Shown here piece after piece: positions 1 to 64,000 of a stretch of 64,000 nucleotides of DNA. The stretch is taken from assembly GCA_903873965.1 (NCBI GenBank), contig CAIQQO010000201.1:1-64000 (forward strand), in the 5' to 3' direction. Position numbers and translations under genes: made by a program. The stretch is from an uncultured bacterium. Lineage in GTDB: Bacteria; Chloroflexota; Anaerolineae; J036; Brachytrichaceae. Every line of letters starts with the position of its first letter. Positions within the stretch are counted from its first letter, which is position 1. The notes beneath the pieces were generated by a model. That model searched no databases and was not told where the DNA came from. It worked only from the letters and a program-made list of their open reading frames with translations.

Positions 1-1144
1 CTGCATAGTAATGTTCCAGTCGATGCAGATCCTGTATCTTCAAGGTATCGAGATAGCTACTTGCCTTCGCCAATGTAATGTGCTGGGTATTGAGCGCGTC
101 CAATACCGTGCGCACATAGGTATCGCCAAAGATATGGATCGGTTCGCGGTAACGGTATTGTCGCGTTCCGCCGCTCTGTTGTGACGGTGCTTTCTGCGTA
201 AGCCATTGATGGTATCCGGCATAGTCAGCTTGCGGCAACCTGCCCGAGTCCAGGAGTCGGCGCAGGATGACTTCGCCGCTGACGCCCCATTGTTTGCGGG
301 GCTGCGCCAGCCATTCGTCGTAATGCGCTACATCTTCAGGCCGATCCGCATCGACGATGACCGCCAGTAACTGATCCGGGACCAGCAGAGCGCCGGCAAA
401 GGCGTTGGCCTCGTGTTCGCGGCCGTGGTGAGACTGCATGTCATGCTCATCATCAATCGAACTGGTTTTATGCAACAGCACATGGCCCAGTTCATGCATG
501 AGCGTAAAGCTTTGGCGCGGCTCCGAGTTTTGTTTTTTGATCACAATGACCGGGCAGGCGGGATCGTACAGGGTAAAGCCGAGAACGGGGCTATCTTTGG
601 GAATCTGCCACTTCCCGTTATAGCCATTGCTCCGAAATACCAGCGCGCCCTTTTTTTCGAGTGCTTCGCGGTATGAATCAAAGTTGTTCTCGTCTGAAAG
701 CTGCAACCACTGGCGCGTCTTATGAGCCGCTTCGCTGATCTCATTGCGCGGTAATACTGGCGGTATGAAGTGAAGTTGCTCGCCTTCATCATCCAGATCT
801 TCTCGCAGACTGAGGAAGATCTGGCGTTGCTTTTCCACGCGCTCAATCAACGCTTTCAAGTTGGCCGGCAAATCTGGTTTGTGGTTGGCGAGAGTGCGAA
901 ACTGCGCTGTATGCGCTTGAGCCTCGTCAACTGGTCCTTTTTCAAGATAAAACAACACGCCACGACCAAAATACGCCGCGATTTTGCGAAGCTGGTTGAA
1001 CGTGATGCCTTCTTTGCCGGCCATGACCCGTTCAATATGGACTGACGCCATGCCCAGATTTGAGGCAAGGTCATCTGGTGTGATGCCACGATCGGCGCAA
1101 CACCAGGCAATGCGATCAGGGTTAATGGAGTGGATGCGTTCCAT
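1..1144 (-). CDS. XRE-family HTH / ImmA-IrrE metallopeptidase, partial (C-terminus cut by window edge)
   Basis: This frame is open from an ATG at 1144 to the left edge (381 codons) and is missing from the ORF track because it has no stop in the window. Roughly the first 65 residues read as an XRE-type helix-turn-helix (ITPDDLASNLGMASVHIERV). From about residue 190 there is a zinc-metallopeptidase domain with an HExxH motif (MHELGHVLLHK, about residues 216-226) followed by a downstream HEANAFAGALL motif, which is the ImmA/IrrE signature. Family members cleave or sense repressors (as in phage ICEBs1 or Deinococcus radiation response) or act as HigA-like antitoxins. It lies 49 bp downstream of hsdS on the same strand, so it is probably an accessory or regulator of the restriction island. 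Its target is unknown. Confidence 0.88.
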   Translation of the reverse strand, partial: MERIHSINPDRIAWCCADRGITPDDLASNLGMASVHIERVMAGKEGITFNQLRKIAAYFGRGVLFYLEKGPVDEAQAHTAQFRTLANHKPDLPANLKALIERVEKQRQIFLSLREDLDDEGEQLHFIPPVLPRNEISEAAHKTRQWLQLSDENNFDSYREALEKKGALVFRSNGYNGKWQIPKDSPVLGFTLYDPACPVIVIKKQNSEPRQSFTLMHELGHVLLHKTSSIDDEHDMQSHHGREHEANAFAGALLVPDQLLAVIVDADRPEDVAHYDEWLAQPRKQWGVSGEVILRRLLDSGRLPQADYAGYHQWLTQKAPSQQSGGTRQYRYREPIHIFGDTYVRTVLDALNTQHITLAKASSYLDTLKIQDLHRLEHYYA

Positions 1145-1193
1145 CAGTGTCCATTATATCTTTGCGTGTGAACTATGTGTTGACATCCAGATG

Positions 1194-2393
1194 CTATAGC
1201 GCCCCGGTAAAGGCCTGGTGCAGGAGTGACTTTTTCAGTTCATCGAGCGCGGCGAGCTTGCGCTGGTAGATCGATTCGAGGCGTTGGGTTTCCTGACGAA
1301 TAGCGTCAAGTCGAGAAATAATAGTTTGCTGACTAGCAATTGGCGGCAGCGGTATCTGCAGGCTGGTTATCTGTCGAATTGTCAATTGCTGCAATGCAGT
1401 ACCAGTCTGAGATTCCGCAACAAGGTTTTGCATAAATGAAGATTGCAAAATGTAGTAAAGATACCAACTCAACACATTATCTTTGCACCTGAAATAAGCG
1501 ATTTGCGAGTTGAGATTCGCGTCATCGTATCTATTGTCTACAACAGCACTTTTACCAATCTCACCTCGATTAGTAAATAAAACATCGCCGGTTTTTAAGT
1601 GCCCTTTTCTTAATGATGTGTGCTTTTCTTTGGAAATGAATCTCATATCCTCATCCGAAATCTCACCATTAACCAGATTTACACTCCGAATAAAAGCGAT
1701 TCCTGATGATCGCATGTCACTGCTTTTGGGATAATTCTCGCCGTGGTTGCCATCACCGATTTCACAGATATCTAGAATGTTTCTTCCTCCCCAATTTCTA
1801 TTTGAAGTATCGTAAATACCCTGTAATATCGATTTATTCAACTCGCGGGCGTTTTGCAGGTTCTTCGCGGCGCTGGCTTTGGCGGTAGCGATGCTGTCAA
1901 ACGCCTCGTCGAGGATGCGGACGATGCGCTGTTGTTCGGGAAGGGGAGGAAACGGTATTTGCTGTGTTCTTACTTCACCATCGTTTACTGCTGGGTAACT
2001 GGCTCCCTTCTGCAAACTCTCCATCTGACTCATGAATTGTTCAGTGAAAAGAAAATAGAAGACAAAGCGATGATCTAACTCTGGTTTCGGTCTTAGGACG
2101 TAATAGCCTGTGCTACATACCTGGTTATCGAGTTCGTCAGGGACAATCGCGATGCGCCGCAATGTTGGCCGCACCGTGGCAAATAAGACATCATTAGCTT
2201 TTATGAGTCTGCGAGCCCGGCTAGGCGCGTCTTTACCTTTCAATCGCTGAGTTTCAATAATCTGAAATGTCTCATTCGAGACACTTGATACATCGATATA
2301 GCTGAACTCGGCTTCTGGCGATTGGAGTGGATTGATGGTCTCAGTCTTCTTCAAGACATCGCCAAGTGTCTTCCTTTGCCATCCCTGTTTCAC
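1194..2393 (-). CDS. hsdS: Type I restriction-modification specificity subunit HsdS
   Basis: The 399-residue product has the two-repeat architecture of HsdS: a target-recognition domain (about 1-150), a conserved helical spacer (PLPEQQRIVRILDEAFDSI, about 150-190), a second recognition domain (about 200-350) and a second spacer (PLPPIASQQTIISRLDAIRQ, about 345-395). HsdS selects the bipartite DNA target and holds two HsdM subunits through the spacers. The start is GTG at 2393. It overlaps the stop of the upstream four-helix-bundle ORF as GTGTGA and follows a perfect GGAGGT ribosome-binding site, so translation is probably coupled. The two recognition domains differ, as expected for an asymmetric target. 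The target sequence cannot be predicted from here. Confidence 0.95.
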   Translation of the reverse strand: MKQGWQRKTLGDVLKKTETINPLQSPEAEFSYIDVSSVSNETFQIIETQRLKGKDAPSRARRLIKANDVLFATVRPTLRRIAIVPDELDNQVCSTGYYVLRPKPELDHRFVFYFLFTEQFMSQMESLQKGASYPAVNDGEVRTQQIPFPPLPEQQRIVRILDEAFDSIATAKASAAKNLQNARELNKSILQGIYDTSNRNWGGRNILDICEIGDGNHGENYPKSSDMRSSGIAFIRSVNLVNGEISDEDMRFISKEKHTSLRKGHLKTGDVLFTNRGEIGKSAVVDNRYDDANLNSQIAYFRCKDNVLSWYLYYILQSSFMQNLVAESQTGTALQQLTIRQITSLQIPLPPIASQQTIISRLDAIRQETQRLESIYQRKLAALDELKKSLLHQAFTGAL

Positions 2394-2785
2394 ACCTTAC
2401 CTCCGCCATTCCGATACTGCAATCGCACCCGCGTCATGCGCTCGCGCAGCCCACATTGCTCGACGAAGTCCTGCTCCAGGCGGTGCAGTTGCTGGTCCAG
2501 CAGGTAGTTGGTCTGGTGGATCAGGCAGATGGCGATGTTGGCGACCACCTCGGCGGGGCGGGTCTCCACAAACGCGCGGTAGACCTCATAAGTCTGCGGC
2601 TTCCTGCGCCCCAGCGCGCGCACATACAACGCCTCCTTCGAGTCCTTGTCCCAGATCGGCAGGTTCGCGTGCGCCATGTTGGTCAGCTTAATCTCCGGTT
2701 CCTCACCAGAACGGGCATCACGTGATGGCCTCTGCTCATCCTTCCCATTCTTCCCATCAATCCTATTCTGTCCTTCATTCTTCAT
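2390..2785 (-). CDS. Internally deleted copy of four-helix-bundle suffix-domain protein
   Basis: This 131-residue ORF is a shortened copy of the neighbouring 214-residue protein (2843-3487). The C-terminal part, from IWDKDSKEALYVRALGRRK to the end, is almost identical. Two in-frame segments are missing: about 66 residues between EEPE and IKLTN, and about 16 residues just before IWDKD. The first deletion junction falls in similar 11-mers (ctcggtttcct and ctccggttcct), suggesting recombination at microhomology. Because the four-helix core is largely lost, the protein is probably non-functional, but the frame is intact and its stop overlaps the hsdS start, so it may persist for translational coupling. 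Call as a decaying paralogue. Confidence 0.75.
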   Translation of the reverse strand: MKNEGQNRIDGKNGKDEQRPSRDARSGEEPEIKLTNMAHANLPIWDKDSKEALYVRALGRRKPQTYEVYRAFVETRPAEVVANIAICLIHQTNYLLDQQLHRLEQDFVEQCGLRERMTRVRLQYRNGGGKV

Positions 2786-3512
2786 AACAACTCTAGAATA
2801 TCCTCCAACACGGCCGCGCTATCATCACCCGTCCCAAAATGCTCATGGCTTGCCCCCACTCCGATACTGCAACCGCACCCGCGTCATGCGCTCGCGCAAC
2901 CCGCCTTGCTCAACAAAATCCTGCTCCAAGCGGTGCAGTTGCTGGTCCAGCAGGTAGTTGGTCTGGTGAATCAGGCAGATGGCGATATTGGCGACCACTT
3001 CGGCGGGGCGAGTCTCCACAAACGCGCGGTAGACCTCATAAGTCTGCGGCTTCCTGCGCCCCAGCCCGCGCACATACAACGCCTCCTTCGAGTCCTTGTC
3101 CCAGATCGCCAGGTCGCGGGCGCGCAGGTAGTCGCGATAATCATCGAGCAACTCTTCCAGGCTCGCGCGCGCCACATTGGTCAGCTTGATCTCGGTTTCC
3201 TTTGAGGTCAGCGCCGCCTTGCTGCCCTCCAGGATATTCTTCTTGCCCGATCGCGCCGCCTGAATCATCTGGTCGATGGTGCGGTCGTTGTAGGCCAGGA
3301 ACTTGTGCGCAAACCGGAACGTGATGTCATACACCACTTCCGCCTTCTGAAACGACAGCAGCGTCTGGTAGTCTCCCCTCGGCGGCAACAACCGCTCCGG
3401 TTCCTCACCAGAATGGGCGTCATGCGATGGGCTCTGACCATCCTTCCCATTCCTCCCCTCATTCCCATTCATTTCCTTCTTCTTCATAGCAGTCCCCTGA
3501 TATTCTCCAACA
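2403..3512. repeat. Tandem duplication of hsdM 3' tail plus four-helix-bundle gene
   Basis: Two neighbouring segments (about 2403-2842 and 2862-3512) share long, nearly identical stretches, such as the run beginning gcgtcatgcgctcgcgca in both. Upstream of the short copy the minus strand encodes SAAVLEDILELL followed by a stop, matching the hsdM C-terminus SAEVLENIRGLL. The same TATGAAGA junction joins each tail to the following gene. The duplicated unit therefore includes the end of hsdM as well as the four-helix-bundle gene. Confidence 0.8.
2843..3487 (-). CDS. Four helix bundle suffix domain-containing protein
   Basis: The 214-residue protein has a low-complexity charged N-terminus (about 30 residues) and then a helical domain with the pattern of the four-helix-bundle (23S intervening-sequence / suffix domain) family: LLSFQKAEVVYDITFRFAHKF, followed by DRTIDQMIQAARSGKKNILEGS and a C-terminal helix LLDQQLHRLEQDFVEQGG. 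Such small proteins are found inside type I RM loci and other defence loci, but their role is not established. An RNA- or protein-binding scaffold is a guess. The ATG overlaps the hsdM stop as ATGA, so it is co-transcribed and translationally coupled with hsdM. Confidence 0.82.
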   Translation of the reverse strand: MKKKEMNGNEGRNGKDGQSPSHDAHSGEEPERLLPPRGDYQTLLSFQKAEVVYDITFRFAHKFLAYNDRTIDQMIQAARSGKKNILEGSKAALTSKETEIKLTNVARASLEELLDDYRDYLRARDLAIWDKDSKEALYVRGLGRRKPQTYEVYRAFVETRPAEVVANIAICLIHQTNYLLDQQLHRLEQDFVEQGGLRERMTRVRLQYRSGGKP

Positions 3513-4938
3513 CCTCCGCACTTTCCGCGTCCAGCGCCGCGATCTCATCGAGAATATCCTGCGGGTTGCGATGAACCACCACCTCGCCGCCATTCGGGTT
3601 CTTCACCGACAAATCAAACGTCGTCGCGTCGATGGTAACCGCCTCCACGCACCAGCTTTGGGGTGAATCGGCGCGGGTGCGCGCCAGCGTGACGAACTCC
3701 TTCAGGTCATCGTCGTTCAGCGGATTGGTCTTGCCCAGGTTACGCCCCGGGTCAAGCTGGTAATACCACACCTGGCGCGTCTTGCTGCCCTTCTCAAAGA
3801 ACAGCACGATGGTCTTCACGCCCGCGCCCTGAAAGGTGCCTCCGGGGCAATCGAGCACCGCGTACAGGTTGCAGCTTTCCAGCAACAGCTTGCGCAGACT
3901 CACCGAGGCGTTGTCGGTGTTCGACAGAAACGTATTCTTGATGACGATGCCGCCGCGCCCGCCGGCTTTGAGCATCTTGATGAAGTGTTGCAGGAACAGA
4001 AACGCCGTCTCGCCAGTGCGGATCGGGAAATTCTGCTGCACTTCCTTGCGCTCCTGCCCGCCAAACGGTGGATTCGCCAGCACCACGTCGTAACGGTCTT
4101 TCTCCTGCACGTCGGCCAGGTTCTCGGTCAGCGTGTTGGTGTGCAGGATGTTGGGCGCTTCGATGCCATGCAGAATCATGTTCATGATGGCGATCACATA
4201 GGCCAGCGACTTCTTCTCCTTGCCGTAAAACGTGCGCGCCTGCAGCGTATCGAGCTGAGTGGTCGTCAGGTTGGGCGTGGCTTTGAGGTAGTCGAAGGCC
4301 TCGCACAGGAAGCCCGCCGACCCGCACGCGCCGTCATAGATTGTGTCGCCCACCTTGGGCTGTACTACCTGGATCATGGCGCGAATGAGCGGGCGCGGCG
4401 TGTAATACTCACCGCCGTTGCGCCCCGCGTTGCCCATGTTCTTGATCTTGCCCTCGTAGAGAAACGACAGCTCGTGCTTCTCGGTCTGCGAACGGAACTG
4501 CAACTCGTCGATGTGGTCGATGATCTCGCGCAGGTTGTAGCCGCTCGAAATCTTGTTCTTGATCTCGCCGAAAATCTGCCCGATCTTGTATTCAATGGTG
4601 TTGGGGCCAGTGGCGCGCTGGGTGAATCCGCCGAGGTACGGGAACAGCTTTTGGTTGACGAAATCGCGCAGGTCGTCGCCGGTGAGGGCGCGGTTGTGAT
4701 CGAGTTGGCCGTCGCCGGATCTGGGCGCGGCCCAGCGTTCCCAGCGGTAGGGCGCTTCGAGGATGAAGGTGTAGCGTTTGCTGCTCAGTTCGGCTTCGAG
4801 CGACTTATCCTGCTCGAGCGCGTCGAGGTACTTCAGGAACAAGAGCCACGAGGTTTGCTCGATGTAGTCGAGTTCGGTCGTGCAGCCGGCCTCTTTTCGC
4901 AGAACGTCGTCAATATTCCTGAATGCTTGTTCAAACAT
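3484..4938 (-). CDS. hsdM: Type I restriction-modification DNA methyltransferase HsdM
   Basis: The 484-residue protein has the N-terminal helical HsdM domain (EAGCTTELDYIEQTSWLLFLKYLDAL) and the N6-adenine methyltransferase fold. SAM-binding motif I is YDGACGSAGFL (canonical DPACGTGGFL) near residue 200, and catalytic motif IV is ANPPFGG near residue 290. It methylates adenine in the HsdS-defined target and, with HsdR, forms the restriction complex. It is the first gene of the minus-strand island hsdM, four-helix-bundle gene (twice), hsdS, XRE-ImmA. hsdR is not in the window and may lie beyond the left edge. Long antisense ORFs in this stretch are shadows. Confidence 0.96.
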   Translation of the reverse strand: MFEQAFRNIDDVLRKEAGCTTELDYIEQTSWLLFLKYLDALEQDKSLEAELSSKRYTFILEAPYRWERWAAPRSGDGQLDHNRALTGDDLRDFVNQKLFPYLGGFTQRATGPNTIEYKIGQIFGEIKNKISSGYNLREIIDHIDELQFRSQTEKHELSFLYEGKIKNMGNAGRNGGEYYTPRPLIRAMIQVVQPKVGDTIYDGACGSAGFLCEAFDYLKATPNLTTTQLDTLQARTFYGKEKKSLAYVIAIMNMILHGIEAPNILHTNTLTENLADVQEKDRYDVVLANPPFGGQERKEVQQNFPIRTGETAFLFLQHFIKMLKAGGRGGIVIKNTFLSNTDNASVSLRKLLLESCNLYAVLDCPGGTFQGAGVKTIVLFFEKGSKTRQVWYYQLDPGRNLGKTNPLNDDDLKEFVTLARTRADSPQSWCVEAVTIDATTFDLSVKNPNGGEVVVHRNPQDILDEIAALDAESAEVLENIRGLL

Positions 4939-5040
4939 GCAAGTCCTTATCGGGTAACTGGTTTGGAAATGGGATCCCCTTTCCCATTATAGGATGGTAG
5001 TGCGTTGCCTTTGGAAAGCGTTGACTGTAACGCTCAGCCT

Positions 5041-5829
5041 CTACTTGTTCGCCGGTAAAGTCTGCACCAACCCGCGAATATACGTCATCGCTGCCCCAAG
5101 CGGGCCGTGTTCTTCCCCGGCGTAAATGTCGCTGATCAACGACACGCCCGGGTAGCGCCTCGTGTTGATGACATTGACCAATTCGTGATAAAAGGGCATC
5201 CAACTGCCCTCAAACTCATGGTCGCCGATCGACATGTAAAGCTGGATCGGTGGCGTCGCTGGGCGCAGTTTCAGCGTCTGATCGTGAGCTTGCCAGTAGT
5301 CGCACGAAATATACAGATCGGGGCTGCCGGCAAGGTATGTCCGGAACGCATCTGGCTCATGCAGCAGGGCATACAGGGCAAAAAAGCCGCTGGACGAATA
5401 CCCGTACAGGATGCGTTGGTCACGATGAGCGCGGTAATGGGCTTCGATAAAGGGCACGATTTCGCCGGTCAACGCTTTCAAAAATAACTCGGCGTGACTG
5501 TTGGCCGGCGCATCTTTCACCTCGGGCACCTTGAAATCGACCTCGCGCAGTTCGCCCCATTGCTCCATCCGTTCAAGATCGTAGCTGATGCCGACCACGA
5601 TGATATCGGGCGTGCCGAACGACATGCCCAGCACAGCCGTCGCGCTATGCGCCATGCCAGTGTTGACGTCGCCATCCAGCACATAGACGACCGGGTAGGC
5701 CTGCGTTGATGTGTCATACCCATTAGGAAGCACCACGTCGAGGCGGTATTCCCGCTGCACGTGTTGGCAGAAAATCCGGCGTTCTTGTGTGTGATACAGG
5801 CTGACGCGTGGAAACTGATCAGGCATCAT
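5041..5829 (-). CDS. Alpha/beta-hydrolase esterase, Fes/IroE-like (esterase D family)
   Basis: This 262-residue protein has the layout of the putative esterase family (COG2819). There is an N-terminal beta-rich segment, YPVVYVLDGD early in the fold, and a nucleophile elbow GYSSSG (about residues 140-150) replacing the usual GHSxGG. A conserved SIGDHEFEG stretch probably carries the acid residue, and the C-terminal EEHG supplies the catalytic histidine. Relatives hydrolyse enterobactin-type siderophores or small acyl esters. No signal peptide is evident, so it is probably cytoplasmic. It stands alone, about 100 bp from hsdM and divergent from the CODH operon. The substrate is unknown. Confidence 0.85.
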   Translation of the reverse strand: MMPDQFPRVSLYHTQERRIFCQHVQREYRLDVVLPNGYDTSTQAYPVVYVLDGDVNTGMAHSATAVLGMSFGTPDIIVVGISYDLERMEQWGELREVDFKVPEVKDAPANSHAELFLKALTGEIVPFIEAHYRAHRDQRILYGYSSSGFFALYALLHEPDAFRTYLAGSPDLYISCDYWQAHDQTLKLRPATPPIQLYMSIGDHEFEGSWMPFYHELVNVINTRRYPGVSLISDIYAGEEHGPLGAAMTYIRGLVQTLPANK

Positions 5830-5937
5830 GACTCCTCAAGGTAAATTCTTGACGCCTATGATATCACTGCTGTACCAACGCCACAAACAGCCTCGTCATC
5901 ACGTCGGGTTATGCCTCGATCATACTGACTTGTGTCA

Positions 5938-5970
5938 AGTGGTGTAAAAAGCGTGACGAAATACACTACT
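5938..5970. promoter_or_regulatory. Inverted repeat upstream of CODH/ACS promoter, possible operator
   Basis: AGTGGTGTA (5938-5946) and TACACTACT (5962-5970) form an inverted repeat with one mismatch and a 15-nt gap. It lies about 20 bp upstream of the predicted -35 box of the Wood-Ljungdahl operon, a position suited to an activator or upstream repressor. The binding protein is unknown. Confidence 0.35.
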
Positions 5971-5988
5971 TCAGCCTCTTTTACTCAC

Positions 5989-6016
5989 TTGCTCATTATC
6001 GTGATGTACTTATAAT
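5989..6016 (+). promoter_or_regulatory. Predicted promoter of the CODH/ACS operon
   Basis: A perfect TATAAT (6011-6016) lies 16 bp downstream of TTGCTC (5989-5994), a weak -35. The 303-bp intergenic region 5830-6132 holds this promoter, the upstream inverted repeat, a small inverted repeat in the leader and no convincing ORF. The implied 5' leader is about 110 nt. Confidence 0.5.
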
Positions 6017-6046
6017 TTTAATAGAGGTTTTTATGGCTGCTCGTTG

Positions 6047-6060
6047 TCCCCTATTGGGGA
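6047..6060. promoter_or_regulatory. Small inverted repeat in leader of CODH/ACS operon
   Basis: TCCCC-TATT-GGGGA is a perfect 5-bp inverted repeat about 30 bp downstream of the predicted -10 box. It could be an operator overlapping the initially transcribed region or a small RNA hairpin. The evidence is only its symmetry and position. Confidence 0.3.
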
Positions 6061-6132
6061 GTGATAAGTCGAGATGTGCCACAGGGCGCATTTTGCTTAC
6101 GTGAACATATTAGCACCTAAAGGCGATGCCCG

Positions 6133-6543
6133 ATGGAAAAACTTACTCTAGATCTCCCCGGAATGTACGGCGATCATCATGTAACTGAAGTCCGCAAGAT
6201 TCTTCTGGAACTGCCCGGCGTTGTCGAAGTCTACGCCAGCAGTTGTTTTCATGTAGCCGAAGTGACCTTTGACCCGACCTTGATGACAGCTGAAGTTGTC
6301 ACTGCTCGGATGGAAGGGGCGGGTTACATTAAAGACATGTCAATGCCGTTGGAAAGCGGTGACTCACCGTTGACTCCCGATACGAGCGCGATATTCTTCC
6401 GTCACACGGTCGCTTATCAGCAGACCGGCCGCACGGTTGGTTTCGCTCAGAATGTTGCCTACACAGGCCGCGCATTGTGGCCGTGTCCCGGTATGGAAAC
6501 GATGAAGACCAAGGAGGGTCGAGATGGCGAAGAAAGAGCGTAG
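6133..6543 (+). CDS. HMA-like small protein leading the CODH/ACS operon
   Basis: The first about 65 residues of this 136-residue protein follow the beta-alpha-beta-beta-alpha-beta pattern of heavy-metal-associated (HMA) domains: LTLDLPGMYGDHHVTEVRKILLELPGVVEVYAS, then VAEVTFDPTLMTAEVVTARMEGAGY. The metal-binding CxxC expected after GM is replaced by GMYGDHH, so His/Asp rather than a Cys pair is available. The C-terminal half is not recognised and contains WPCPGME. Its end overlaps the start of the CO dehydrogenase gene by 20 bp, so the two are translationally linked. A role in nickel handling or CODH maturation is inferred from position only. Alternatively it could be a structural subunit or regulator. 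Confidence 0.7.
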   Translation: MEKLTLDLPGMYGDHHVTEVRKILLELPGVVEVYASSCFHVAEVTFDPTLMTAEVVTARMEGAGYIKDMSMPLESGDSPLTPDTSAIFFRHTVAYQQTGRTVGFAQNVAYTGRALWPCPGMETMKTKEGRDGEERA

Positions 6544-8539
6544 TCCACAAGAACGCAGCATGGATCCTGCCGGTCAGGCCATGTTGATTCGCGCCGATGA
6601 GTTGCATATCGGCACCGCTTTCAGTCGCGCTGATGAGATGGCGCCGTGCAATATTGGCAGCACCGGCATGTGCTGCAAGATGTGCGGTATGGGGCCATGC
6701 CGTCTGACCAAAGACGGACAGACTGGCGTATGCGGCGCGACGATTGACACGATTCAGGCGCGCAATTACCTGCGCATGGTTGCTGCGGGTTCCGCTGCGC
6801 ATTCCGACCACGGGCGCGATATGGCGTTTACATTGAAAGCCGTGGCAAACCATGAAGCCGAAGGTTATATTCTGCGTGACGTTGCCAAGTTGCGCACCAC
6901 GGCTGCTCTGTATGACATTCCTATTGACGGGCGCACCAATGATCAGGTAGCCAATGATTTGGCGGATCTCTTCATAGCCCAATTTGGACAGCAACGCGGT
7001 CAGGTCGTGCCGATCAAGCGCGCGCCTGCCAAGCGTCAGAAGCTATGGGCAGAAAGGGGAGTGATCCCGCGAGGTATCGACCGCGAAGTAGTTGAAGCTT
7101 TGCACCGAACCCATGTCGGCGATGACCAGGATCCGGCGCACATTCTCCACCATGCGATTCGCACCTCTCTAACTGATGGCTGGGGCGGCAGCATGATTGC
7201 CACCGACGTCTCGGATATCCTGTTCGGCACACCGGCTCCCGTCCTCGGGCAGGCCAACCTGGGCGTGTTGAAGAAGGACATGGTCAACGTCGTCGTCCAC
7301 GGTCACGAGCCAACACTCAGCGAGATGATTGTGGCTGCGTCACAGGACCCCGAGATCATCGCGTATGCGCGCGCCGCAGGCGCCAATGGCGTTAACCTGT
7401 CCGGCATCTGTTGCACGGCAAACGAAATCCTGATGCGCCAGGGCATCCCGGCAGCCGGAAACTTCCTGCACCAGGAACTGGCTATCCTGACCGGTTCGGT
7501 TGAAGCCATGGTCGTCGACGTGCAGTGCATCATGCAGGCACTTGTCGGTCTAGCCAGCAACTTCCATACGCTGGTCATCACCACTTCGCCCAAAGCCAAG
7601 ATCACAGGCGCCATGCACATGGAGTTTGACGAGCGCCATGCGTTGACGACCGCCAAGGAAATCCTGCGCAAGGCGATTGATAACTTTAAGAACCGTGGCG
7701 AGACGCGCATTCCTGATGTGCGTGAGAACCTGATCCCGGGTTTCTCGAATGAATACATCAGCTACATGCTGGGCGGCACCTATCGTGCCTCTTTCCGCCC
7801 GCTCAACGATGCCATCATTTCCGGGCGTATCCGTGGTGTTGCTGCCGTTGTTGGTTGCAATAACCCGCGCAGTACGCAGGACTACCTACACACAGTCACC
7901 ACACGCGAATTGCTGAAGCAGGACGTGCTGGTCGTTGAAACGGGTTGCAGCGCCATTGCCAATGCGAAACTCGGCCTTTTGCTGGGTCAGGCCGGCCTCG
8001 ATCAGGTCGGACCAGGTCTGCGCGAAGTGTGCGAGACCGTCGGTATACCGCCCGTGCTGCACATGGGCTCGTGCGTTGATAACACCCGCATCCTTACAGT
8101 GCTGACGCAGATGGTAGCGGAAGGCGGTCTGGGCGATGACATTGACCAGATTCCCGCCGTTGGCCTTGCGCCTGAGTGGATGAGTGAGAAAGCCATCGCC
8201 ATTGGAACGTATTGTGTGGCTTCCGGCGCCTATGTCATCTTTGGCGGAGCATCGCCCGTAGGCGGTATGCCCGATCGCGTCACCGACAGCGACATTGTGT
8301 TGAAGTACATCAGCGAAGGCTGGGAAAAGTTGTATGGCGGCAAGATGGAATTCGTGGTGGACCCGCACGAGATGGTGCGCCGCACACTCGAGCACATTGA
8401 CGCTAAACGCGCTGCGCTTGGCCTGGTGAAGTACAGCCCAACCCGCTTTGGTCGTAGCGGTGATGATCGGATGGTCGAACTGGAAAAACTGTCACTCTCA
8501 GAGCGACAGGCAGCCATGTACGGCGTGCCGGCCAGGTAA
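6524..8539 (+). CDS. acsA: Anaerobic Ni-Fe CO dehydrogenase catalytic subunit (CODH beta of CODH/ACS)
   Basis: The 671-residue protein is a full-length CooS/AcsA. An N-terminal cysteine cluster, CNIGSTGMCCKMCGMGPCR (about residues 43-61), followed by a VCGA cysteine, binds the D and B [4Fe-4S] clusters. C-cluster ligands are recognisable later in ICCTANEILMRQG, VVGCNNPR, ETGCSAIANAKLG and MGSCVDNTRI. It interconverts CO and CO2 and, in complex with ACS, passes CO through the internal channel. The start at 6524 is supported by a near-perfect AAGGAGG 7 nt upstream, inside the end of the HMA-like gene. acsB follows 14 bp downstream. Its placement beside acsB argues for the AcsA form rather than a stand-alone CooS. 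Confidence 0.97.
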   Translation: MAKKERSPQERSMDPAGQAMLIRADELHIGTAFSRADEMAPCNIGSTGMCCKMCGMGPCRLTKDGQTGVCGATIDTIQARNYLRMVAAGSAAHSDHGRDMAFTLKAVANHEAEGYILRDVAKLRTTAALYDIPIDGRTNDQVANDLADLFIAQFGQQRGQVVPIKRAPAKRQKLWAERGVIPRGIDREVVEALHRTHVGDDQDPAHILHHAIRTSLTDGWGGSMIATDVSDILFGTPAPVLGQANLGVLKKDMVNVVVHGHEPTLSEMIVAASQDPEIIAYARAAGANGVNLSGICCTANEILMRQGIPAAGNFLHQELAILTGSVEAMVVDVQCIMQALVGLASNFHTLVITTSPKAKITGAMHMEFDERHALTTAKEILRKAIDNFKNRGETRIPDVRENLIPGFSNEYISYMLGGTYRASFRPLNDAIISGRIRGVAAVVGCNNPRSTQDYLHTVTTRELLKQDVLVVETGCSAIANAKLGLLLGQAGLDQVGPGLREVCETVGIPPVLHMGSCVDNTRILTVLTQMVAEGGLGDDIDQIPAVGLAPEWMSEKAIAIGTYCVASGAYVIFGGASPVGGMPDRVTDSDIVLKYISEGWEKLYGGKMEFVVDPHEMVRRTLEHIDAKRAALGLVKYSPTRFGRSGDDRMVELEKLSLSERQAAMYGVPAR

Positions 8540-8553
8540 GGAGATTTACACTC

Positions 8554-10845
8554 ATGTCACGCTATATTGCAACACGCGCCATTCGCGGCGCAAACGCGCT
8601 GGTTTCCGAGGCTGAATCGATGCTCCAGAGAGCCATCGTTGAAAAAGGCCCCGATACGCCGGTTGCCTTTCCCAACACAGCCTATTACCTGCCATTAATC
8701 TTCGGCATGACCGGACGACAGGTCGAGAGCATCGGTCAACTACAGCCGGTGCTGGAGCATGCACGCGGATTGCTGCATCCGATTCCTTCACAGAAGAATT
8801 GGACGCCCTATCTGGGTGAAACTCTGGACAGCGGCATGGCCACCTTGCTTGCTGCCGAGTCCATTGAAGCCATCCGCTTCGCCTACGGACAGCAACCCGA
8901 GCCTGCGAGGAATTTCCATCTGGCTGGCGGCACTGCCTTCACCAGCCCGGAAGGCGCTGAAGGCGCTATCAAGAGCATCGACGGCCATCTCAATGGCCCG
9001 ATTGACGATATTCAGTTGCGCACCTGGGGTATTCAGTTGGTGGATGGGCGCATGCCCGGGTTCGCGGCCATTGTCGGCGCGGCCAAGTCGAACGAAGTCG
9101 CCGTGAAAATCGTGCGCGAACTGCAGCGCCGCAATATCCTCACCTTCCTGTCAGGCAATGTCAATGGACGCAGCATCATTGATCAACTGAACGAAGAGGG
9201 CGTTGAGCTGGGTTATGACACTTTCATCGTGCCCTTCGGCACCGATACGCTGAGCGCGATCTACGCCCTTGGTTTCGCTACCCGCTCGGCCTTGACCTTC
9301 GGCGGAAAGAAGGGCGGCATGGCGCGTGATATCCTGCTCTACAACAAGGAGCGCGTGTTTGCCTTTGTCCTTGCCCTGGGTGAAGTAGATGATCTCAAGT
9401 ATGCGGCCGCTGCCGGCGCAATTAACTTCGGTTTCCCCGTTATTGCTGATACAGTGATTCCCGAGATTCTACCCACTGGCGTGACCACCTATGAGCACGT
9501 AGTCAGTATGCCGTTCAACGAAATCGACGGCGCTGACGACTTGGAACGCGCCGAGCGCCTGGTGCAGAAGTGCATCGAAGTGCGCGGCATCAAAGTGCAT
9601 GTGGCCAACGTCCCCGTGCCCGTGGCCTACGGCTCCGCGTTTGAAGGCGAGGTCGTTCGCAAGGCCGATATGCGCATCGAGTTCGGCGGTAAGTATTCCA
9701 AGTGTTTCGAATACCTGCATATGGCCGACCTGGACGATGTGACCGATGGTAAAGTGGACGTTGTCGGCAAGGGATTTGAAAACGTCCCGGCGCAAGGCCA
9801 CATGGACATGGGCATCGTGGTTAAAGTGGCCGGACGCGGCATGCAAAAGGACTTCGAACCGGTGCTGGAGCGCCAGGTGCACCACTTTGTAAACGGTGCG
9901 TCAGGCATTCAGCATATTGGTCAGCGCGACATTGCATGGGTGCGCATTTCGAATGTGGCAGCCGATAAGGGCTTTAACCTGGAGCACTTCGGCAAAATCC
10001 TGCATGCGCGCCTGCATGCTGATTTTGGCGCTATCGTCGACAAGGTGCAGGTTACCATCTATACCGACCCGGAGCAGTTCCAGAAGTGGCTCGCAAAAGC
10101 GCGCGAAGCCTACGACTTCCGCAACAAGCGTCTGGCTGACCTGGTCGATGGCGCGGTCGATGAGTTTTACTCGTGCACACTGTGCCAGTCCTTCGCGCCC
10201 AATCATGTCTGCATCGTCAGCCCGGAGCGTCTGGGTCTGTGCGGCGCCTACAACTGGCTGGACTGCAAGGCATCGTTCAGCATCAATCCCACCGGCCCCA
10301 ACCGGCCGATCAAACTGGGTGCGCCCATTGACCCGGCTAAGGGTTACTGGACGGGTTTGAACGAATACGCCAAGTCTGGATCGCACGGCGCGGTTTCGGA
10401 TGTCGCCATGTACTCGATCATGGAAAACCCCATGACGGCGTGCGGCTGCTTTGAAAGCATCGTCATGCTGATCCCGGAAACAAATGGCGTCATGGTTGTA
10501 AGTCGTGAAGACACCAGCATGACACCCGCCGGTATGACCTTCAGCACGATGGCTGGTATGGCCGGCGGCGGCCTGCAGACCCCCGGTGTGATGGGCGTCG
10601 GCAAATACTACCTGATCAGCCCGAAATTCATCTCATCGGATGGCGGCTTCAAGCGTGTCGTGTGGATGAGCAGCGCATTGAAGGCGACCATGTCGGACGA
10701 ATTGCAGGCTGTCGCGATTCGTGAAGGCGATCCCGATCTGATTGACAAAATCGCCGATGAGCGTTCGGTGACAACGGTCGATCAGTTGCTGGCATGGCTG
10801 GAAGAGCACAACCATCCAGCTCTGGCCATGGATCCCATATTCTGA
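8554..10845 (+). CDS. acsB: Acetyl-CoA synthase, CODH/ACS alpha subunit
   Basis: The 763-residue protein joins the methyl group from CFeSP, CO from CODH and CoA into acetyl-CoA at the Ni-Ni-[4Fe-4S] A-cluster. The A-cluster signature is intact: CTLCQSFAPNHVC, then GLCGAYNWLDC (about residues 540-575), and the distal-nickel CGC in TACGCFES (about residue 630). The length is close to bacterial ACS (about 730) and includes the N-terminal CODH-contacting domain that the archaeal CdhC lacks, so it is the bacterial form. An AAGGAG site overlaps the acsA stop and precedes the ATG. A GC-rich hairpin follows the stop before the CBS-protein gene. Confidence 0.97.
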   Translation: MSRYIATRAIRGANALVSEAESMLQRAIVEKGPDTPVAFPNTAYYLPLIFGMTGRQVESIGQLQPVLEHARGLLHPIPSQKNWTPYLGETLDSGMATLLAAESIEAIRFAYGQQPEPARNFHLAGGTAFTSPEGAEGAIKSIDGHLNGPIDDIQLRTWGIQLVDGRMPGFAAIVGAAKSNEVAVKIVRELQRRNILTFLSGNVNGRSIIDQLNEEGVELGYDTFIVPFGTDTLSAIYALGFATRSALTFGGKKGGMARDILLYNKERVFAFVLALGEVDDLKYAAAAGAINFGFPVIADTVIPEILPTGVTTYEHVVSMPFNEIDGADDLERAERLVQKCIEVRGIKVHVANVPVPVAYGSAFEGEVVRKADMRIEFGGKYSKCFEYLHMADLDDVTDGKVDVVGKGFENVPAQGHMDMGIVVKVAGRGMQKDFEPVLERQVHHFVNGASGIQHIGQRDIAWVRISNVAADKGFNLEHFGKILHARLHADFGAIVDKVQVTIYTDPEQFQKWLAKAREAYDFRNKRLADLVDGAVDEFYSCTLCQSFAPNHVCIVSPERLGLCGAYNWLDCKASFSINPTGPNRPIKLGAPIDPAKGYWTGLNEYAKSGSHGAVSDVAMYSIMENPMTACGCFESIVMLIPETNGVMVVSREDTSMTPAGMTFSTMAGMAGGGLQTPGVMGVGKYYLISPKFISSDGGFKRVVWMSSALKATMSDELQAVAIREGDPDLIDKIADERSVTTVDQLLAWLEEHNHPALAMDPIF

Positions 10846-10856
10846 CACGGATTTTA

Positions 10857-10882
10857 GCGCCGGCGTTCCTGAGCGTCGGCGC
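10857..10882 (+). promoter_or_regulatory. GC-rich intercistronic hairpin after acsB
   Basis: GCGCCGGCG (10857-10865) pairs with CGTCGGCGC (10874-10882) through 9 bp including one G-U, with an 8-nt loop. It starts 12 nt after the acsB stop and has no T-run. It therefore looks like an RNA-stability or partial-attenuation element rather than a full terminator. Confidence 0.5.
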
Positions 10883-10959
10883 TCCTGGCGTCTTCAGAGC
10901 CGATTCGTAAGTGCCCTTGATGACATTGATTCGATTCACTCGCGGTAAACGAGGCCAAT

Positions 10960-11490
10960 ATGGCTGATACTAACGCTCCACGAGAGCGGTTGCTGGTGCG
11001 GGATCTGATGGCCGTTGGCGTGGCAACTTGCCCGCCTGTGACGCCGATTGCAGAGGTCGCGCGACTAATACTCGACAAGAATCTCGAAGGCGTCATTGTG
11101 CTCGATATCGAGGGCGAGGCTGTTGGCGTCGTCACGCAGGATGAACTGGTAACAGCTTATAGCAACGACAATCGGGCTGCTCTCACCGCCGAAGACATCA
11201 TGCGCGCCAAGGTGCCGCAGATTGCCCCGGATCTACCGCTTGAAGTCGCGGCTCAGTTGATGCGCGACATGAAAGTGCGCGTGGCGTACCAGATGCACGA
11301 GGCAGCGGGTATACGCTATCCGGCAGCTTCGCTGTCGTACCGTCACCTGCTGCGCCATCTGGCGGCTCAGAATGACGCCGAACTTCAGGATCTGGGGTCT
11401 GCTGCACCGCGAAAACTTCCACTCGAATCATTTTTTGAGAGACGCGATGCGGCGCGAAAGACCGCGGGTACAAAAAACCAAAACACCTAA
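10960..11490 (+). CDS. CBS-domain pair protein within CODH/ACS operon
   Basis: The 176-residue protein consists of two CBS motifs. The first runs through about residues 10-70 (VRDLMAVGVATCPPVTPIAEVARLIL, then EGVIVLDIEGEAVGVVTQDEL). The second is about 78-130 (AEDIMRAKVPQIAPDLPLEVAAQLM, then a degenerate VRVAYQMHEAAGIRYPAAS). A charged tail of about 45 residues follows. Such Bateman modules bind adenine nucleotides or SAM and regulate partner proteins. It has no catalytic domain. Lying between acsB and acsD, it is a candidate energy or SAM sensor for the complex or the operon, which is inference only. Confidence 0.85.
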   Translation: MADTNAPRERLLVRDLMAVGVATCPPVTPIAEVARLILDKNLEGVIVLDIEGEAVGVVTQDELVTAYSNDNRAALTAEDIMRAKVPQIAPDLPLEVAAQLMRDMKVRVAYQMHEAAGIRYPAASLSYRHLLRHLAAQNDAELQDLGSAAPRKLPLESFFERRDAARKTAGTKNQNT

Positions 11491-11576
11491 CGAAGTACAA
11501 GTTTATTCATCATTGTGCCAGCCTGGTACTCCAGTACTTGCTTTCAATGACACAACATAAAGAGGAGTGAGACGAT

Positions 11577-12548
11577 ATGCCCCAAGTGGAAATACCCAAA
11601 GATTCCTGGTCCGGCTCAGTCACTACAGTGACGCTGGGCGCGACAGCTGCCGACGGCGGGACGCGCTCCCACACTATTACCGTTGGCGGTCATAAAGCGC
11701 TGCCGTTTATGCACTTCGAGCAGAAAATGGCGCACCGCCCTTTGATTGCGCTGGAAATTAAGGATCATCGCCCTGACGATTGGTCACCGCTGCTGCTTGA
11801 CCTATGGGGAGATGCCGCCAATGATCCCGCCAGCTGGGCCAAAGCCGCAGAAAGCGCCGGCGCTGATGCGCTTGTTTTGTGGCTCAGCCAGAACGGCACA
11901 GATGGTAAGCCAACCACGCCCCAGGCGGCAGTCGCCTCGACCAAGGCTGTCCTGCAGGCCAGCGGTTTGCCCCTGCTGGTATTTGCGCCCGGACAAGCGG
12001 AACTGGACAATGCCCTGTTGGTGCCTATTTCCGAGGCAACTACCGGCGAGCGGTTGGTTCTGGGTATCTGCGAAGATAAGAACTATCGTACGATTGCGGC
12101 CACGGCGATGGCGAACGGGCATCTGATCAGCACGCGCACACCCATGGATGTTAACCTGGCTAAACAGCTTAACATTCTGGTGCGTGATATGGGCATCCCA
12201 CCCGATCGCATCCTGATGGACCCAACCACAGGCGGTCTGGGTTATGGGATCGAGTATGGGTATTCCGTGATGGAGCGTCTGCGTCTTGCGGCATTGCAAG
12301 GTGACGGTAACACGCAGTCGCCCATGATTGTGACGCCGGGTGCCGAAGCGTGGAAAACCAAAGAGGCCAAGGTAGGCCACGATGTTCCGGCGACGTGGGG
12401 CGAATGGCTGGAACGGGCGATCAACTGGGAGACGTTGACCGCAATGGCGTTGGTCGAGTCAGGTGCAGATATCATCGTGCTTCGACACCCCGAAAGCATG
12501 CGCCGTTTGCGCGCAGCCATTGACGAGCTGATGTCTGTGCCGGCCTAG
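11577..12548 (+). CDS. acsD: Corrinoid iron-sulfur protein small subunit (CFeSP delta)
   Basis: This 323-residue TIM-barrel protein is the small CFeSP subunit, which together with AcsC binds the cobamide that carries the methyl group from methyl-THF to ACS. The N-terminal strand region (VTLGATAADGGTRSHTITVGGHKALPFM) and the RILMDPTTGGLGYGIEYGYSVMERLRLAAL segment are characteristic. Its length agrees with other AcsD proteins (about 310-325). A GAGGAG site lies about 10 nt before the ATG. The 86-bp gap after the CBS gene contains only a small GTACT-cc-AGTAC inverted repeat. acsC follows 44 bp downstream. Confidence 0.96.
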   Translation: MPQVEIPKDSWSGSVTTVTLGATAADGGTRSHTITVGGHKALPFMHFEQKMAHRPLIALEIKDHRPDDWSPLLLDLWGDAANDPASWAKAAESAGADALVLWLSQNGTDGKPTTPQAAVASTKAVLQASGLPLLVFAPGQAELDNALLVPISEATTGERLVLGICEDKNYRTIAATAMANGHLISTRTPMDVNLAKQLNILVRDMGIPPDRILMDPTTGGLGYGIEYGYSVMERLRLAALQGDGNTQSPMIVTPGAEAWKTKEAKVGHDVPATWGEWLERAINWETLTAMALVESGADIIVLRHPESMRRLRAAIDELMSVPA

Positions 12549-12592
12549 GAGCCAGGTTAAGTCACAAGCTCCCTCTTTGAGGATAAATCAAA

Positions 12593-13948
12593 ATGCCACT
12601 TTCCGGTTTACAAATCTATAAGCTTCTGCCCAAGACCAACTGCAAGGATTGCGGTCTGCCGACGTGTCTGGCTTTTGCCATGAAGTTGGCTGCGAAACAA
12701 ATGGAACTGGCGGCTTGCCCGCACGTCGGTGCCGAGGCGAAAGCGCAACTGGCCGATGCCTCAGAACCGCCCGTCAGATTGATTACGCTCAAGCCGTCCG
12801 CCAAAATCGCAGGCGGCCGCGAACTGAAGTCTGGCAACGAAACCGTGCTGTTCCGCCACGAAAAAACGTTTATCAACAAGCCAGGTATGTTCCTGCGCGT
12901 GCATGACAATGAACCCATCGCCTCCATCCAGGCCAGGGTGGCCGCGGTAGAGGCCTATTCCGTGCGCTACGTCGGCATGGACCTGACACTCGATGGCTTC
13001 GCCGTTCAGGCAGAGGCGCCGTTGGACGCTACTCGCTTTGCGAGTGTCGTCAGTGCCGTCCGCGCAGCCAGCAAGCGCCCCATGATACTCATCGCCCCGG
13101 ATGCCGCCGTGATGTCCGCCGGCCTGAAGGCCATTGAAGGCGATAATGCGCTGATCCACGGCGCTACGGCTGCTAACTATGAAGCCATGGCAGCACTGGC
13201 CAAGCAGTATCACTCAGCCCTAGTTGCTTGTGCCGATACTCTGGACGGTCTGGCCGACCTGACCAATAAGATTAAGGCTAAAGGTGTCGATGACCTGGTA
13301 CTCGATCCAACGTCGCGACAACTCGGCGCTTCCCTGACGCGCCAAACCCAGATACGTCGGCTGGCGCTCAAGAAAGACTTCCGGCCCCTGGGATATCCCA
13401 TCATCGCCTTCCCGGGCGATGCAGCGCCAGACCAGGAAGCTTTGCAGGCCGCGCAAGCGATCGCCAAGTATGCGGGCTTTATCGTCCTCGAGCGCTTTGC
13501 GCCGGAGATGGTTTATCCGCTGCTGGTTCTGCGTGAGAATATCTACACCGATCCGCAGAAACCGATTCAGGTGCTGCCTGGTCTATATGAGATTAACAAC
13601 CCCAAGCCTACCGACCCGGTGCTTGTGACGACCAATTTCAGCATCACCTATTTCAGCGTCGCGAATGAAGTCGAAGGCGCCGGCTTACCGGCCTGGTTGC
13701 TGATTGTTGACGCTGAAGGCATGAGCGTCCTGACGGGTTGGGCAGCGGGTAAGTTTGACGCCGAGCGCATCGCCAAGGCCGTAAAGGACAGCGGTGTTGC
13801 GAACAAGGTCACAAGGCATCGACTCGTCGTGCCTGGCCATGTCGCGGTGCTGTCGGGTGAACTGGAAGAAGCCCTGTCGAACTGGGAGATCCGCGTTGGC
13901 CCGCGCGAAGCCGTTGACCTGCCCGCATTCATGAAGCAGGTGCTGTGA
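12593..13948 (+). CDS. acsC: Corrinoid iron-sulfur protein large subunit (CFeSP gamma)
   Basis: The 451-residue large CFeSP subunit starts with the [4Fe-4S]-binding domain NCKDCGLPTCLAFAMKLA followed by AACPHV (C-x2-C-x4-C-x16-C, about residues 17-43). This cluster mediates reductive reactivation of Co(II). A TIM-barrel domain follows (about 90-330), and the C-terminal domain expected to bind the cobamide ends the protein (GMSVLTGWAAGKFDAERIAKAV). It acts in the cytoplasm as a heterodimer with AcsD. The stop is separated by only one nucleotide from the GTG start of the RACo-like gene, so activator and substrate are translationally coupled. Confidence 0.96.
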   Translation: MPLSGLQIYKLLPKTNCKDCGLPTCLAFAMKLAAKQMELAACPHVGAEAKAQLADASEPPVRLITLKPSAKIAGGRELKSGNETVLFRHEKTFINKPGMFLRVHDNEPIASIQARVAAVEAYSVRYVGMDLTLDGFAVQAEAPLDATRFASVVSAVRAASKRPMILIAPDAAVMSAGLKAIEGDNALIHGATAANYEAMAALAKQYHSALVACADTLDGLADLTNKIKAKGVDDLVLDPTSRQLGASLTRQTQIRRLALKKDFRPLGYPIIAFPGDAAPDQEALQAAQAIAKYAGFIVLERFAPEMVYPLLVLRENIYTDPQKPIQVLPGLYEINNPKPTDPVLVTTNFSITYFSVANEVEGAGLPAWLLIVDAEGMSVLTGWAAGKFDAERIAKAVKDSGVANKVTRHRLVVPGHVAVLSGELEEALSNWEIRVGPREAVDLPAFMKQVL

Positions 13949-13949
13949 G

Positions 13950-15953
13950 GTGGCTGACCACTCTGTCCATTTCGATGTAACGCCGGACGCAACCGCGCTC
14001 TCAGAGACCCATCCACCCACGGTGCGCGTGCCAACAGGCACACTGGTGACTGAAGCAGCGCGGTTGGCCGGGATCGATCTCGGGCAACCGTGCGGCGGCC
14101 AGGGGCGTTGCGGGCGTTGCGCCGTGCAGGTCACTGGTGGCGACGTGCGCCGTCGCAGCACGCTGCGTTTGAAGCAGGAGGATGTGGCGGCGGGCTATGC
14201 GTTAGCCTGCCAGTCGGTCGTCGAAAGCGATGTGACCATTACCATCCCGTTGCAAGAGAAGATTGAGCGTCGCCTGACGACCGAACGCACAGCAATCGAG
14301 GTAAGCGTCCCCACCGGCTATTCCGCCGCGGCGCAGACGATGCGGCGAGTGGCGGTGCAACTGCAACCTGCCGATATGCAGGATCAGACTGACGACTGGA
14401 GTCGCCTCCAGTCCGCTCTGCGCCGTCAGACAGGTATACCCTCGTTGAGTGTCTCGCTGCCATTGTTGCGCCGACTCGGTGGTATTCTGCGCGAACAGGA
14501 CTGGGCCGTGACGGCTGTCATCGAAACCGACACGTGGGATCATCCAGCCGATGCCGCGCGCCTCGTTGACCTGGTATCCGGTCATGTGCCTGATCACGCC
14601 CCGCTGTGGGGTGTGGCCATCGATATCGGCACGACAACAGTGTCGCTATGGCTAGTCGACTTGATCACCGGTGCGGTGCGCGCTCAGGTCGCTGAATACA
14701 ACGGCCAGATATCCCGCGGTGAAGACGTGATTTCGCGCATCATCTACTCCAGTAAGAAGAACAGCGCTTCCCCTCTCCCCTCTGGCGAAGGCGGCCTCAT
14801 TGAGTTGCGCGATCTGGTTCTCAAGACGATCAACTCGCTGCTGGCAACGGCCTGTAAACGTGTGTTGGCGGATCCTGCGAGCGTCGTGAAGGCGACCATA
14901 GCGGGGAACAGCACGATGATGCACCTTCTTCTGGGCATACCGTGCGAGAGTATTCGTCTGGCGCCGTTTGTGACGGCAGTGAATCACCTGCCGGTACTAC
15001 CTGCGACAGTGGTTGGGCTGCACATTCATCCAGAGGGCAGCGTGGATTGTCTGCCCGGCGTCGCCAGTTATGTTGGCGCCGATATCAGCTCTGGCGTGCT
15101 GTCTTCCGGTCTGGACGATGCAGAACCCATGATGCTCTTCATGGACGTCGGCACCAATGGTGAAATTGTGCTGGGCAACCGCGAGTTTCTGGCGACGTGC
15201 GCATGCTCTGCCGGTCCGGCCTTCGAAGGCGCTGGTGTGCAGAATGGCATGCGCGCGACCGAAGGCGCCATCGAAGAGGTATGGATCAACAACGATACGC
15301 ACGAACCGACCTTCCGTGTTATTGGCGGAGGCAAGGCGCGTGGCGTGTGCGGCAGTGGTTTGATCGCTCTGCTCGCTGAGTTGTTCCTGACCGGCGTCAT
15401 CGACCGCAGCGGTCATTTCAACATGAACCTGTCTTCAGTCCGCGTACGGCGCGGTGAACATGGCCCTGAATATGTGATCGTGTGGGCGGCAGACAGCCAG
15501 ACAGGGTACGACATCGTCATCACCCACGTCGATGTAGATAACCTGATGCGGGCCAAGGCGGCCATTTATGCCGGTTTCACCGTTCTCGCGGATAAAGTGG
15601 GTATGCCGCTGGAGATGGCGGAGCAGGTGCTGATCGGCGGCTCGTTCGGCAAATATATCAATGTTGAAAAGGCCGTCGAGATCGGTCTGTTACCGGATAG
15701 GTCGTGGGACAGCTTCAAGTTCCTCGGTAACACCTCCGTGCGGGGCGCCTATCTGGCGCTGCTCGATCGCGCGGCGCGCGCCCGTATCCGCGACATTGCC
15801 GGTCGTATGACGTATATCGAGCTGACTGCCGACAACAGCTTTTATGAAGCATTTACATCTGCGCTCTTCCTGCCCCATACGGACCTGTCACGGTTCCCGA
15901 CGGTTCAGGCAGCGCTGGCGCAGAATCCAAAAAACTTGTCAAAAGAGGAATAA
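13950..15953 (+). CDS. RACo-like reductive activator of CFeSP ([2Fe-2S] plus ASKHA domain, DUF4445)
   Basis: The 667-residue protein has an N-terminal plant-type ferredoxin domain with [2Fe-2S] ligands PCGGQGRCGRC and the later ALAC (about residues 48-90). A middle linker domain follows. The C-terminal ASKHA ATPase domain has the phosphate-1 loop AIDIGTTTVSLWL (about 226), AGNSTMMHLLLG, MDVGTNGEIVLG and IGGSFGKYINVEKA. Known RACo uses ATP to drive an electron uphill to restore Co(I) CFeSP, and the gene position after acsC fits this. The start is GTG 1 nt after acsC. An insertion reading SPLPSGEGG (about residue 275) interrupts the ASKHA domain and resembles a translated small repeat. Confidence 0.93.
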   Translation: MADHSVHFDVTPDATALSETHPPTVRVPTGTLVTEAARLAGIDLGQPCGGQGRCGRCAVQVTGGDVRRRSTLRLKQEDVAAGYALACQSVVESDVTITIPLQEKIERRLTTERTAIEVSVPTGYSAAAQTMRRVAVQLQPADMQDQTDDWSRLQSALRRQTGIPSLSVSLPLLRRLGGILREQDWAVTAVIETDTWDHPADAARLVDLVSGHVPDHAPLWGVAIDIGTTTVSLWLVDLITGAVRAQVAEYNGQISRGEDVISRIIYSSKKNSASPLPSGEGGLIELRDLVLKTINSLLATACKRVLADPASVVKATIAGNSTMMHLLLGIPCESIRLAPFVTAVNHLPVLPATVVGLHIHPEGSVDCLPGVASYVGADISSGVLSSGLDDAEPMMLFMDVGTNGEIVLGNREFLATCACSAGPAFEGAGVQNGMRATEGAIEEVWINNDTHEPTFRVIGGGKARGVCGSGLIALLAELFLTGVIDRSGHFNMNLSSVRVRRGEHGPEYVIVWAADSQTGYDIVITHVDVDNLMRAKAAIYAGFTVLADKVGMPLEMAEQVLIGGSFGKYINVEKAVEIGLLPDRSWDSFKFLGNTSVRGAYLALLDRAARARIRDIAGRMTYIELTADNSFYEAFTSALFLPHTDLSRFPTVQAALAQNPKNLSKEE

Positions 15954-15958
15954 TAGGC

Positions 15959-16882
15959 ATGTACATCATTGGCGAAAACATCCATATCATGTCGCAGCGG
16001 GTGAAAGACGCGCTGCAGGCTAAAGATGCCCGCTTCTTCCAGGAGCGTGCTGTGCAGCAAGTGGAAGCCGGAGCGCAGGCGTTGGACATCAACCTGGGAC
16101 CGCGCAAGAAAGATTGGGAAGAAGTCTTCCCTTGGATGGTGCAGACGGTCGAGTCCGTTGTCGACGTGCCCATCGTCTTCGATAGCACCAACCTGCTTGG
16201 CATTGAAGCCGGGTTGAAGAAGGTCACCAAGGCGCAACCGATCATTAACTCGACGTCAGCCGAACCGGAGCGCTTGGAGAAGGTGCCGTTGCTGGCAAAA
16301 AAGTACAACACGCGCCTGGTCGCCTTGACTATGGGCGCAAGCGGTATCCCGGTTGGCGCTGACGAACGCGTTACCATTGCGATTGAGCAATTGATCCCGC
16401 GCATGCTCGAAATTGACTTCCCGATGTCCGACTTGATCATCGATCCGCTGGTTCTGACGGTCTCAGGTTGCCAGGAATACTGTCCTGAACTCATCGAAGC
16501 GATCCGAACGCTGCAGGTGGCATGGAGCCCCTCGCCGGTCATTTCCGTCGGCCTGTCGAACGTGTCAAATTCGGTGCCGAACGAGAATCGCTCGCTCATT
16601 AATCGCACCTACTGCGCGATGCTGATGGGCACCGGCCTGAACATGCTGATTGGCGACCCGTTGGATATACCCCTGATGGAGACCATTCGCATCATTGAGC
16701 AGCGCGATATGAGCACACCCGTGGGACGTCTGTTTCTCAAGATCAACGACCGCATCGCGGCGTCGGAGTATCCGGTCCTTGAAGATGTCGATGCCGGCGA
16801 TCCGGAACAGATGGCGATCTGGAAGACAGTGCAGATTCTGTTGAATAAGGTCATTTACGCTGACGCGTATCTGCAACTTTAA
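15959..16882 (+). CDS. acsE: 5-methyltetrahydrofolate:corrinoid iron-sulfur protein methyltransferase
   Basis: The 307-residue pterin-binding TIM-barrel protein moves the methyl of methyl-THF to Co(I) of CFeSP, linking the two pathway branches. Diagnostic segments are IIGENIHIMSQRV at the N-terminus, GAQALDINLGPRKKDW, VFDSTNLLGIEAGL, IINSTSAEPERLEK, and the pterin-pocket SVGLSNVSNSVPNENRSLINR. The C-terminal extension after about residue 265 is typical of AcsE and absent from MetH modules. GAGG lies about 11 nt before the ATG. Its TAA overlaps the cooC start as TAATG. A more distant paralogue lies at 27155-28036. Confidence 0.96.
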   Translation: MYIIGENIHIMSQRVKDALQAKDARFFQERAVQQVEAGAQALDINLGPRKKDWEEVFPWMVQTVESVVDVPIVFDSTNLLGIEAGLKKVTKAQPIINSTSAEPERLEKVPLLAKKYNTRLVALTMGASGIPVGADERVTIAIEQLIPRMLEIDFPMSDLIIDPLVLTVSGCQEYCPELIEAIRTLQVAWSPSPVISVGLSNVSNSVPNENRSLINRTYCAMLMGTGLNMLIGDPLDIPLMETIRIIEQRDMSTPVGRLFLKINDRIAASEYPVLEDVDAGDPEQMAIWKTVQILLNKVIYADAYLQL

Positions 16883-17673
16883 TGAAAATAGCCATTAGCG
16901 GTAAGGGTGGTGTAGGTAAGACAACGTTGACCGCGCTTCTGGCGCAGGTCTACGCTGATGTCGGGCGCGATGTATTGGCAGTTGATGCCGATCCTTCACC
17001 GTGTCTCGCCGGCGCGCTGGGTTTTCCAGCCAACCTGCGCGCTCGGTTGCGCCCGATCGTCGAGATGTCGGAATTGATCGAGGAGCGGACGGGAGCAAAG
17101 CCTGGAACTATGGGCGGCTTCTTCACCCTCAATCCGCGCGTTGATGATCTGCCGGAGCGCTTCAGCGTCGAGCATCGCGGCGTGCGCCTGCTCGAAATGG
17201 GCGCAGTCGAGATCGGCGGCTCTGGCTGTATCTGCCCCGAAGGCGCCATGCTCAAAACCTTGATGACGCATCTGATGTTTCGCAAGGATGACGTGCTGAT
17301 ACTGGATATGTACGCCGGTGTCGAGCACCTGGGGCGCGCTACGGTTGATTTTGTCGACGCCATGATTGTGGTTGTCGAACCCACGCGCCGCAGTCTGGGT
17401 ACTGCGGCGCAGATCAAGAAACTGTCCAATGACATTGGTCTGAAACGGCTGTGGCTGGTGGGCAACAAAGTGCGCAACGCGGATGAAGCCGCCTTTCTGC
17501 GCGCCGAAACACCCGGCATGCCTGTGCTGGGTCTTCTGCCTGCTGATCTCGCTGTTCAAGAGGCTGATAGGATGGGGATCGCGGTATATGATCATGTCCC
17601 CTCGTTGCGACAGGTTGCTACAGAAATCGCCAATATGATTGCCGACGAGAGTGCACTGCAGCGCAGTACGTGA
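16882..17673 (+). CDS. cooC: CooC/AcsF-type nickel-insertion ATPase, copy 1
   Basis: The 263-residue SIMIBI/ParA-like NTPase has a deviant Walker A SGKGGVGKTT at residues 6-15, followed by VDADPSPCLAGALG. The C-x-C motif GCICPEGAM (about residue 115) is the nickel-binding, dimer-interface motif of CooC. The protein uses ATP to load nickel into CODH and/or ACS. The ATG overlaps the acsE stop by one base, indicating the same transcript. It shares only the fold and motifs with the second CooC 145 bp downstream. The two may serve different nickel sites (C-cluster and A-cluster), which is inference. Confidence 0.93.
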   Translation: MKIAISGKGGVGKTTLTALLAQVYADVGRDVLAVDADPSPCLAGALGFPANLRARLRPIVEMSELIEERTGAKPGTMGGFFTLNPRVDDLPERFSVEHRGVRLLEMGAVEIGGSGCICPEGAMLKTLMTHLMFRKDDVLILDMYAGVEHLGRATVDFVDAMIVVVEPTRRSLGTAAQIKKLSNDIGLKRLWLVGNKVRNADEAAFLRAETPGMPVLGLLPADLAVQEADRMGIAVYDHVPSLRQVATEIANMIADESALQRST

Positions 17674-17818
17674 GAGGATAGCGTGCTGGATGTCGAGTGC
17701 TTTAGCCGGTAGTAATCATCAATCGTGACTTGGTTGGTACCATCAGAGTCGTCAAGACAGGCTGGTTCTATCGCCTGAAGGCATCGATATTCAGACTGAA
17801 ATGAGTGGAGAGAAAAGC

Positions 17819-18610
17819 ATGACGACAACAATTGCGCTGGCCGGTAAAGGCGGCGTCGGTAAATCGACGATCGCCACGATGGTGATCAAATATTTAGTTC
17901 AGTCCCAGACGGGTTCGATCCTGGCGATCGATGCCGACCCAAGCAGCAACCTGTACATGACACTGGGATTGCAGGCTGAGTGCACCGTTGGCGATATCCG
18001 CGAAGGCATCCTCGATCAGGTAAAGCAATCGTTGCTACTGGGCGGCGCGGCCATGGGCACCTTACCGGGCGGCGTCACCAAGCGAGACTATCTCGACATG
18101 CAGATACGCTCGTCACTGGCAGAAGGCTCACGATTCGACCTGATCGCCATGGGGCGTTCCGAAGGCCAGGGTTGTTATTGTGCGGTGAATCACAACCTGC
18201 GCGAAGTCGTGGACGGTATCAGTCGCAACTATCGCTACGTGATCATTGACAACGAAGCCGGCATGGAACACCTTAGTCGCCGCACGACGCGCGACGTGCA
18301 GGTGTTGCTGGTGGTCACTGACCCAACGCAACGCGGCATAGTGGCTGCTGAAAACATCGCTGCTTTTCGTCATGAGCTAGGCATCAACATCGAGAAAACG
18401 TACCTGATTATCAATAACCTGACGACGCCGACGATCCCGACGCCGTTGCAGGCGCGCATCGACGCACTCGACATTCCGCTGCTGGGCACGGTGCCGCATA
18501 GCGATCGCATGGCCGAGTTCGAGTTCAGCGGCCAACCGCTGGTCGAGATGGGCGACGAGTCGCCGGTGTATCAGGCTGTGGCTGCCATGATGGCGAAAAT
18601 CCCCGCGTAA
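17819..18610 (+). CDS. CooC/AcsF-type nickel-insertion ATPase, copy 2
   Basis: This is a second MinD/CooC-like NTPase with Walker A AGKGGVGKST at about residues 7-16, IDADPSSNLYMTLG, the C-x-C motif GCYCAVNHNLREV and the switch-like IDNEAGMEHLSRRT. The ORF track starts at 17801, but ATG 17819 has GGAGAG 6 nt upstream and aligns with the usual CooC N-terminus, so 17819 is preferred (263 residues). It is the last gene of the carbonyl-branch operon. A 145-bp gap without a clear promoter separates it from copy 1, and a strong terminator follows. Confidence 0.92.
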   Translation: MTTTIALAGKGGVGKSTIATMVIKYLVQSQTGSILAIDADPSSNLYMTLGLQAECTVGDIREGILDQVKQSLLLGGAAMGTLPGGVTKRDYLDMQIRSSLAEGSRFDLIAMGRSEGQGCYCAVNHNLREVVDGISRNYRYVIIDNEAGMEHLSRRTTRDVQVLLVVTDPTQRGIVAAENIAAFRHELGINIEKTYLIINNLTTPTIPTPLQARIDALDIPLLGTVPHSDRMAEFEFSGQPLVEMGDESPVYQAVAAMMAKIPA

Positions 18611-18661
18611 AACGTGATGCGTTAGCGCCTCTTTGGCGGAATGGCAGTCAGCTGAGATGTG

Positions 18662-18697
18662 AAAGCCCCCGAGGTATTACCTCGGGGGCTTTGTCTT
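18662..18697. terminator. Strong bidirectional rho-independent terminator between the two pathway operons
   Basis: AAAGCCCCCGAGGT (18662-18675) pairs perfectly with ACCTCGGGGGCTTT (18679-18692) around a 3-nt loop, followed by TTTGTCTTT. It sits between the convergent cooC copy 2 and fhs and has T-rich or A-rich flanks usable in both directions. Confidence 0.92.
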
Positions 18698-18718
18698 TAT
18701 AACAAACTAAGCTAAACC

Positions 18719-20482
18719 CTAGAACAGCCCGACCACTTTGCCGTCAATAAGGTCGACGCTCTCGTAGGCTGGATGGCTGCCCAGACCCGGCATCGTGCGC
18801 ATTTCGCCGCACAGCGGGTACAGGAAGCCGGCGCCGACCGATGCGCGTACGTCGCGAATCGGCAGCGTAAACCCAGACGGCGCGCCCAGCAGTTTGGGAT
18901 CGTGTGACAGGCTCAGGTGCGTCTTGGCCATGCAGATCGGCAGCAAGCCCCAACCCAGTTTGGTGAAGTTCTTGATCTTGGTTTCAGCCTCGGCCATGTA
19001 TTCCACGCGGCCCGCTCCATAAATCTGCGTGGCGATGGTTTCGATCTTTTCCTTGATCGTGGCCTCATTGGTATACAGCATCTTGAACGACTTGGGCAAC
19101 TCACAGGCAGCCGCCACGGCATCAGCCAGCTCGGCTCCACCTTCGCCGCCCAGCGCCCACACCTTCGATGAGTAAGCGCCAACGGCGCCTGCTTCAATGG
19201 CCTGCTCGCGGACGAGTGCTGTCTCGGCAGGGGTGTCGGCGTCGAAGTGGTTAATCGCCACGACGACCGGCACGCCAAACTTGCGCGCGTTCTGCACTTG
19301 CTTGGTCAAGTTGGCGCAACCCTTCAACAAAGCGGGTAGATTCTCACGCGTCAACTCGGGTGGTAGCGGCTTGCCGGCAACGACGCTGCCTGCGCCGCCA
19401 TGCATCTTCAGGGCGCGCACCGTGCACACCAGCACCACGCAATCGGGCGCGAGCCCGCTGGCGCGACACTTGATGTCCATGAACTTTTCCATGCCCAGAT
19501 CGGCGCCGAATCCACTCTCTGTGACGACGTAGTCAGCCAGCTTCAATGCGATTTGGTCGGCCACGATCGAGTTGTTGCCGTGCGCGATGTTGGCAAACGG
19601 CCCGGCATGCACGAACACGGGCGACTGTTCCAACGTCTGCAGCAGGTTCGGCATGATGGCGTCTTTCAACAGGACTGTCATCGCGCCGGCAACGCGCAGT
19701 TGCTCAGCCGTGATGGGTGATCCGTCTTTCGCAAAGGCCACGACCATGCGGCCCAACCGAACGCGCAGGTCTTCGATGCCGTTCGAAAGTGCCAGAATGG
19801 CCATCACTTCAGAGGCGACCGTGATGTCATAGCCGGAAGTGCGCGCCACGCCGTCTTCGCGTGTGCCGAGTCCCAGTGCAATCTTGCGCAAGGAGCGGTC
19901 GTTGATGTCGACGACGCGGTTGAGCATGATCGAGTAGGGATCGATGTTTAGAGGATTGCCGTGATAAAGGCAATTGTCGACTGCTGCGGCCAACAGGTTG
20001 TGTGCTGCGCCGATGGCGTGAATGTCGCCGGTGAGGTGCAGGTTAAAGTCTTCCATCGGAATCACCTGCGCATAACCGCCGCCGGCTGCACCACCCTTAA
20101 TGCCAAAGGTCGGCCCCATACTCGGCTGGCGCAGGCAGGTGAACACGTTTCGACCGGTGTAGTGCAATGCCTGTGACAGACCGATGGTTGTCACGGTTTT
20201 GCCCTCGCCCAGCGGCGTTGGGGTGATTGCTGTCACCACGATATATTTTCCGTTGGGGCGGCCAGCCAGCCGCTCGCGCACATTCAAGTGCACTTTGGCT
20301 TTATGCTTGCCGTAAATCTCAAGATCGTCTTCGGCCAGCCCGGCATGTTTTGCCACATCAAGGATCGGCAGAATCGGCGCGGCTTGCGCGATTTCCAAGT
20401 CCTTGGGTACTGGGGTCAACTTGACAGGACCGTTGTACTGAGTGCTTCGGTTCGATTGTTTACGGTTGTTTTGGTTTGGCAT
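18719..20482 (-). CDS. fhs: Formate-tetrahydrofolate ligase (10-formyl-THF synthetase)
   Basis: This enzyme activates formate with ATP and THF to 10-formyl-THF, the first THF-dependent step of the methyl branch. The signature P-loop-like region [21 protein letters not shown] (about residues 70-90), [23 protein letters not shown] and the [18 protein letters not shown] segment identify it. The track start at 20524 is replaced by ATG 20482 (MPNQNNRKQ), which has AGGAG 8 nt upstream. The 587-residue length is slightly over the usual 555-560 because of an N-terminal tail of about 25 residues. It is the last gene of the minus-strand methyl-branch operon, preceded by a repeat-rich leader. Confidence 0.97.
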
Positions 20483-20504
20483 CCTGAATCTCCTAAATGG
20501 CTTT

Positions 20505-20630
20505 CCATCCCAGTGGGATGGCATTCACGTCGGGGTGAACTCGTGTATTCACCCGTTCTCTTGACTCACTAATCTCCTGTATGGCATTCATGTAGGGCGA
20601 ACCCGTTCTTTTGAATCACCAATTATCGGA
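20505..20630 (-). promoter_or_regulatory. Structured, repeat-containing leader of fhs
   Basis: The 209-bp gap between fdhA and fhs holds three structures: CCATCCCA-g-TGGGATGG (20505-20521), GGGTGAA-(8 nt)-TTCACCC (20533-20539/20548-20554), and an imperfect direct repeat beginning ATGGCATTCA at 20518 and 20581, the second unit lacking about 12 nt. No known riboswitch pattern was recognised. It could be an attenuator, a protein-binding site or a small repeat insertion. Confidence 0.5.
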
Positions 20631-20691
20631 CCTAAATGCGAGGCAGTTTCCTTTCCATCTTGCTTTGGCTTCTTGCCTGGTCTATCTCGTT

Positions 20692-23451
20692 TCATGCCTC
20701 AAGTGTCTGTTCTCTGGCTTCTTCCTTATCAATCCGCACCGTCAAAACCTTATACTCCGGGCAGCGTGTGAGTAAGTCTGAAGATGAAGACAGGATCGAG
20801 TTCATATCCGTCTCCGGAAAGTGGAAAGTCGTAAACACGTTGCCTGGATTGACGCGTTCGCTGATGTGCGCCGTCATCGGAATACTGCCGCGTCGGCTGA
20901 CCAACTTCACCCTTTGCCCGTCGCTGATGTGGTAGGTCACTGCATCATCGGGGTGAATCTCCAGCGCATCGTGATCGACAACCTGCCCCAGCGGCGTGCG
21001 GCGAGTCATCGTGCCGGCGTTGTAATGCTGCAGTACTCTGCCTGTCACGAGAACGAGCGGGTACTGGTAATCAGGTTCTTCACCTGGCGGCAGGTATTCC
21101 ACCGCGGCGAATTTTGCCCGACCTCGGGGGAATTTTTCGGTGTGCAGAATCGTGGTGCCGGGATGTTGTGCGGAGGGCACAGGCCACTGCAATTCCTGTT
21201 TCTCAAGGCGCTCATAACTGATGCCGGCCAGCGGTGGCGTCAATGCTGATATCTCATCCATGATCTCAGAGGCGTCGCGGTACGACATCGGCACACCCAT
21301 CGCGGTTGCAATGGCGCAGATGGCCTCCCAGTCCGATCGGGCGTTGCCGGGTGGCGGCACCACCTGCCGGACGCGCTGTACGCGCCGTTCACCATTCGTG
21401 AAAGTGCCGTCTTTTTCAAGTGCGCCGGCTGCCGGAAGAACGACATCCGCGAGCCGCGCCGTTTCACTCATGAAGAGCTCGGAAACGACGACGAAGTCGA
21501 GTGCCCGCATGGCATCGCGCACCAGCCGTGTATTAGGTTCGGTCTGTGCGGCGTCGTAGCCCATGATCCACATCGCCTTCATCTTGCCGGCCAGTGCCGC
21601 ATCCCACATATCTGGGATTTTCAAGCCGGTGCTCTGTGGCAGCGGTCGTCCCCAGCGTGTTTCAAATTTGGTGCGCACAACCGGATCGCTGTATTTCTGA
21701 TACGAGGTGAGGACGTTGGGCAACGCGCCCATGTCGCACGAGCCTTGCACGTTGTTTTGTCCTCTCAGCGGATTCACGCCCGTGCCGGGTCGTCCGATGT
21801 TGCCGGTCAGGATGGCGAGGTTGGCCAGCGCCATAACGCCATTGGAACCAGTGCGATGCTCCGTCATGCCGAGGCCGTGGAACGCCATCGAGGCGCCGCT
21901 ATTGGCATACAACCGTGCTGCCTTGCGCAGCAATTCAGCCGGCACGCCCGATATCTCTTCAACGCGCTCCGGCGTGTAGGTGGCGACGGTTTCATAGAAG
22001 GCATCGAAGTTCTCGGTGCGGTTCTCGACGAAATCGCTGTCCACCAGTTCTTCCGTGATGATGACATTGGCCAGCCCGTTAAACACCGCCACATTGGTGC
22101 CCGGTCGCAGGCGCAGATGTACGTCGGCGTAATGGGTCAGTTCGATGTTGCGCGGGTCGATGACAATCAGCTTGGTGCCATTGCGAACGGCGCGCTTGAT
22201 TCTCGCCCCGGTCACTGGGTGTCCTTCCGTGGGGTTACAGCCACTCACCAGGAAGAGGTTGGCCTTCTCAATATCCTCAAGCGAATTGGTTGCGGCGCCG
22301 GTGCCGATCACTTCCTGCATACCGGCTACGGTGGGGCTATGGCATACGCGCGCGCAGTTGTCGATGTTGTTCGTACCCAGGCATGCCCGCGCGAATTTCT
22401 GCATCAGGAAATTTTCTTCATTCGTGCCGCGGCTCGACGAAATGCAACCCACGCTATCTGCGCCATGCGTCGCCACGGCGTCGCCGAAGCGTTGCGCAAT
22501 CAGCGCCATGGCTTCTTCCCACGTTGCTTCGCGCCATTCTTGTGCAGGTTGGGATGCGCCCGTCTCAGCGCCCCTCACGCGGATCAATGGCTGCGTCAGG
22601 CGGTCGCTGGCGTTAATGTAGCCGAAAGCATAACGGCCTTTGACGCACGCGTGCCCGGCGTTCACTGCCGAGTCGTCCACCGGGATCATGCGAATAATCC
22701 TGTTATCGGCGACTTCGGCATCAAACTGGCAACCGGTGCCGCAGTACGCGCAGGTCGTGCGCGTCTTGTGCGTGGCGGTGACCGCAACTCGGTCAACGGG
22801 AATGATGTCGCTGAGTGCGTCGGTGGGGCACTCGTGTACGCAGGCTCCGCACGTCACGCAGGCTGAGTTGTCGAAATGGCCTGCGCCGGGCACGATACTG
22901 CTATGAAAACCGCGACCGTTCAGGTGCAGCACGTTCTGACCCTGAATCTGATCGCAGGTGCGCACGCAACGCGAACACAAAATGCACTTGGCGGCGTCAA
23001 AGGTAAAAAAGGGGCTGCCCGTATCGACTGCGGCGGTGCGATGCTCGTGCCTCTCACCGCTAAACCGCTCCGGGTTGGCGCCATAGCGCTGCGCCAGTGC
23101 GTGGACTTCGCCGCGTCCGTTGCCCCCGCCGCGGGTGTATTCGCGTGAGCCTTCAGACAGGTAAAGCTCCAACAAAGTGCGTCGGATGCGCTGAATGTCG
23201 GGTGTGTCAGTGGTCACCACCATGCCATCGCGGATAGGGGTGGTGCACGCAGCTGAAAGCGCTTTTTGCCCCTGCACTTGCACGACACACAAACGGCATG
23301 AGCCATAAGCTTTCAGGTGATCGGAATAACACACCGAAGCAATGGGCAGACCTGCGTGCCGCGCGGCTTCCATGACGGGTGTGCCGGCCTTCACCTGCAT
23401 GACGTGTCCGTCAATGGTGACGGTTACATGTTCAGTTGTCTCATTTGGCAT
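20692..23451 (-). CDS. fdhA: Formate dehydrogenase catalytic subunit with NuoG-like N-terminus (cysteine type)
   Basis: The 919-residue molybdo/tungstopterin enzyme interconverts CO2 and formate. The N-terminal [2Fe-2S] domain uses C41, C52, C55 and C69 (YGSCRLCVVQV). A NuoG-like HxxxC region follows, then two [4Fe-4S] ferredoxin sites (CILCSRCVRTC at 156-166; CVTCGACVHEC at 198-208). The fourth cubane site is CAYCGTGC with C269. The active-site segment NCARVCHSPTV places cysteine, not selenocysteine, at about residue 370. The C-terminal MopB domain ends with the GRVLQHYNAGTMTRR region. GAGGT precedes the ATG, which overlaps the NuoF-like gene by 11 bp, so it is the catalytic part of a NuoE-NuoF-FdhA complex. 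Confidence 0.95.
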   Translation of the reverse strand: MPNETTEHVTVTIDGHVMQVKAGTPVMEAARHAGLPIASVCYSDHLKAYGSCRLCVVQVQGQKALSAACTTPIRDGMVVTTDTPDIQRIRRTLLELYLSEGSREYTRGGGNGRGEVHALAQRYGANPERFSGERHEHRTAAVDTGSPFFTFDAAKCILCSRCVRTCDQIQGQNVLHLNGRGFHSSIVPGAGHFDNSACVTCGACVHECPTDALSDIIPVDRVAVTATHKTRTTCAYCGTGCQFDAEVADNRIIRMIPVDDSAVNAGHACVKGRYAFGYINASDRLTQPLIRVRGAETGASQPAQEWREATWEEAMALIAQRFGDAVATHGADSVGCISSSRGTNEENFLMQKFARACLGTNNIDNCARVCHSPTVAGMQEVIGTGAATNSLEDIEKANLFLVSGCNPTEGHPVTGARIKRAVRNGTKLIVIDPRNIELTHYADVHLRLRPGTNVAVFNGLANVIITEELVDSDFVENRTENFDAFYETVATYTPERVEEISGVPAELLRKAARLYANSGASMAFHGLGMTEHRTGSNGVMALANLAILTGNIGRPGTGVNPLRGQNNVQGSCDMGALPNVLTSYQKYSDPVVRTKFETRWGRPLPQSTGLKIPDMWDAALAGKMKAMWIMGYDAAQTEPNTRLVRDAMRALDFVVVSELFMSETARLADVVLPAAGALEKDGTFTNGERRVQRVRQVVPPPGNARSDWEAICAIATAMGVPMSYRDASEIMDEISALTPPLAGISYERLEKQELQWPVPSAQHPGTTILHTEKFPRGRAKFAAVEYLPPGEEPDYQYPLVLVTGRVLQHYNAGTMTRRTPLGQVVDHDALEIHPDDAVTYHISDGQRVKLVSRRGSIPMTAHISERVNPGNVFTTFHFPETDMNSILSSSSDLLTRCPEYKVLTVRIDKEEAREQTLEA

Positions 23452-24988
23452 CGTTTACCTCACTAAACCACATAGGGAACCGCTGAATGGCCGACAACAC
23501 GGGTGTCGGCGCCATCATGCCCAGTGCACACAGGCTGCTCCCGCGCATCGCAAATGCAATATCGTCGATCAATTGCACGTCATCCGGCTGCGTTTCACCT
23601 CGGCGCATCGCATCCAGAATCTCTGCGGCGCGTTGCGATCCAAGCCTGCACGGGGCGCACTTGCCACAACTTTCATGCGCTACATAGGCCATCAACCGAT
23701 GTGCCAGTTGCAGCGGATTGGTGCGTTCGTCGTAGACGACCACACCGCCATGTCCCAGCATACTGCCTGCCGCGCTGAATGCGTCGAAGTCGATAGGCAG
23801 ATCAAGACCGCTATCGGGCATAAGGTCGCCCAGCGGTCCGCCGACTTGCACTGCCAGCAACTGATGCCCTTCGGGTACGCCGCCGCCGTAAGTATTGATC
23901 ACTTCACGCAGGGTAACGCCAAATGGCACTTCAACCAGTCCCGGCGTGCGTAAGCTCCCGGCGAGTTGCAGCGGTATCGTGCCGCGGCTGCGCCCGGCGC
24001 CAATCGACCCATACTGGTCGCCGCCATCGACGATGATCGAAGGAATGGTGGCCAGCGTGGTGACGTTGTTGATCACCGTGGGTTGGCCAAACAGCCCGCT
24101 GATTGCGGGGTAGGGCGGTTTGGGCCGCACCATGCCGCGCTTGCCTTCCAGGCTCTCCAGCAGCGCCGTTTCCTCGCCGCATACATAGGCGCCGGCGCCG
24201 CTGCGCACATCAACATCGAATGCGAATCCGCTGTCCAGAATAGAGGCGCCGAGGTATCCGGCATCACGCGCGGATTGCACCGCTTGTTTCATCACGGCCT
24301 GCGCGCGTGGATATTCTGCTCGGATGTAGATATACCCCTGTTGCGCGCCAACAGCCCTGGCGCAGATCGTCATACCTTCCAGCAGGGCAAACGGGTCACC
24401 TTCCATCAACATGCGATCGGCGTAGGTGCCGGGGTCGCCTTCGTCGCCGTTGGCGACAACGTATTTTTTAAGGCTGACAATGTCGGCCACCGTCTGCCAC
24501 TTGATGCCGGTTGGAAATGCGGCGCCGCCGCGGCCACGTAATCCCGACCGCTTGACCTGGTCGATGATGGCGGCAGGTCCAAGCTCTGACAGGGCGCGGC
24601 GTAATCCGGCATAACCACTTGCATTCTCATAGGCTTCAATAGAGCCGGTTTCGATGACGCCACAGCGTTGGAACGTGATGCGTTGCTGACCCTTGAAGAA
24701 GGGATGCTCGGTCACTACGCCTATGGAAAATGGCGCAATTGCAGCGCCTTCAAGCAGCCCTTGTTCCAGCAAGGCTGCAACATCACTGGCGTTGACATTG
24801 GCATAGCCTACGCGTCCATGTGCAGTTGCCACTTCGATCAGGGGTTCAAGGAAAAACGCGCCGCGACTGCCGGTGGTGACCACTCGGAAATCGCCTCTGC
24901 GCTCCTGTTCACTGCGTAAGGTATTTTCGACATCGCGCGCCCCAATGGAGCGGCTGGACATATCTGCGGAGATGTACACGTCAATCAT
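23441..24988 (-). CDS. NuoF-like NAD(P)/FMN subunit of soluble formate dehydrogenase
   Basis: The protein has an N-terminal thioredoxin-like region (about 1-110), and FMN/NAD-binding motifs of the 51-kDa complex I subunit: GLRGRGGAAFPTGIKW, GDEGDPGTYADRMLMEGDP, GAGAYVCGEETALLESLEGK and PAISGLFGQPTVINNVTT. A C-terminal [4Fe-4S] site ESCGKCAPCRLGS plus a later cysteine follows. The ORF track starts at 25042, but ATG 24988 overlaps the NuoE-like stop as ATGA and matches family starts, giving 515 residues. It would transfer electrons between NAD(P) and FdhA. No additional C-terminal ferredoxin domain of the HydB type is present, so electron bifurcation is not indicated by this subunit alone. Confidence 0.94.
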   Translation of the reverse strand: MIDVYISADMSSRSIGARDVENTLRSEQERRGDFRVVTTGSRGAFFLEPLIEVATAHGRVGYANVNASDVAALLEQGLLEGAAIAPFSIGVVTEHPFFKGQQRITFQRCGVIETGSIEAYENASGYAGLRRALSELGPAAIIDQVKRSGLRGRGGAAFPTGIKWQTVADIVSLKKYVVANGDEGDPGTYADRMLMEGDPFALLEGMTICARAVGAQQGYIYIRAEYPRAQAVMKQAVQSARDAGYLGASILDSGFAFDVDVRSGAGAYVCGEETALLESLEGKRGMVRPKPPYPAISGLFGQPTVINNVTTLATIPSIIVDGGDQYGSIGAGRSRGTIPLQLAGSLRTPGLVEVPFGVTLREVINTYGGGVPEGHQLLAVQVGGPLGDLMPDSGLDLPIDFDAFSAAGSMLGHGGVVVYDERTNPLQLAHRLMAYVAHESCGKCAPCRLGSQRAAEILDAMRRGETQPDDVQLIDDIAFAMRGSSLCALGMMAPTPVLSAIQRFPMWFSEVNDAK

Positions 24989-25515
24989 GCGTGTGATCCA
25001 TCCCCGGGCGGATACACGGATCCGTCCTGACGAGAGTGCCATGCTGGAGATTCAGAAGCGCGTTCCAACTGTTGAACCACTGTATCTGGCCTGCATCGCC
25101 CAACCACCTGTTCATCGATGGCCATAGAAGGTGAAAGGGCGCAGTTGCCCAGACAGTAAACGTGTTCGTATGAGTATTTGCAATCAGGCGTGGTTTGATT
25201 AGGCGCGATACCCAGATGCGCTTCAACGGTTTCCGAAATGCGATCCGCACCCGTGGCCGCGCACGAATCGCCGTGGCAGACGCAGATGCGATGCTGCGCC
25301 GGCGGCGTAGTGCGTAACTCCGTATAGAAGGTGATGATGCTTTGTAACTCACCTTCTGGCACGCCCAGCGCCTTCGTGAGTGCATTCACCGCTTCGACGG
25401 CGATATATCCAGACTGGGCCTGGATTTCCTGTAGTGCGACGAGAGCCATCTCGGGATGTCCCGCGTGGCGGGCAATAATCTCCGAAACTGGTCCTGCATG
25501 AACTTCCATGGTCAC
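24985..25515 (-). CDS. NuoE-like [2Fe-2S] subunit of soluble formate dehydrogenase
   Basis: The 176-residue 24-kDa-type subunit has a helical N-terminus (about 1-75) and a thioredoxin-like ferredoxin fold with ligands CVCHGDSCAATGA and CLGNCALSPSM (about residues 78-130). It shuttles electrons between the FMN of the NuoF-like partner and the Fe-S chain of FdhA. The track start is GTG 25515. ATG 25509 two codons later is equally possible, and neither has a well-spaced ribosome-binding site. It is the first of three tightly overlapping FDH genes (NuoE, NuoF, FdhA), preceded by a 112-bp gap with a hairpin. Confidence 0.94.
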   Translation of the reverse strand: MTMEVHAGPVSEIIARHAGHPEMALVALQEIQAQSGYIAVEAVNALTKALGVPEGELQSIITFYTELRTTPPAQHRICVCHGDSCAATGADRISETVEAHLGIAPNQTTPDCKYSYEHVYCLGNCALSPSMAIDEQVVGRCRPDTVVQQLERASESPAWHSRQDGSVYPPGDGSHA

Positions 25516-25555
25516 CCGCGTTGCATAAGATATAGTGCTGATCTTTCATGAACCA

Positions 25556-25578
25556 CACCGCCGCGTTTTGCGGCGGTG
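25556..25578 (-). promoter_or_regulatory. GC-rich hairpin between metVF and the NuoE-like gene
   Basis: CACCGCCGC-GTTTT-GCGGCGGTG is a perfect 9-bp stem with a 5-nt loop, about 40 nt upstream of the NuoE-like start. There is no T-run on the minus strand, so it is more likely an mRNA processing or stability hairpin than a terminator. Confidence 0.55.
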
Positions 25579-25627
25579 CAATTAACGTGTTTTGCCGAAT
25601 CTAATCCCTGATCCCTTGGTCCCTGGC

Positions 25628-27085
25628 TTACGCTACGGCGCGCACTTCTTCCGGTGCGCGTTTGAGACCAGCATCCGTGACGATTCTCGGGATGATGGAT
25701 TCCCAACCCACGGTCATCAGATGGATACCGCTGGCTGCTTTCTTGGCGCGCACGTGCTCGATGATTTCGAGCGCGATCTTGATGCCTTCTTCTTCGGCGC
25801 CATCACCTGCCGCTTCCATGCGCTTGATGATACTGGCCGGCATAACGATCCCGGGAACTTCCGCCAGTTTGTGCGCCATCTTCAGGCTCTTGATTGGCAT
25901 GACGCCGATCAGGAGATAGGCTTTGTCGATGATATTGCGCTTGGCCAGTTCGTTGAACCAGATTTCCAGCCGATCGGTGTCATAGACCACGTTCGTCTGA
26001 ATAAACTGCGCGCCGGCGTTGATCTTCTTGTGTTCGCGAATGGCCTGGAAACGCGGCTCCGATGTCATGGGCGAACCTGCAGCGCCGAGGAAATACTTGG
26101 GCAGCTGCTTGATCTCGCGCCCGTCCAGGTATTTGCCTTCGTCGCGCAAGCGTCGCAGCATCCACAGAATCTGGATTGAATCGATATCGAGAATATCGAG
26201 GCGCGCCATGGGTTGCGCCCCTTCGCGCGGGCTGTCACCTGACAGGCACAGGATGTTGCGGATGCCCAGTGCGCTTGCACCCAGCACATCCGACTGCACG
26301 CTTAAGCGTGTGTGATCGCGCGCTGTCACTTGCATGACGGGTTCCGCGTGCTTTTGCAGTGCCAGCATGGCCGATGCCCAACTGGATACGCGCGGCATCG
26401 CCGAGGCGTTGTCGGTAAAGTTGACCGCAGTGACATAGTCGCGTACCGATTCCACGTTACCCAGGAACTTCGTCGTGTTCGGGCTCAGTGATGGCGCGAC
26501 TTCGGCTGTGACGACGAATTCGCCGTTGCGTAGACGCCGTTCCAGTTCTGATGCGGGTTCGGTGTATTTGGGTGCGTGATACTCAGAATCGCCCGACCAC
26601 CATACCGGCTGGCGCACAGGGCGGAAAATTGAATCCCATGTGCGGGCGCGTTCATTCACGTTGCGCGTTGCCAATCCTTTGACAACCTTGCGCACGCCGA
26701 CCTTCTTTACTTGTCTGACAACGTCGCCCCAGGTTTCGGTGCCGACTTTGTCCCAGTCCAACGGAGGAAGCACTTCCAGCAGTTTTTCGCTGGTACCCAT
26801 TTTCTCTGAGCGATCATAAATGGCGTACCAGATGCACGGGCGCTTATCGTCGACACAACATATTTCGGTTGAGCCGCCGCATGGGCCATTGCGCACACCC
26901 TTTGGGCATTCCATGGGGCAGATGTAGGCGGTTTCTTGAAGCATGCAGTTGCCGCACATGCGACAACCAAACAGCGGCCCCTTGATCATTTTCTCGGTCG
27001 AAGCAAGCAGCTTCTTCCCAAGTGACACTTTCTTAAAAGGATCGTATGGCGGTTGCCAACGGCGACCCGGCGTAAAAATGGGCAT
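25628..27085 (-). CDS. Fused MetV-MetF methylenetetrahydrofolate reductase
   Basis: In this 485-residue protein the N-terminal about 190 residues form a cysteine-rich MetV-type domain (CRMCGNCMLQETAYICPMECP, then GPCGGS and CCVDDKRPC). The C-terminal about 290 residues are the MetF TIM barrel (FVVTAEVAPSLSPNTTKFL, NFTDNASAMPRVSS, NILCLSGDSPREG, GAQFIQTNVVYD, LLIGVMPIKSLKMAHKL). It reduces methylene-THF to methyl-THF, the last step of the methyl branch. In acetogens such as Moorella MetV and MetF are separate subunits, and here they are one chain in the order V-F. GAGG precedes the ATG. It lies 69 bp downstream of the pterin methyltransferase gene. Confidence 0.92.
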   Translation of the reverse strand: MPIFTPGRRWQPPYDPFKKVSLGKKLLASTEKMIKGPLFGCRMCGNCMLQETAYICPMECPKGVRNGPCGGSTEICCVDDKRPCIWYAIYDRSEKMGTSEKLLEVLPPLDWDKVGTETWGDVVRQVKKVGVRKVVKGLATRNVNERARTWDSIFRPVRQPVWWSGDSEYHAPKYTEPASELERRLRNGEFVVTAEVAPSLSPNTTKFLGNVESVRDYVTAVNFTDNASAMPRVSSWASAMLALQKHAEPVMQVTARDHTRLSVQSDVLGASALGIRNILCLSGDSPREGAQPMARLDILDIDSIQILWMLRRLRDEGKYLDGREIKQLPKYFLGAAGSPMTSEPRFQAIREHKKINAGAQFIQTNVVYDTDRLEIWFNELAKRNIIDKAYLLIGVMPIKSLKMAHKLAEVPGIVMPASIIKRMEAAGDGAEEEGIKIALEIIEHVRAKKAASGIHLMTVGWESIIPRIVTDAGLKRAPEEVRAVA

Positions 27086-27120
27086 CTCTACAACCTCACA
27101 ATGAACAGTTCACCAACACA

Positions 27121-27146
27121 ATCACCGGCGGAATTCCACCGGTGAT
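27121..27146 (-). promoter_or_regulatory. Hairpin between the methyltransferase gene and metVF
   Basis: ATCACCGG (27121-27128) pairs with CCGGTGAT (27139-27146), with two further G-C pairs inside after one mismatch. It lies 8 nt after the methyltransferase stop. Only a weak TTGTGTT tract follows on the minus strand, so partial termination or RNA processing is possible. Confidence 0.5.
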
Positions 27147-27154
27147 CTCGTTAA

Positions 27155-28036
27155 TCAGGCTTTTGCAGCAGCATCAGCCTGTGCGCTTGCTGCAAGTCTA
27201 GCACGATATGCCTTGATCCATCGCACCGAATACTCGTCATTACCCATCAGCAGGTCACAGGCAAGCAAAGTGGTGCGGATTTCGGAAACCGTGGGATCGG
27301 TGATGGCGGCCGTCAACCCGCGCGCCACGGCCAACGCCAGATAAGTGACGTTGATGATCTTGCGATCGGGCAAGCCAAAGCTGACGTTGCTGGCGCCTAG
27401 TGACAGGTTAACGCCCAGTTCCTGCCGGATCAACTGCATCGCATTCAACGTGATGCGCCCGGCGTTGGAATCGGCGCCGACTGTCAGCGCCAGAGAGTCG
27501 ATGATGATGTCTTCCGCGGGAACACCGTAATATGCAGCGCGCTCAATGATCTTGCGCGCTACTGCCAGGCGTGCCTCGGGTGTCGGCGGAATGCCGCTCT
27601 CATCCGTCAAAACGCCCATCACGACAGCATGATACTTGGCTGCGAGTGGCAGCACTGTATCGAGATGCCTGTCTTCACCCGTGGTTGAGTTAATCAAGGC
27701 CTTGCCTTGATAGACTGATAGCGCTGCATCAAGGGCCTCGGGATTGGCGCTATCGAAACATAGCGGCACATCGACGGCTCCCATGATGGCTTTGGTCAAT
27801 TCGCTGAGCAACTTGGGCTCATCAGCGCCGGGCACGCCGGCGTTCAGATCTAGTACGGTGGCGCCTGCAGCTACCTGAATGCGCGCATCATCGATGGCGA
27901 CACTGTAATTGCCTGCTGCAAGCGTCTCCATCAGCTTTTTGCGCCGGGTAGGATTGATGCGTTCACCAATAATAACGAAGGGCTGGTCGGGGCCAATGAT
28001 CACCTCTTGGGTGCTCGATGATAGTAGCGTTTCCAT
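27155..28036 (-). CDS. Pterin-binding methyltetrahydrofolate:corrinoid methyltransferase (AcsE/MetH-like paralogue)
   Basis: This 293-residue TIM-barrel protein belongs to the same family as AcsE. It has VIIGERINPTRRKKL, GATVLDLNAG, LCFDSANPEALDAAL, ALINSTTGE, IIDSLALTVGAD and LSLGASNVSFGLPDRKIIN. It is shorter than AcsE at the C-terminus and closer in pattern to MtgA- or MetH-type pterin modules. It heads the methyl-branch operon just before metVF, so it probably transfers the methyl of methyl-THF to or from another corrinoid protein, but no separate corrinoid protein is in the window. ATG 28036 is preferred over the track start because GGAG lies 6 nt upstream. Confidence 0.88.
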   Translation of the reverse strand: METLLSSSTQEVIIGPDQPFVIIGERINPTRRKKLMETLAAGNYSVAIDDARIQVAAGATVLDLNAGVPGADEPKLLSELTKAIMGAVDVPLCFDSANPEALDAALSVYQGKALINSTTGEDRHLDTVLPLAAKYHAVVMGVLTDESGIPPTPEARLAVARKIIERAAYYGVPAEDIIIDSLALTVGADSNAGRITLNAMQLIRQELGVNLSLGASNVSFGLPDRKIINVTYLALAVARGLTAAITDPTVSEIRTTLLACDLLMGNDEYSVRWIKAYRARLAASAQADAAAKA

Positions 28037-28078
28037 GCATTTCTCCATATATGCGCGGGTTAATAAAGTGAAGGCATG

Positions 28079-28084
28079 ATTATA
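28079..28084 (-). promoter_or_regulatory. Predicted -10 box of the methyl-branch operon
   Basis: TATAAT on the minus strand lies about 43 nt upstream of the methyltransferase start in the 150-bp divergent region shared with the FmdE-like gene. No good -35 box was found, so an activator may be needed. Confidence 0.4.
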
Positions 28085-28186
28085 TCTGAATTAGGAAATC
28101 ATGTGTAACTCAATCGATGCGGGATGCAGAGCCATCACTCAGAGATACAGTGCAAGATGATGTTACAGTTTATTCAGGTGTAATGA

Positions 28187-28801
28187 GTGCCACAGTTTGA
28201 TATAACGCGTTATCAGGATCAGCTAAACCTGTTGCATACCCACATCTGCCCTCGGCAGGTGCTTGGCATGCGCATGGGCGAATTGGCCGGCGACTATTTA
28301 GGTCTCGACTTGCCGGTGTTACGGCAACAGCACGACAAGCGTTTGTTTGTTTTTGTTGAGACGGATGGCTGTTTTGTCGATGGTGTGATGGTGGCGACCG
28401 GCTGCTCGCTTGGTCATCGTACCATGCGGTTGGAAGATCAGGGGAAAACGGCTGCCACGTTCGTGGATACTAGTCGGCATGACCAGTCTGGTCTGCGCAT
28501 CTGGCCGCACCCTCTAGCGCGCCAGCGTGCAATGGATATGGCGCCTGGCGCGAGTAGCCGGTGGCATGCACAACTCGATGGCTATCAACACATGGCCAAT
28601 GCCGACCTGCTTTGTACGCGCGTAGTGACACTGACTGTTTCGATGCAGGCCATCATCAGTAAACCCGGCCTGCGTCAGGAATGCGCAGTCTGCGGCGAAG
28701 AGATTATGAATGAACGCGGCATTTTACGGGGAGATGTGATTCTGTGCCGCACGTGTGCCGGCGAGTCGCGCTACTATGAAGTGACAACGCCCAGTGACTA
28801 G
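28187..28801 (+). CDS. FmdE-family protein with C-terminal zinc-ribbon
   Basis: The N-terminal about 135 residues of this 204-residue protein match the FmdE (formylmethanofuran dehydrogenase subunit E) family: HTHICPRQVLGMRMGELAGDYLG, then FVETDGCFVDGVMVATGCSLGHRTMRLEDQGKTAATF. The C-terminus is a four-cysteine zinc ribbon (CAVCGEEIMNERG, then CRTCAGES). Methanofuran chemistry is not expected here. FmdE homologues in bacteria occur with molybdenum enzymes, and divergence from the FDH-containing operon suggests a role with its pterin or metal cofactor, which is inference. The start is GTG 28187, with AGGTG 6 nt upstream. Confidence 0.85.
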   Translation: MPQFDITRYQDQLNLLHTHICPRQVLGMRMGELAGDYLGLDLPVLRQQHDKRLFVFVETDGCFVDGVMVATGCSLGHRTMRLEDQGKTAATFVDTSRHDQSGLRIWPHPLARQRAMDMAPGASSRWHAQLDGYQHMANADLLCTRVVTLTVSMQAIISKPGLRQECAVCGEEIMNERGILRGDVILCRTCAGESRYYEVTTPSD

Positions 28802-28927
28802 CACGGCGCTTTGCCACAGAATTTCATAACCATCATCACGTTACAATGTGCTGTATAAAAGGCCGCCGTCGCATGGGCAAACAGGGCCATGCCGGCAATA
28901 GTGGTGCACATCTTTACAAGGAGTATG

Positions 28928-29503
28928 ATGAAACCGAACTTGAAACTGGTCATGAATCGCCTGATGGCGATCCTGAAGCCTTGTGGTCAATCACAAGAGG
29001 CCGGCGATGGTGCGTCGTCCATCCCCACTTTCCGTGAGTCTCGTGGTATGTCATCCTCTAACCTGGCAACGCCTGCAAAACGACACTTGGACCGCAAGGC
29101 CGCTTTGATGGCGCTGTCGACTTTTACGCTTGCGTTGGTGGTGGCCGGATGCGCCTCGGTGGTACAACCCTATGCCGTGCGCAAAGGCACTGCGCGCGAC
29201 TTTATCTTCTCGGTGGAACCCTTGAACAATGCGGCGGTGCGGGTGTGGTTGCGGTCGGATAACATGGCCGCGTACTGCGTGACGCAACCCGAATTGGCAG
29301 CGCGGTTTACTGATGCGATCGTCAATTGGAACGGCGAGGTGCTGGTGACTTATCACTCGCTATCGCCGGTCGAGCAGAAAGCGCGTGAGTGGGTGCTGGC
29401 TGGCTGCGGCACATTCTCTGGCACCAATGCCAGTACCTTTGAACTTTACAATGTGGACGACATGAAACTAGTGTCTGGACGACCTGACAACAGCGGGCGT
29501 TAG
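28928..29503 (+). CDS. Small lipoprotein of unknown function
   Basis: The protein has a hydrophobic segment ending in a lipobox, TLALVVAGCASV, followed by a mature domain of about 120 residues containing the pair of cysteines AYCVTQ and AGCGTF. No family was recognised. ATG 28928 has AAGGAG 4 nt upstream, but this start leaves a long basic N-terminus before the signal. ATG 29048 (MSSSNLATPAKRH) would give a normal lipoprotein signal but lacks a ribosome-binding site. It precedes the cohesin-domain protein by 23 bp, so both are probably exported surface proteins of one operon. Confidence 0.65.
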   Translation: MKPNLKLVMNRLMAILKPCGQSQEAGDGASSIPTFRESRGMSSSNLATPAKRHLDRKAALMALSTFTLALVVAGCASVVQPYAVRKGTARDFIFSVEPLNNAAVRVWLRSDNMAAYCVTQPELAARFTDAIVNWNGEVLVTYHSLSPVEQKAREWVLAGCGTFSGTNASTFELYNVDDMKLVSGRPDNSGR

Positions 29504-29526
29504 GTCGCATCGACCATCCAGCAGGG

Positions 29527-30840
29527 ATGCATAGCCATACCATATTCTACTCAACATCAAGTACAACGCGCATGATGGGAATTCGACGCCGTTCTGACCC
29601 AGTCTTACGGGGACGCAGTGCTGTTCTGGCTTTCGCCTGCCTGCTGATGGCCTTGTCGCCATTCTCACAGAGCTGCAGAGCCATGCCATCGTATGCCCAA
29701 ACGGCAGCCCAGGTGCGCGTGACGCCTGTTCCCTCCCAGGTGACTACCAGTGCGCTGACCAATGTGACCGTGCAGGTCATAGGCGCCACTGGCCTGTATG
29801 CGATCGACATCATCGTGAAGTTCGACCCCGTGCTGCTCGAGGCTGCAGGCACCAGCCCGGGACAACAATACGTGCCGGTGACACCCGGAACGTTTCTTGA
29901 GGCGGGTACGACAACAGCGAATCAGGCTGACAATAGCGCCGGGACGATTCATTTCGCGATGACGCAGATTGGGGCAAGCCCTGCTAAATCGGGTGATGGT
30001 CTCCTTTTCAGCATCAACCTGCGCGGGCGCGCCAACATCGGCCTCTCTGCTCTCACCTTTACAAAAGTGCAATTGACTTCCCAGAATGGCACTTTGTTGC
30101 CAACCACGTTGACGTATGGTGAGATTACCGTAATTGCAGGGCCACCTGGCAGTGTTGCGCAGACGCCATTGCCCACGATCACGCCGTGGCCAACACTGAA
30201 CCCCGGCGGTTCTCCCATTGATACACCTACGCCCGGCGCACCTCAGCTTCCGACTCAAACCGCCACGGCATCTCCAACACCAACGGCCACGGCATCACCC
30301 GTCGCCGAGTCGACCGTAATCCCATCGCCCCTTCCGCCGGTGTTGCCCAGCGTGACGCACACCGCGCTTGTGCCCACGCACACCAGCACGGCAATAGCAA
30401 CTGCATCCACGTCAACCCCTACACCCGTACTGACATCGTCGACAACCCCCACAACGACAGCGGTGATCATCACCGTGACGCAGCAAGCGCCGCTGCCATC
30501 ACCGGATCAAGCACTGACGTCATCCATGCAGTCTGACGGAGGTACGGAACCATCCGGCATCGCGACTTCGCCTTCACTCAGCGGCACAAACAGCATTTCG
30601 CCGTCACTCGTGGCCTTATCAGCGCCACCGTCGCGCATAACGCAGGGGCAGGCCAGAGCGCCATTAAGTGCGGATGAGAAGCGCGCCCAACTGACTCGCG
30701 CTACGATCGAAACGTTGATCTTGCTCGCCTTGTGCCTGATCGGGCTGATTGTGATGGCGGCAGGCGTGGTCGTTGTCAGGATCATGCTGCAGCCGCCAAC
30801 AGGAGTTGATGGAAGTCAGGGGACAAGGGACGGGGGATAG
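29527..30840 (+). CDS. Cohesin-domain surface protein with Pro/Thr-rich stalk and C-terminal membrane anchor
   Basis: The 437-residue protein has an N-terminal signal segment (AVLAFACLLMALSPF), a cohesin-like beta-sandwich (about residues 60-195: RVTPVPSQVTTSALTNVTVQVIGATGLYAIDI, FDPVLLEAAG, GLLFSINLRGRANIGLSALTF), a Pro/Thr/Ser stalk of about 180 residues and a transmembrane helix near the C-terminus (ETLILLALCLIGLIVMAAGVVVV). It is anchored in the membrane with the sandwich outside. Isolated cohesin-like domains are common on Chloroflexota cell surfaces and do not imply a cellulosome. No dockerin was seen in the window. The exact start is uncertain, since a second ATG pair lies at about 29572. 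Confidence 0.8.
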   Translation: MHSHTIFYSTSSTTRMMGIRRRSDPVLRGRSAVLAFACLLMALSPFSQSCRAMPSYAQTAAQVRVTPVPSQVTTSALTNVTVQVIGATGLYAIDIIVKFDPVLLEAAGTSPGQQYVPVTPGTFLEAGTTTANQADNSAGTIHFAMTQIGASPAKSGDGLLFSINLRGRANIGLSALTFTKVQLTSQNGTLLPTTLTYGEITVIAGPPGSVAQTPLPTITPWPTLNPGGSPIDTPTPGAPQLPTQTATASPTPTATASPVAESTVIPSPLPPVLPSVTHTALVPTHTSTAIATASTSTPTPVLTSSTTPTTTAVIITVTQQAPLPSPDQALTSSMQSDGGTEPSGIATSPSLSGTNSISPSLVALSAPPSRITQGQARAPLSADEKRAQLTRATIETLILLALCLIGLIVMAAGVVVVRIMLQPPTGVDGSQGTRDGG

Positions 30841-30905
30841 GTGGCAGGCATCACGCAACAAAGTAATGCGATCCCTCAATGTCGATTTCAATTAGCAGGG
30901 CGATA

Positions 30906-32708
30906 TCACAGTGTTTTCAAGGCTCGCAGCAACGAAGGCCGGCGGCGATAGTCCTCTCTTATCCGCGCCAGGTACGCATCCCATGTGTGTCCTTGGCCGA
31001 GTACGCGATAGGCCTTCTTCACAAGTATCAGCCAAGCGGCGACCGTAGGATAGTTTGAACTGCTGACGGTGTCGATCAATGCTTGGGCATGTTGTTTGCC
31101 CACCTCGACCACCCAATCAGGGCGATGCTGCATCACGCCATCGGCGATGATACTAACGACTTGCGTGTTGATTCTTCCACGAGCGCTGTTTGCGAAAGCA
31201 ATTGCCGCATCCCATTCCTGCTCGTACAGTAATATCGCAGCATACTCACTGGACAGCCACCAACGTGCCGATTGCTCAAGGAGGTGTTTTCTTATCTCGT
31301 CCCAGTTCTTGTCTGCCAGTGCCTTGATCTCCTGAAAGAGCGGCAGTAACGGATTTTCATCGAACACCGCTATCAACGCTTGCAACGCCAAATCGTCCTG
31401 TTTGTGCGATTTAGCCAAGGGGGCTAGCCATCGCCCCAACTCGGCGCGGGATTGCGCCAACTGCAAGCCATTTCCTGCAATCATGATGGCTTCTGCTACC
31501 TGACCGATCGCATGCAACTGTTGCGCCAGCGCTAACGCCTCGCTTGCCAGTTTGAAATGTTGCGTAGCATACTGCACCGCCTCGGTTCCGCGCCTCAACT
31601 CAATTAGTTTTTGTGTGTAACGGAGATGACGCCTGGCAGAAAGCGCAATGGCCAGATATCGCTCGTTTTCGCCGCGTCGATTCAGCACATTTAGCTGTGC
31701 ATCGTTGACGTCTTCCAGGCGATAGTTACTTGTCCCCCATGTGTTCTCCGGGATAGCGGCATGTTCTTTGATGATTTCATCGTCACCAGCCTCATCAGCA
31801 TCGTTATTGCCGTGTTCGCTCTTGCGATCAATTGCGGTCCAGCCATATTCCAGCGCATCACTCGTCGCAGGATAGCCGTGATAGTCATCCCCGATTGCAA
31901 TTTGGAGGTTCTGTTTCTCAGCGCTGCTTAACTCGGTGCTGAGCACAGCCTCCGCAGTGGGTATGTCCAGCTGATTCGCAAAGTTGTCCAGCTCGCTCAG
32001 TTCAAAATCTGCGTAATTCTGACTCTTGCGAATCTCATCGATTACGGCGGTAGCGATTGCCAGCGCATTCCTGGATTGGTCTGTGTTCAAGTAGTCGACT
32101 ATGACTTGCCGTATTTCGTCAAGTTCCTGGATCAGTTCGCCGTCCTCCTCTTCGTATTCCGGGTTGTAGTTCTCACATGCGTCACGGATGAGTGCGCGGA
32201 TGTGTTGGCGATATGGGGCGTCGTCCACGGTCTTGTGCTGCGGTGTGTTTTTTACCTCACCTGTGGACTTTGCTGTGGTGCTCTTGCGCGCCAGATCGGC
32301 GACCCAGCGTTCGACCGCGTTGCGCACGTCATCGTTTTTCTGAATAAGCGCCGTCAGCAGTTCCACCATCTGGTCGCGATTCAGTCCGCTCAGCAGGTAC
32401 TGTGGGGCAATTTGCGGCTCGAACGACGCAGGGTCATTCAAATAAGCCAGAAGCAGCGCGACGATGTGTTTGCAATAATCGCCATTTTCATAAGCGCATG
32501 TGCACGAGGCGTTGGAGACGCCGGCGTTGTCAAATTCCACGCGCAGTTGGTAATGTGGGGCGTAACTGCCACGGCACTTGGCATTGAGAGCATTCTCGCT
32601 GATGGCTGCTTCGTAAATGGCGCCTTTGCTGTAGTAGTCACGACCACGGGCGAGTGATTCATTCGAAGCGCCTGCGCTAATCATGGCTTCGGTCAATTTT
32701 ATGAGCAT
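30906..32708 (-). CDS. SWIM zinc-finger protein
   Basis: This mainly helical protein of 600 residues has a SWIM zinc finger near residues 65-95 (SCTCAYENGDYCKHIVALLLAYL, a CxC-xn-CxH pattern) and a long alpha-helical remainder with an acidic region in the middle. SWIM domains mediate nucleic-acid or protein binding. Some are partners of SWI/SNF helicases, but no helicase is adjacent here. The track starts at 32846. ATG 32708 (MLIKLTEAMIS) is preferred because AGGAGGTGG lies just upstream. Its end is convergent with the cohesin gene and its start is divergent from the large redox fusion gene, 178 bp apart. Confidence 0.8.
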   Translation of the reverse strand: MLIKLTEAMISAGASNESLARGRDYYSKGAIYEAAISENALNAKCRGSYAPHYQLRVEFDNAGVSNASCTCAYENGDYCKHIVALLLAYLNDPASFEPQIAPQYLLSGLNRDQMVELLTALIQKNDDVRNAVERWVADLARKSTTAKSTGEVKNTPQHKTVDDAPYRQHIRALIRDACENYNPEYEEEDGELIQELDEIRQVIVDYLNTDQSRNALAIATAVIDEIRKSQNYADFELSELDNFANQLDIPTAEAVLSTELSSAEKQNLQIAIGDDYHGYPATSDALEYGWTAIDRKSEHGNNDADEAGDDEIIKEHAAIPENTWGTSNYRLEDVNDAQLNVLNRRGENERYLAIALSARRHLRYTQKLIELRRGTEAVQYATQHFKLASEALALAQQLHAIGQVAEAIMIAGNGLQLAQSRAELGRWLAPLAKSHKQDDLALQALIAVFDENPLLPLFQEIKALADKNWDEIRKHLLEQSARWWLSSEYAAILLYEQEWDAAIAFANSARGRINTQVVSIIADGVMQHRPDWVVEVGKQHAQALIDTVSSSNYPTVAAWLILVKKAYRVLGQGHTWDAYLARIREDYRRRPSLLRALKTL

Positions 32709-32886
32709 ACGCCACCTCCTGAGTATGGTCAGTTGACTATACATCAGGTACGTCGCCTGCGCGGCTCCTCTCTTCCTCTCGCTAAAAACGCGGGTTTTTC
32801 CATTTGGTGTATTATCGAATTTGAATTGTAGATTCGCAAAAATCAATTAAAACAAGCGAGTAGATACCTACTCCAAGGTTCCACCT

Positions 32887-35800
32887 TTGCATACTTTCAA
32901 AGAGGTAACAACGACGCGCCTATCCGGGCTAACGGACCGTGTTGACACCCAATCCCAGCCGCTGATTGAACCGCCGACCAACCGGGCAGAGCCGACTGTC
33001 CCCACTCATCTGGCCGAGTTGGAATTACGCATCCTACGCGGTTGGGAACAAAGACGCGGCCAGGGTGCTGCCGAAGTACTGCCGGGAGATTTCGAACAAC
33101 TCTCGTTCGAACGCCGGGGGCTTCTGTACACGCTCAAGTGCTGCCACAAGACCGATGCTGATGCTCACGAAGGCGGCAGGGAAGGCGGTTGCCCTCTCTG
33201 TGATTCCGTCCAGCGCCAGCTGCACAACCTCACCGCCGTTCAGCTGCCCTCCGGCCGCAGCTGGGAAATCTGGGTCAATAAGAGAAGCTATGCTGCGTAC
33301 CATATCCTGATCATGCCCTTGACTGGTCAGGGACAGCCTGAGCATCGCTGTTGCGGCCAGGAAGCCACCCGCGACGATATCCAGGATATGCTGGCGCTGA
33401 AGACACTTCTACCCCACTTCTGCCTGTTCTTCAACGCTCATGGCGCGGGTAACAGCCAGGAACATCAGCATTTCCAGGGCTTTTACGCGGATACCGGCGC
33501 TGTGCTGCAAGTGGAGAAACAGGCCACACAGGGTTTGTGGCAGCACGGGCGTTTTTGGATGACGCAGGTGGAAGATTGGCCGGCAGAGTGCATCAGGATG
33601 CGGGGCCGGCACGATGTGCTGGCCGCGTACGCGGCCCAGGCTATTCAACTCGCTAGACAAAAAAACCTGTCTTACAACTTGTTGTTCACAGGCAACGCGC
33701 TGTACTTTGCCAGGAGAAAGCAACTCGGATCAACCCACCTGGATAAGACCGCAGCCGGCGCGCTGGATGTGTTTGATCTGAAGCACATTGTCTCGCCGTC
33801 TGCGTTTGAGTGGGCGAAAACACACCCCCTGCAACTGCCAGACGAACTTGATTCGCTGTATGCGGATATCACCTGCAGCCGTGTCGAGACGCAGGCCTTC
33901 ATGCGGGAGTGGATACAACTGGTCGGCGACGCACCGATATCCCATCTGGCTACGAATGCTGCCGTTCAGTCGCAGGAGGCGACCGTACTGGACATACTGG
34001 TTGACTGTGCGGCAGGAGAACCGGCGTTGCGTGTGGCGGGCAGAGCGAAACTGGCGGCGTTTCTGAAAGATGAACTCTCCAATCGTAAGGAGCTGGCTGA
34101 AGCGCCATCAGCCTGTGGCACACCCGGCCATAAATGGTCGCGATTTTCCCGCTGGGCGGAGTCACGCCTACGGCCGGCAGAAGAAAGAATCAAAGACTCT
34201 GAAGAGGTTAACAAGGGGCTGGGCGTCGTGGATGCCCTGGTTGAAGCCTCGCGTTGCCTGCTGTGCCGGGAACCATTCTGCACCAAGGGCTGCCCGGTCA
34301 TGATGGATATCAAGGGTGTGGTGAAGGCCTTTGTGAACGGCGACATCCAACAGGCTTATGCCATTATCAGAAAAGATAACATCCTACCGGCAATTACGAG
34401 CCGGGTTTGTCCACAGGAGACACAATGCCAGGCAACCTGCGCGCTGGCCAAAAGAGGCGATGCGTTATCGATTGGTCAACTGGAAAGGGCGGTGGTGGAC
34501 CTGCACGACTTATTCTGCGCCTGCCGAGTGATCGATGCAGCGGAGATTGAGGACCACGTTGACATCGTCATGCCTGAAAAAGACTATCCCATTGCGGTCA
34601 TCGGTGCCGGCCCGGCTGGTCTTACGGTTGCATCCGAGCTGGCGCGCTGGTACACCCGCGTGGTCATCTTTGAAGCGTTGCCCGAACCGGGCGGCGGTGT
34701 GTTGAAGTATGGGATTCCCGGCTTCCGCTTGCCAAAAGACATCGTGCAAGCCGAGATTGATTGGGTCAAAAGCCGCGGCGTTAAACTCATCTTCGATGTG
34801 GCCGTCGGTCGCACCCTGACCATCGCGGACTTGCGCCAGATGGGCTTTCGCGCGATTGTGCTCGGCACAGGCGCCGGGTTGCCGAAGTTCATGGGCATAC
34901 CCGGCGAGGAACTGAATGGCGTCGTTACCGCCAACGAGTTTCTCATGCGCTACAACCTGATGTCAGCCGGGCAGCCCGAGTATGACACACCTCTCAAGGT
35001 GGGCAGGAAAGTGGTTATTATCGGTGGCGGCAATGTGGCCATGGATTCAGCGCGCAGCGCCATGCGCACCGGCGCACAAGAGGTCATTGTCATGTACCGT
35101 CGGGCGGAGGTAGATATGCCGGTGCGCGCTGAGGAACTGGATCGCGCCAGGGAAGAGGGCATCATCGTCATGCCACTGACAGCACTGCTGGAGTTCCTGG
35201 GCGTCGATGGCGCGCTCACGGGCGCACGCTGCCAAAAGATGGCCCTGGGCAAGCCGGATGAATCGGGGCGCCGCTCTCCTCAGCCGATTCAGGGTAGTGA
35301 ATTCATCGTCGACGGCGTCAGCAGCGTCATTCTGGCCATTGGCACCGAGCCCAACACCATGCTCATGGACCAGGAAAGATTGCCCAAGGGCAAGTGGAAT
35401 ACCGTCGCTCTTCAGGATGCTCAAACCGGCCAGACCCGGCAGCCGGACATTTTCGCCGCCGGTGACATTGCCGGCGGGTCGACGGTGATCGACGCGATGG
35501 GCACCGCCCGCAAAGCCGTCGTGGGAGTGCACACCTATCTGCAGTCTCTGCCCGAAGATGCGCGCCGGATTCGCACCGACCGGCGCGTGCTGCAGGCCGA
35601 TGGTTACGCGATCACGCATCGAGAGGAACTGGCCAGTAATATCGTCCTGTTGAAAGTGTCAGCGCCGTTTGTGGCGGCGGCTGCGCGCGCCGGTCAGTTT
35701 GTCATGGTCATGAGTGATGCCCGTTCGGAACGAATTCCCCTCACCATTGCCGATTGGGATGCGGACAGTGGTGAAATCACTATAGTCATCCAGGCGGTCG

Positions 35801-36438
35801 GCTTGTCGACCATCAAGCTGTGTCGACGCCAGGTGGGCGAGCGCCTCTTCAGTGTGGCCGGCGCGTTGGGGCAACCCACCCATGTCGTGCATGACCCACA
35901 AAAAGACATCGTTGTCTGCGTTGCCGGCGGGGTCGGTATCGCACCGCTCTATCCGATTGCCCGCGCCAACGTGCAGGCCGGAAACCGCGTGGTATCCATC
36001 ATCGGCGTGAAATCACTCGACATGCTGTTTTGGGAAGACAGGATGCGGGCCATGTCAACCGCATTCACGCTGACGCTGGATTCGCAAGGACAGCTTGTGA
36101 CCGATGGACTGGGAGCGTATCTGGAGGAGCAGCAGAGCAATGGCGGCATCCACCGGATCGCGCGCGTCGTCGCCATAGGATCGGCTGGCATGATGCAGGC
36201 CGTGAGTAAATTGACCGCCCGTTACGGCATTCCTACGGTGGTCAGCCTGAATTCGATCATGCTATGCGGGATCGGCATGTGCGGCTGTGATCGCGAGAAC
36301 GTCAACGGTCAGCGGGTGTTTACCTGTGTGCATGGGCCTGAATTCGAGAGCCAGTCGGTTGACTGGCATGGCGTGTTTGCGCGACAGAAGCGCTATCTCC
36401 AGGAAGAGGCGCTCGCGCGCGCAGCCTCGAAGGGATAG
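32887..36438 (+). CDS. Three-domain fusion: DUF4922/HIT-like, NfnB/GltD-like and NfnA-like oxidoreductase
   Basis: This 1183-residue protein has three parts. Residues about 50-340 resemble DUF4922, a HIT/GalT-superfamily nucleotidyltransferase-like fold, with CC/CPLC zinc-like cysteines and the catalytic-type motif SQEHQHFQGF (H193, H195). Residues about 425-890 match NfnB/GltD: CLLCREPFCTKGC and CPQETQCQATC for two [4Fe-4S] clusters, VIGAGPAGLTVASEL for FAD, IIGGGNVAMDSARSA for NAD(P), and AAGDIAGGSTV. Residues about 890-1183 match NfnA/PyrK: FAD/NAD domain with AGGVGIAPLYPIA and a [2Fe-2S] site CGIGMCGCDREN...FTC. It could be a ferredoxin/NADH/NADPH transhydrogenase. TTG 32887 is the only start in an open frame after a stop at 32848. 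A strong terminator follows. Confidence 0.88.
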   Translation: MHTFKEVTTTRLSGLTDRVDTQSQPLIEPPTNRAEPTVPTHLAELELRILRGWEQRRGQGAAEVLPGDFEQLSFERRGLLYTLKCCHKTDADAHEGGREGGCPLCDSVQRQLHNLTAVQLPSGRSWEIWVNKRSYAAYHILIMPLTGQGQPEHRCCGQEATRDDIQDMLALKTLLPHFCLFFNAHGAGNSQEHQHFQGFYADTGAVLQVEKQATQGLWQHGRFWMTQVEDWPAECIRMRGRHDVLAAYAAQAIQLARQKNLSYNLLFTGNALYFARRKQLGSTHLDKTAAGALDVFDLKHIVSPSAFEWAKTHPLQLPDELDSLYADITCSRVETQAFMREWIQLVGDAPISHLATNAAVQSQEATVLDILVDCAAGEPALRVAGRAKLAAFLKDELSNRKELAEAPSACGTPGHKWSRFSRWAESRLRPAEERIKDSEEVNKGLGVVDALVEASRCLLCREPFCTKGCPVMMDIKGVVKAFVNGDIQQAYAIIRKDNILPAITSRVCPQETQCQATCALAKRGDALSIGQLERAVVDLHDLFCACRVIDAAEIEDHVDIVMPEKDYPIAVIGAGPAGLTVASELARWYTRVVIFEALPEPGGGVLKYGIPGFRLPKDIVQAEIDWVKSRGVKLIFDVAVGRTLTIADLRQMGFRAIVLGTGAGLPKFMGIPGEELNGVVTANEFLMRYNLMSAGQPEYDTPLKVGRKVVIIGGGNVAMDSARSAMRTGAQEVIVMYRRAEVDMPVRAEELDRAREEGIIVMPLTALLEFLGVDGALTGARCQKMALGKPDESGRRSPQPIQGSEFIVDGVSSVILAIGTEPNTMLMDQERLPKGKWNTVALQDAQTGQTRQPDIFAAGDIAGGSTVIDAMGTARKAVVGVHTYLQSLPEDARRIRTDRRVLQADGYAITHREELASNIVLLKVSAPFVAAAARAGQFVMVMSDARSERIPLTIADWDADSGEITIVIQAVGLSTIKLCRRQVGERLFSVAGALGQPTHVVHDPQKDIVVCVAGGVGIAPLYPIARANVQAGNRVVSIIGVKSLDMLFWEDRMRAMSTAFTLTLDSQGQLVTDGLGAYLEEQQSNGGIHRIARVVAIGSAGMMQAVSKLTARYGIPTVVSLNSIMLCGIGMCGCDRENVNGQRVFTCVHGPEFESQSVDWHGVFARQKRYLQEEALARAASKG

Positions 36439-36454
36439 CGTCTTTCGCATGGAT

Positions 36455-36486
36455 AAAGCTCCGGGTTTTAACCCGGAGCTTTTTTT
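36455..36486. terminator. Bidirectional rho-independent terminator
   Basis: AAAGCTCCGGGTT-tt-AACCCGGAGCTTT followed by more T residues forms a perfect 13-bp stem. It lies 16 bp after the redox fusion gene, and its T-run overlaps the stop codon of the convergent glycoside hydrolase gene. Confidence 0.92.
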
Positions 36487-38593
36487 ACGCCAGCAACCGG
36501 ACCAGAATAGGGTAGTCCTTGATCAATACACCGCGGATGTGTGCGCTGCCATGGACGAACTCCATGTCTAGCTCCTGTTCCACGCCGTTGAGCGGGTCGT
36601 AGGCGATGGCCTGACGGCAGGGACCCGGCACAACCAGATCCGCCGGCACGCCGTTGCAGGTATCGGCTGCCCGACCCGGCTGCCACAATGCCACTACGCG
36701 TTCGCCCGGCCGTTCCAGCGCGAATTGCTCCAACTCGGCCGGACCTCCCTCTACCTGGAAGTCAAACACAGCCGGCTGGAGGTTCTCGAGGGCTGTGGCA
36801 AGATTTCGCAGCACGTAATAGGCCGCTTGCGGCTGCTGTGGTGAGATCGGATCGGCCGTGAAGGTGCGCCGCATCAAAGTCAGGTCCATGGCATAGTAGC
36901 TGTTGCCCCAGGTTTCGCAGAAAAAAGAGCCACAGGCCAGGGCTGTATGCTGCACCGAAAGACGCGCCACGTATTTCGCCTTCACCATTTCCGTGCAGAC
37001 ATAATCGCCCCACCAGTTGGGCGGGGTCGGTTCGGGATAGCTGGCGCCGTAACTCCACTCCGAGGCGCAGAACTCACCGCGGAATCCCTGTGAAAGACAC
37101 CAATTCTGGAAGCGGCGCACATCCGCTGTGTAACTGCGCACCGTGGGTTTGTCCGGATCTGTCTGGTAAAACGGATGCCAGCCGATGATATCCACATCTG
37201 GTGCCAGTGCGCGAATGGCCGCCAGAAGCAGCGAGTCGCGCTCCTGTTGGATCAGCTCCTCCGGCGACCAGGTGCTCATGCCTGGGAAATACCCGGCAAA
37301 AGATCCCAACATGACTTTTGCCTGCGGACATTCCCGGCGCAGGATCGGGATCGTGACTCGCGCGATTGCCAGGTATTGTTCGAGACTTGGCTGAGCGCCC
37401 CAGTACACGCCGATGTTCCACTCGTTCCAGATCTCGAATACTTTGATGCGGTCGCGGTACTTTCGAGCCATGAAGCGCACATAGCGGGCCCAGGCCTTGA
37501 GCGCGGCAGGTGTAACCGGCGGTTGGGGGTTCTCGTAATACCATTCCCACAACTGGGGAAGTTTGCGGGCCGGATCAGGGTTGGAGTAGAGCCGATTGCC
37601 AAATCCCAGCGCTAATATGATGTCGACGCCGTGATCCACCATGTAGTCGATGGCAGCGTCGGCTTCCGCATCCACAGCCAGCTTGCCCTTTTCCTTTTCC
37701 ACCCAGTGCCAGTTTACCGGGTCGTCGTGGTAGCCGATGCGGATCCATTTGATTCCCAGGTCGGTGGCTAATGGCCACAACCAATGGTGTTCTTCCCGAG
37801 TTTGTCCCAGGGAATGCTGGGTGGAACTGACGGTAACGCCCGCTCCGCGGGTTGCCAGAGCCACGTTGCGTCCGGCAGTATCCAGCACCTCGATTTCAGC
37901 AATCGAAAAAGAATACAGCCAGTTTTCCACGCGCCGCAGTCCCCGCCCGATGACCCAGATCTGTTTGGCGGGCCTTGCAGCAAACTCGCAAATCAAATCA
38001 CGTTTTTCGGGGGTATCACCGCTTGGCCCGTCGAACACGGTTTCCCATGTGCGCGCATCCCGGCTGATGCGGATGGTGAGTTCCGCGGGCATAGCCATGC
38101 CGACCTCAACCGCGCCAGTATCCAACGGCATGCTGGACATGTCTGTGGACCGGGCTGCGCCGGGGACTCGCTTGCGCAGGATGATGCGGCACAGGTCGCG
38201 TTCAACTGGCAGGTCCAGCCGGATCCAAATCGGCTCGACGTCCGGCTGCGGTAGCGATTTACTCGACCAACAGGTGGTCGGGTCACCGTCAATTAAGTGA
38301 ATGCACTCCAGGGGCAGGTAATCGTTGGCCACTGTGCGCGGCATACGCGGAGAAGTGCCGCCCAAACGGTTGAAAACGACCTCTCCGCTTGATTTCACAG
38401 GCTGTTTGATGAAAGGTCGCAGATTCCCGACCTGAAGCCGTGTCTCGTCAGCCAGATCGGGCGCTCCGGCCAGGATATGGGTGTATCCATAGGTTCGAAT
38501 CGGCACGCCTTCGCACACGGCCCGAGTTGCGGGTTCGTCAAAAGGAGAAAGGCGGTTGGTTTGGCGCTGCCGGGTTGTCTTCTTAATCTGCAT
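36485..38593 (-). CDS. Clan-A glycoside hydrolase (GH39-like) with N-terminal discoidin-like domain
   Basis: Residues about 90-240 of this 702-residue protein look like an F5/8-type C (discoidin) sandwich (ECIHLIDGDPTTCWSSKS, WIRLDLPVERDLCRIIL). Residues about 250-590 are a TIM barrel, with the acid/base in FEIWNEWNIG (E391) and the nucleophile in FCASEWSYG (E512). A beta domain ends the protein. This is the GH-A retaining arrangement, most like GH39. No signal peptide is visible, so it may act on imported oligosaccharides. ATG 38593 is chosen because GGAG lies 6 nt upstream. The GH5-like gene lies 115 bp upstream on the same strand. The substrate is unknown. Confidence 0.82.
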   Translation of the reverse strand: MQIKKTTRQRQTNRLSPFDEPATRAVCEGVPIRTYGYTHILAGAPDLADETRLQVGNLRPFIKQPVKSSGEVVFNRLGGTSPRMPRTVANDYLPLECIHLIDGDPTTCWSSKSLPQPDVEPIWIRLDLPVERDLCRIILRKRVPGAARSTDMSSMPLDTGAVEVGMAMPAELTIRISRDARTWETVFDGPSGDTPEKRDLICEFAARPAKQIWVIGRGLRRVENWLYSFSIAEIEVLDTAGRNVALATRGAGVTVSSTQHSLGQTREEHHWLWPLATDLGIKWIRIGYHDDPVNWHWVEKEKGKLAVDAEADAAIDYMVDHGVDIILALGFGNRLYSNPDPARKLPQLWEWYYENPQPPVTPAALKAWARYVRFMARKYRDRIKVFEIWNEWNIGVYWGAQPSLEQYLAIARVTIPILRRECPQAKVMLGSFAGYFPGMSTWSPEELIQQERDSLLLAAIRALAPDVDIIGWHPFYQTDPDKPTVRSYTADVRRFQNWCLSQGFRGEFCASEWSYGASYPEPTPPNWWGDYVCTEMVKAKYVARLSVQHTALACGSFFCETWGNSYYAMDLTLMRRTFTADPISPQQPQAAYYVLRNLATALENLQPAVFDFQVEGGPAELEQFALERPGERVVALWQPGRAADTCNGVPADLVVPGPCRQAIAYDPLNGVEQELDMEFVHGSAHIRGVLIKDYPILVRLLA

Positions 38594-38708
38594 TGTAATC
38601 TCCATTGGCGGTCAGCCGAGACGCGGGCCACCGACGCCAGTGGAACGGTTTTATCAACCCGCACCGGCATAGGGTTAAGGTCTGTTTCGGTTTCATATCG
38701 GATCACCT

Positions 38709-39647
38709 CTACGGACGCTGAAAACGTGGACGGTCGCGCAGGAACTCCAGGCCGGGGCGCAGTTGACCGCTACGAGTAAACCAGGCATGAAAGCCCTGCC
38801 CGTCAATGCCATTGCCATCGTAACGATCGCGGCGGGTGGAAATGGCCCGGCCTTCGCGCATGCCCCATCCCATCCAGCCGTAGCCTGCGTCTTCCATCAT
38901 GGCGATAGTCCAGCGGGCGCAATCGGCCCGCTTCTTGTCATCGAGACAGCCGGGAATCGTCTCATTGGACAGCATCGGCTTGTTATGTCGTTTTTGAACG
39001 GTAGCACACACAGCCAGCATCTGGCGCAGTTCCTCAGGTGTCCGGCCGTAAGGATGGCAACACAACACATCGCACAGCGGGGCAAAAATGTCCATATTGT
39101 CTCCGCTCTGGTGTGTGCCAATGGTGATTGACTGCTGTGCACCGGTTCGACGAACTGTGTCGGCAACCTGGTTGAGCCAGTGCAGCTCGCGGGCTGCCAT
39201 GGGATCGTCCAGTCGGCATGTTGCCGGCTCGTTGCACAGATCCCAGGTGAGGATGCGCTGATCTGCAATCAAAGGTTCCACCAGGGTTCGCACATATTCA
39301 AGCCGCGGTTCGATATGGCGACACAAATCCTCGTTGTACGTCCCCCCATAATCGTAATCCAAGTCATGCCAGCGATTGAACAGGCACGGTATGACCAGGA
39401 GATCGAGTTCGCCCAGGGCGGTGACCGCATCCATAAACGCGGCCTGGACGCGGTCGGGGTCAGCCATCCAGGCGGTAAACTCAATCCACAAGCGAATGCA
39501 ATTGGCTTGGGCGTGTGTGGCCAGAGTCGCTTCCTCACGGAAGCGGCTGCCGTCGTAGTCCCACCATGCCTGTTCAATACGGGCGCCCCATGAGGGGATC
39601 ATGTTGAATCCGCGCAGCCAGCGGTAGTCGGCGTAACGATGGATCAT
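38709..39647 (-). CDS. GH5-like glycoside hydrolase
   Basis: The 312-residue TIM-barrel protein has the GH-A pattern: RGFNMIPSWG at the first strand, NCIRLWIEFTAWM, acid/base WDLCNEP (E140), CCHPYG, and nucleophile MLSNET (E229), ending with WMGWGMREG. It probably hydrolyses a beta-glycoside. The closest broad group by eye is GH5 or a related cellulase/mannanase-fold family. No secretion signal is visible. ATG 39647 is preferred to the track start because GGAGG lies 6-7 nt upstream. It is the first gene of a two-gene glycosidase unit with the downstream GH39-like enzyme. Confidence 0.8.
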   Translation of the reverse strand: MIHRYADYRWLRGFNMIPSWGARIEQAWWDYDGSRFREEATLATHAQANCIRLWIEFTAWMADPDRVQAAFMDAVTALGELDLLVIPCLFNRWHDLDYDYGGTYNEDLCRHIEPRLEYVRTLVEPLIADQRILTWDLCNEPATCRLDDPMAARELHWLNQVADTVRRTGAQQSITIGTHQSGDNMDIFAPLCDVLCCHPYGRTPEELRQMLAVCATVQKRHNKPMLSNETIPGCLDDKKRADCARWTIAMMEDAGYGWMGWGMREGRAISTRRDRYDGNGIDGQGFHAWFTRSGQLRPGLEFLRDRPRFQRP

Positions 39648-39774
39648 AAAGAACCTCCAGAGATGATTCCCCATTCTAGTAGCTATTTAACACTTCATGT
39701 CCTGCCAATTAAATTACCGGTAGACATGGAAGAGTCCTTGGGCCAACTGCCGCAAAGTCACTATGCCGAAAAAC

Positions 39775-39812
39775 AAAAAAAACGGCAAAGTGACTCGTGT
39801 TCACTCTGCCGT
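39775..39812 (-). terminator. Rho-independent terminator of tRNA-Lys
   Basis: On the minus strand ACGGCAGAGTGA-acacgag-TCACTTTGCCGT is followed by eight T residues. This 12-bp stem with one mismatch lies 14 nt beyond the tRNA 3' end. Confidence 0.88.
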
Positions 39813-39826
39813 AATCGGGCGTTTCA

Positions 39827-39899
39827 TGAGCCGTGAGGGATTCGAACCCCCGACACAGGGATTAAAAGTCCCCTGCTCTACCAACTGAGCTAACGGCCC
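39827..39899 (-). tRNA. tRNA-Lys (anticodon TTT)
   Basis: The minus strand folds as a complete 73-nt cloverleaf. The acceptor GGGCCGT/ACGGCTC has one G-U pair. The D-arm is AGCTCAGTTGGTAGAGC, the anticodon stem GGGGA/TCCCT carries loop CTTTTAA (anticodon TTT, lysine), and the T-arm is GTCGGGGGTTCGAATCCC with discriminator A. CCA is not encoded. No integrase or duplicated 3' end was seen, so it is not used as an att site here. Confidence 0.96.
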
Positions 39900-39944
39900 A
39901 ACTTCTTGTATTTTACCCTGATTTGCATTGCGCGCAAGGGATAG

Positions 39945-39971
39945 GAAGTCAGAAATCAGACTTCTGACTTC
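39945..39971. repeat. Inverted repeat sharing a dispersed GAAGTCAGAAATCAGA motif
   Basis: GAAGTCAGAA-(7 nt)-TTCTGACTTC forms a perfect 10-bp stem in the 87-bp gap between tRNA-Lys and the solute-binding protein gene. The left half GAAGTCAGAAATCAGA is nearly repeated at about 58162 (GAAGTCAGAGATCAGA). It may weakly terminate the solute-binding protein gene. Confidence 0.5.
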
Positions 39972-39986
39972 TTTTCCCCGCTTATG

Positions 39987-41837
39987 CTACTGAGCTGCCT
40001 TCAGACCGAGCACCATCAGTGGGAATGTCCAATGCCAGAACGCACCGTTGATGTACGGGTTATCCTGCGTTGGCCAGTTGGTCCAGTACGTGGTGTTGTA
40101 GGCAATGCGATGCAGGAACTGATTGGTTGGAATCTCAACCATATCGGTCCACCAGATCGTCATGGCTTTGTTGAACAGGTCAGCGATGCCGGGATCGCCC
40201 ATCGGCAGCACCGCGATGCCGTCAACCAGTTTATCGTACTCGGGGTTCTTGTAGCGCCCAAACGAAGCCCCGCTTGAGGCCGTGCCCAGTGGCCGCGAGT
40301 TCTTGCTGTGATACAGGTACAAAGTCGCAAACGGATCGATGACGCTACCACCATGCCCGAACATGTACATGCCCGGTTTGCCGTCGACCATGTTCTGATA
40401 GGCATCGTTGCCGAAGTTGATGGAAGCTTCAAAGCCGCCTTTGCGCAGCATTTCCACCAGCACGGGCACGATGTCCGTGTGGATGAACTCGAAACCGTTG
40501 ATCGTCGCATTGACGCGCTTGCTGTCTTTAACCCAGAACCCGTCTGCATCCTTCGCGAAGCCGGCTTTCGTCATCTTCTCGGCCGTCTTGGCCAGGTCGA
40601 ATGTGCGCACACCCAGTTTGTCAGAGATGGCCTTCGCGCCATCGGTGAGTCGCTTGAGCGCCGGATATTCAGGGAAGGGGTGGATCGTGGCAATCTTGGC
40701 GCCGAAGTACACCACCTTATCGATGGTGTCGCGGTCGATGGCGTAGTTCATCGCCCAGCGCACGTCGGGATTGCTGTACGGTTCCTGCAAGGTGTTGACA
40801 TACAACGAGTTTGGCCACCAGTCCAGGTTCCCGAGTGGCTGTTCCTTGCCAGTATGCGTCGTGATCTTCGGGTTCTGCTTGACGACGTTGGCAATGGTTG
40901 CCGGCGCGGAGCCGAACATCGAATCAGTTTCGTTGTTGACGACGCGTTGCGCGGCGTTGGTCTCGTTCACCAAGGGCACATAGATGACGCGCTGAATATC
41001 AGGCATCTTCTGGAACCCGGTTGTGAAGCCCCACCAATCCTTGCGGATATCGAAAACATACTGCTCAGCAACCTGCTTCACGTTAAACATACCGCTGTGT
41101 GGGAAGCTATCGCCGCCCTTAACACTGGTGATGTCTTCGCCATCCTTAAAAGCATGCATCGGGTAGACAGGAATGCCCGTGTCGAATTTCAAACTCAGAT
41201 ACTCGAATTTGAACCGAGGCTGTGGCTTATTGAAGGTGACGATCACGGTCATGTCGTCGGGCGCATCGACACTCTTAACGTTGTCGACAAATGGCCCGTG
41301 ATATCCCAGCTTCTCGTTCTTGACATTGGTATCGATGGTGAATTTCGCATCGGCTGATGTGATGGGTTTGCCATCGTTCCACATCGTTCCTTTGCGCATC
41401 TTGATCGTTAGAACGGTGTAGTCTTTGTTGTACTCACTGCTCTCGGCCAGCCAAGGTAATTCCTTTTCGGCGAAGACAGAATAGTAAAACAGTGGGTCCC
41501 ACAATAGCGCCATGCCTTCCTGATGGTTCATGCCGCCTTCTGGGTTGGTCAGGCCCATGGAAGCGAACTTGCCGGCGCCGCCGCCGAAGTTCACGATCAG
41601 GGTGCGGTTACGGGGAACATCACCATTGGCTGCCGGCGCCGTTGTTGCTGCGGCTTCGGGTGCTTTGGTGGCTTCCGGGGCAGCAGTGGCTTTGGGTGCT
41701 GTCGTCGCAGCGGGGGCGGTAGTGGCTACCGGTGCGGCAGTTGGTGTTGCGGCGGCACCGCATGCGGCCGCTAGGGTGCCTGCACCGACGATTACCGACA
41801 ATTGAAGTAACTCTCTACGCGATATCTTGCCTTTCAT
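39987..41837 (-). CDS. ABC transporter family 5 substrate-binding lipoprotein (peptide/oligosaccharide type)
   Basis: The 616-residue protein has a Tat-like N-terminus (KISRRELLQLSVIVGAGTLAAACG) with a lipobox cysteine at about residue 26, an Ala/Pro/Thr linker (about 27-72), and the SBP_bac_5 fold (LWDPLFYYSVFAEKELPWLAESSEYN, KMRKGTMWNDGKPITSADAKFTID, NPDVRWAMNYAIDRDTIDKVVY). Such lipoproteins capture oligopeptides, or oligosaccharides when near glycosidases. Here no permease or ATPase genes are adjacent, so the transporter partner is elsewhere. The nearby glycosidases make a sugar ligand possible but unproven. The 288-bp region upstream contains no ORF. Confidence 0.92.
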   Translation of the reverse strand: MKGKISRRELLQLSVIVGAGTLAAACGAAATPTAAPVATTAPAATTAPKATAAPEATKAPEAAATTAPAANGDVPRNRTLIVNFGGGAGKFASMGLTNPEGGMNHQEGMALLWDPLFYYSVFAEKELPWLAESSEYNKDYTVLTIKMRKGTMWNDGKPITSADAKFTIDTNVKNEKLGYHGPFVDNVKSVDAPDDMTVIVTFNKPQPRFKFEYLSLKFDTGIPVYPMHAFKDGEDITSVKGGDSFPHSGMFNVKQVAEQYVFDIRKDWWGFTTGFQKMPDIQRVIYVPLVNETNAAQRVVNNETDSMFGSAPATIANVVKQNPKITTHTGKEQPLGNLDWWPNSLYVNTLQEPYSNPDVRWAMNYAIDRDTIDKVVYFGAKIATIHPFPEYPALKRLTDGAKAISDKLGVRTFDLAKTAEKMTKAGFAKDADGFWVKDSKRVNATINGFEFIHTDIVPVLVEMLRKGGFEASINFGNDAYQNMVDGKPGMYMFGHGGSVIDPFATLYLYHSKNSRPLGTASSGASFGRYKNPEYDKLVDGIAVLPMGDPGIADLFNKAMTIWWTDMVEIPTNQFLHRIAYNTTYWTNWPTQDNPYINGAFWHWTFPLMVLGLKAAQ

Positions 41838-42125
41838 CTCTCATACTCCCACGAAACAGTTGTAGACGGAATAGGGTTCCGGTTGAATCGCAAGGCTGTA
41901 GTGAAGCAGTAATGCCACGACTTGTAGTGACGATGCTTGAGTTGACCTCCTTAGTATCTGGCAATAGCATCAAGGCTTATTGTCGTCAACCTCGGTGCCG
42001 GATTGGTCTCCAAGCTTTATGGCTCGCATGGAGATTTCGCAAGTCTACAACATAATTCAAAATATGAGAATACCTGATTCAGGTGATTTTCAGAGAAAAT
42101 CACACTTCTGTAGGTCGAGAACTTA
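41838..42125. other. Intergenic region with hairpins between the substrate-binding protein and GNAT genes
   Basis: No convincing gene is present. It holds the palindrome ACCTGA-T-TCAGGT (42072-42084) and a hairpin GTGATTTT-cagag-AAAATCAC (42083-42103), about 20 nt beyond the GNAT stop on the minus strand, which may be a weak terminator. The promoter of the substrate-binding protein gene must lie here, but no clear -35/-10 pair was found. Confidence 0.4.
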
Positions 42126-42866
42126 TCATGCCTGGGACAGACCTCTTGTTCGCATTGTCAACTCGGACAAAGAAGTGCGTTGCCTGCCTCGTTCATCAAA
42201 GTTCGAGGGATGCAACCATTGCACAAAAACATCCTGTAACGCCGGCCACTCGCTGTCGATGATCGAAAACCACGCGGTGTCGCGGCTGCGGCCTTTATAG
42301 ATGACGGCTTGACGGAAGGTGCCTTCGTAAACGAATCCATATCGCACTGCAGCCGAACGAGAGGGAGCGTTGAGCGCGTCGCATTTCCACTCGCACCGGC
42401 GATATCCCAGCTCAAACGCAGCATTGATCAGCAGGTAAATGGCCTCTGTTGCAGCCGGCGTACGCTGTAGTGCGGGTGAAAAGGCAAGGTGACCAACTTC
42501 GATCACGCCGTTGGCGGGGTCTATGCGCATCAAACTGGCCACGCCAACGGCTTTCTGGTTCGCCTTATCGATGATGGCAAAAAAGAGGGGATCATCGTTT
42601 TGTGCTGAACGTGCTACCCAGCCTGTGTATTCATCCTCTGAGGTGAATGGCCCATAGAAGAGGTATGTCCACATACCCCCGGGATCAGCGCTGTTTGCGG
42701 CGTACAAGTCCGTGGCATGCCGCGCGGCGTCAAGCGGTTCCACGGCGCAGGTTCGGCCTTCAATTCGTACTCGCGCCGGGCGTGCTCGCGGCGTCCAGCC
42801 CGGCACATCCGGTCCAATGGGTTGACCGTCTGTGTTTAATCGTTGAGTCTTTGCAGGTGTTGACAT
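42126..42866 (-). CDS. GNAT-family N-acetyltransferase (RimJ/RimL-like)
   Basis: The protein (246 residues from ATG 42866) has the GNAT fold of the RimJ/RimL group: substrate-strand WTYLFYGPFTSEDEYTGWV, core strand AVGVASLMRIDPANGVIEVGHLAFSP, the acetyl-CoA region LQRTPAATEAIYLLINAAFELGYRRCEWKCDALN and RYGFVYEGTFRQAVIYKGRSRDTAWFSI. It acetylates a small molecule or a protein N-terminus; the substrate is unknown. The track start at 42926 is less likely. ATG 42866 is preceded by GATAAT only 6 nt upstream and no ribosome-binding site, which suggests a leaderless transcript. It is divergent from the membrane-protein gene. Confidence 0.87.
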   Translation of the reverse strand: MSTPAKTQRLNTDGQPIGPDVPGWTPRARPARVRIEGRTCAVEPLDAARHATDLYAANSADPGGMWTYLFYGPFTSEDEYTGWVARSAQNDDPLFFAIIDKANQKAVGVASLMRIDPANGVIEVGHLAFSPALQRTPAATEAIYLLINAAFELGYRRCEWKCDALNAPSRSAAVRYGFVYEGTFRQAVIYKGRSRDTAWFSIIDSEWPALQDVFVQWLHPSNFDERGRQRTSLSELTMRTRGLSQA

Positions 42867-42934
42867 GGCACGATTATCACCGAGTGTAGTCAACCTGTCT
42901 GGTGGTGTGATAATCTGCATACACAACCCGATTT

Positions 42935-43984
42935 ATGCTGAATTTACTGATCCGCCTGTTTCTTTGTCTTCTTGGCGTCGCCATCGTCGCCGGCACGCTG
43001 CTGTCTGCTGTGCGCACTTTCATCCTGCCGCGCAGCGCCAATGACCAATTGACCCGCCTCGTTTTCCTCGTTTCGCGCAAGTTATTCAACATCGCTTTAC
43101 GCAGGGCCGACACCTACAATCAGCGTGACGGGATCATGGCGCTCTATGCCCCGATCACGCTGCTCGCGCTGCCGCCTGCCTGGCTGGCCTGTGTCATGGT
43201 CGGGTACACACTGATCTATCGTGCTACTGGCATTGAGAGTTTTCACGACGCCTTCCTGATCAGCGGCGCGTCATTATTGACGTTCGGCGCTTCCTTGAGT
43301 GCAATACCCTTGGCCATCATGTCATTCACCGAAGGCACAATTGGGCTGATTCTCGTGGCTGTCTTGATTTCCTACCTGCCGACGATGTATTCAGCATTCT
43401 CGCGGCGTGAGGCTGTTGTGAACATGCTTGAAGTGCGCGCTGGGTCACCGCCATCAGCGGTTGAGATGCTGGTGCGTTTCTACCGCATCCGGGGTATCGA
43501 TGCGATGCACGAAGTCTGGGAAACCTGGGAAGCGTGGTTTGCCGAAATTGAAGAGACGCACACTTCACTCGCTGCGCTGGCGTTCTTTCGTTCCCCCAAG
43601 CCCGATCGTTCATGGATTACGGCCGCGGGCACGGTACTTGACGCGGCGGCGCTACTGGATTCCACCATCGATCGTCCGCGAGATCCAGCCAGTAACCTGT
43701 GCATTCGCGCCGGGTATCTGGCGTTACGGGCCATCGGCGACTTCTTTCGCATCGAGTATAGCCTGACGCCAAAGGTTGACGATCCCATCAGCATCACGCG
43801 CGAGGAATATGATGGCGCCTATGATCGACTGGTGACCGAAGGCCTGCCGGTGAAACCTGACCGTGAAGCCGCATGGCTGGCCTACAAGGGCTGGCGCGTG
43901 AACTATGACACTGTCCTGCTGTCATTGTGCACGATGCTGATGGCACCTTACGCGCCGTGGTCGTCTGATCGGTCGTTGCGCTAA
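42935..43984 (+). CDS. Uncharacterised membrane protein with soluble C-terminal domain
   Basis: The 349-residue protein has an N-terminal membrane helix (LNLLIRLFLCLLGVAIVAGTLLSAV), then two or three further helices between about residues 70 and 155. A loop SGASLLTFGASLSAIPLAI resembles a pore-type re-entrant segment but lacks a potassium filter TVGYG. The C-terminal about 190 residues are soluble and mainly helical. The overall shape recalls two-TM ion-channel-like proteins, but no family could be assigned with confidence. There is no ribosome-binding site before the ATG. Confidence 0.7.
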   Translation: MLNLLIRLFLCLLGVAIVAGTLLSAVRTFILPRSANDQLTRLVFLVSRKLFNIALRRADTYNQRDGIMALYAPITLLALPPAWLACVMVGYTLIYRATGIESFHDAFLISGASLLTFGASLSAIPLAIMSFTEGTIGLILVAVLISYLPTMYSAFSRREAVVNMLEVRAGSPPSAVEMLVRFYRIRGIDAMHEVWETWEAWFAEIEETHTSLAALAFFRSPKPDRSWITAAGTVLDAAALLDSTIDRPRDPASNLCIRAGYLALRAIGDFFRIEYSLTPKVDDPISITREEYDGAYDRLVTEGLPVKPDREAAWLAYKGWRVNYDTVLLSLCTMLMAPYAPWSSDRSLR

Positions 43985-44062
43985 ATTGGGTTGATGAGTT
44001 GCATGACATGCAACGGCGTCAAAAAATGACATAATAATTGGTGGTTGTAACTATTACAGTAA

Positions 44063-46057
44063 ATGACTATCATGAATACGCTTAAAACGCGAACTAAGTT
44101 TTCATTTATCGTACTCGTCATGACAATCGCGGGTACTGTAGTGTGGTCTTTCCTTCTGGCGTTAGATCTCATACCCGGGTTACGTGGAACTAACGACTGG
44201 AGCTACATGTTCGAAGGGACGCGGGAGCCACTACGACTGCTGCCCTTCACAATAGGTTCTTTAGGATATCTCGGTGTTGGGGCATGGCTGATGAATCGAA
44301 AGCATCCAGCTGGGCTGCTAATCTGGTCTGTTACAGGCACAGTTGGGTTGACGCTGGCTGGCATATACATCAAAGAATCCCCGTTCTTTAAGTTGTTTGG
44401 GCTGACAGTCGCTCCTGATGGCACGGGTTGGCACATAGCAGCAGCTGCCATTGTCGATCTGGGCAAGACATTGCGTGATTGGCCAGCCTACATGGTCTAT
44501 GCTTATAAGTATTCATACCATCTGTTTATATCACCACCCGGTGCGGTTGTTTTTTATTACGGACTCATTCAGCTACTGCAAGGATTGCCTGGAATTGCAC
44601 ACCTGATGTCAGAGCCATTGCGCCAGATTATGTGTCAGAATTTCACTATCGCTGAATATTCTGATGCTCAACTTGCTGCTGCATGGGCAGGTATCTTAAT
44701 GCCTCTTTGGAGCGGGTTGACAGTGCTGCCTTTATATTCGCTCGGGAAACGGCTTATTGGCCAACGCGCTGCACGATGGAGCGTGTTATGGTGGCCACTA
44801 ATCCCGAGTGTGATTATGTTTACCGGCACATTGAATACATTCTTTCCATTCCCGACCGTTTGCCTGGTGTTGTTACTACTTGAGGGGTTAGCGCTTGGCA
44901 AGTGGTGGCTGGTTGTGCTTGCAGGAATCCTAGCATCTGTGATGACCTTCGTAAATTTCGTTTTCTTCCCGTTGATATTTCTTGCTGGCATGCTTGTGTT
45001 ACTTCATTACTTTGCCCGTACTAGCTTGTACAAGGCATCTGCAGAGGTGTTTGCTCCGAAGCGAGCTCCGTGGTTATGGCCATTCAACATTGGGATGCTC
45101 TTTGGTATAGGCCTCCTGTCAGTGTGGGTAGTCTATGACGCCTTCTTCGGCGTAACCTTTTTCGATATTCTGCGTACATCTGCAGCATCGCACTTGGTAC
45201 TAGATCGCCCATATTTCGCGTGGTTATTCCTGCATCTATACGACTATTTCATGTTTACGGGCTGGCCATTAGTTGTCGTAGCAGCGTTGAGTGTAATTGC
45301 AGTTTTACGCACTTACTTTCGACATAAGAGACTTGATAATGCCGGTGTCCTTTTGATATCGGTCTTCGTTACACTGATAACCCTTGATTTATCGGGTACG
45401 CTGCGCGGCGAAACTGGGCGCCTTCTCGTGTTCTTTACACCATTTTTCTTGTGCGGTGCAGGATGGATTGCTGAATCGAGCTCTCTAGAAGGTAACACGC
45501 ATGCTGTATGGCTGTTGACGGTCGCGCAGGTGTTTGTAGTTGGCGTAATGCTTTCATCATTGCATGTCATGGGGTTGGTGTGGAATACGCCATCTCCTAT
45601 TGCACCGCCATTGCAAAATGCAGAGTCGCCACTGCAATCGATACCAAGTGGGGCTACATTCGATCATGCGCTGCGCCTGATAGGGTTTTCTGGTGTTATT
45701 CAATCCGTCATGGATGCGAGGCCTATTAGTCCAACCCTCGACTTGTGGTTGGAATGGCAAGCAACGGGTCGCGTCAACTATCCGTATTGGTTATCACTTC
45801 TTCCGGTAGCGCCAGACGGCACAGTTGGCCAATCGACCCTACATCAGCCGTTTGAGAATCGGTTTCCAACGACTTGTTGGGCACCAAGTACTGGCGTGAT
45901 CCGTGAGCATGTCAAGATCATCGTGCCCGCATCGTTTAAAGATGGAGCCTATTGGGTCAGTCTGGCATTAATGGATCGCTCTGGAAATCGCACAGAAGTG
46001 TTGATGCCTGATGGTTCCAGGGACGACCAGACTGGGCTAGGCCCATTTGTCAGATGA
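44063..46057 (+). CDS. GT39-like polytopic membrane protein, copy 1
   Basis: The 664-residue protein has about ten or more membrane helices (residues about 15-510) and a soluble C-terminal beta-type tail of about 120 residues (LDLWLEWQATG, WLSLLPVAPDGTVGQ, TCWAPSTGVIREHVKI, YWVSLALMDRSGN). The layout resembles PMT/GT39-type lipid-linked sugar transferases common in Chloroflexota, although the canonical first-loop DE or DD motif is not obvious. It is clearly paralogous to 48656-50641 (shared ARTSLY-ASA--FAP and HLYDYF-FTGWP motifs). Its third codon positions look richer in A/T than those of its twin. ATG 44072 is an alternative start. Confidence 0.75.
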   Translation: MTIMNTLKTRTKFSFIVLVMTIAGTVVWSFLLALDLIPGLRGTNDWSYMFEGTREPLRLLPFTIGSLGYLGVGAWLMNRKHPAGLLIWSVTGTVGLTLAGIYIKESPFFKLFGLTVAPDGTGWHIAAAAIVDLGKTLRDWPAYMVYAYKYSYHLFISPPGAVVFYYGLIQLLQGLPGIAHLMSEPLRQIMCQNFTIAEYSDAQLAAAWAGILMPLWSGLTVLPLYSLGKRLIGQRAARWSVLWWPLIPSVIMFTGTLNTFFPFPTVCLVLLLLEGLALGKWWLVVLAGILASVMTFVNFVFFPLIFLAGMLVLLHYFARTSLYKASAEVFAPKRAPWLWPFNIGMLFGIGLLSVWVVYDAFFGVTFFDILRTSAASHLVLDRPYFAWLFLHLYDYFMFTGWPLVVVAALSVIAVLRTYFRHKRLDNAGVLLISVFVTLITLDLSGTLRGETGRLLVFFTPFFLCGAGWIAESSSLEGNTHAVWLLTVAQVFVVGVMLSSLHVMGLVWNTPSPIAPPLQNAESPLQSIPSGATFDHALRLIGFSGVIQSVMDARPISPTLDLWLEWQATGRVNYPYWLSLLPVAPDGTVGQSTLHQPFENRFPTTCWAPSTGVIREHVKIIVPASFKDGAYWVSLALMDRSGNRTEVLMPDGSRDDQTGLGPFVR

Positions 46058-46103
46058 ATCACTCCACAGGCGTTAGTGCATTCGCGTACAATTTGCCAAA
46101 CCT

Positions 46104-46997
46104 ATGAACGCCAAACCAACAATTTCACCGGCCAAGACCGCGATACGCTCCGCAACGCTGTTGATGCACAGCCCCGACCGCATGGGGCTTGTTTCCAGCG
46201 TCACCGACTTTATTTTCAAAAATAACGGCAACATCCTATACCTTGACCAGCATGTGGATGCGCAGTCTCAGGTGTTCTTTATGCGCGTGGAATGGGACCT
46301 TGCCAATTTCTCAATCCCGGATGACAAGATTGGCGAGTACTTCCACGTCCTTGTCGCCGAGCGCCTTGCGATGACATGGACGATCCACTTCTCTGACGAG
46401 ATTCCGCGCATGGCGATCTTCGTCTCCAAAATGCCGCATTGCCTGCATGATATTCTGGCGCATGTGGAGGCCGGCGAGTGGCGTGTTCAGGTGCCATTGA
46501 TCATCAGCAATCACGCCACGCTGGAGCATGTGGCAAAACGGCAGGGCATTCCGTTTCATGTCATCCCTGTGGATAAGGACAACAAAGCGGCGCAGGAGCA
46601 ACAGCAATTGGCTCTGTTACAGGAAAACAAAATCGACTTCATCGTGCTGGCGCGCTACATGCAGATCGTGAGTGCGGATTTTATTGCGCACTATGCCAAT
46701 CGCATCATCAATATCCATCACTCGTTCCTGCCCGCCTTCCCCGGCGCGAAGCCCTATCATTCGGCGCACGAACGCGGTGTGAAAATCATCGGTGCGACCA
46801 GCCACTATGTCACGGCTGACCTCGATGCCGGTCCGATCATTGAACAGGATGTGGCGCGGGTAACCCACAAGGATGCAGTTGAGGATCTTCTTCGCAAGGG
46901 GCAGGACCTCGAAAAAGTGGTGTTGTCGCGCGGCATCTGGTCGCACCTGACTCGCAAAGTGCTTGTATACGGCAACCGAACCGTTATCTTTCCATAA
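46104..46997 (+). CDS. purU: Formyltetrahydrofolate deformylase
   Basis: The 297-residue protein has an N-terminal ACT domain (LLMHSPDRMGLVSSVTDFIFKNNGNIL, about 18-95) and a formyltransferase-fold hydrolase domain (about 100-290) with the catalytic region NIHHSFLPAFPGAKPYHSA and GATSHYVTADLDAGPIIEQD supplying the conserved Asn, His and Asp. It hydrolyses 10-formyl-THF to formate and THF, so it could drain the product of Fhs and balance the one-carbon pool. TACAAT lies 11 nt upstream of the ATG and there is no ribosome-binding site, so it is possibly leaderless. The 3' end overlaps the convergent DtxR-like gene by 14 bp. Confidence 0.95.
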   Translation: MNAKPTISPAKTAIRSATLLMHSPDRMGLVSSVTDFIFKNNGNILYLDQHVDAQSQVFFMRVEWDLANFSIPDDKIGEYFHVLVAERLAMTWTIHFSDEIPRMAIFVSKMPHCLHDILAHVEAGEWRVQVPLIISNHATLEHVAKRQGIPFHVIPVDKDNKAAQEQQQLALLQENKIDFIVLARYMQIVSADFIAHYANRIINIHHSFLPAFPGAKPYHSAHERGVKIIGATSHYVTADLDAGPIIEQDVARVTHKDAVEDLLRKGQDLEKVVLSRGIWSHLTRKVLVYGNRTVIFP

Positions 46998-47694
46998 GCG
47001 CGGTTTGCGCAAAGATTGACTGCGCCATGGCTAATCCCAGGACGACCTGGGCGCCGTTTACGATCACCGTCATAGTCTGATTGAAAGTCTGTACTTCGAG
47101 AATGGTGATCGTGGCGCCGGGCATCAGGGCGCGCTGTTCGAGGAAGGACATCAGATCGGGAGTGTCCTCAGCCAGTTCATGGATGCGCCGAATGACGCCC
47201 TGTTGACCAGCCTTCATATCAATCAGCCGAATCCACTGCGCCACGGCCATCTCATTACCTGGCATCGGGTTGCCATGGGGACATGTGCCGGGATGATGGA
47301 GCTTTTCTTCCATGAGCATCAGCGTTTCTTCGGAGATGACATGCTCGAGCGCGTGGGCTTCTTGATGCAGTCGCGACCAGGGCACGCCCAGAATATCGCG
47401 TAACAGCCTTTCGATGATGAAATGCCGCCGGATGACACTGCGCGCTTTCTGACGTCCCTGCGCCGTCAAGCGCAACACCTTGTGTTCCTCTACGATGACC
47501 CAGCCATCTCGCACCATACGCTTGATCGTCGCGCCGGCAGTGGGTTGTGACACACCAATCTGTGTGGCCAGCAACGAGGCGTGCGCCGGTCGGCCGTCGC
47601 GTTCCCATACATATAACACGACGAGATAGTCCTCTACGGTAGCAGTAGCCGGGGGATGATTTCTGACTGGGGCCAATTCGCCCTGGGTTACCAT
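46984..47694 (-). CDS. DtxR/MntR-family metal-dependent repressor
   Basis: The protein (236 residues from ATG 47694) has an N-terminal winged helix (ATVEDYLVVLYVWERDG, SLLATQIGVSQPTAGATIKRMVRDGWV), a metal-binding and dimerisation domain (RRHFIIERLLRDILGVPWSRLHQEAHALEHVISEETL) with the His/Glu ligands typical of DtxR, and a C-terminal FeoA/SH3-like domain (LMPGATITILEVQ, VNGAQVVLGLAMAQSIFAQ). It senses Mn, Fe or Zn and represses metal-uptake genes. It is divergent from a ZIP transporter with a perfect palindrome between them. The track start is a TTG at 47727. ATG 47694 with GGGTGA upstream is preferred. Confidence 0.93.
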   Translation of the reverse strand: MVTQGELAPVRNHPPATATVEDYLVVLYVWERDGRPAHASLLATQIGVSQPTAGATIKRMVRDGWVIVEEHKVLRLTAQGRQKARSVIRRHFIIERLLRDILGVPWSRLHQEAHALEHVISEETLMLMEEKLHHPGTCPHGNPMPGNEMAVAQWIRLIDMKAGQQGVIRRIHELAEDTPDLMSFLEQRALMPGATITILEVQTFNQTMTVIVNGAQVVLGLAMAQSIFAQTALMER

Positions 47695-47774
47695 GTGTTC
47701 ACCCACATTGGTTAATATTTGCCTCAATTACCGGTTGACACTCAGCAGAAGACCGTGTACCATCCGCCATGTAG

Positions 47775-47788
47775 TTAGTATATACTAA
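47775..47788. promoter_or_regulatory. Palindromic operator, probable DtxR-family site
   Basis: TTAGTATATACTAA is a perfect 14-bp palindrome between the divergent DtxR-like and ZIP genes, 42 bp before the ZIP start. It contains a TATACT that could be the ZIP -10 box, so binding would block transcription. The TTAG/CTAA ends resemble DtxR-family boxes. Confidence 0.7.
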
Positions 47789-47830
47789 TTCCGGCAGAAA
47801 GCCTATACAACACTTGGAGACCATACTGTC

Positions 47831-48616
47831 ATGACCTTTGCACAAACGGTACTGCTTGGCGCCATTGCTGGTTTCACGATCTTTATCGGATTGCCACTCG
47901 GGCGCCTCAAAATCCTCTCAGACAAAGCGCGCACCCTCATTTCGATGATTTCTGTCGGTATTATATTATTCCTGCTTATCGATATTTTCACCCATGTCGC
48001 TGAACCGATAGAAGCAGCTCTGAAAGGCGATAATGGCGTGCCCAATTATGGCGATGCCGCCCTGTTGATCGCTGTGTTTGTGATCGGTTTTGGTGTGGGT
48101 TTATTAGGGCTTATTCTGTTTGAGCAGCGGTTCCTGTCCCATCGTGCAACCGACAAGCAGTCACTCCCGCCGGCGCGGCTGGCGTTGATGATCGCCATTG
48201 GACTTGGGTTGCACAATTTCTCCGAGGGACTAGCCATCGGGCAATCAGCAGGCCATGGCGATATTGCCCTGGCGCTGCTGTTGATCATCGGCTTTGGATT
48301 GCACAATGCCACAGAAGGATTTGGCATCGTCGGTCCACTCGCCGGCCAGATGCCCAGCTGGGGCTTCCTCGGCATGGTCGGGCTGATCGGCGGAGGGCCG
48401 ACGTTTATCGGCACCATGCTGGGCTACGGGTTCACCTCACCGGTAACTTCAGTGCTCTTTCTGGCACTGGCGATAGGTGCTCTGATCTATGTACTCGCCG
48501 AACTCATGTTTGCCAACCATCGTCCCGGCACCAAGATGCAGGGTGCCATCGGCTTGATGCTGGGATTCATCCTCGCGTTCTTGACCGATATGATTCTCGT
48601 GATTGCCGGCGCTTAG
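47831..48616 (+). CDS. ZIP-family divalent metal transporter
   Basis: The 261-residue protein has about eight membrane helices and the two ZIP signature motifs in transmembrane helices 4 and 5: GLGLHNFSEGLAIG and GFGLHNATEGFGI. The His, Asn and Glu residues of these motifs form the binuclear metal site. It probably moves zinc, iron or manganese. A charged loop between helices 3 and 4 is present (FEQRFLSHRATDKQ). Pairing with a divergent DtxR-type repressor and intervening palindrome implies metal-responsive control. Metal identity cannot be told from sequence. Confidence 0.92.
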   Translation: MTFAQTVLLGAIAGFTIFIGLPLGRLKILSDKARTLISMISVGIILFLLIDIFTHVAEPIEAALKGDNGVPNYGDAALLIAVFVIGFGVGLLGLILFEQRFLSHRATDKQSLPPARLALMIAIGLGLHNFSEGLAIGQSAGHGDIALALLLIIGFGLHNATEGFGIVGPLAGQMPSWGFLGMVGLIGGGPTFIGTMLGYGFTSPVTSVLFLALAIGALIYVLAELMFANHRPGTKMQGAIGLMLGFILAFLTDMILVIAGA

Positions 48617-48655
48617 TTCACTGTCCAGCGTGTCTTCGTTGATAATTAACGCCTG

Positions 48656-50641
48656 ATGGACAATCATAAGGGGCGATCCCGTGCTGCGCTAGGCATCGCC
48701 ATCATACTGATATTTTCGATTGGCTGGGTAGCGCTTCTTGCGCTCAACCTGGTGCCACAATTGCGCGGTGATTTTGGGTGGCGTTGGCCGTATGAGCTGC
48801 CTCAGGCTGCGACGCGGGTTCTACCTCTGGGCGGGGGCGTGATCTTCTTTATGGCTGTCGGCGCATGGCTGCAAGGGCGCCAACGTGCCCGCTGGCTGTT
48901 GTTCTGGTCTATCCTCGGCACTGTGGGCATCACGATGGCGGGACTGTACGTAAGCGAGTCGCCCTTGTTCAAGCTGTACGCCGTGGCGGTGAGTCCGGGC
49001 GTTACCAGTTGGCATTACGCCGCTGCGACGATCGTGGATATCGGGAAGACTTTGCAGAACTGGCCTGCATTCATGCAGGTGGCGGTGAAGTATTCAACCC
49101 ATCTGGGCATCGTTCCGCCAGGCGCTGTTCTGATCTATTATGAGTTCAACCAGTTATTGCAGGGCGTGCCCGCTGTAGCGCATATGCTGGCTGCGCCATT
49201 GCGTCTGGCGATGTGCCAGAATTTTGAACTGGCGCAATACAGTGACGCCCAGCTAGCCAGTGCGTGGTTCGGCATACTCATGCCCTTGTGGGCTGGACTT
49301 ACCGTGCTGCCCATGTATCGGCTGGCCATGCGCATGGTGGGAGAGAAGGCCGCGCGTTGGTGTGTGATCTGGTGGCCGCTGATTCCGGGAATCCTGATGT
49401 TTACTGGCTCGTGGAATACTCTTTTTCCACTGCTGGCTGTCTGTGACATACTCCTGTTGGTCGAAGGTCTATTACGCGGGCGGCGCTGGCTTGTCGTTGC
49501 CTCAGGGCTGCTGGCATCGCTGTTGACCTTTATCTCGTTCGCGTTCTTTCCTGTGCTTTTCCTCGCCGGCATGCTTGTGCTTGTTGGCTATCTTGCGCGC
49601 ACCAGTCTATATACTGCGTCGGCGCAAGCCTTTGCGCCTGGTCGGTTTCCCTGGCTTTGGCCGCTCGTTGTGGGCGTTTGTTACGGCGCAGGACTGCTTG
49701 TTGTGTGGGTGTTGTACGATGTCCTTGCCGGCGTGAGTTTTTTCGACGTGTTGCGTACCGCTTCATCGGCGCACCTGGCGATGGATCGTCCGTACTTGCC
49801 GTGGCTGTTCATGCATCTCTATGATTACTTCATCTTTACCGGCTGGCCTGTTATATTGCCGGCTCTCATGGCCGTTGCCGCAGCCGTGCTGACGTTGAAA
49901 CGACGGCAGGCGCTCAATACTGGCGCGCTATTGGCCTTGTCAGCAGGCGCCACATTGTTGCTGCTTGATCTCAGTGGCACGATGCGTGGCGAGTCGGGAC
50001 GCATTTTACAGTTCATGACGCCCTTCTTTCTGGTCAGTGCTGCCGGATGGTTGACCAGCGTGGCAAAGACGCGAGCTCAGCGTGCCGGCTGGCTCATTAC
50101 CCTTGCTCAGGGGCTGGTGGTCGTCGTCATGATATCCGTCCTGCGCGTCATGGGCGCAGAGTTTATTACGCCTGCGCCCGTCGCGTCGCCTGAACTGGTG
50201 CAAGCATCGCCGCGCGAGAGTTTCCCCAATGGCGCTCTTTTTGCGCAAGCGCTCAAGCTCAATACCTTTTCTGGCTATGTATCGGATGCGGTCGATGCGC
50301 AAGGCGTTAGCCGGCCCGTGTTGAATGTGTGGCTGGAATGGCAATCGAGCGGGCAGGTGGATACGCCATACTGGATGTCCCTGCTGCCCGTCGCGCCTGA
50401 CGGTACACTCGGGCAAGCCGTACTGCGACAGCCATTCGACACCAGGTACCCCATCACGTGTTGGTTGCCCCGCAGTGGCGTCATCCGCGAGCAATTCACA
50501 GTCACTTTACCCGCTACGACCAAAGAGGGTGGGTATTGGGTCAGCCTGTCGTTGCTTGATCGCACTGGCAAACCTGCGTCCGTGGTTATGCCGGATGGGT
50601 CGCTCGATACACAGACTGGTCTTGGTGCCTTTGATCGCTGA
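48656..50641 (+). CDS. GT39-like polytopic membrane protein, copy 2
   Basis: The 661-residue protein is the twin of 44063-46057 with the same helix pattern and the same soluble tail (LNVWLEWQSSG, WMSLLPVAPDGTLGQ, TCWLPRSGVIREQFTV). Conserved stretches include MCQNF-LAQYSDAQLA, LMPLW-GLTVLPMY and LSGTMRGE-GR. It follows the ZIP gene by 39 bp and has no ribosome-binding site, but GATAAT lies 9 nt before the ATG. Function is probably in transfer or export of a surface glycan, inferred from fold and tail only. Codon usage matches the window average better than copy 1. Confidence 0.75.
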   Translation: MDNHKGRSRAALGIAIILIFSIGWVALLALNLVPQLRGDFGWRWPYELPQAATRVLPLGGGVIFFMAVGAWLQGRQRARWLLFWSILGTVGITMAGLYVSESPLFKLYAVAVSPGVTSWHYAAATIVDIGKTLQNWPAFMQVAVKYSTHLGIVPPGAVLIYYEFNQLLQGVPAVAHMLAAPLRLAMCQNFELAQYSDAQLASAWFGILMPLWAGLTVLPMYRLAMRMVGEKAARWCVIWWPLIPGILMFTGSWNTLFPLLAVCDILLLVEGLLRGRRWLVVASGLLASLLTFISFAFFPVLFLAGMLVLVGYLARTSLYTASAQAFAPGRFPWLWPLVVGVCYGAGLLVVWVLYDVLAGVSFFDVLRTASSAHLAMDRPYLPWLFMHLYDYFIFTGWPVILPALMAVAAAVLTLKRRQALNTGALLALSAGATLLLLDLSGTMRGESGRILQFMTPFFLVSAAGWLTSVAKTRAQRAGWLITLAQGLVVVVMISVLRVMGAEFITPAPVASPELVQASPRESFPNGALFAQALKLNTFSGYVSDAVDAQGVSRPVLNVWLEWQSSGQVDTPYWMSLLPVAPDGTLGQAVLRQPFDTRYPITCWLPRSGVIREQFTVTLPATTKEGGYWVSLSLLDRTGKPASVVMPDGSLDTQTGLGAFDR

Positions 50642-50750
50642 TAAGAACATTAAAATATGATTAAAAATCCAGGTCATACGTAGTAATACGTATTGTTGGT
50701 AAATTGGGTGCATACCATAATACCTTTGCGTCTGGGGGGCGGGGTTATTT

Positions 50751-50788
50751 GGTGTGCGAGCTGGTATATCAGCTCGTACACCCTTTTT
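50751..50788 (+). terminator. Rho-independent terminator
   Basis: GGTGTGCGAGCTG-gtatat-CAGCTCGTACACC, a 13-bp stem with one G-U pair, is followed by CTTTTT. It lies 110 nt downstream of the second GT39-like gene and just upstream of the racemase promoter. Confidence 0.88.
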
Positions 50789-50815
50789 CGAGAGCATCGC
50801 CTATACTCTGCCATA

Positions 50816-51532
50816 ATGAAAACCATAGGTCTGATAGGCGGTATGTCCTGGGAGTCTTCTCTGGAATACTATCGCATCATCAACGAAACTGTCCGCGATA
50901 CGGTGGGTGGGTTTCACTCAGCCCGTTGCCTGATGTACTCAGTCGACTTTGCCGATATTGAAGTGCTGCAACATGAAGGTCGTTGGGACGAAGCGGCTGC
51001 GGTGCTTATTGACGCTGCTCAACGCCTTGAACGTGGGGGCGCCGAATTTATTGTGTTGTGCACCAACACCATGCACAAACTGGCCGACAGCATGAGCGCC
51101 GGCATGCGCATCCCGCTGCTGCATATTGCCGACGCGACAGCCGAACAGATTGTTGCGCGCGGATATCATACCATCGGCCTGCTGGGCACGCGCTTCACGA
51201 TGGAAGAGGACTTTTACAAAGGTCGCCTGGCGAATCGATACGGATTGCGCGTACTCATCCCTTCCAGCGAAGAACGCGCCCTGATCCACCGCGTTATCTA
51301 CGAGGAACTCATATTGGGACAGATCAAACCGGCTTCGCGTGACGGCTATCTGAAGGTTATTCAGAACCTCATTGCACAAGGCGCCGAAGGCGTCATTCTT
51401 GGCTGCACTGAAATCGGCTTACTCGTCCATGATGGCGACAGCGCTGTTCCGCTTTTCGACACTACTCATATCCATGCATTGGCTGCGGTGAGTTATGCTC
51501 AGTCTCTCGAGGCATCTCCAATCCCCAATTGA
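50816..51532 (+). CDS. Aspartate/glutamate racemase family protein
   Basis: The 238-residue protein has the Asp/Glu racemase fold with both catalytic cysteines: VLCTNTMHKL (about residue 80) and VILGCTEIGLL (about residue 195). The N-terminus IGLIGGMSWESSLEYYRIINE is the classic aspartate-racemase (YgeA-like) start. It probably makes D-aspartate or a related D-amino acid in the cytoplasm. The track start at 50693 lies before the terminator. ATG 50816 is chosen, with TATACT 8 nt upstream and no ribosome-binding site. The stop abuts that of the convergent TIGR03943 gene with no gap. Confidence 0.93.
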   Translation: MKTIGLIGGMSWESSLEYYRIINETVRDTVGGFHSARCLMYSVDFADIEVLQHEGRWDEAAAVLIDAAQRLERGGAEFIVLCTNTMHKLADSMSAGMRIPLLHIADATAEQIVARGYHTIGLLGTRFTMEEDFYKGRLANRYGLRVLIPSSEERALIHRVIYEELILGQIKPASRDGYLKVIQNLIAQGAEGVILGCTEIGLLVHDGDSAVPLFDTTHIHALAAVSYAQSLEASPIPN

Positions 51533-52285
51533 TTAAGGGTACAAGTAGGGATTCTCTGGTTGCTGTGCCGGTTCAATCTTGTCTGGGATAATGACCGGTA
51601 CACCTTCGCCTGCAAACTGGCCGGCCTTAAACTTCCCTGTCACGTGGATCCAACTGTCATTGGTCAATGTTGATGCCGCACTGGTCTGCACCAGCAATCC
51701 CAGGGCTGATGCATCGGCGACGCAACAACTGATGGCGAAGCGCGATACCCAGATTTGATCCGCGCCATTGCGTGGATCGCGGTACACAAAGCCGATGACA
51801 TCCACCACCTGGCCATTGAACGAGGCTGGATCAGGATTCTTAGTGAATTCATTGAGCCAGTCGAGGATATTCTTTGGCCCCGTGGCAGCGCGCTGTGCCG
51901 TTGTGACGCTCCCGGCGCGTTGTGGGGCGCTTAACCCAATACCGCGGCTGTTGACGGCACTGGCTCCCAGCGGACGCGCCGGAACGAACAGCCCCAGCAA
52001 CATCGGGATCGCCATGATCGCTAGCGCGCCCCACGAAATGCCGTGATGGTGGTCGTGGGCATGATCGTGCTCCTCCTCATTGCCCCTTCTTCCCTGCCTC
52101 CCCTCGATCAGTCGATATACCATCGTGAGTGCGAGTGCAGACAGGATCAGGACGGCGATGAACGATAACCACGCAAAACGTTGATTGATGTAAAACGCCA
52201 ACGTACCATCGCTGATTTTCGTGTAGAACATCAAGCCCAATCCGCTGAGGATCAAGGCTTTGAGGATTGTTTCCGGTCTATTCAT
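51533..52285 (-). CDS. TIGR03943/DUF1980-family membrane protein, partner of permease
   Basis: The 250-residue protein has two N-terminal membrane helices (about 10-60), a histidine/acid-rich cytoplasmic or periplasmic loop (EEEHDHAHDHHHG), a third helix (WGALAIMAIPMLLGLFVPA) and a soluble C-terminal domain (VIGFVYRDP, FAISCCVADASALGLLV, WIHVTGKF). This is the pattern of TIGR03943 proteins, which nearly always pair with a YraQ-type permease, as here. The His cluster suggests metal contact. ATG 52285 with AGGTGA upstream is preferred to the track GTG at 52294. Confidence 0.9.
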   Translation of the reverse strand: MNRPETILKALILSGLGLMFYTKISDGTLAFYINQRFAWLSFIAVLILSALALTMVYRLIEGRQGRRGNEEEHDHAHDHHHGISWGALAIMAIPMLLGLFVPARPLGASAVNSRGIGLSAPQRAGSVTTAQRAATGPKNILDWLNEFTKNPDPASFNGQVVDVIGFVYRDPRNGADQIWVSRFAISCCVADASALGLLVQTSAASTLTNDSWIHVTGKFKAGQFAGEGVPVIIPDKIEPAQQPENPYLYP

Positions 52286-52294
52286 GGTCTTCAC

Positions 52295-53332
52295 CTACCA
52301 TCCCAGGTTCAAATTGATCACCAGCCCGATCAAAATCGCAGCGAGCAGCGGTAGAACGAACAGGTAAGCCACTGTTTTGCGGTGGAAAACGCCGAGAAAC
52401 ATCAAGATGCTCTTAATGTCAACCATCGGGCCAAAAACCAAAAACGCAATAATGGACCCGCTCGTGAACGTCCTGACAAAGTACAGCGCAATAAAGGCGT
52501 CGACGGTGCTGCATACTGAGAGAACGAATGCCAGCGCGCACAACGCAATGACGGATGTGATGGGGCTGGTGCCAATGCTGATCAACACTTGCTGCGGGAT
52601 CAGGCTTTGCATCGTTGTGGCGATCAAAGAACCAACCACCAGGTAGCGTCCCATGTCGAAAAACTCATCGGCCGCAATGCCAAATGACCGTTGTAGTCGG
52701 GTTGAAAATGACTCGATTTTGATGGATTCAATCGGTATCAGGTCGGTTGAACCGCCTATGATAGGCGCGAGCGTTGCCGGACGTACCACCTTGAGCAGGT
52801 CAGGTTGCGCCGTGAACACAAGCCCAATCCCCATAGCGATCACAAAGGTAAATCCGATGCGCGCCCAGAAAATAGTTGACAATCCAAATGCCGCGTAGGT
52901 GCTTGCGATCACTACCGGGTTCAGAACCGGCGCGCCAAGGATAAATGCAATGCCAACCGATGTGGGCAGACCTTTCTGATACAGGCGCCGCACGACGGGC
53001 ACGACGCCGCATTCACATACGGGGAAAATCATACCGAGCAACGCCCCCATGGCCGTGGCGATGTATTTGTTGCGCGGAATGACGCGCGCCATGTCGTCGG
53101 GTGTGACGAACACCGAGATCAAACCAGCGACGATGGAGCCTAGCAGCAGGAACGGGGCTGCTTCGATGAACAGTCCTACAAATGTTGTCACATAGTTCTG
53201 CGCCATGTCAGGCAGGTTGATCGCAGGCGTCATGCCGAGTACCGGTAGCAGATTGTCCAGCAAGAAGGTGCCAAGCAGGATGACCAGTACCAGCAACACA
53301 AAAGACAACAAGCGTTTGCGAGTCATTTCCAT
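52295..53332 (-). CDS. YraQ-family permease (DUF318)
   Basis: The 345-residue protein has about eight membrane helices arranged as two repeats, with conserved motifs FPVCECGVVPVVRRLYQKGLP and ILGAPVLNPVVIASTYAA in the first half and LSVCSTVDAFIALYFV and FGPMVDIKSILMFLGVF in the second. These match the DUF318/YraQ permease family. The substrate is not established; conserved CEC and CST cysteines hint at thiophilic metal, metalloid or sulfur species. The start at 53332 lies 7 nt after the MATE stop and the stop lies 9 nt before the TIGR03943 start, forming a three-gene unit. Confidence 0.9.
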   Translation of the reverse strand: MEMTRKRLLSFVLLVLVILLGTFLLDNLLPVLGMTPAINLPDMAQNYVTTFVGLFIEAAPFLLLGSIVAGLISVFVTPDDMARVIPRNKYIATAMGALLGMIFPVCECGVVPVVRRLYQKGLPTSVGIAFILGAPVLNPVVIASTYAAFGLSTIFWARIGFTFVIAMGIGLVFTAQPDLLKVVRPATLAPIIGGSTDLIPIESIKIESFSTRLQRSFGIAADEFFDMGRYLVVGSLIATTMQSLIPQQVLISIGTSPITSVIALCALAFVLSVCSTVDAFIALYFVRTFTSGSIIAFLVFGPMVDIKSILMFLGVFHRKTVAYLFVLPLLAAILIGLVINLNLGW

Positions 53333-53339
53333 GGATGCT

Positions 53340-54686
53340 TTACGACGAAACAGCCTTAAGGTTCTGACGCATGGCAGGCAGGCTGCGCAGACCAAGCCAC
53401 GCTGTCTGTAGAATCATGCCGGTGCAGAATGCCACGAGCCCGATGTAAATACCGCTGATGGTCGAAAACATCACGCCGGCAATCAGGATGCCGCCAACGA
53501 CGACCAGATAGACGATGACGGATTCCGTGATACCGCGCGTGCGACGGCTGTGCAGAATCGTTCCCTGGAACCAGCTCTGCAAGGCTGCCATGGCAGGCAT
53601 GGGCAGCACCAGCCACAATCCGATTCGGGCTATATCAGCCAGATTGGGTGGTAACGCCGCGAGGCGGCTGAACCACAATTGTGACAAGGGCGTGGCTGCA
53701 ATGCCGATGAGCAGCGCGGTGGTGATTACCAGAACAATGGCCATGAACGTGCGCAGCGAACGGGCAGCGCCGGGGCGATCGAGGAACGTGACGACGACCT
53801 CGTTAAGCGCAATCCCGGGGCTTTGCAGCATAAAAAGGAGTCCATGAATGACCGGCCATACAGCCAGCGAAATGATGGGATTGGGCATGCGGCTGAGCGC
53901 CGCGCTGCCCAGTGGTTCAATTAACAGGCTGATCAACGCGGTCATGACCAGCGGCACATAGAAGGTGAAAAAGCTGCGCGCGGTGAGTGCGGGTTCAACG
54001 GCAGGCGCCGCCCTGAGCTTTTCGCGCAAGACGGGTTGCACACGCCAGCCGATGAAGATGGCTTCTGCCAGTACGCCTATTCCAACGGCTGCCGCGCCAA
54101 CCGCCGCGCCGGGCATGGCAGTGGCGAAGAAGCCGATGGCCAGCGCGATAATCTCGGACCCCAGCCGAACCATGGTGCCTGCGCCAATATCGCGTGAGTG
54201 GCCAAATCGGATCAAAACGCCCTGATTAAAACGGCGATAGGCGATGGACCATGACCACGGCAGCATGAACATCAGCCCCAGCCGGCCAGGCTCAACGATC
54301 TCAGCTGGCGCACCTAAGATGCCTTGCACGACCAGGTTGTAGACAGGCGTAAAGGCGACGACAAACTGCACTATCGTGAGGATCAAGCCCGCGATTCGCA
54401 TGAACTTGCGGATTTTCACATACGAAGCCCAGTCCTTGCTCAATGTCGTCGACGCCGCCAGTAGCATGATGATGGGCGACTCCATAATCAACGCCAGCGG
54501 CAGCACAATGCCACCGTAAGCGGCGAGGTTGATTTCGGGATTGGGCAAACGCGCCATAACGGCGCTGACAGCCGGCAATTCGATGGCCATCAGTAGCCAG
54601 CTCGCGGCTAGAGGCCACCACGTTTTGATAATGCGGCGGATCTGGGTGGCTTGTGTTTCGGATGAAGTAGTGGGGATTGCGGTCAT
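53340..54686 (-). CDS. MATE-like multidrug/polysaccharide exporter family protein
   Basis: The protein (448 residues from ATG 54686) has about twelve membrane helices and a clear internal duplication: MARLPNPEINLAAYGGIVLPLALIMESP in the first half corresponds to LSRMPNPIISLAVWPVIHGLLFMLQSP in the second. This is the MATE/MOP-superfamily architecture. The closest subgroup is uncertain, with similarity in layout to ANK-like members. The track start lies inside the operator. ATG 54686 is 9 nt after TATACT with no ribosome-binding site. The double palindrome upstream implies tight repression, perhaps relieved by an exported compound. Confidence 0.82.
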   Translation of the reverse strand: MTAIPTTSSETQATQIRRIIKTWWPLAASWLLMAIELPAVSAVMARLPNPEINLAAYGGIVLPLALIMESPIIMLLAASTTLSKDWASYVKIRKFMRIAGLILTIVQFVVAFTPVYNLVVQGILGAPAEIVEPGRLGLMFMLPWSWSIAYRRFNQGVLIRFGHSRDIGAGTMVRLGSEIIALAIGFFATAMPGAAVGAAAVGIGVLAEAIFIGWRVQPVLREKLRAAPAVEPALTARSFFTFYVPLVMTALISLLIEPLGSAALSRMPNPIISLAVWPVIHGLLFMLQSPGIALNEVVVTFLDRPGAARSLRTFMAIVLVITTALLIGIAATPLSQLWFSRLAALPPNLADIARIGLWLVLPMPAMAALQSWFQGTILHSRRTRGITESVIVYLVVVGGILIAGVMFSTISGIYIGLVAFCTGMILQTAWLGLRSLPAMRQNLKAVSS

Positions 54687-54695
54687 GTGACCGCT

Positions 54696-54736
54696 AGTAT
54701 AGTGGATGTCAGACATCGTGTTGATGTCTGACATCC
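54696..54736 (-). promoter_or_regulatory. MATE promoter with two near-identical 13-bp palindromic operators
   Basis: On the minus strand TCAACA (-35), a 17-bp spacer and TATACT (-10, 54696-54701) form the promoter. Two copies of GATGTC-N-GACATC occur, one in the spacer (about 54705-54717) and one overlapping the -35 box (about 54723-54735), in a perfect 14-bp inverted repeat. The position predicts a dimeric repressor bound in tandem. TGTCNGACA-like sites are seen with GntR/FadR-type regulators, but the regulator is not in the window. Confidence 0.75.
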
Positions 54737-54750
54737 GTACTGACAGGAGA

Positions 54751-55797
54751 CTATTTCACGACAGGCGCTGCTTTGGCAGCATCGTTCGGGATGGTCAAGG
54801 CCGCATAAACATACGCAGTCTTGCCGTTATAGGTAATCTGATACCAGGTGCCTGTGCCCGCAATGCCGGTCACGGGCAGAATTTGGCCCTTGGTTGCTAC
54901 ACCAACAATGTTGGTGTCGTTGATTTCGGGCGTGCTGCGGACGTTCAACCCGACGTTGGAGTTCGCAATCGTCTGGGCGCTGCCGGAATTGGCTGCGACA
55001 ACGGGAACCACTGCACTGGAATTGCCATCAACGGCCGAGGGGACGAAGCCGGCGCCATTGCAGATGCCAGGTCCGCTCGCTGGGAGCACTTCGAAGCACG
55101 AGTCATCCGCGTAGATGTCGTTGTGTTCCACCGGAATGTCAGCATTAGACTGGATTAGCACCAGCACGCTGCTATTGGTCGGCGTCGCGTCAACGGATAT
55201 TTGCGCGTACTTATCGTAAGGTTGGGCCCAGTCAGAGCACTTCAGCGCGGGGCTGACCATGTTACGCGGTCCGCCATCCACTTGAATGCATACGCGAACC
55301 TTGAGGTTGCCATCTTTAGTCGATCTGGCAGGCGTGAGGTTTTCATTGCTGGACCACAATTGCACCCAGGAAGTGAAGCGCATGGGTTTGCCAACAGGCA
55401 CGTTATTCACAACCTGCATGATGCCGGCAGCATGATTCAGCGCGAAGTAGTTAAACCATCGATCAGCGCCGCCCCCAGTGTGTACGCGCTCGGGGTAAAT
55501 GCTGGCAAATACGGGGCGGAATTCGGGCGTGCGGTAGTGTTGATCGCGCGCATCAACTCCGGGAGGTGACTCTTCCCAGAATCCCACCCAGCTCCAAGTT
55601 ACATTGATCTCACCGCGCCCGCCAAAATACACGCCCGGGTGCTCGTGGCTTGGATTGCTGAGCAGGTTAAGCCCAGGTCCCCACGGCTCTTGAACTGTCG
55701 TCTTGGCCAGTACCGGCGTCGCATTCATTGCTAGTGCGAGCGCACTGGCAGCAATGGCGGAAGCGGCTCCGCTACGGATTATCTTCTCGAACTTCAT
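54751..55797 (-). CDS. Secreted protein with C-terminal bacterial SH3 domain
   Basis: The protein (348 residues from ATG 55797) has a signal peptide (IAASALALAMNATPVLAKT, cleaved near residue 32), a beta-rich central domain (about 40-240) resembling a carbohydrate-binding-like sandwich (PGLNLLSNPSHEHPGVYF, TWSWVGFWEE), and an SH3b domain at the C-terminus (NVGLNVRSTPEINDTNIVGVATKG, GTWYQITYNGKTAYVYA). SH3b domains bind the cell wall. The protein is exported and perhaps wall-associated. AAGG lies 9 nt before the chosen ATG. It is followed by the divergent MATE operator region and is monocistronic. Confidence 0.83.
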   Translation of the reverse strand: MKFEKIIRSGAASAIAASALALAMNATPVLAKTTVQEPWGPGLNLLSNPSHEHPGVYFGGRGEINVTWSWVGFWEESPPGVDARDQHYRTPEFRPVFASIYPERVHTGGGADRWFNYFALNHAAGIMQVVNNVPVGKPMRFTSWVQLWSSNENLTPARSTKDGNLKVRVCIQVDGGPRNMVSPALKCSDWAQPYDKYAQISVDATPTNSSVLVLIQSNADIPVEHNDIYADDSCFEVLPASGPGICNGAGFVPSAVDGNSSAVVPVVAANSGSAQTIANSNVGLNVRSTPEINDTNIVGVATKGQILPVTGIAGTGTWYQITYNGKTAYVYAALTIPNDAAKAAPVVK

Positions 55798-55930
55798 ATA
55801 TATTAGCCTTCTCCTCATGAAAGTAACGGAATCTACAAGGTGGTAGTTATACCATAGTCAATTGTCTAAATGCCTACTCTACGGCTACGATATATAAACG
55901 CGGATACAGCATTTGAGTAGTGACCGATAA

Positions 55931-55971
55931 CAAAACAGCCCCGCATGCAGTGAGCATACAGGGCTGTTGTT
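55931..55971 (-). terminator. Rho-independent terminator of groESL
   Basis: On the minus strand ACAGCCCTGTATGC-tcact-GCATGCGGGGCTGT is followed by TTTGTTA, 25 nt after the groEL stop. The stem is 14 bp with one mismatch. Confidence 0.85.
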
Positions 55972-55991
55972 GTTTGAATGAGAACGGTGAC

Positions 55992-57641
<1,650 letters not shown>

Positions 57642-57668
57642 CTACTCTCCTAAGAGTGAACGGAATTA

Positions 57669-57983
57669 CTATTCCACGACCGCCAGAATATCGCTCTCTT
57701 TCAGGATGAGCAGTTTGCGGCCATCAACCTTGACTTCGGTGCCGGCGTACTTCGCGTACAGCACCTGATCGCCGACTTTGACGTCCATTGGCAAACGCTT
57801 GCCATCGTCATCAGAGCGGCCGGGGCCAGTCGCCAGGATCAAACCCTTTTGGGGCTTCTCTTTGGCTGTCTCGGGGAGCACCAGTTTGCCACCGGCAAAG
57901 GTCTGCTCGTCTTCATCGACAGACTCGATCACTACGCGGTCCGCTAATGGGCGTAGGTTCAACTTTCCTTCAGTTTTCGCCAT
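57669..57983 (-). CDS. groES: Co-chaperonin GroES (HSP10)
   Basis: The 104-residue protein (from ATG 57983) has the family core [35 protein letters not shown] with the mobile loop, [23 protein letters not shown]-type beta barrel, and ending ESDILAVVE. It caps GroEL. The track start at 58052 would fall beside the CIRCE element. ATG 57983 has a GGAGGA ribosome-binding site and matches GroES starts. It is the first gene of the heat-shock operon. Confidence 0.98.
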
Positions 57984-58052
57984 CTTAAAATCCTCCGAAT
58001 TGATTGATGGTGGCTTCTTAGCACCATCATTTTTCAACTGAGTGTCTTGCAT

Positions 58053-58078
58053 TTAGCACTCATTGTTCTGAGTGCTAA
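58053..58078 (-). promoter_or_regulatory. CIRCE operator 1 (HrcA site) in groESL leader
   Basis: TTAGCACTC and GAGTGCTAA are perfect CIRCE arms, but the spacer is 8 nt rather than the canonical 9. It lies just downstream of the predicted transcription start, where HrcA would block transcription and the RNA could form a stem. Confidence 0.93.
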
Positions 58079-58089
58079 CAACGGGTCAG

Positions 58090-58118
58090 ATCATAGCATC
58101 CGGACTAACGGTTGTCAA
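58090..58118 (-). promoter_or_regulatory. Near-consensus sigma-70-type promoter of groESL
   Basis: On the minus strand TTGACA (58113-58118), a 17-bp spacer and TATGAT (58090-58095) form a nearly perfect housekeeping promoter, located between two CIRCE elements. Confidence 0.9.
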
Positions 58119-58125
58119 GGGGTTT

Positions 58126-58152
58126 TTAGCAATCTAGTTAATAGAGTGCTAA
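58126..58152 (-). promoter_or_regulatory. CIRCE operator 2 upstream of the -35 box
   Basis: TTAGCAATC-N9-GAGTGCTAA matches CIRCE with one mismatch in one arm (TTAGCACTC expected) and the canonical 9-nt spacer. It sits 7 bp upstream of the -35 box. Confidence 0.82.
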
Positions 58153-58154
58153 AG

Positions 58155-58235
58155 AGAAGGCAGAAGTCAGAGATCAGAGACTAGATATTAGAAATCAGAA
58201 GCAAGAGACAAGAGATAAGAAGCAAGAGGAACACT
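58155..58235. repeat. Purine-rich low-complexity repeat tract
   Basis: The tract is built of variants of AGAAGTCAGAGATCAGAGAC and AAGCAAGAGACAAGAGATAAG on the plus strand. The motif GAAGTCAGAGATCAGA is nearly the same as one at 39945. Together with 58236-58335, which shows nothing gene-like, it fills the gap between groESL and the Uma2 gene. Confidence 0.6.
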
Positions 58236-58335
58236 CTGATGACAAATGGTCACTTCGAGCAAGCTGGTTTCCCCCGACAAGACCTATGTCACGTCCAACA
58301 CCACTAACCGTCCCAACGACTCTCTTCATTACGTT

Positions 58336-58851
58336 TCACGTTTCATGCCCCAGATCCTCAATCATGCCCCAATATGCCATCATCGTCCAGATATCGGGTA
58401 GCTGGGTGAACCATACCACGGGAAAGCTAAGCTCCACGATGGCAGTAGAGAAGTGCAGGTCGGCCACATCAGGTGGAATAAGGTCATACTTCCATGCTGC
58501 ATTTGCCTGATACAGGAAGAAGCGACCGCTATCGGCCTCAATCTGCCAATATTCAAGCATGTGCGCACGTGCGTAGAGTGCCTGCAGTTTCTTGCGGACA
58601 GGCTGCGGTGTTTGCCGGTGAATGATATCAATTGCCAGAAGTGGCGCGCTGGCAGTGTCATCAGGCATGGCAGGATTGCCGGCGACGAACATGACATCAG
58701 GCGCGAGTATATTGTCGCCGCCAGCCTGAATCAGCGCACCTTTTCCAATGACCGTCCCAAGCTTGTAGGCGTCTACCGGTATGGCAAGCAGGTTGACGCA
58801 CCATGACTGCATTCTTGCCTGCTGCGTGGCGGTACTGGGTGTAAATTCCAT
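58336..58851 (-). CDS. Uma2-family (DUF820) PD-(D/E)XK nuclease-like protein
   Basis: The protein (171 residues from ATG 58851) has the Uma2 core: APDVMFVAGNP, PLLAIDIIHRQTPQPVRKKLQALYARAHMLEYWQIEADSG. In typical members this reads PDV, then (V/L)E(I/V)-SPS, a lysine and EYW. Here an Asp replaces the usual Glu in the AIDII strand. The family is widespread in cyanobacteria and Chloroflexota with no settled function. The track start is a TTG inside the HNH gene. ATG 58851 lies 8 nt after that gene's stop. It is the last of a three-gene minus-strand unit. Confidence 0.78.
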   Translation of the reverse strand: MEFTPSTATQQARMQSWCVNLLAIPVDAYKLGTVIGKGALIQAGGDNILAPDVMFVAGNPAMPDDTASAPLLAIDIIHRQTPQPVRKKLQALYARAHMLEYWQIEADSGRFFLYQANAAWKYDLIPPDVADLHFSTAIVELSFPVVWFTQLPDIWTMMAYWGMIEDLGHET

Positions 58852-58859
58852 AGGAAATT

Positions 58860-59453
58860 CTACTTTGTCATCAACGCGAACGCTTTGTGCCAATCGGTGG
58901 CAATCATGATCTGCGCCTCTTTGAGTGTCATTTCGCCGGAACAGACCTGATCATGCAAAAAGTTCTCCACCTTGTCTTTTTCCCGAAATCCCGGTTTTGG
59001 AGCAGCTAATTCCGGCCACAGGTTGGAGATATCGTTTGAACCGCCCAGTTCAAGGCTGACAAGGTGATCCACTTCGTACTCGCCTGCTGTGCGGCTTTTG
59101 ATGCCATAAGAAGCGTAGACTGCATTCTTGAGGCTTTCCGGCACATTACGAACCGATTTTGAGTAGCCCGGGACGCATATCATGGCTTTGGTAGCATCCG
59201 GGAAAATATCACCCGGGGTGCAGCCGTGATCCTGCACGCCGCCAGACGCCTTGCAGCCACTGGTCTTCGTTTGTACGCCCCATTTGTACGACGTGGCGGG
59301 CACGGCAGTTTTCTTTACCGTGCCCGTTTGTGGGACGGAGGTGCCGCTATCGGTTGATGTGTCGGCAGGAAGATCATTGGGTACGACAATCGTGCATCCA
59401 GTTGCACTGACCAGCATCACAACGCAGGCAAGAAGCAGGAACCATCTTCGCAT
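58860..59453 (-). CDS. HNH-type nuclease-like lipoprotein
   Basis: The 197-residue protein has a lipoprotein signal (FLLLACVVMLVSATGC, lipid-attached Cys about residue 20), a Thr/Ser-rich linker, and a C-terminal HNH-like domain with GEYEVDHLVSLELGGSNDISNLWPE (about residues 125-150), where the DH and later N residues are the HNH core. Paired cysteines occur at GCKASGG-DHGC. It would be exported and membrane-attached, so the target could be extracellular DNA. Activity is unproven. GAGG lies 8 nt before the ATG. It starts 9 nt after the DUF1963 gene. Confidence 0.85.
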   Translation of the reverse strand: MRRWFLLLACVVMLVSATGCTIVVPNDLPADTSTDSGTSVPQTGTVKKTAVPATSYKWGVQTKTSGCKASGGVQDHGCTPGDIFPDATKAMICVPGYSKSVRNVPESLKNAVYASYGIKSRTAGEYEVDHLVSLELGGSNDISNLWPELAAPKPGFREKDKVENFLHDQVCSGEMTLKEAQIMIATDWHKAFALMTK

Positions 59454-59462
59454 ATCAAAACC

Positions 59463-60317
59463 TCATTCAGACTGTAGAACCACCCACACATTATCGAAAT
59501 GGCGCAGTGCCAGATCGTTGCGCTTAATCCAGAAATAGATCATACCGGTGTTGGCCCACCGCATTCCGGATAGGTCATCGGAATCCACCTGCAACAACAA
59601 TAGCCAGTCATTTGCATCGGCTAGCAGTGCAGCGGCTTCAGGATCATCTGAACTGGTCACACCGTTGGCGACCAATTGGCACTGCCCGCGCATATCGTCC
59701 TGAATAGTGTCGGGATGCCCAAGCAAGCGATGCTTGGCATCTGGGCTTGCCTTATGGCTGGGAAATGCCGCATACACCGCTTCGTAGCGAACCTGTTCTT
59801 CCAGCGACCACATGAGCGAAGGCAGATCGGTGCCCGGGTTGACTGGCAGTGTTGGCTCCGCATTAAAGGCAACGCTGCATGCCTTGAACTGTGCTTCTGG
59901 CGCGAGGCCATCAGGCGCTGGCCGGCGCTGGAGTTGACCTTCACTCAGATCGTTGACAAAAATGACCTGTCTGCCCGCGCGATCTCCAGGGTCTGAGCCA
60001 TATGACTCCTGCGCAGCGTCGTAGAAAAACCACAACATGCCGGAAGTGGGCAGGATCGACGCGCCATCCAACTGATTAAGCTCGTCCAGGCGAATCTGGG
60101 CAACAAATGACATCGGCGCACCATTGAGTTCAGGCCACTCAAAGGCGTCGGGTAGATCGGGCAGTCCGCCCAGTTTTGACGCACCGATCGTAATCTCGTT
60201 TTCCTCGGCCAACGTCGCCGATAAGCGTATTGATGGCAACACCAGCTTGTCCACCGCGTGTACCATTTGTGTTAATCCAACCGCTGCAAATGTCGAAGCG
60301 ATGGTATTTGTGTCCAT
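59463..60317 (-). CDS. DUF1963 / YwqG-family protein
   Basis: The 284-residue protein follows the YwqG pattern: IGASKLGGLPDLPDAFEWPELNGAPMSFVAQIRLDELNQLD, GMLWFFYDAAQESYGSDPGDRAGRQVIFV, HRLLGHPDTIQDDMRGQCQLV, and DWLLLLQVDSDDLSGMRWANTGMIYFWIKRNDL. The family is cytosolic and has no established biochemical function. It is the first gene of the unit DUF1963, HNH lipoprotein, Uma2. It ends 9 bp before the HNH gene. Confidence 0.9.
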   Translation of the reverse strand: MDTNTIASTFAAVGLTQMVHAVDKLVLPSIRLSATLAEENEITIGASKLGGLPDLPDAFEWPELNGAPMSFVAQIRLDELNQLDGASILPTSGMLWFFYDAAQESYGSDPGDRAGRQVIFVNDLSEGQLQRRPAPDGLAPEAQFKACSVAFNAEPTLPVNPGTDLPSLMWSLEEQVRYEAVYAAFPSHKASPDAKHRLLGHPDTIQDDMRGQCQLVANGVTSSDDPEAAALLADANDWLLLLQVDSDDLSGMRWANTGMIYFWIKRNDLALRHFDNVWVVLQSE

Positions 60318-60392
60318 AATCTTGTTCGTACCCCTCCCTGATGGAAGTTGAAGAAATCAATGCTGGAATCATCTCACAAAGCGGCGGGTTTG

Positions 60393-61352
60393 TCAGCGTA
60401 GGGATCGCGCCTGTGAACGAAATCGGGCGCGATAGTCGCGCGGTGTGATGCCGAGTGCGGTGCGGAAGGCGCGCGAGAGCTGGGCAGAATCACCGAAGCC
60501 GGACTGTTGGGCGATCTCGGTGATGGATAAGGCGGTTGTGCGCAGGAGCGTCTGGGCATGGGCAAGGCGCAGGCCGCGCAGATAGGTGGCTGGTGGCTGA
60601 CCCACCTCGCGCGTGAAGATTTCAGAAAAATGGCTGGGCGACAGGAAGGCCAGTGCTGCCAGTTGAGAAACGGTGAGGTCTTCGGCAAAGCGTGATTCGC
60701 AGATCCGTAAAATATCGGTCAGCGACAACCCGCCGGCGGCGTGATGACTATTGATGCTGGTTTCGGCAGTGATGGAAGTCGTTGGTCCTTCGCTGCGCAC
60801 GCGCGCCAGATAAATCAGTAGCCTGAACATCAAGCTGCGCACAATGATGGTGGCCACGGCTTCCGACCTATTCATCTCAGCAACAATGTCTTCGACGATG
60901 TGTTCTACGGCGAGATCATGCGGTGGCGTCAGGTGCAACTGGTAGTCGTTGATGGACTCTGCCTTCCGGTCTTTGACAGGAATGATGATGTTGTGGAAAC
61001 CTACTTGCGTGCTGAGAGCATCGAGTTCAGCGTCGCTGAACAGTTGCGCCTGAAAGCAGAACGCTTCGGCGCGCAAGGCGCGATAGTCACGATAACCCAC
61101 AATGGATCCGGGCGGTGTGATATAGACATCCCCGGCGCGAATAGGGTAGGGATGATCGTTGATGACGTGCAGGCCGCGCCCGCCGCGAATGACGTATAAC
61201 GCATAAAAATCCACGTGTTGATACAACCCGGTATGGTTACCTTCGTCATAGCGTTGATGCAGCACAGCCAGAGGCAAACCAGCGCGCCAGCAACGTTCGC
61301 GGTATGAGCTGAAAAACTCCTGCGTTACCCGAGTGGGTTGTTGTAATGACAT
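60393..61352 (-). CDS. AraC-family transcriptional regulator
   Basis: The 319-residue protein has an N-terminal cupin-type sensing domain (about 25-170: LYQHVDFYALYVIRGGRGLHVINDHPYPIRAGDVYITPPG) and a C-terminal AraC double helix-turn-helix (about 220-312: LTVSQLAALAFLSPSHFSEIFTREVGQPPATYLRGLRLAHAQTLL, then ITEIAQQSGFGDSAQLSRAFRTALGITPRDYR). It probably binds a sugar or related ligand. It is divergent from the PhyH-type dioxygenase gene, 173 bp away, the usual arrangement for an AraC activator and its target. Confidence 0.94.
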   Translation of the reverse strand: MSLQQPTRVTQEFFSSYRERCWRAGLPLAVLHQRYDEGNHTGLYQHVDFYALYVIRGGRGLHVINDHPYPIRAGDVYITPPGSIVGYRDYRALRAEAFCFQAQLFSDAELDALSTQVGFHNIIIPVKDRKAESINDYQLHLTPPHDLAVEHIVEDIVAEMNRSEAVATIIVRSLMFRLLIYLARVRSEGPTTSITAETSINSHHAAGGLSLTDILRICESRFAEDLTVSQLAALAFLSPSHFSEIFTREVGQPPATYLRGLRLAHAQTLLRTTALSITEIAQQSGFGDSAQLSRAFRTALGITPRDYRARFRSQARSLR

Positions 61353-61525
61353 GGTGTCGTGGTTTGCCGAGAAATCGTCAAATCATCCGGTGAGATTGAC
61401 AAGTTCATATACCCACTTGCCGATATGATACCCGCAGTGGTCACAGTTCATGTAGGATGAGTCGTGATAGCAATGTAATGTCGTTTCTGATTTGCATGTG
61501 AATAGTGGATGCTTTGGAGGATTTG

Positions 61526-62305
61526 ATGTTATCGGAAAAGCAAGTGACTGATTTTAAGGCCAATGGATTTGTCAAAGGTGGGCGTGTTCTGAGCGATGCA
61601 CAGGTTGAAGAACTCCGTGATCAACTGGCTTTGGTGATTGACGGCAAGGCTGCGCGCAAGCCGGTGCGTATCGCTAACTTAAGCGGTAAAGACATTGCGC
61701 CTGTCTGGCAGATCGTTAACATCTGGGAAGCCAGCGACGCATTCAGCGCTTTGGTGCACAATCGCCAGATTGTTGAGGAAGTAGCCCAATTGACGAATGC
61801 TACGGAGTTGAGATTGTGGCATGACCAGATTCAGTACAAGCCCAAGGCCATTGGCGGTGTCAATATGTGGCACCAGGACTCGCCTTATTGGCCGAACATC
61901 GGTCCCCTGACGGCGCAAGTGACGGCGTGGGTGGCTCTTGATGATGCCGATGCTGAGAATGGCTGCATGAGCATGGTGCCTGGCACGTACCATTGGGGCG
62001 ACAACATCGATTTCCTGCACACACTCAGCACCTTTGACAGCATGCCGGCGACGTTCGACGGCCACGAACTCAAAGTGCAGTTGTGCCCTGTAGAGAAAGG
62101 AGCGGTGCACTTTCACCATGCATTGACGTGGCATGGTTCTGCTGCCAACACCAGTGGTCGCCCCCGTCGCGCCATTGCCTTGCACTACATGACCCAGGAT
62201 ACGGTGTACATCGCATCGGGCAATCACATCATGAAGCCCTTTGTGACAGTACCTGACCGCGCCAAGCTCGAAGGCGAACACTTCCCGCAGGTGTGGCCTC
62301 AGTAG
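61526..62305 (+). CDS. Phytanoyl-CoA dioxygenase (PhyH) family Fe(II)/2-oxoglutarate oxygenase
   Basis: The 259-residue protein has the jelly-roll PhyH signature: WHQDSPYWPNIGPLTAQVTAWVALDDADAENGCMSMVPGTYHWG gives the HxD iron ligands, and HHALTWHGSAANTSGRPRRAIALHYM gives the distal His and the 2-oxoglutarate Arg. Bacterial relatives hydroxylate diverse small molecules; the substrate is unknown. It needs O2, which is notable next to an oxygen-sensitive CODH/ACS pathway. ATG 61526 has GGAGG 5 nt upstream and is preferred to the track GTG at 61505. Confidence 0.92.
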   Translation: MLSEKQVTDFKANGFVKGGRVLSDAQVEELRDQLALVIDGKAARKPVRIANLSGKDIAPVWQIVNIWEASDAFSALVHNRQIVEEVAQLTNATELRLWHDQIQYKPKAIGGVNMWHQDSPYWPNIGPLTAQVTAWVALDDADAENGCMSMVPGTYHWGDNIDFLHTLSTFDSMPATFDGHELKVQLCPVEKGAVHFHHALTWHGSAANTSGRPRRAIALHYMTQDTVYIASGNHIMKPFVTVPDRAKLEGEHFPQVWPQ

Positions 62306-62315
62306 CACCCCCAAG

Positions 62316-62367
62316 CCTTGCGAAGGTTACCAACGAAATCACATCCGTCACGGGAGCCTTCGCAAGG
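62316..62367. repeat. Inverted repeat after the PhyH gene
   Basis: CCTTGCGAAGG (62316-62326) and CCTTCGCAAGG (62357-62367) are exact reverse complements, and each is almost palindromic by itself. The 30-nt loop and lack of a T-run make a terminator uncertain. It may be a small dispersed repeat. Confidence 0.5.
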
Positions 62368-62441
62368 TTGCATGCACGAAACCCCATCCTTCCTCGCAAG
62401 GGAAACGCTTGCCAGTTTGCTCGCGTTATACTCGGACACGC

Positions 62442-63527
62442 ATGTCCAAACTGACCAACACATCCTCTCTGCTTACACCTGATCTGCCCGATCTGCTTGC
62501 CGCGCTATCGCCTGACCAACGTGCCAGGTTTAACCGCATCTTTAATGTCGAACTGGTCACTGGTGAGTTGCGCGTACCTGAGCCGATGCATGAATGGGTT
62601 GTCGGTCGATTTGGGTCGCTGGATGAGGTTGAGAACCAAAAGATTGTGCGTGTTACTAATATCGTGACCTGGGAAGGCGCCATCTTCAATCCCTTGCGCG
62701 CGCGCCGCCCGCAACGCTTTCGCGAAGAGCAACATCAACACATGTCTGACCATGACGACCTCTTCGCTGATCCGATGCGAATGACGACTGAGGACGTCTA
62801 TGGTCGCGTGCATGGTCAGTATTGCGTCACGACAAGCAATATTGCGCGCTGGGATGCGCAGTGCAGCGTTCTGATCTTCAAGGAACCTGATCCACTGGCG
62901 TTCACCCGTGATCATCTGCGAGACTACTTTCGTACCAGCCTCAAGTGGGCTGATGCGGCGCATCGCGTCGACCCAGAAGCGCGCTTCCTGGCATGGATGT
63001 GGAACGGTGGCAGTGCGGGTGGCGCCTCAATCCCTCATGCCCATGCGCAGATGGGATTGGGTAAGGTGACGCCATATGCGATGGTCGAAGGGCTGCGGCG
63101 TGCAGCAGTATCCTATCGAGAGCGCTACGGCGCCGATTATTTCGTTGATCTCGCCAACGCGCATAACGATGTTGGGCTGGGATTTAAGGTTGGCGTACTG
63201 GATGCTTTCGTCGCTCTTACACCGGCGCGCATGAAAGACACCTGGATTCTCGGTTCAGCGCTTGATGACACTCTCGCAGATGCAGTACACGATGTTTTGC
63301 GCACGCTGATCGACGTCGGAAGTGTACGCGGATTCGACGTGGGTGTGGTGATGCCGCCCTTGTATGCGCAACCGGGTGATGCATGGGAAGGATTTCCCGT
63401 TATTGCGCGCATCCTTGATCGCGGGCGACCTGATGCGCTTTCATCCGATATCGGTGCCATGGATTTCTTTGGCGCGCGCATCATCGCCGATGATCCGTAT
63501 CTCACGCGCGCCCTGTTCGCATGGTAG
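62442..63527 (+). CDS. GalT-like HIT-superfamily nucleotidyltransferase
   Basis: The 361-residue protein (from ATG 62442) has the galactose-1-phosphate uridylyltransferase-type HIT motif SIPHAHAQMGLG (about residue 200), where the middle His is the expected nucleophile. The surrounding fold includes FNPLRARRPQRF and CVTTSNIARWDAQCSVLIFKEPDPL. It differs from standard GalT (HPHGQ), so the nucleotide-sugar substrate is open. TATACT lies 9 nt before the ATG and no ribosome-binding site is visible. It precedes the ROK kinase gene by 45 bp, suggesting joint sugar-phosphate metabolism. Confidence 0.82.
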   Translation: MSKLTNTSSLLTPDLPDLLAALSPDQRARFNRIFNVELVTGELRVPEPMHEWVVGRFGSLDEVENQKIVRVTNIVTWEGAIFNPLRARRPQRFREEQHQHMSDHDDLFADPMRMTTEDVYGRVHGQYCVTTSNIARWDAQCSVLIFKEPDPLAFTRDHLRDYFRTSLKWADAAHRVDPEARFLAWMWNGGSAGGASIPHAHAQMGLGKVTPYAMVEGLRRAAVSYRERYGADYFVDLANAHNDVGLGFKVGVLDAFVALTPARMKDTWILGSALDDTLADAVHDVLRTLIDVGSVRGFDVGVVMPPLYAQPGDAWEGFPVIARILDRGRPDALSSDIGAMDFFGARIIADDPYLTRALFAW

Positions 63528-63572
63528 GCTACGACGTTCTGCGAAATCTACCGCAAAGGCTACAATACCCAT

Positions 63573-64000
63573 ATGACTACGGGCACAGTTATCGCTGTCG
63601 ATCTCGGCGGCACCAACATTCGCGCAGCATTGTGTAATCGTGACGGCCAGATTCTGAGGCGTATCAAGCAACCCACCATCGCGCAGGAAGGGCCTCAGGC
63701 GGTGATAGGACGCATGATTGAGGCGATCCGTGGTGTTCTGCCTGATTCGACTGAACCACCAGTCTGGGCAGCAGCCGTGGCATCACCTGGGCCACTTGAT
63801 CCGTACAAAGGTGTTGTGAACTATGCGCCTAATCTTCCCGGCTGGAGCGATGTCCCTTTGCGCGATATTTTGCGCAGCGAGCTGGGCATCCCGGTTGAAA
63901 TTGGCAATGACGCCAACCTGGCTGCGCTTGGAGAGCAACGCTATGGCGCGGCTAGAGGCGTGGCCGACATGGCATACATCACACTCAGCACAGGCATTGG
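63573..64000 (+). CDS. ROK-family sugar kinase, partial (C-terminus beyond window)
   Basis: The visible 142 residues show the ROK/hexokinase N-terminal domain: ATP phosphate loop VIAVDLGGTNIRAAL at residues about 6-20, VASPGPLDPYKGVVNYAPNLPGW, VEIGNDANLAALGEQRYGAA, and the start of the ITLSTGIG phosphate-binding strand. It is probably a glucokinase-type enzyme. The frame runs off the right edge. TACAAT lies 6 nt upstream of the ATG. Confidence 0.93.
   Translation, partial: MTTGTVIAVDLGGTNIRAALCNRDGQILRRIKQPTIAQEGPQAVIGRMIEAIRGVLPDSTEPPVWAAAVASPGPLDPYKGVVNYAPNLPGWSDVPLRDILRSELGIPVEIGNDANLAALGEQRYGAARGVADMAYITLSTGI

Follow-up and report, generated by a model that had tools for sequence, protein, structure and literature searches.

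The route by which nickel reaches the C-cluster of CO dehydrogenase (CODH) is unsettled, and the known helper proteins do not account for all enzymes (PMC6006190). Two of these helpers, CooT and CooJ, are nickel-binding proteins of Rhodospirillum rubrum whose functions have yet to be clarified (PMC6006190). Nickel binding has also been described for SCO4226 of Streptomyces coelicolor, a small ferredoxin-fold protein without the MT/HCXXC motif, which uses Asp, Ser and His as Ni ligands (PMC4186839). The main text of a recent survey of the genomic context of CODH operons is silent on HMA and heavy-metal proteins (PMC13056359). Nor did a search of open-access literature turn up any account of an HMA protein encoded with CODH, although one may still exist elsewhere.

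Here, we analyze a gene of this kind, termed HMAx, from a 64,000-nt stretch of DNA (the window) of an uncultured bacterium of the Anaerolineae, whose assembly comprises 5.19 Mb and is 75% complete. The conserved linkage of HMAx to CODH together with its new type of loop makes it a defined candidate in the question of nickel supply to the C-cluster.

The HMAx gene and its operon

The HMAx protein begins with the residues MEKL (N-terminus MEKLTLDLPGMYGDHHVTEVRK). Because the gene located 5′ of it (5041-5829) is divergent, the operon starts with HMAx, whose 3′ end overlaps acsA by exactly 20 bp (Table 1). The initial annotation had described an HMA-like protein without CxxC at the head of a CODH/ACS operon and a 20-bp overlap with the CODH gene. 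The former is borne out by Pfam, the predicted fold and the divergent upstream gene, the latter by the coordinates of both genes. Comparisons with two relatives gave dN/dS values of about 0.07 and 0.15, so that purifying selection acts on the open reading frame and it can be taken as a genuine gene. A spurious reading frame is ruled out by these values, by a D-H-H motif kept in 93 of 93 homologues and by the predicted fold.

Table 1. Features of the HMAx gene and of the CODH/ACS operon in the window.
Feature	Position	Strand	Remarks
HMAx, first gene of the CODH/ACS operon, HMA fold (predicted) without CxxC	6133..6543	+	136 aa, ATG start
GMYGDHH codons, residues 10-16, replacing GMxCxxC	6160..6180	+	D14, H15, H16 invariant
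HMAx C-terminal tail, long type, residues 69-136	6337..6540	+	conserved RHT (R90-H91-T92) and WPCPG
acsA, Ni-containing CO dehydrogenase catalytic subunit	6524..8539	+	TIGR01702, 579 bits (cutoff 478)
acsB, acetyl-CoA synthase	8554..10845	+	NF040764, 947.6 bits (cutoff 800)
CBS-domain protein	10960..11490	+	between acsB and acsD
acsD, corrinoid protein subunit delta	11577..12548	+	profile matches
acsC, corrinoid protein subunit gamma	12593..13948	+	profile matches
RACo/AcsV-like corrinoid reactivator	13950..15953	+	profile matches
acsE-like methyltransferase	15959..16882	+	profile matches
CooC-type ATPase 1	16882..17673	+	CIC motif
CooC-type ATPase 2	17801..18610	+	CYC motif

The gene for the CBS-domain protein occupies the same place in many related operons. 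On the minus strand, the window also carries type I restriction-modification genes (1194-4938; hsdM-like 3484-4938, hsdS-like 1194-2393), which enclose two near-duplicate small open reading frames (2390-2785 and 2843-3487). With the exception of one tRNA (39827-39899), no RNA elements were found in the window. A separate observation concerns AcsB, the alignment of which is split near residues 545 or 638 in many Anaerolineae within a single long open frame (for example at locus L048, 8500-12381, and in genomes G232, G103, G176, G014, G097, G064 and G303). The insert of L048 matches Pfam LAGLIDADG_3 above the cutoff and Intein_splicing with 32.6 bits, just below it, and probably represents an intein adjacent to the cysteines of the A-cluster.

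Predicted fold and metal loop

An HMA fold is predicted for the N-terminal 68 residues of HMAx. The Pfam model HMA (PF00403) matches residues 5-65 with 26.4 bits (cutoff 24.8) and scores 21.7 bits, below the cutoff, in the family member L037. AlphaFold2 was run on five family sequences and returned the HMA element order for residues 2-62, in HMAx as E2-7, H14-25, E30-36, E41-46 and H53-62. The pLDDT block means are 69-90 for residues 1-70, and the values fall below 50 in the tail (69-136). The top Foldseek matches of the HMAx model are MerP (1osd, E 2.9e-5), a plant HMA7 domain and CopZ (2qif, TM 0.90 on target), and a sequence search of the PDB yielded the same kind of relatives. The predicted model and the Foldseek matches conform to the beta-alpha-beta-beta-alpha-beta fold of HMA domains. 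The concern that the fold might be unrelated to HMA is thereby answered by Pfam, AlphaFold2 and Foldseek alike. None of the NCBIfam families reported for the window protein attained its cutoff, the CopZ model reaching 23.1 bits versus 95.

The reading of GMYGDHH as a substitute for the metal-binding CxxC proved correct for the whole family: CxxC is present in none of the 93 distinct members, all of which carry (G/A)-D-H-H in its place. In a 67-row family alignment, P9, D14, H15, H16, G29, S36 and Y65 are invariant. Of these residues, S36 (beta2-beta3 hairpin) and Y65 (alpha2-beta4 loop) presumably lie at the same end of the HMA fold as the metal loop. Outside the family, the closest sequences belong to CopZ-like proteins about 70 aa long, whose loops read CDHC, CGHC or CEHC. 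Their sequences suggest that the Asp and the first His were already present in CDHC loops, the first Cys being replaced by Gly or Ala and the second by His, so that (G/A)-D-H-H could derive from the C-x-H-C loop of a CopZ-type carrier ancestor.

A generic copper chaperone is ruled out since both Cys are gone in every member, and the loss of thiols disfavors Cu(I). CopZ ancestry and the loss of both Cys would also suit a degenerate copper chaperone merely hitch-hiking with the operon. This explanation is scarcely credible, as it is contradicted by D-H-H in 93/93 members, the low dN/dS and retention across two phyla.

Distribution and linkage to acsA

Of 396 genomes from the same class that were searched for HMAx, 151 yielded matches. 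Further sampling covered other Chloroflexota classes and the class around an actinobacterial metagenome-assembled genome (MAG). In total, 93 distinct homologues were collected from Chloroflexota and the one class containing the actinobacterial MAG; none was found on plasmids. Two tail types can be distinguished. The long type (54 members, about 130 aa) is marked by the motifs RH(T/S/A) and CP(G/S), the Cys of the latter being conserved, and the short type (about 110 aa) ends mostly like MSG(D/E)xRKY and mostly lacks Cys. The tail type tracks the AcsA tree, in which 52 long-tail rows fall within one clade.

On the same strand and upstream of acsA, HMAx is found in 90 of the 93 members. The distance is at most 300 nt in 88 of these (15 overlapping, 25 within 30 nt and 48 within 300 nt), and in the remaining two (L106 and L107, genomes G126 and G053) about 3.9 kb of NuoE/NuoF-like genes precede acsA. 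This intervening stretch, which also encodes an Fe-S protein, may tie NADH electron transfer to CODH. One further member (L051) is located at a contig end. In the class of the actinobacterial MAG, HMAx stands directly before acsA at all HMAx loci examined, followed by acsB, acsD and acsC where the contig extends. The last two of the 93 members, both from genus g224, are unlinked and lie beside a glycosidase-like gene in genomes encoding CODH and ACS; since these copies are kept, HMAx can act in trans. The expected association of homologues with CODH therefore stands as regards confinement to CODH/ACS genomes and a position almost always directly upstream of acsA, but not as regards the operon itself, outside of which these two members lie. 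Linkage in two phyla, together with the two unlinked members in CODH genomes, rules out a chance neighbor.

This arrangement bears on two further explanations. HMAx might be a metal-free structural or assembly partner which attaches to AcsA, or links AcsA with AcsB, via its tail and the D-H-H loop and stabilizes the complex. Such a role would agree with the two lineage-specific conserved tail types that follow the AcsA tree, with the loss of both metal-loop Cys and with the frequent overlap or close spacing to acsA, which suggests coupled translation. We nevertheless regard it as rather unlikely, because invariance centered on an Asp and two His exactly in the ancestral metal loop is hard to fit with docking alone and the unlinked copies of g224 are kept. 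Alternatively, HMAx could be a sensor of nickel or of the redox state that regulates the operon at the level of expression or activity, as its small size and first position might suggest. The lack of a DNA-binding domain (Pfam), the variable spacing to acsA and the existence of unlinked copies make this highly improbable.

HMAx and AcsB occur together in 145 of the 396 genomes and are both missing from 233; 6 genomes have HMAx without AcsB and 12 have the reverse (Fisher p about 9e-85, uncorrected for relatedness). Five of the six HMAx-only cases come from CODH-free genomes and represent generic HMA domains, and one is due to a contig break; the AcsB-only cases are mostly contig breaks or fragments. 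Within the genus of the window itself, G284 and G330 possess both genes, and G302 and G310 possess neither. Real exceptions are G012 and G048 of genus g19, in which acsA has moved out of the acs operon and HMAx is undetectable. The relocated acsA (L103/L104) lies beside a metallo-beta-lactamase-like gene, and its product is a natural HMAx-free CODH. The AcsA-AcsB pairs of L185 and L187, which fall outside the rest of the midpoint-rooted AcsA tree, also lack HMAx. AcsA does not always need HMAx, since it occurs without it in g19, L185 and L187.

Other Chloroflexota acsB-acsD-acsC operons without an adjacent acsA (L177-L180, L182-L184) are devoid of HMAx, and so is the fhs-acsB operon of G012 (L186), which has no acsA. 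Because acsB operons without acsA have no HMAx, HMAx tracks CODH and not ACS, and a function as helper of ACS (AcsB) is disfavored. The operon of G012 also argues against Fe or Zn being handled for the CODH Fe-S clusters or for another Wood-Ljungdahl enzyme encoded nearby, for instance formyl-THF ligase (fhs). That idea, which we consider improbable, draws on fhs lying just upstream at many loci and on general chemistry, by which Asp and His are suitable ligands not only for Ni but also for Zn and Fe; however, fhs of the window is located elsewhere on the other strand. In the AcsA tree, members of the actinobacterial class appear at two places among Chloroflexota, each with HMAx, which suggests that HMAx and acsA have traveled together. 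Taken as a whole, the genomic evidence strongly supports a dedication of HMAx to CODH.

Proposed role and comparison with known systems

By gene linkage and co-occurrence, HMAx behaves like a CODH maturation factor (90 of 93 upstream of acsA; 396 genomes). The explanation we favor, at about even chances, is that HMAx serves CODH next to CooC, either as a chaperone for Ni(II) or as an assembly factor for the C-cluster. The initial annotation had likewise suggested a nickel chaperone or a CODH assembly factor, and this reading is partly supported. According to the proposal, a divalent metal would be bound at the tip of the HMA fold, with D14, H15 and H16 as ligands. Ni(II) is the most likely candidate because CODH is a nickel enzyme and the operon contains two CooC-type ATPases. 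HMAx may then use its tail, which is conserved in a lineage-specific manner, to dock on AcsA, or on CooC, and assist the insertion of nickel into the C-cluster beside the two ATPases. The CopZ-like carriers as nearest relatives and a tail type that follows the AcsA clade are consistent with such a function, and SCO4226 offers a possible parallel for nickel binding by Asp, Ser and His without CxxC (PMC4186839). Several points speak against it: genus g19 and the lineages L185 and L187 have AcsA without HMAx, two CooC-type proteins with CxC are already encoded in the operon, the tail is predicted with low confidence, and the D-H-H loop could have a structural role or serve as a site for Zn or Fe.

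More tentatively, and at slightly less than even chances, HMAx may constitute an undescribed family of CODH-dedicated Ni(II) metallochaperones with a copper-chaperone fold, in which CxxC has been replaced by D-H-H. Retained throughout an entire lineage of AcsA and transferred with AcsA from one phylum to another, it would add to CooC, CooT and CooJ one more way of maturing the C-cluster. Genus g19 represents natural HMAx knock-outs with CODH, and HMAx could help to explain why some CODHs resist activation in foreign hosts.

HMAx is not CooC, CooT or CooJ. The operon of HMAx also encodes the CooC-type proteins, which act in CODH maturation; these, however, are P-loop ATPases with CxC, whereas HMAx has neither a P-loop nor CxC. 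CooT and CooJ of R. rubrum resemble HMAx in being small proteins from CODH operons and are nickel-related (PMC6006190). In contrast to HMAx, CooT is an all-beta dimer using Cys2; HMAx has no match to PF10133 (CooT) and no Cys at position 2, and CooT was not found in 11 of the 12 HMAx genomes tested. CooJ possesses a His-rich C-terminus, whereas the tail of HMAx contains one His. The Ni sites of SCO4226 are located at the dimer interface and not in the HMA loop, and this protein, proposed to sequester Ni, has no link to CODH. HMAx was not filed as CopZ, CooT or CooJ because their defining features fail. With the HMA carriers CopZ, Atx1 and MerP (PF00403), it shares the fold, the domain length and the position of the PGM loop, but it is set apart from them by (G/A)-D-H-H in place of CxxC in all 93 members, by an extra conserved tail and by its tie to CODH.
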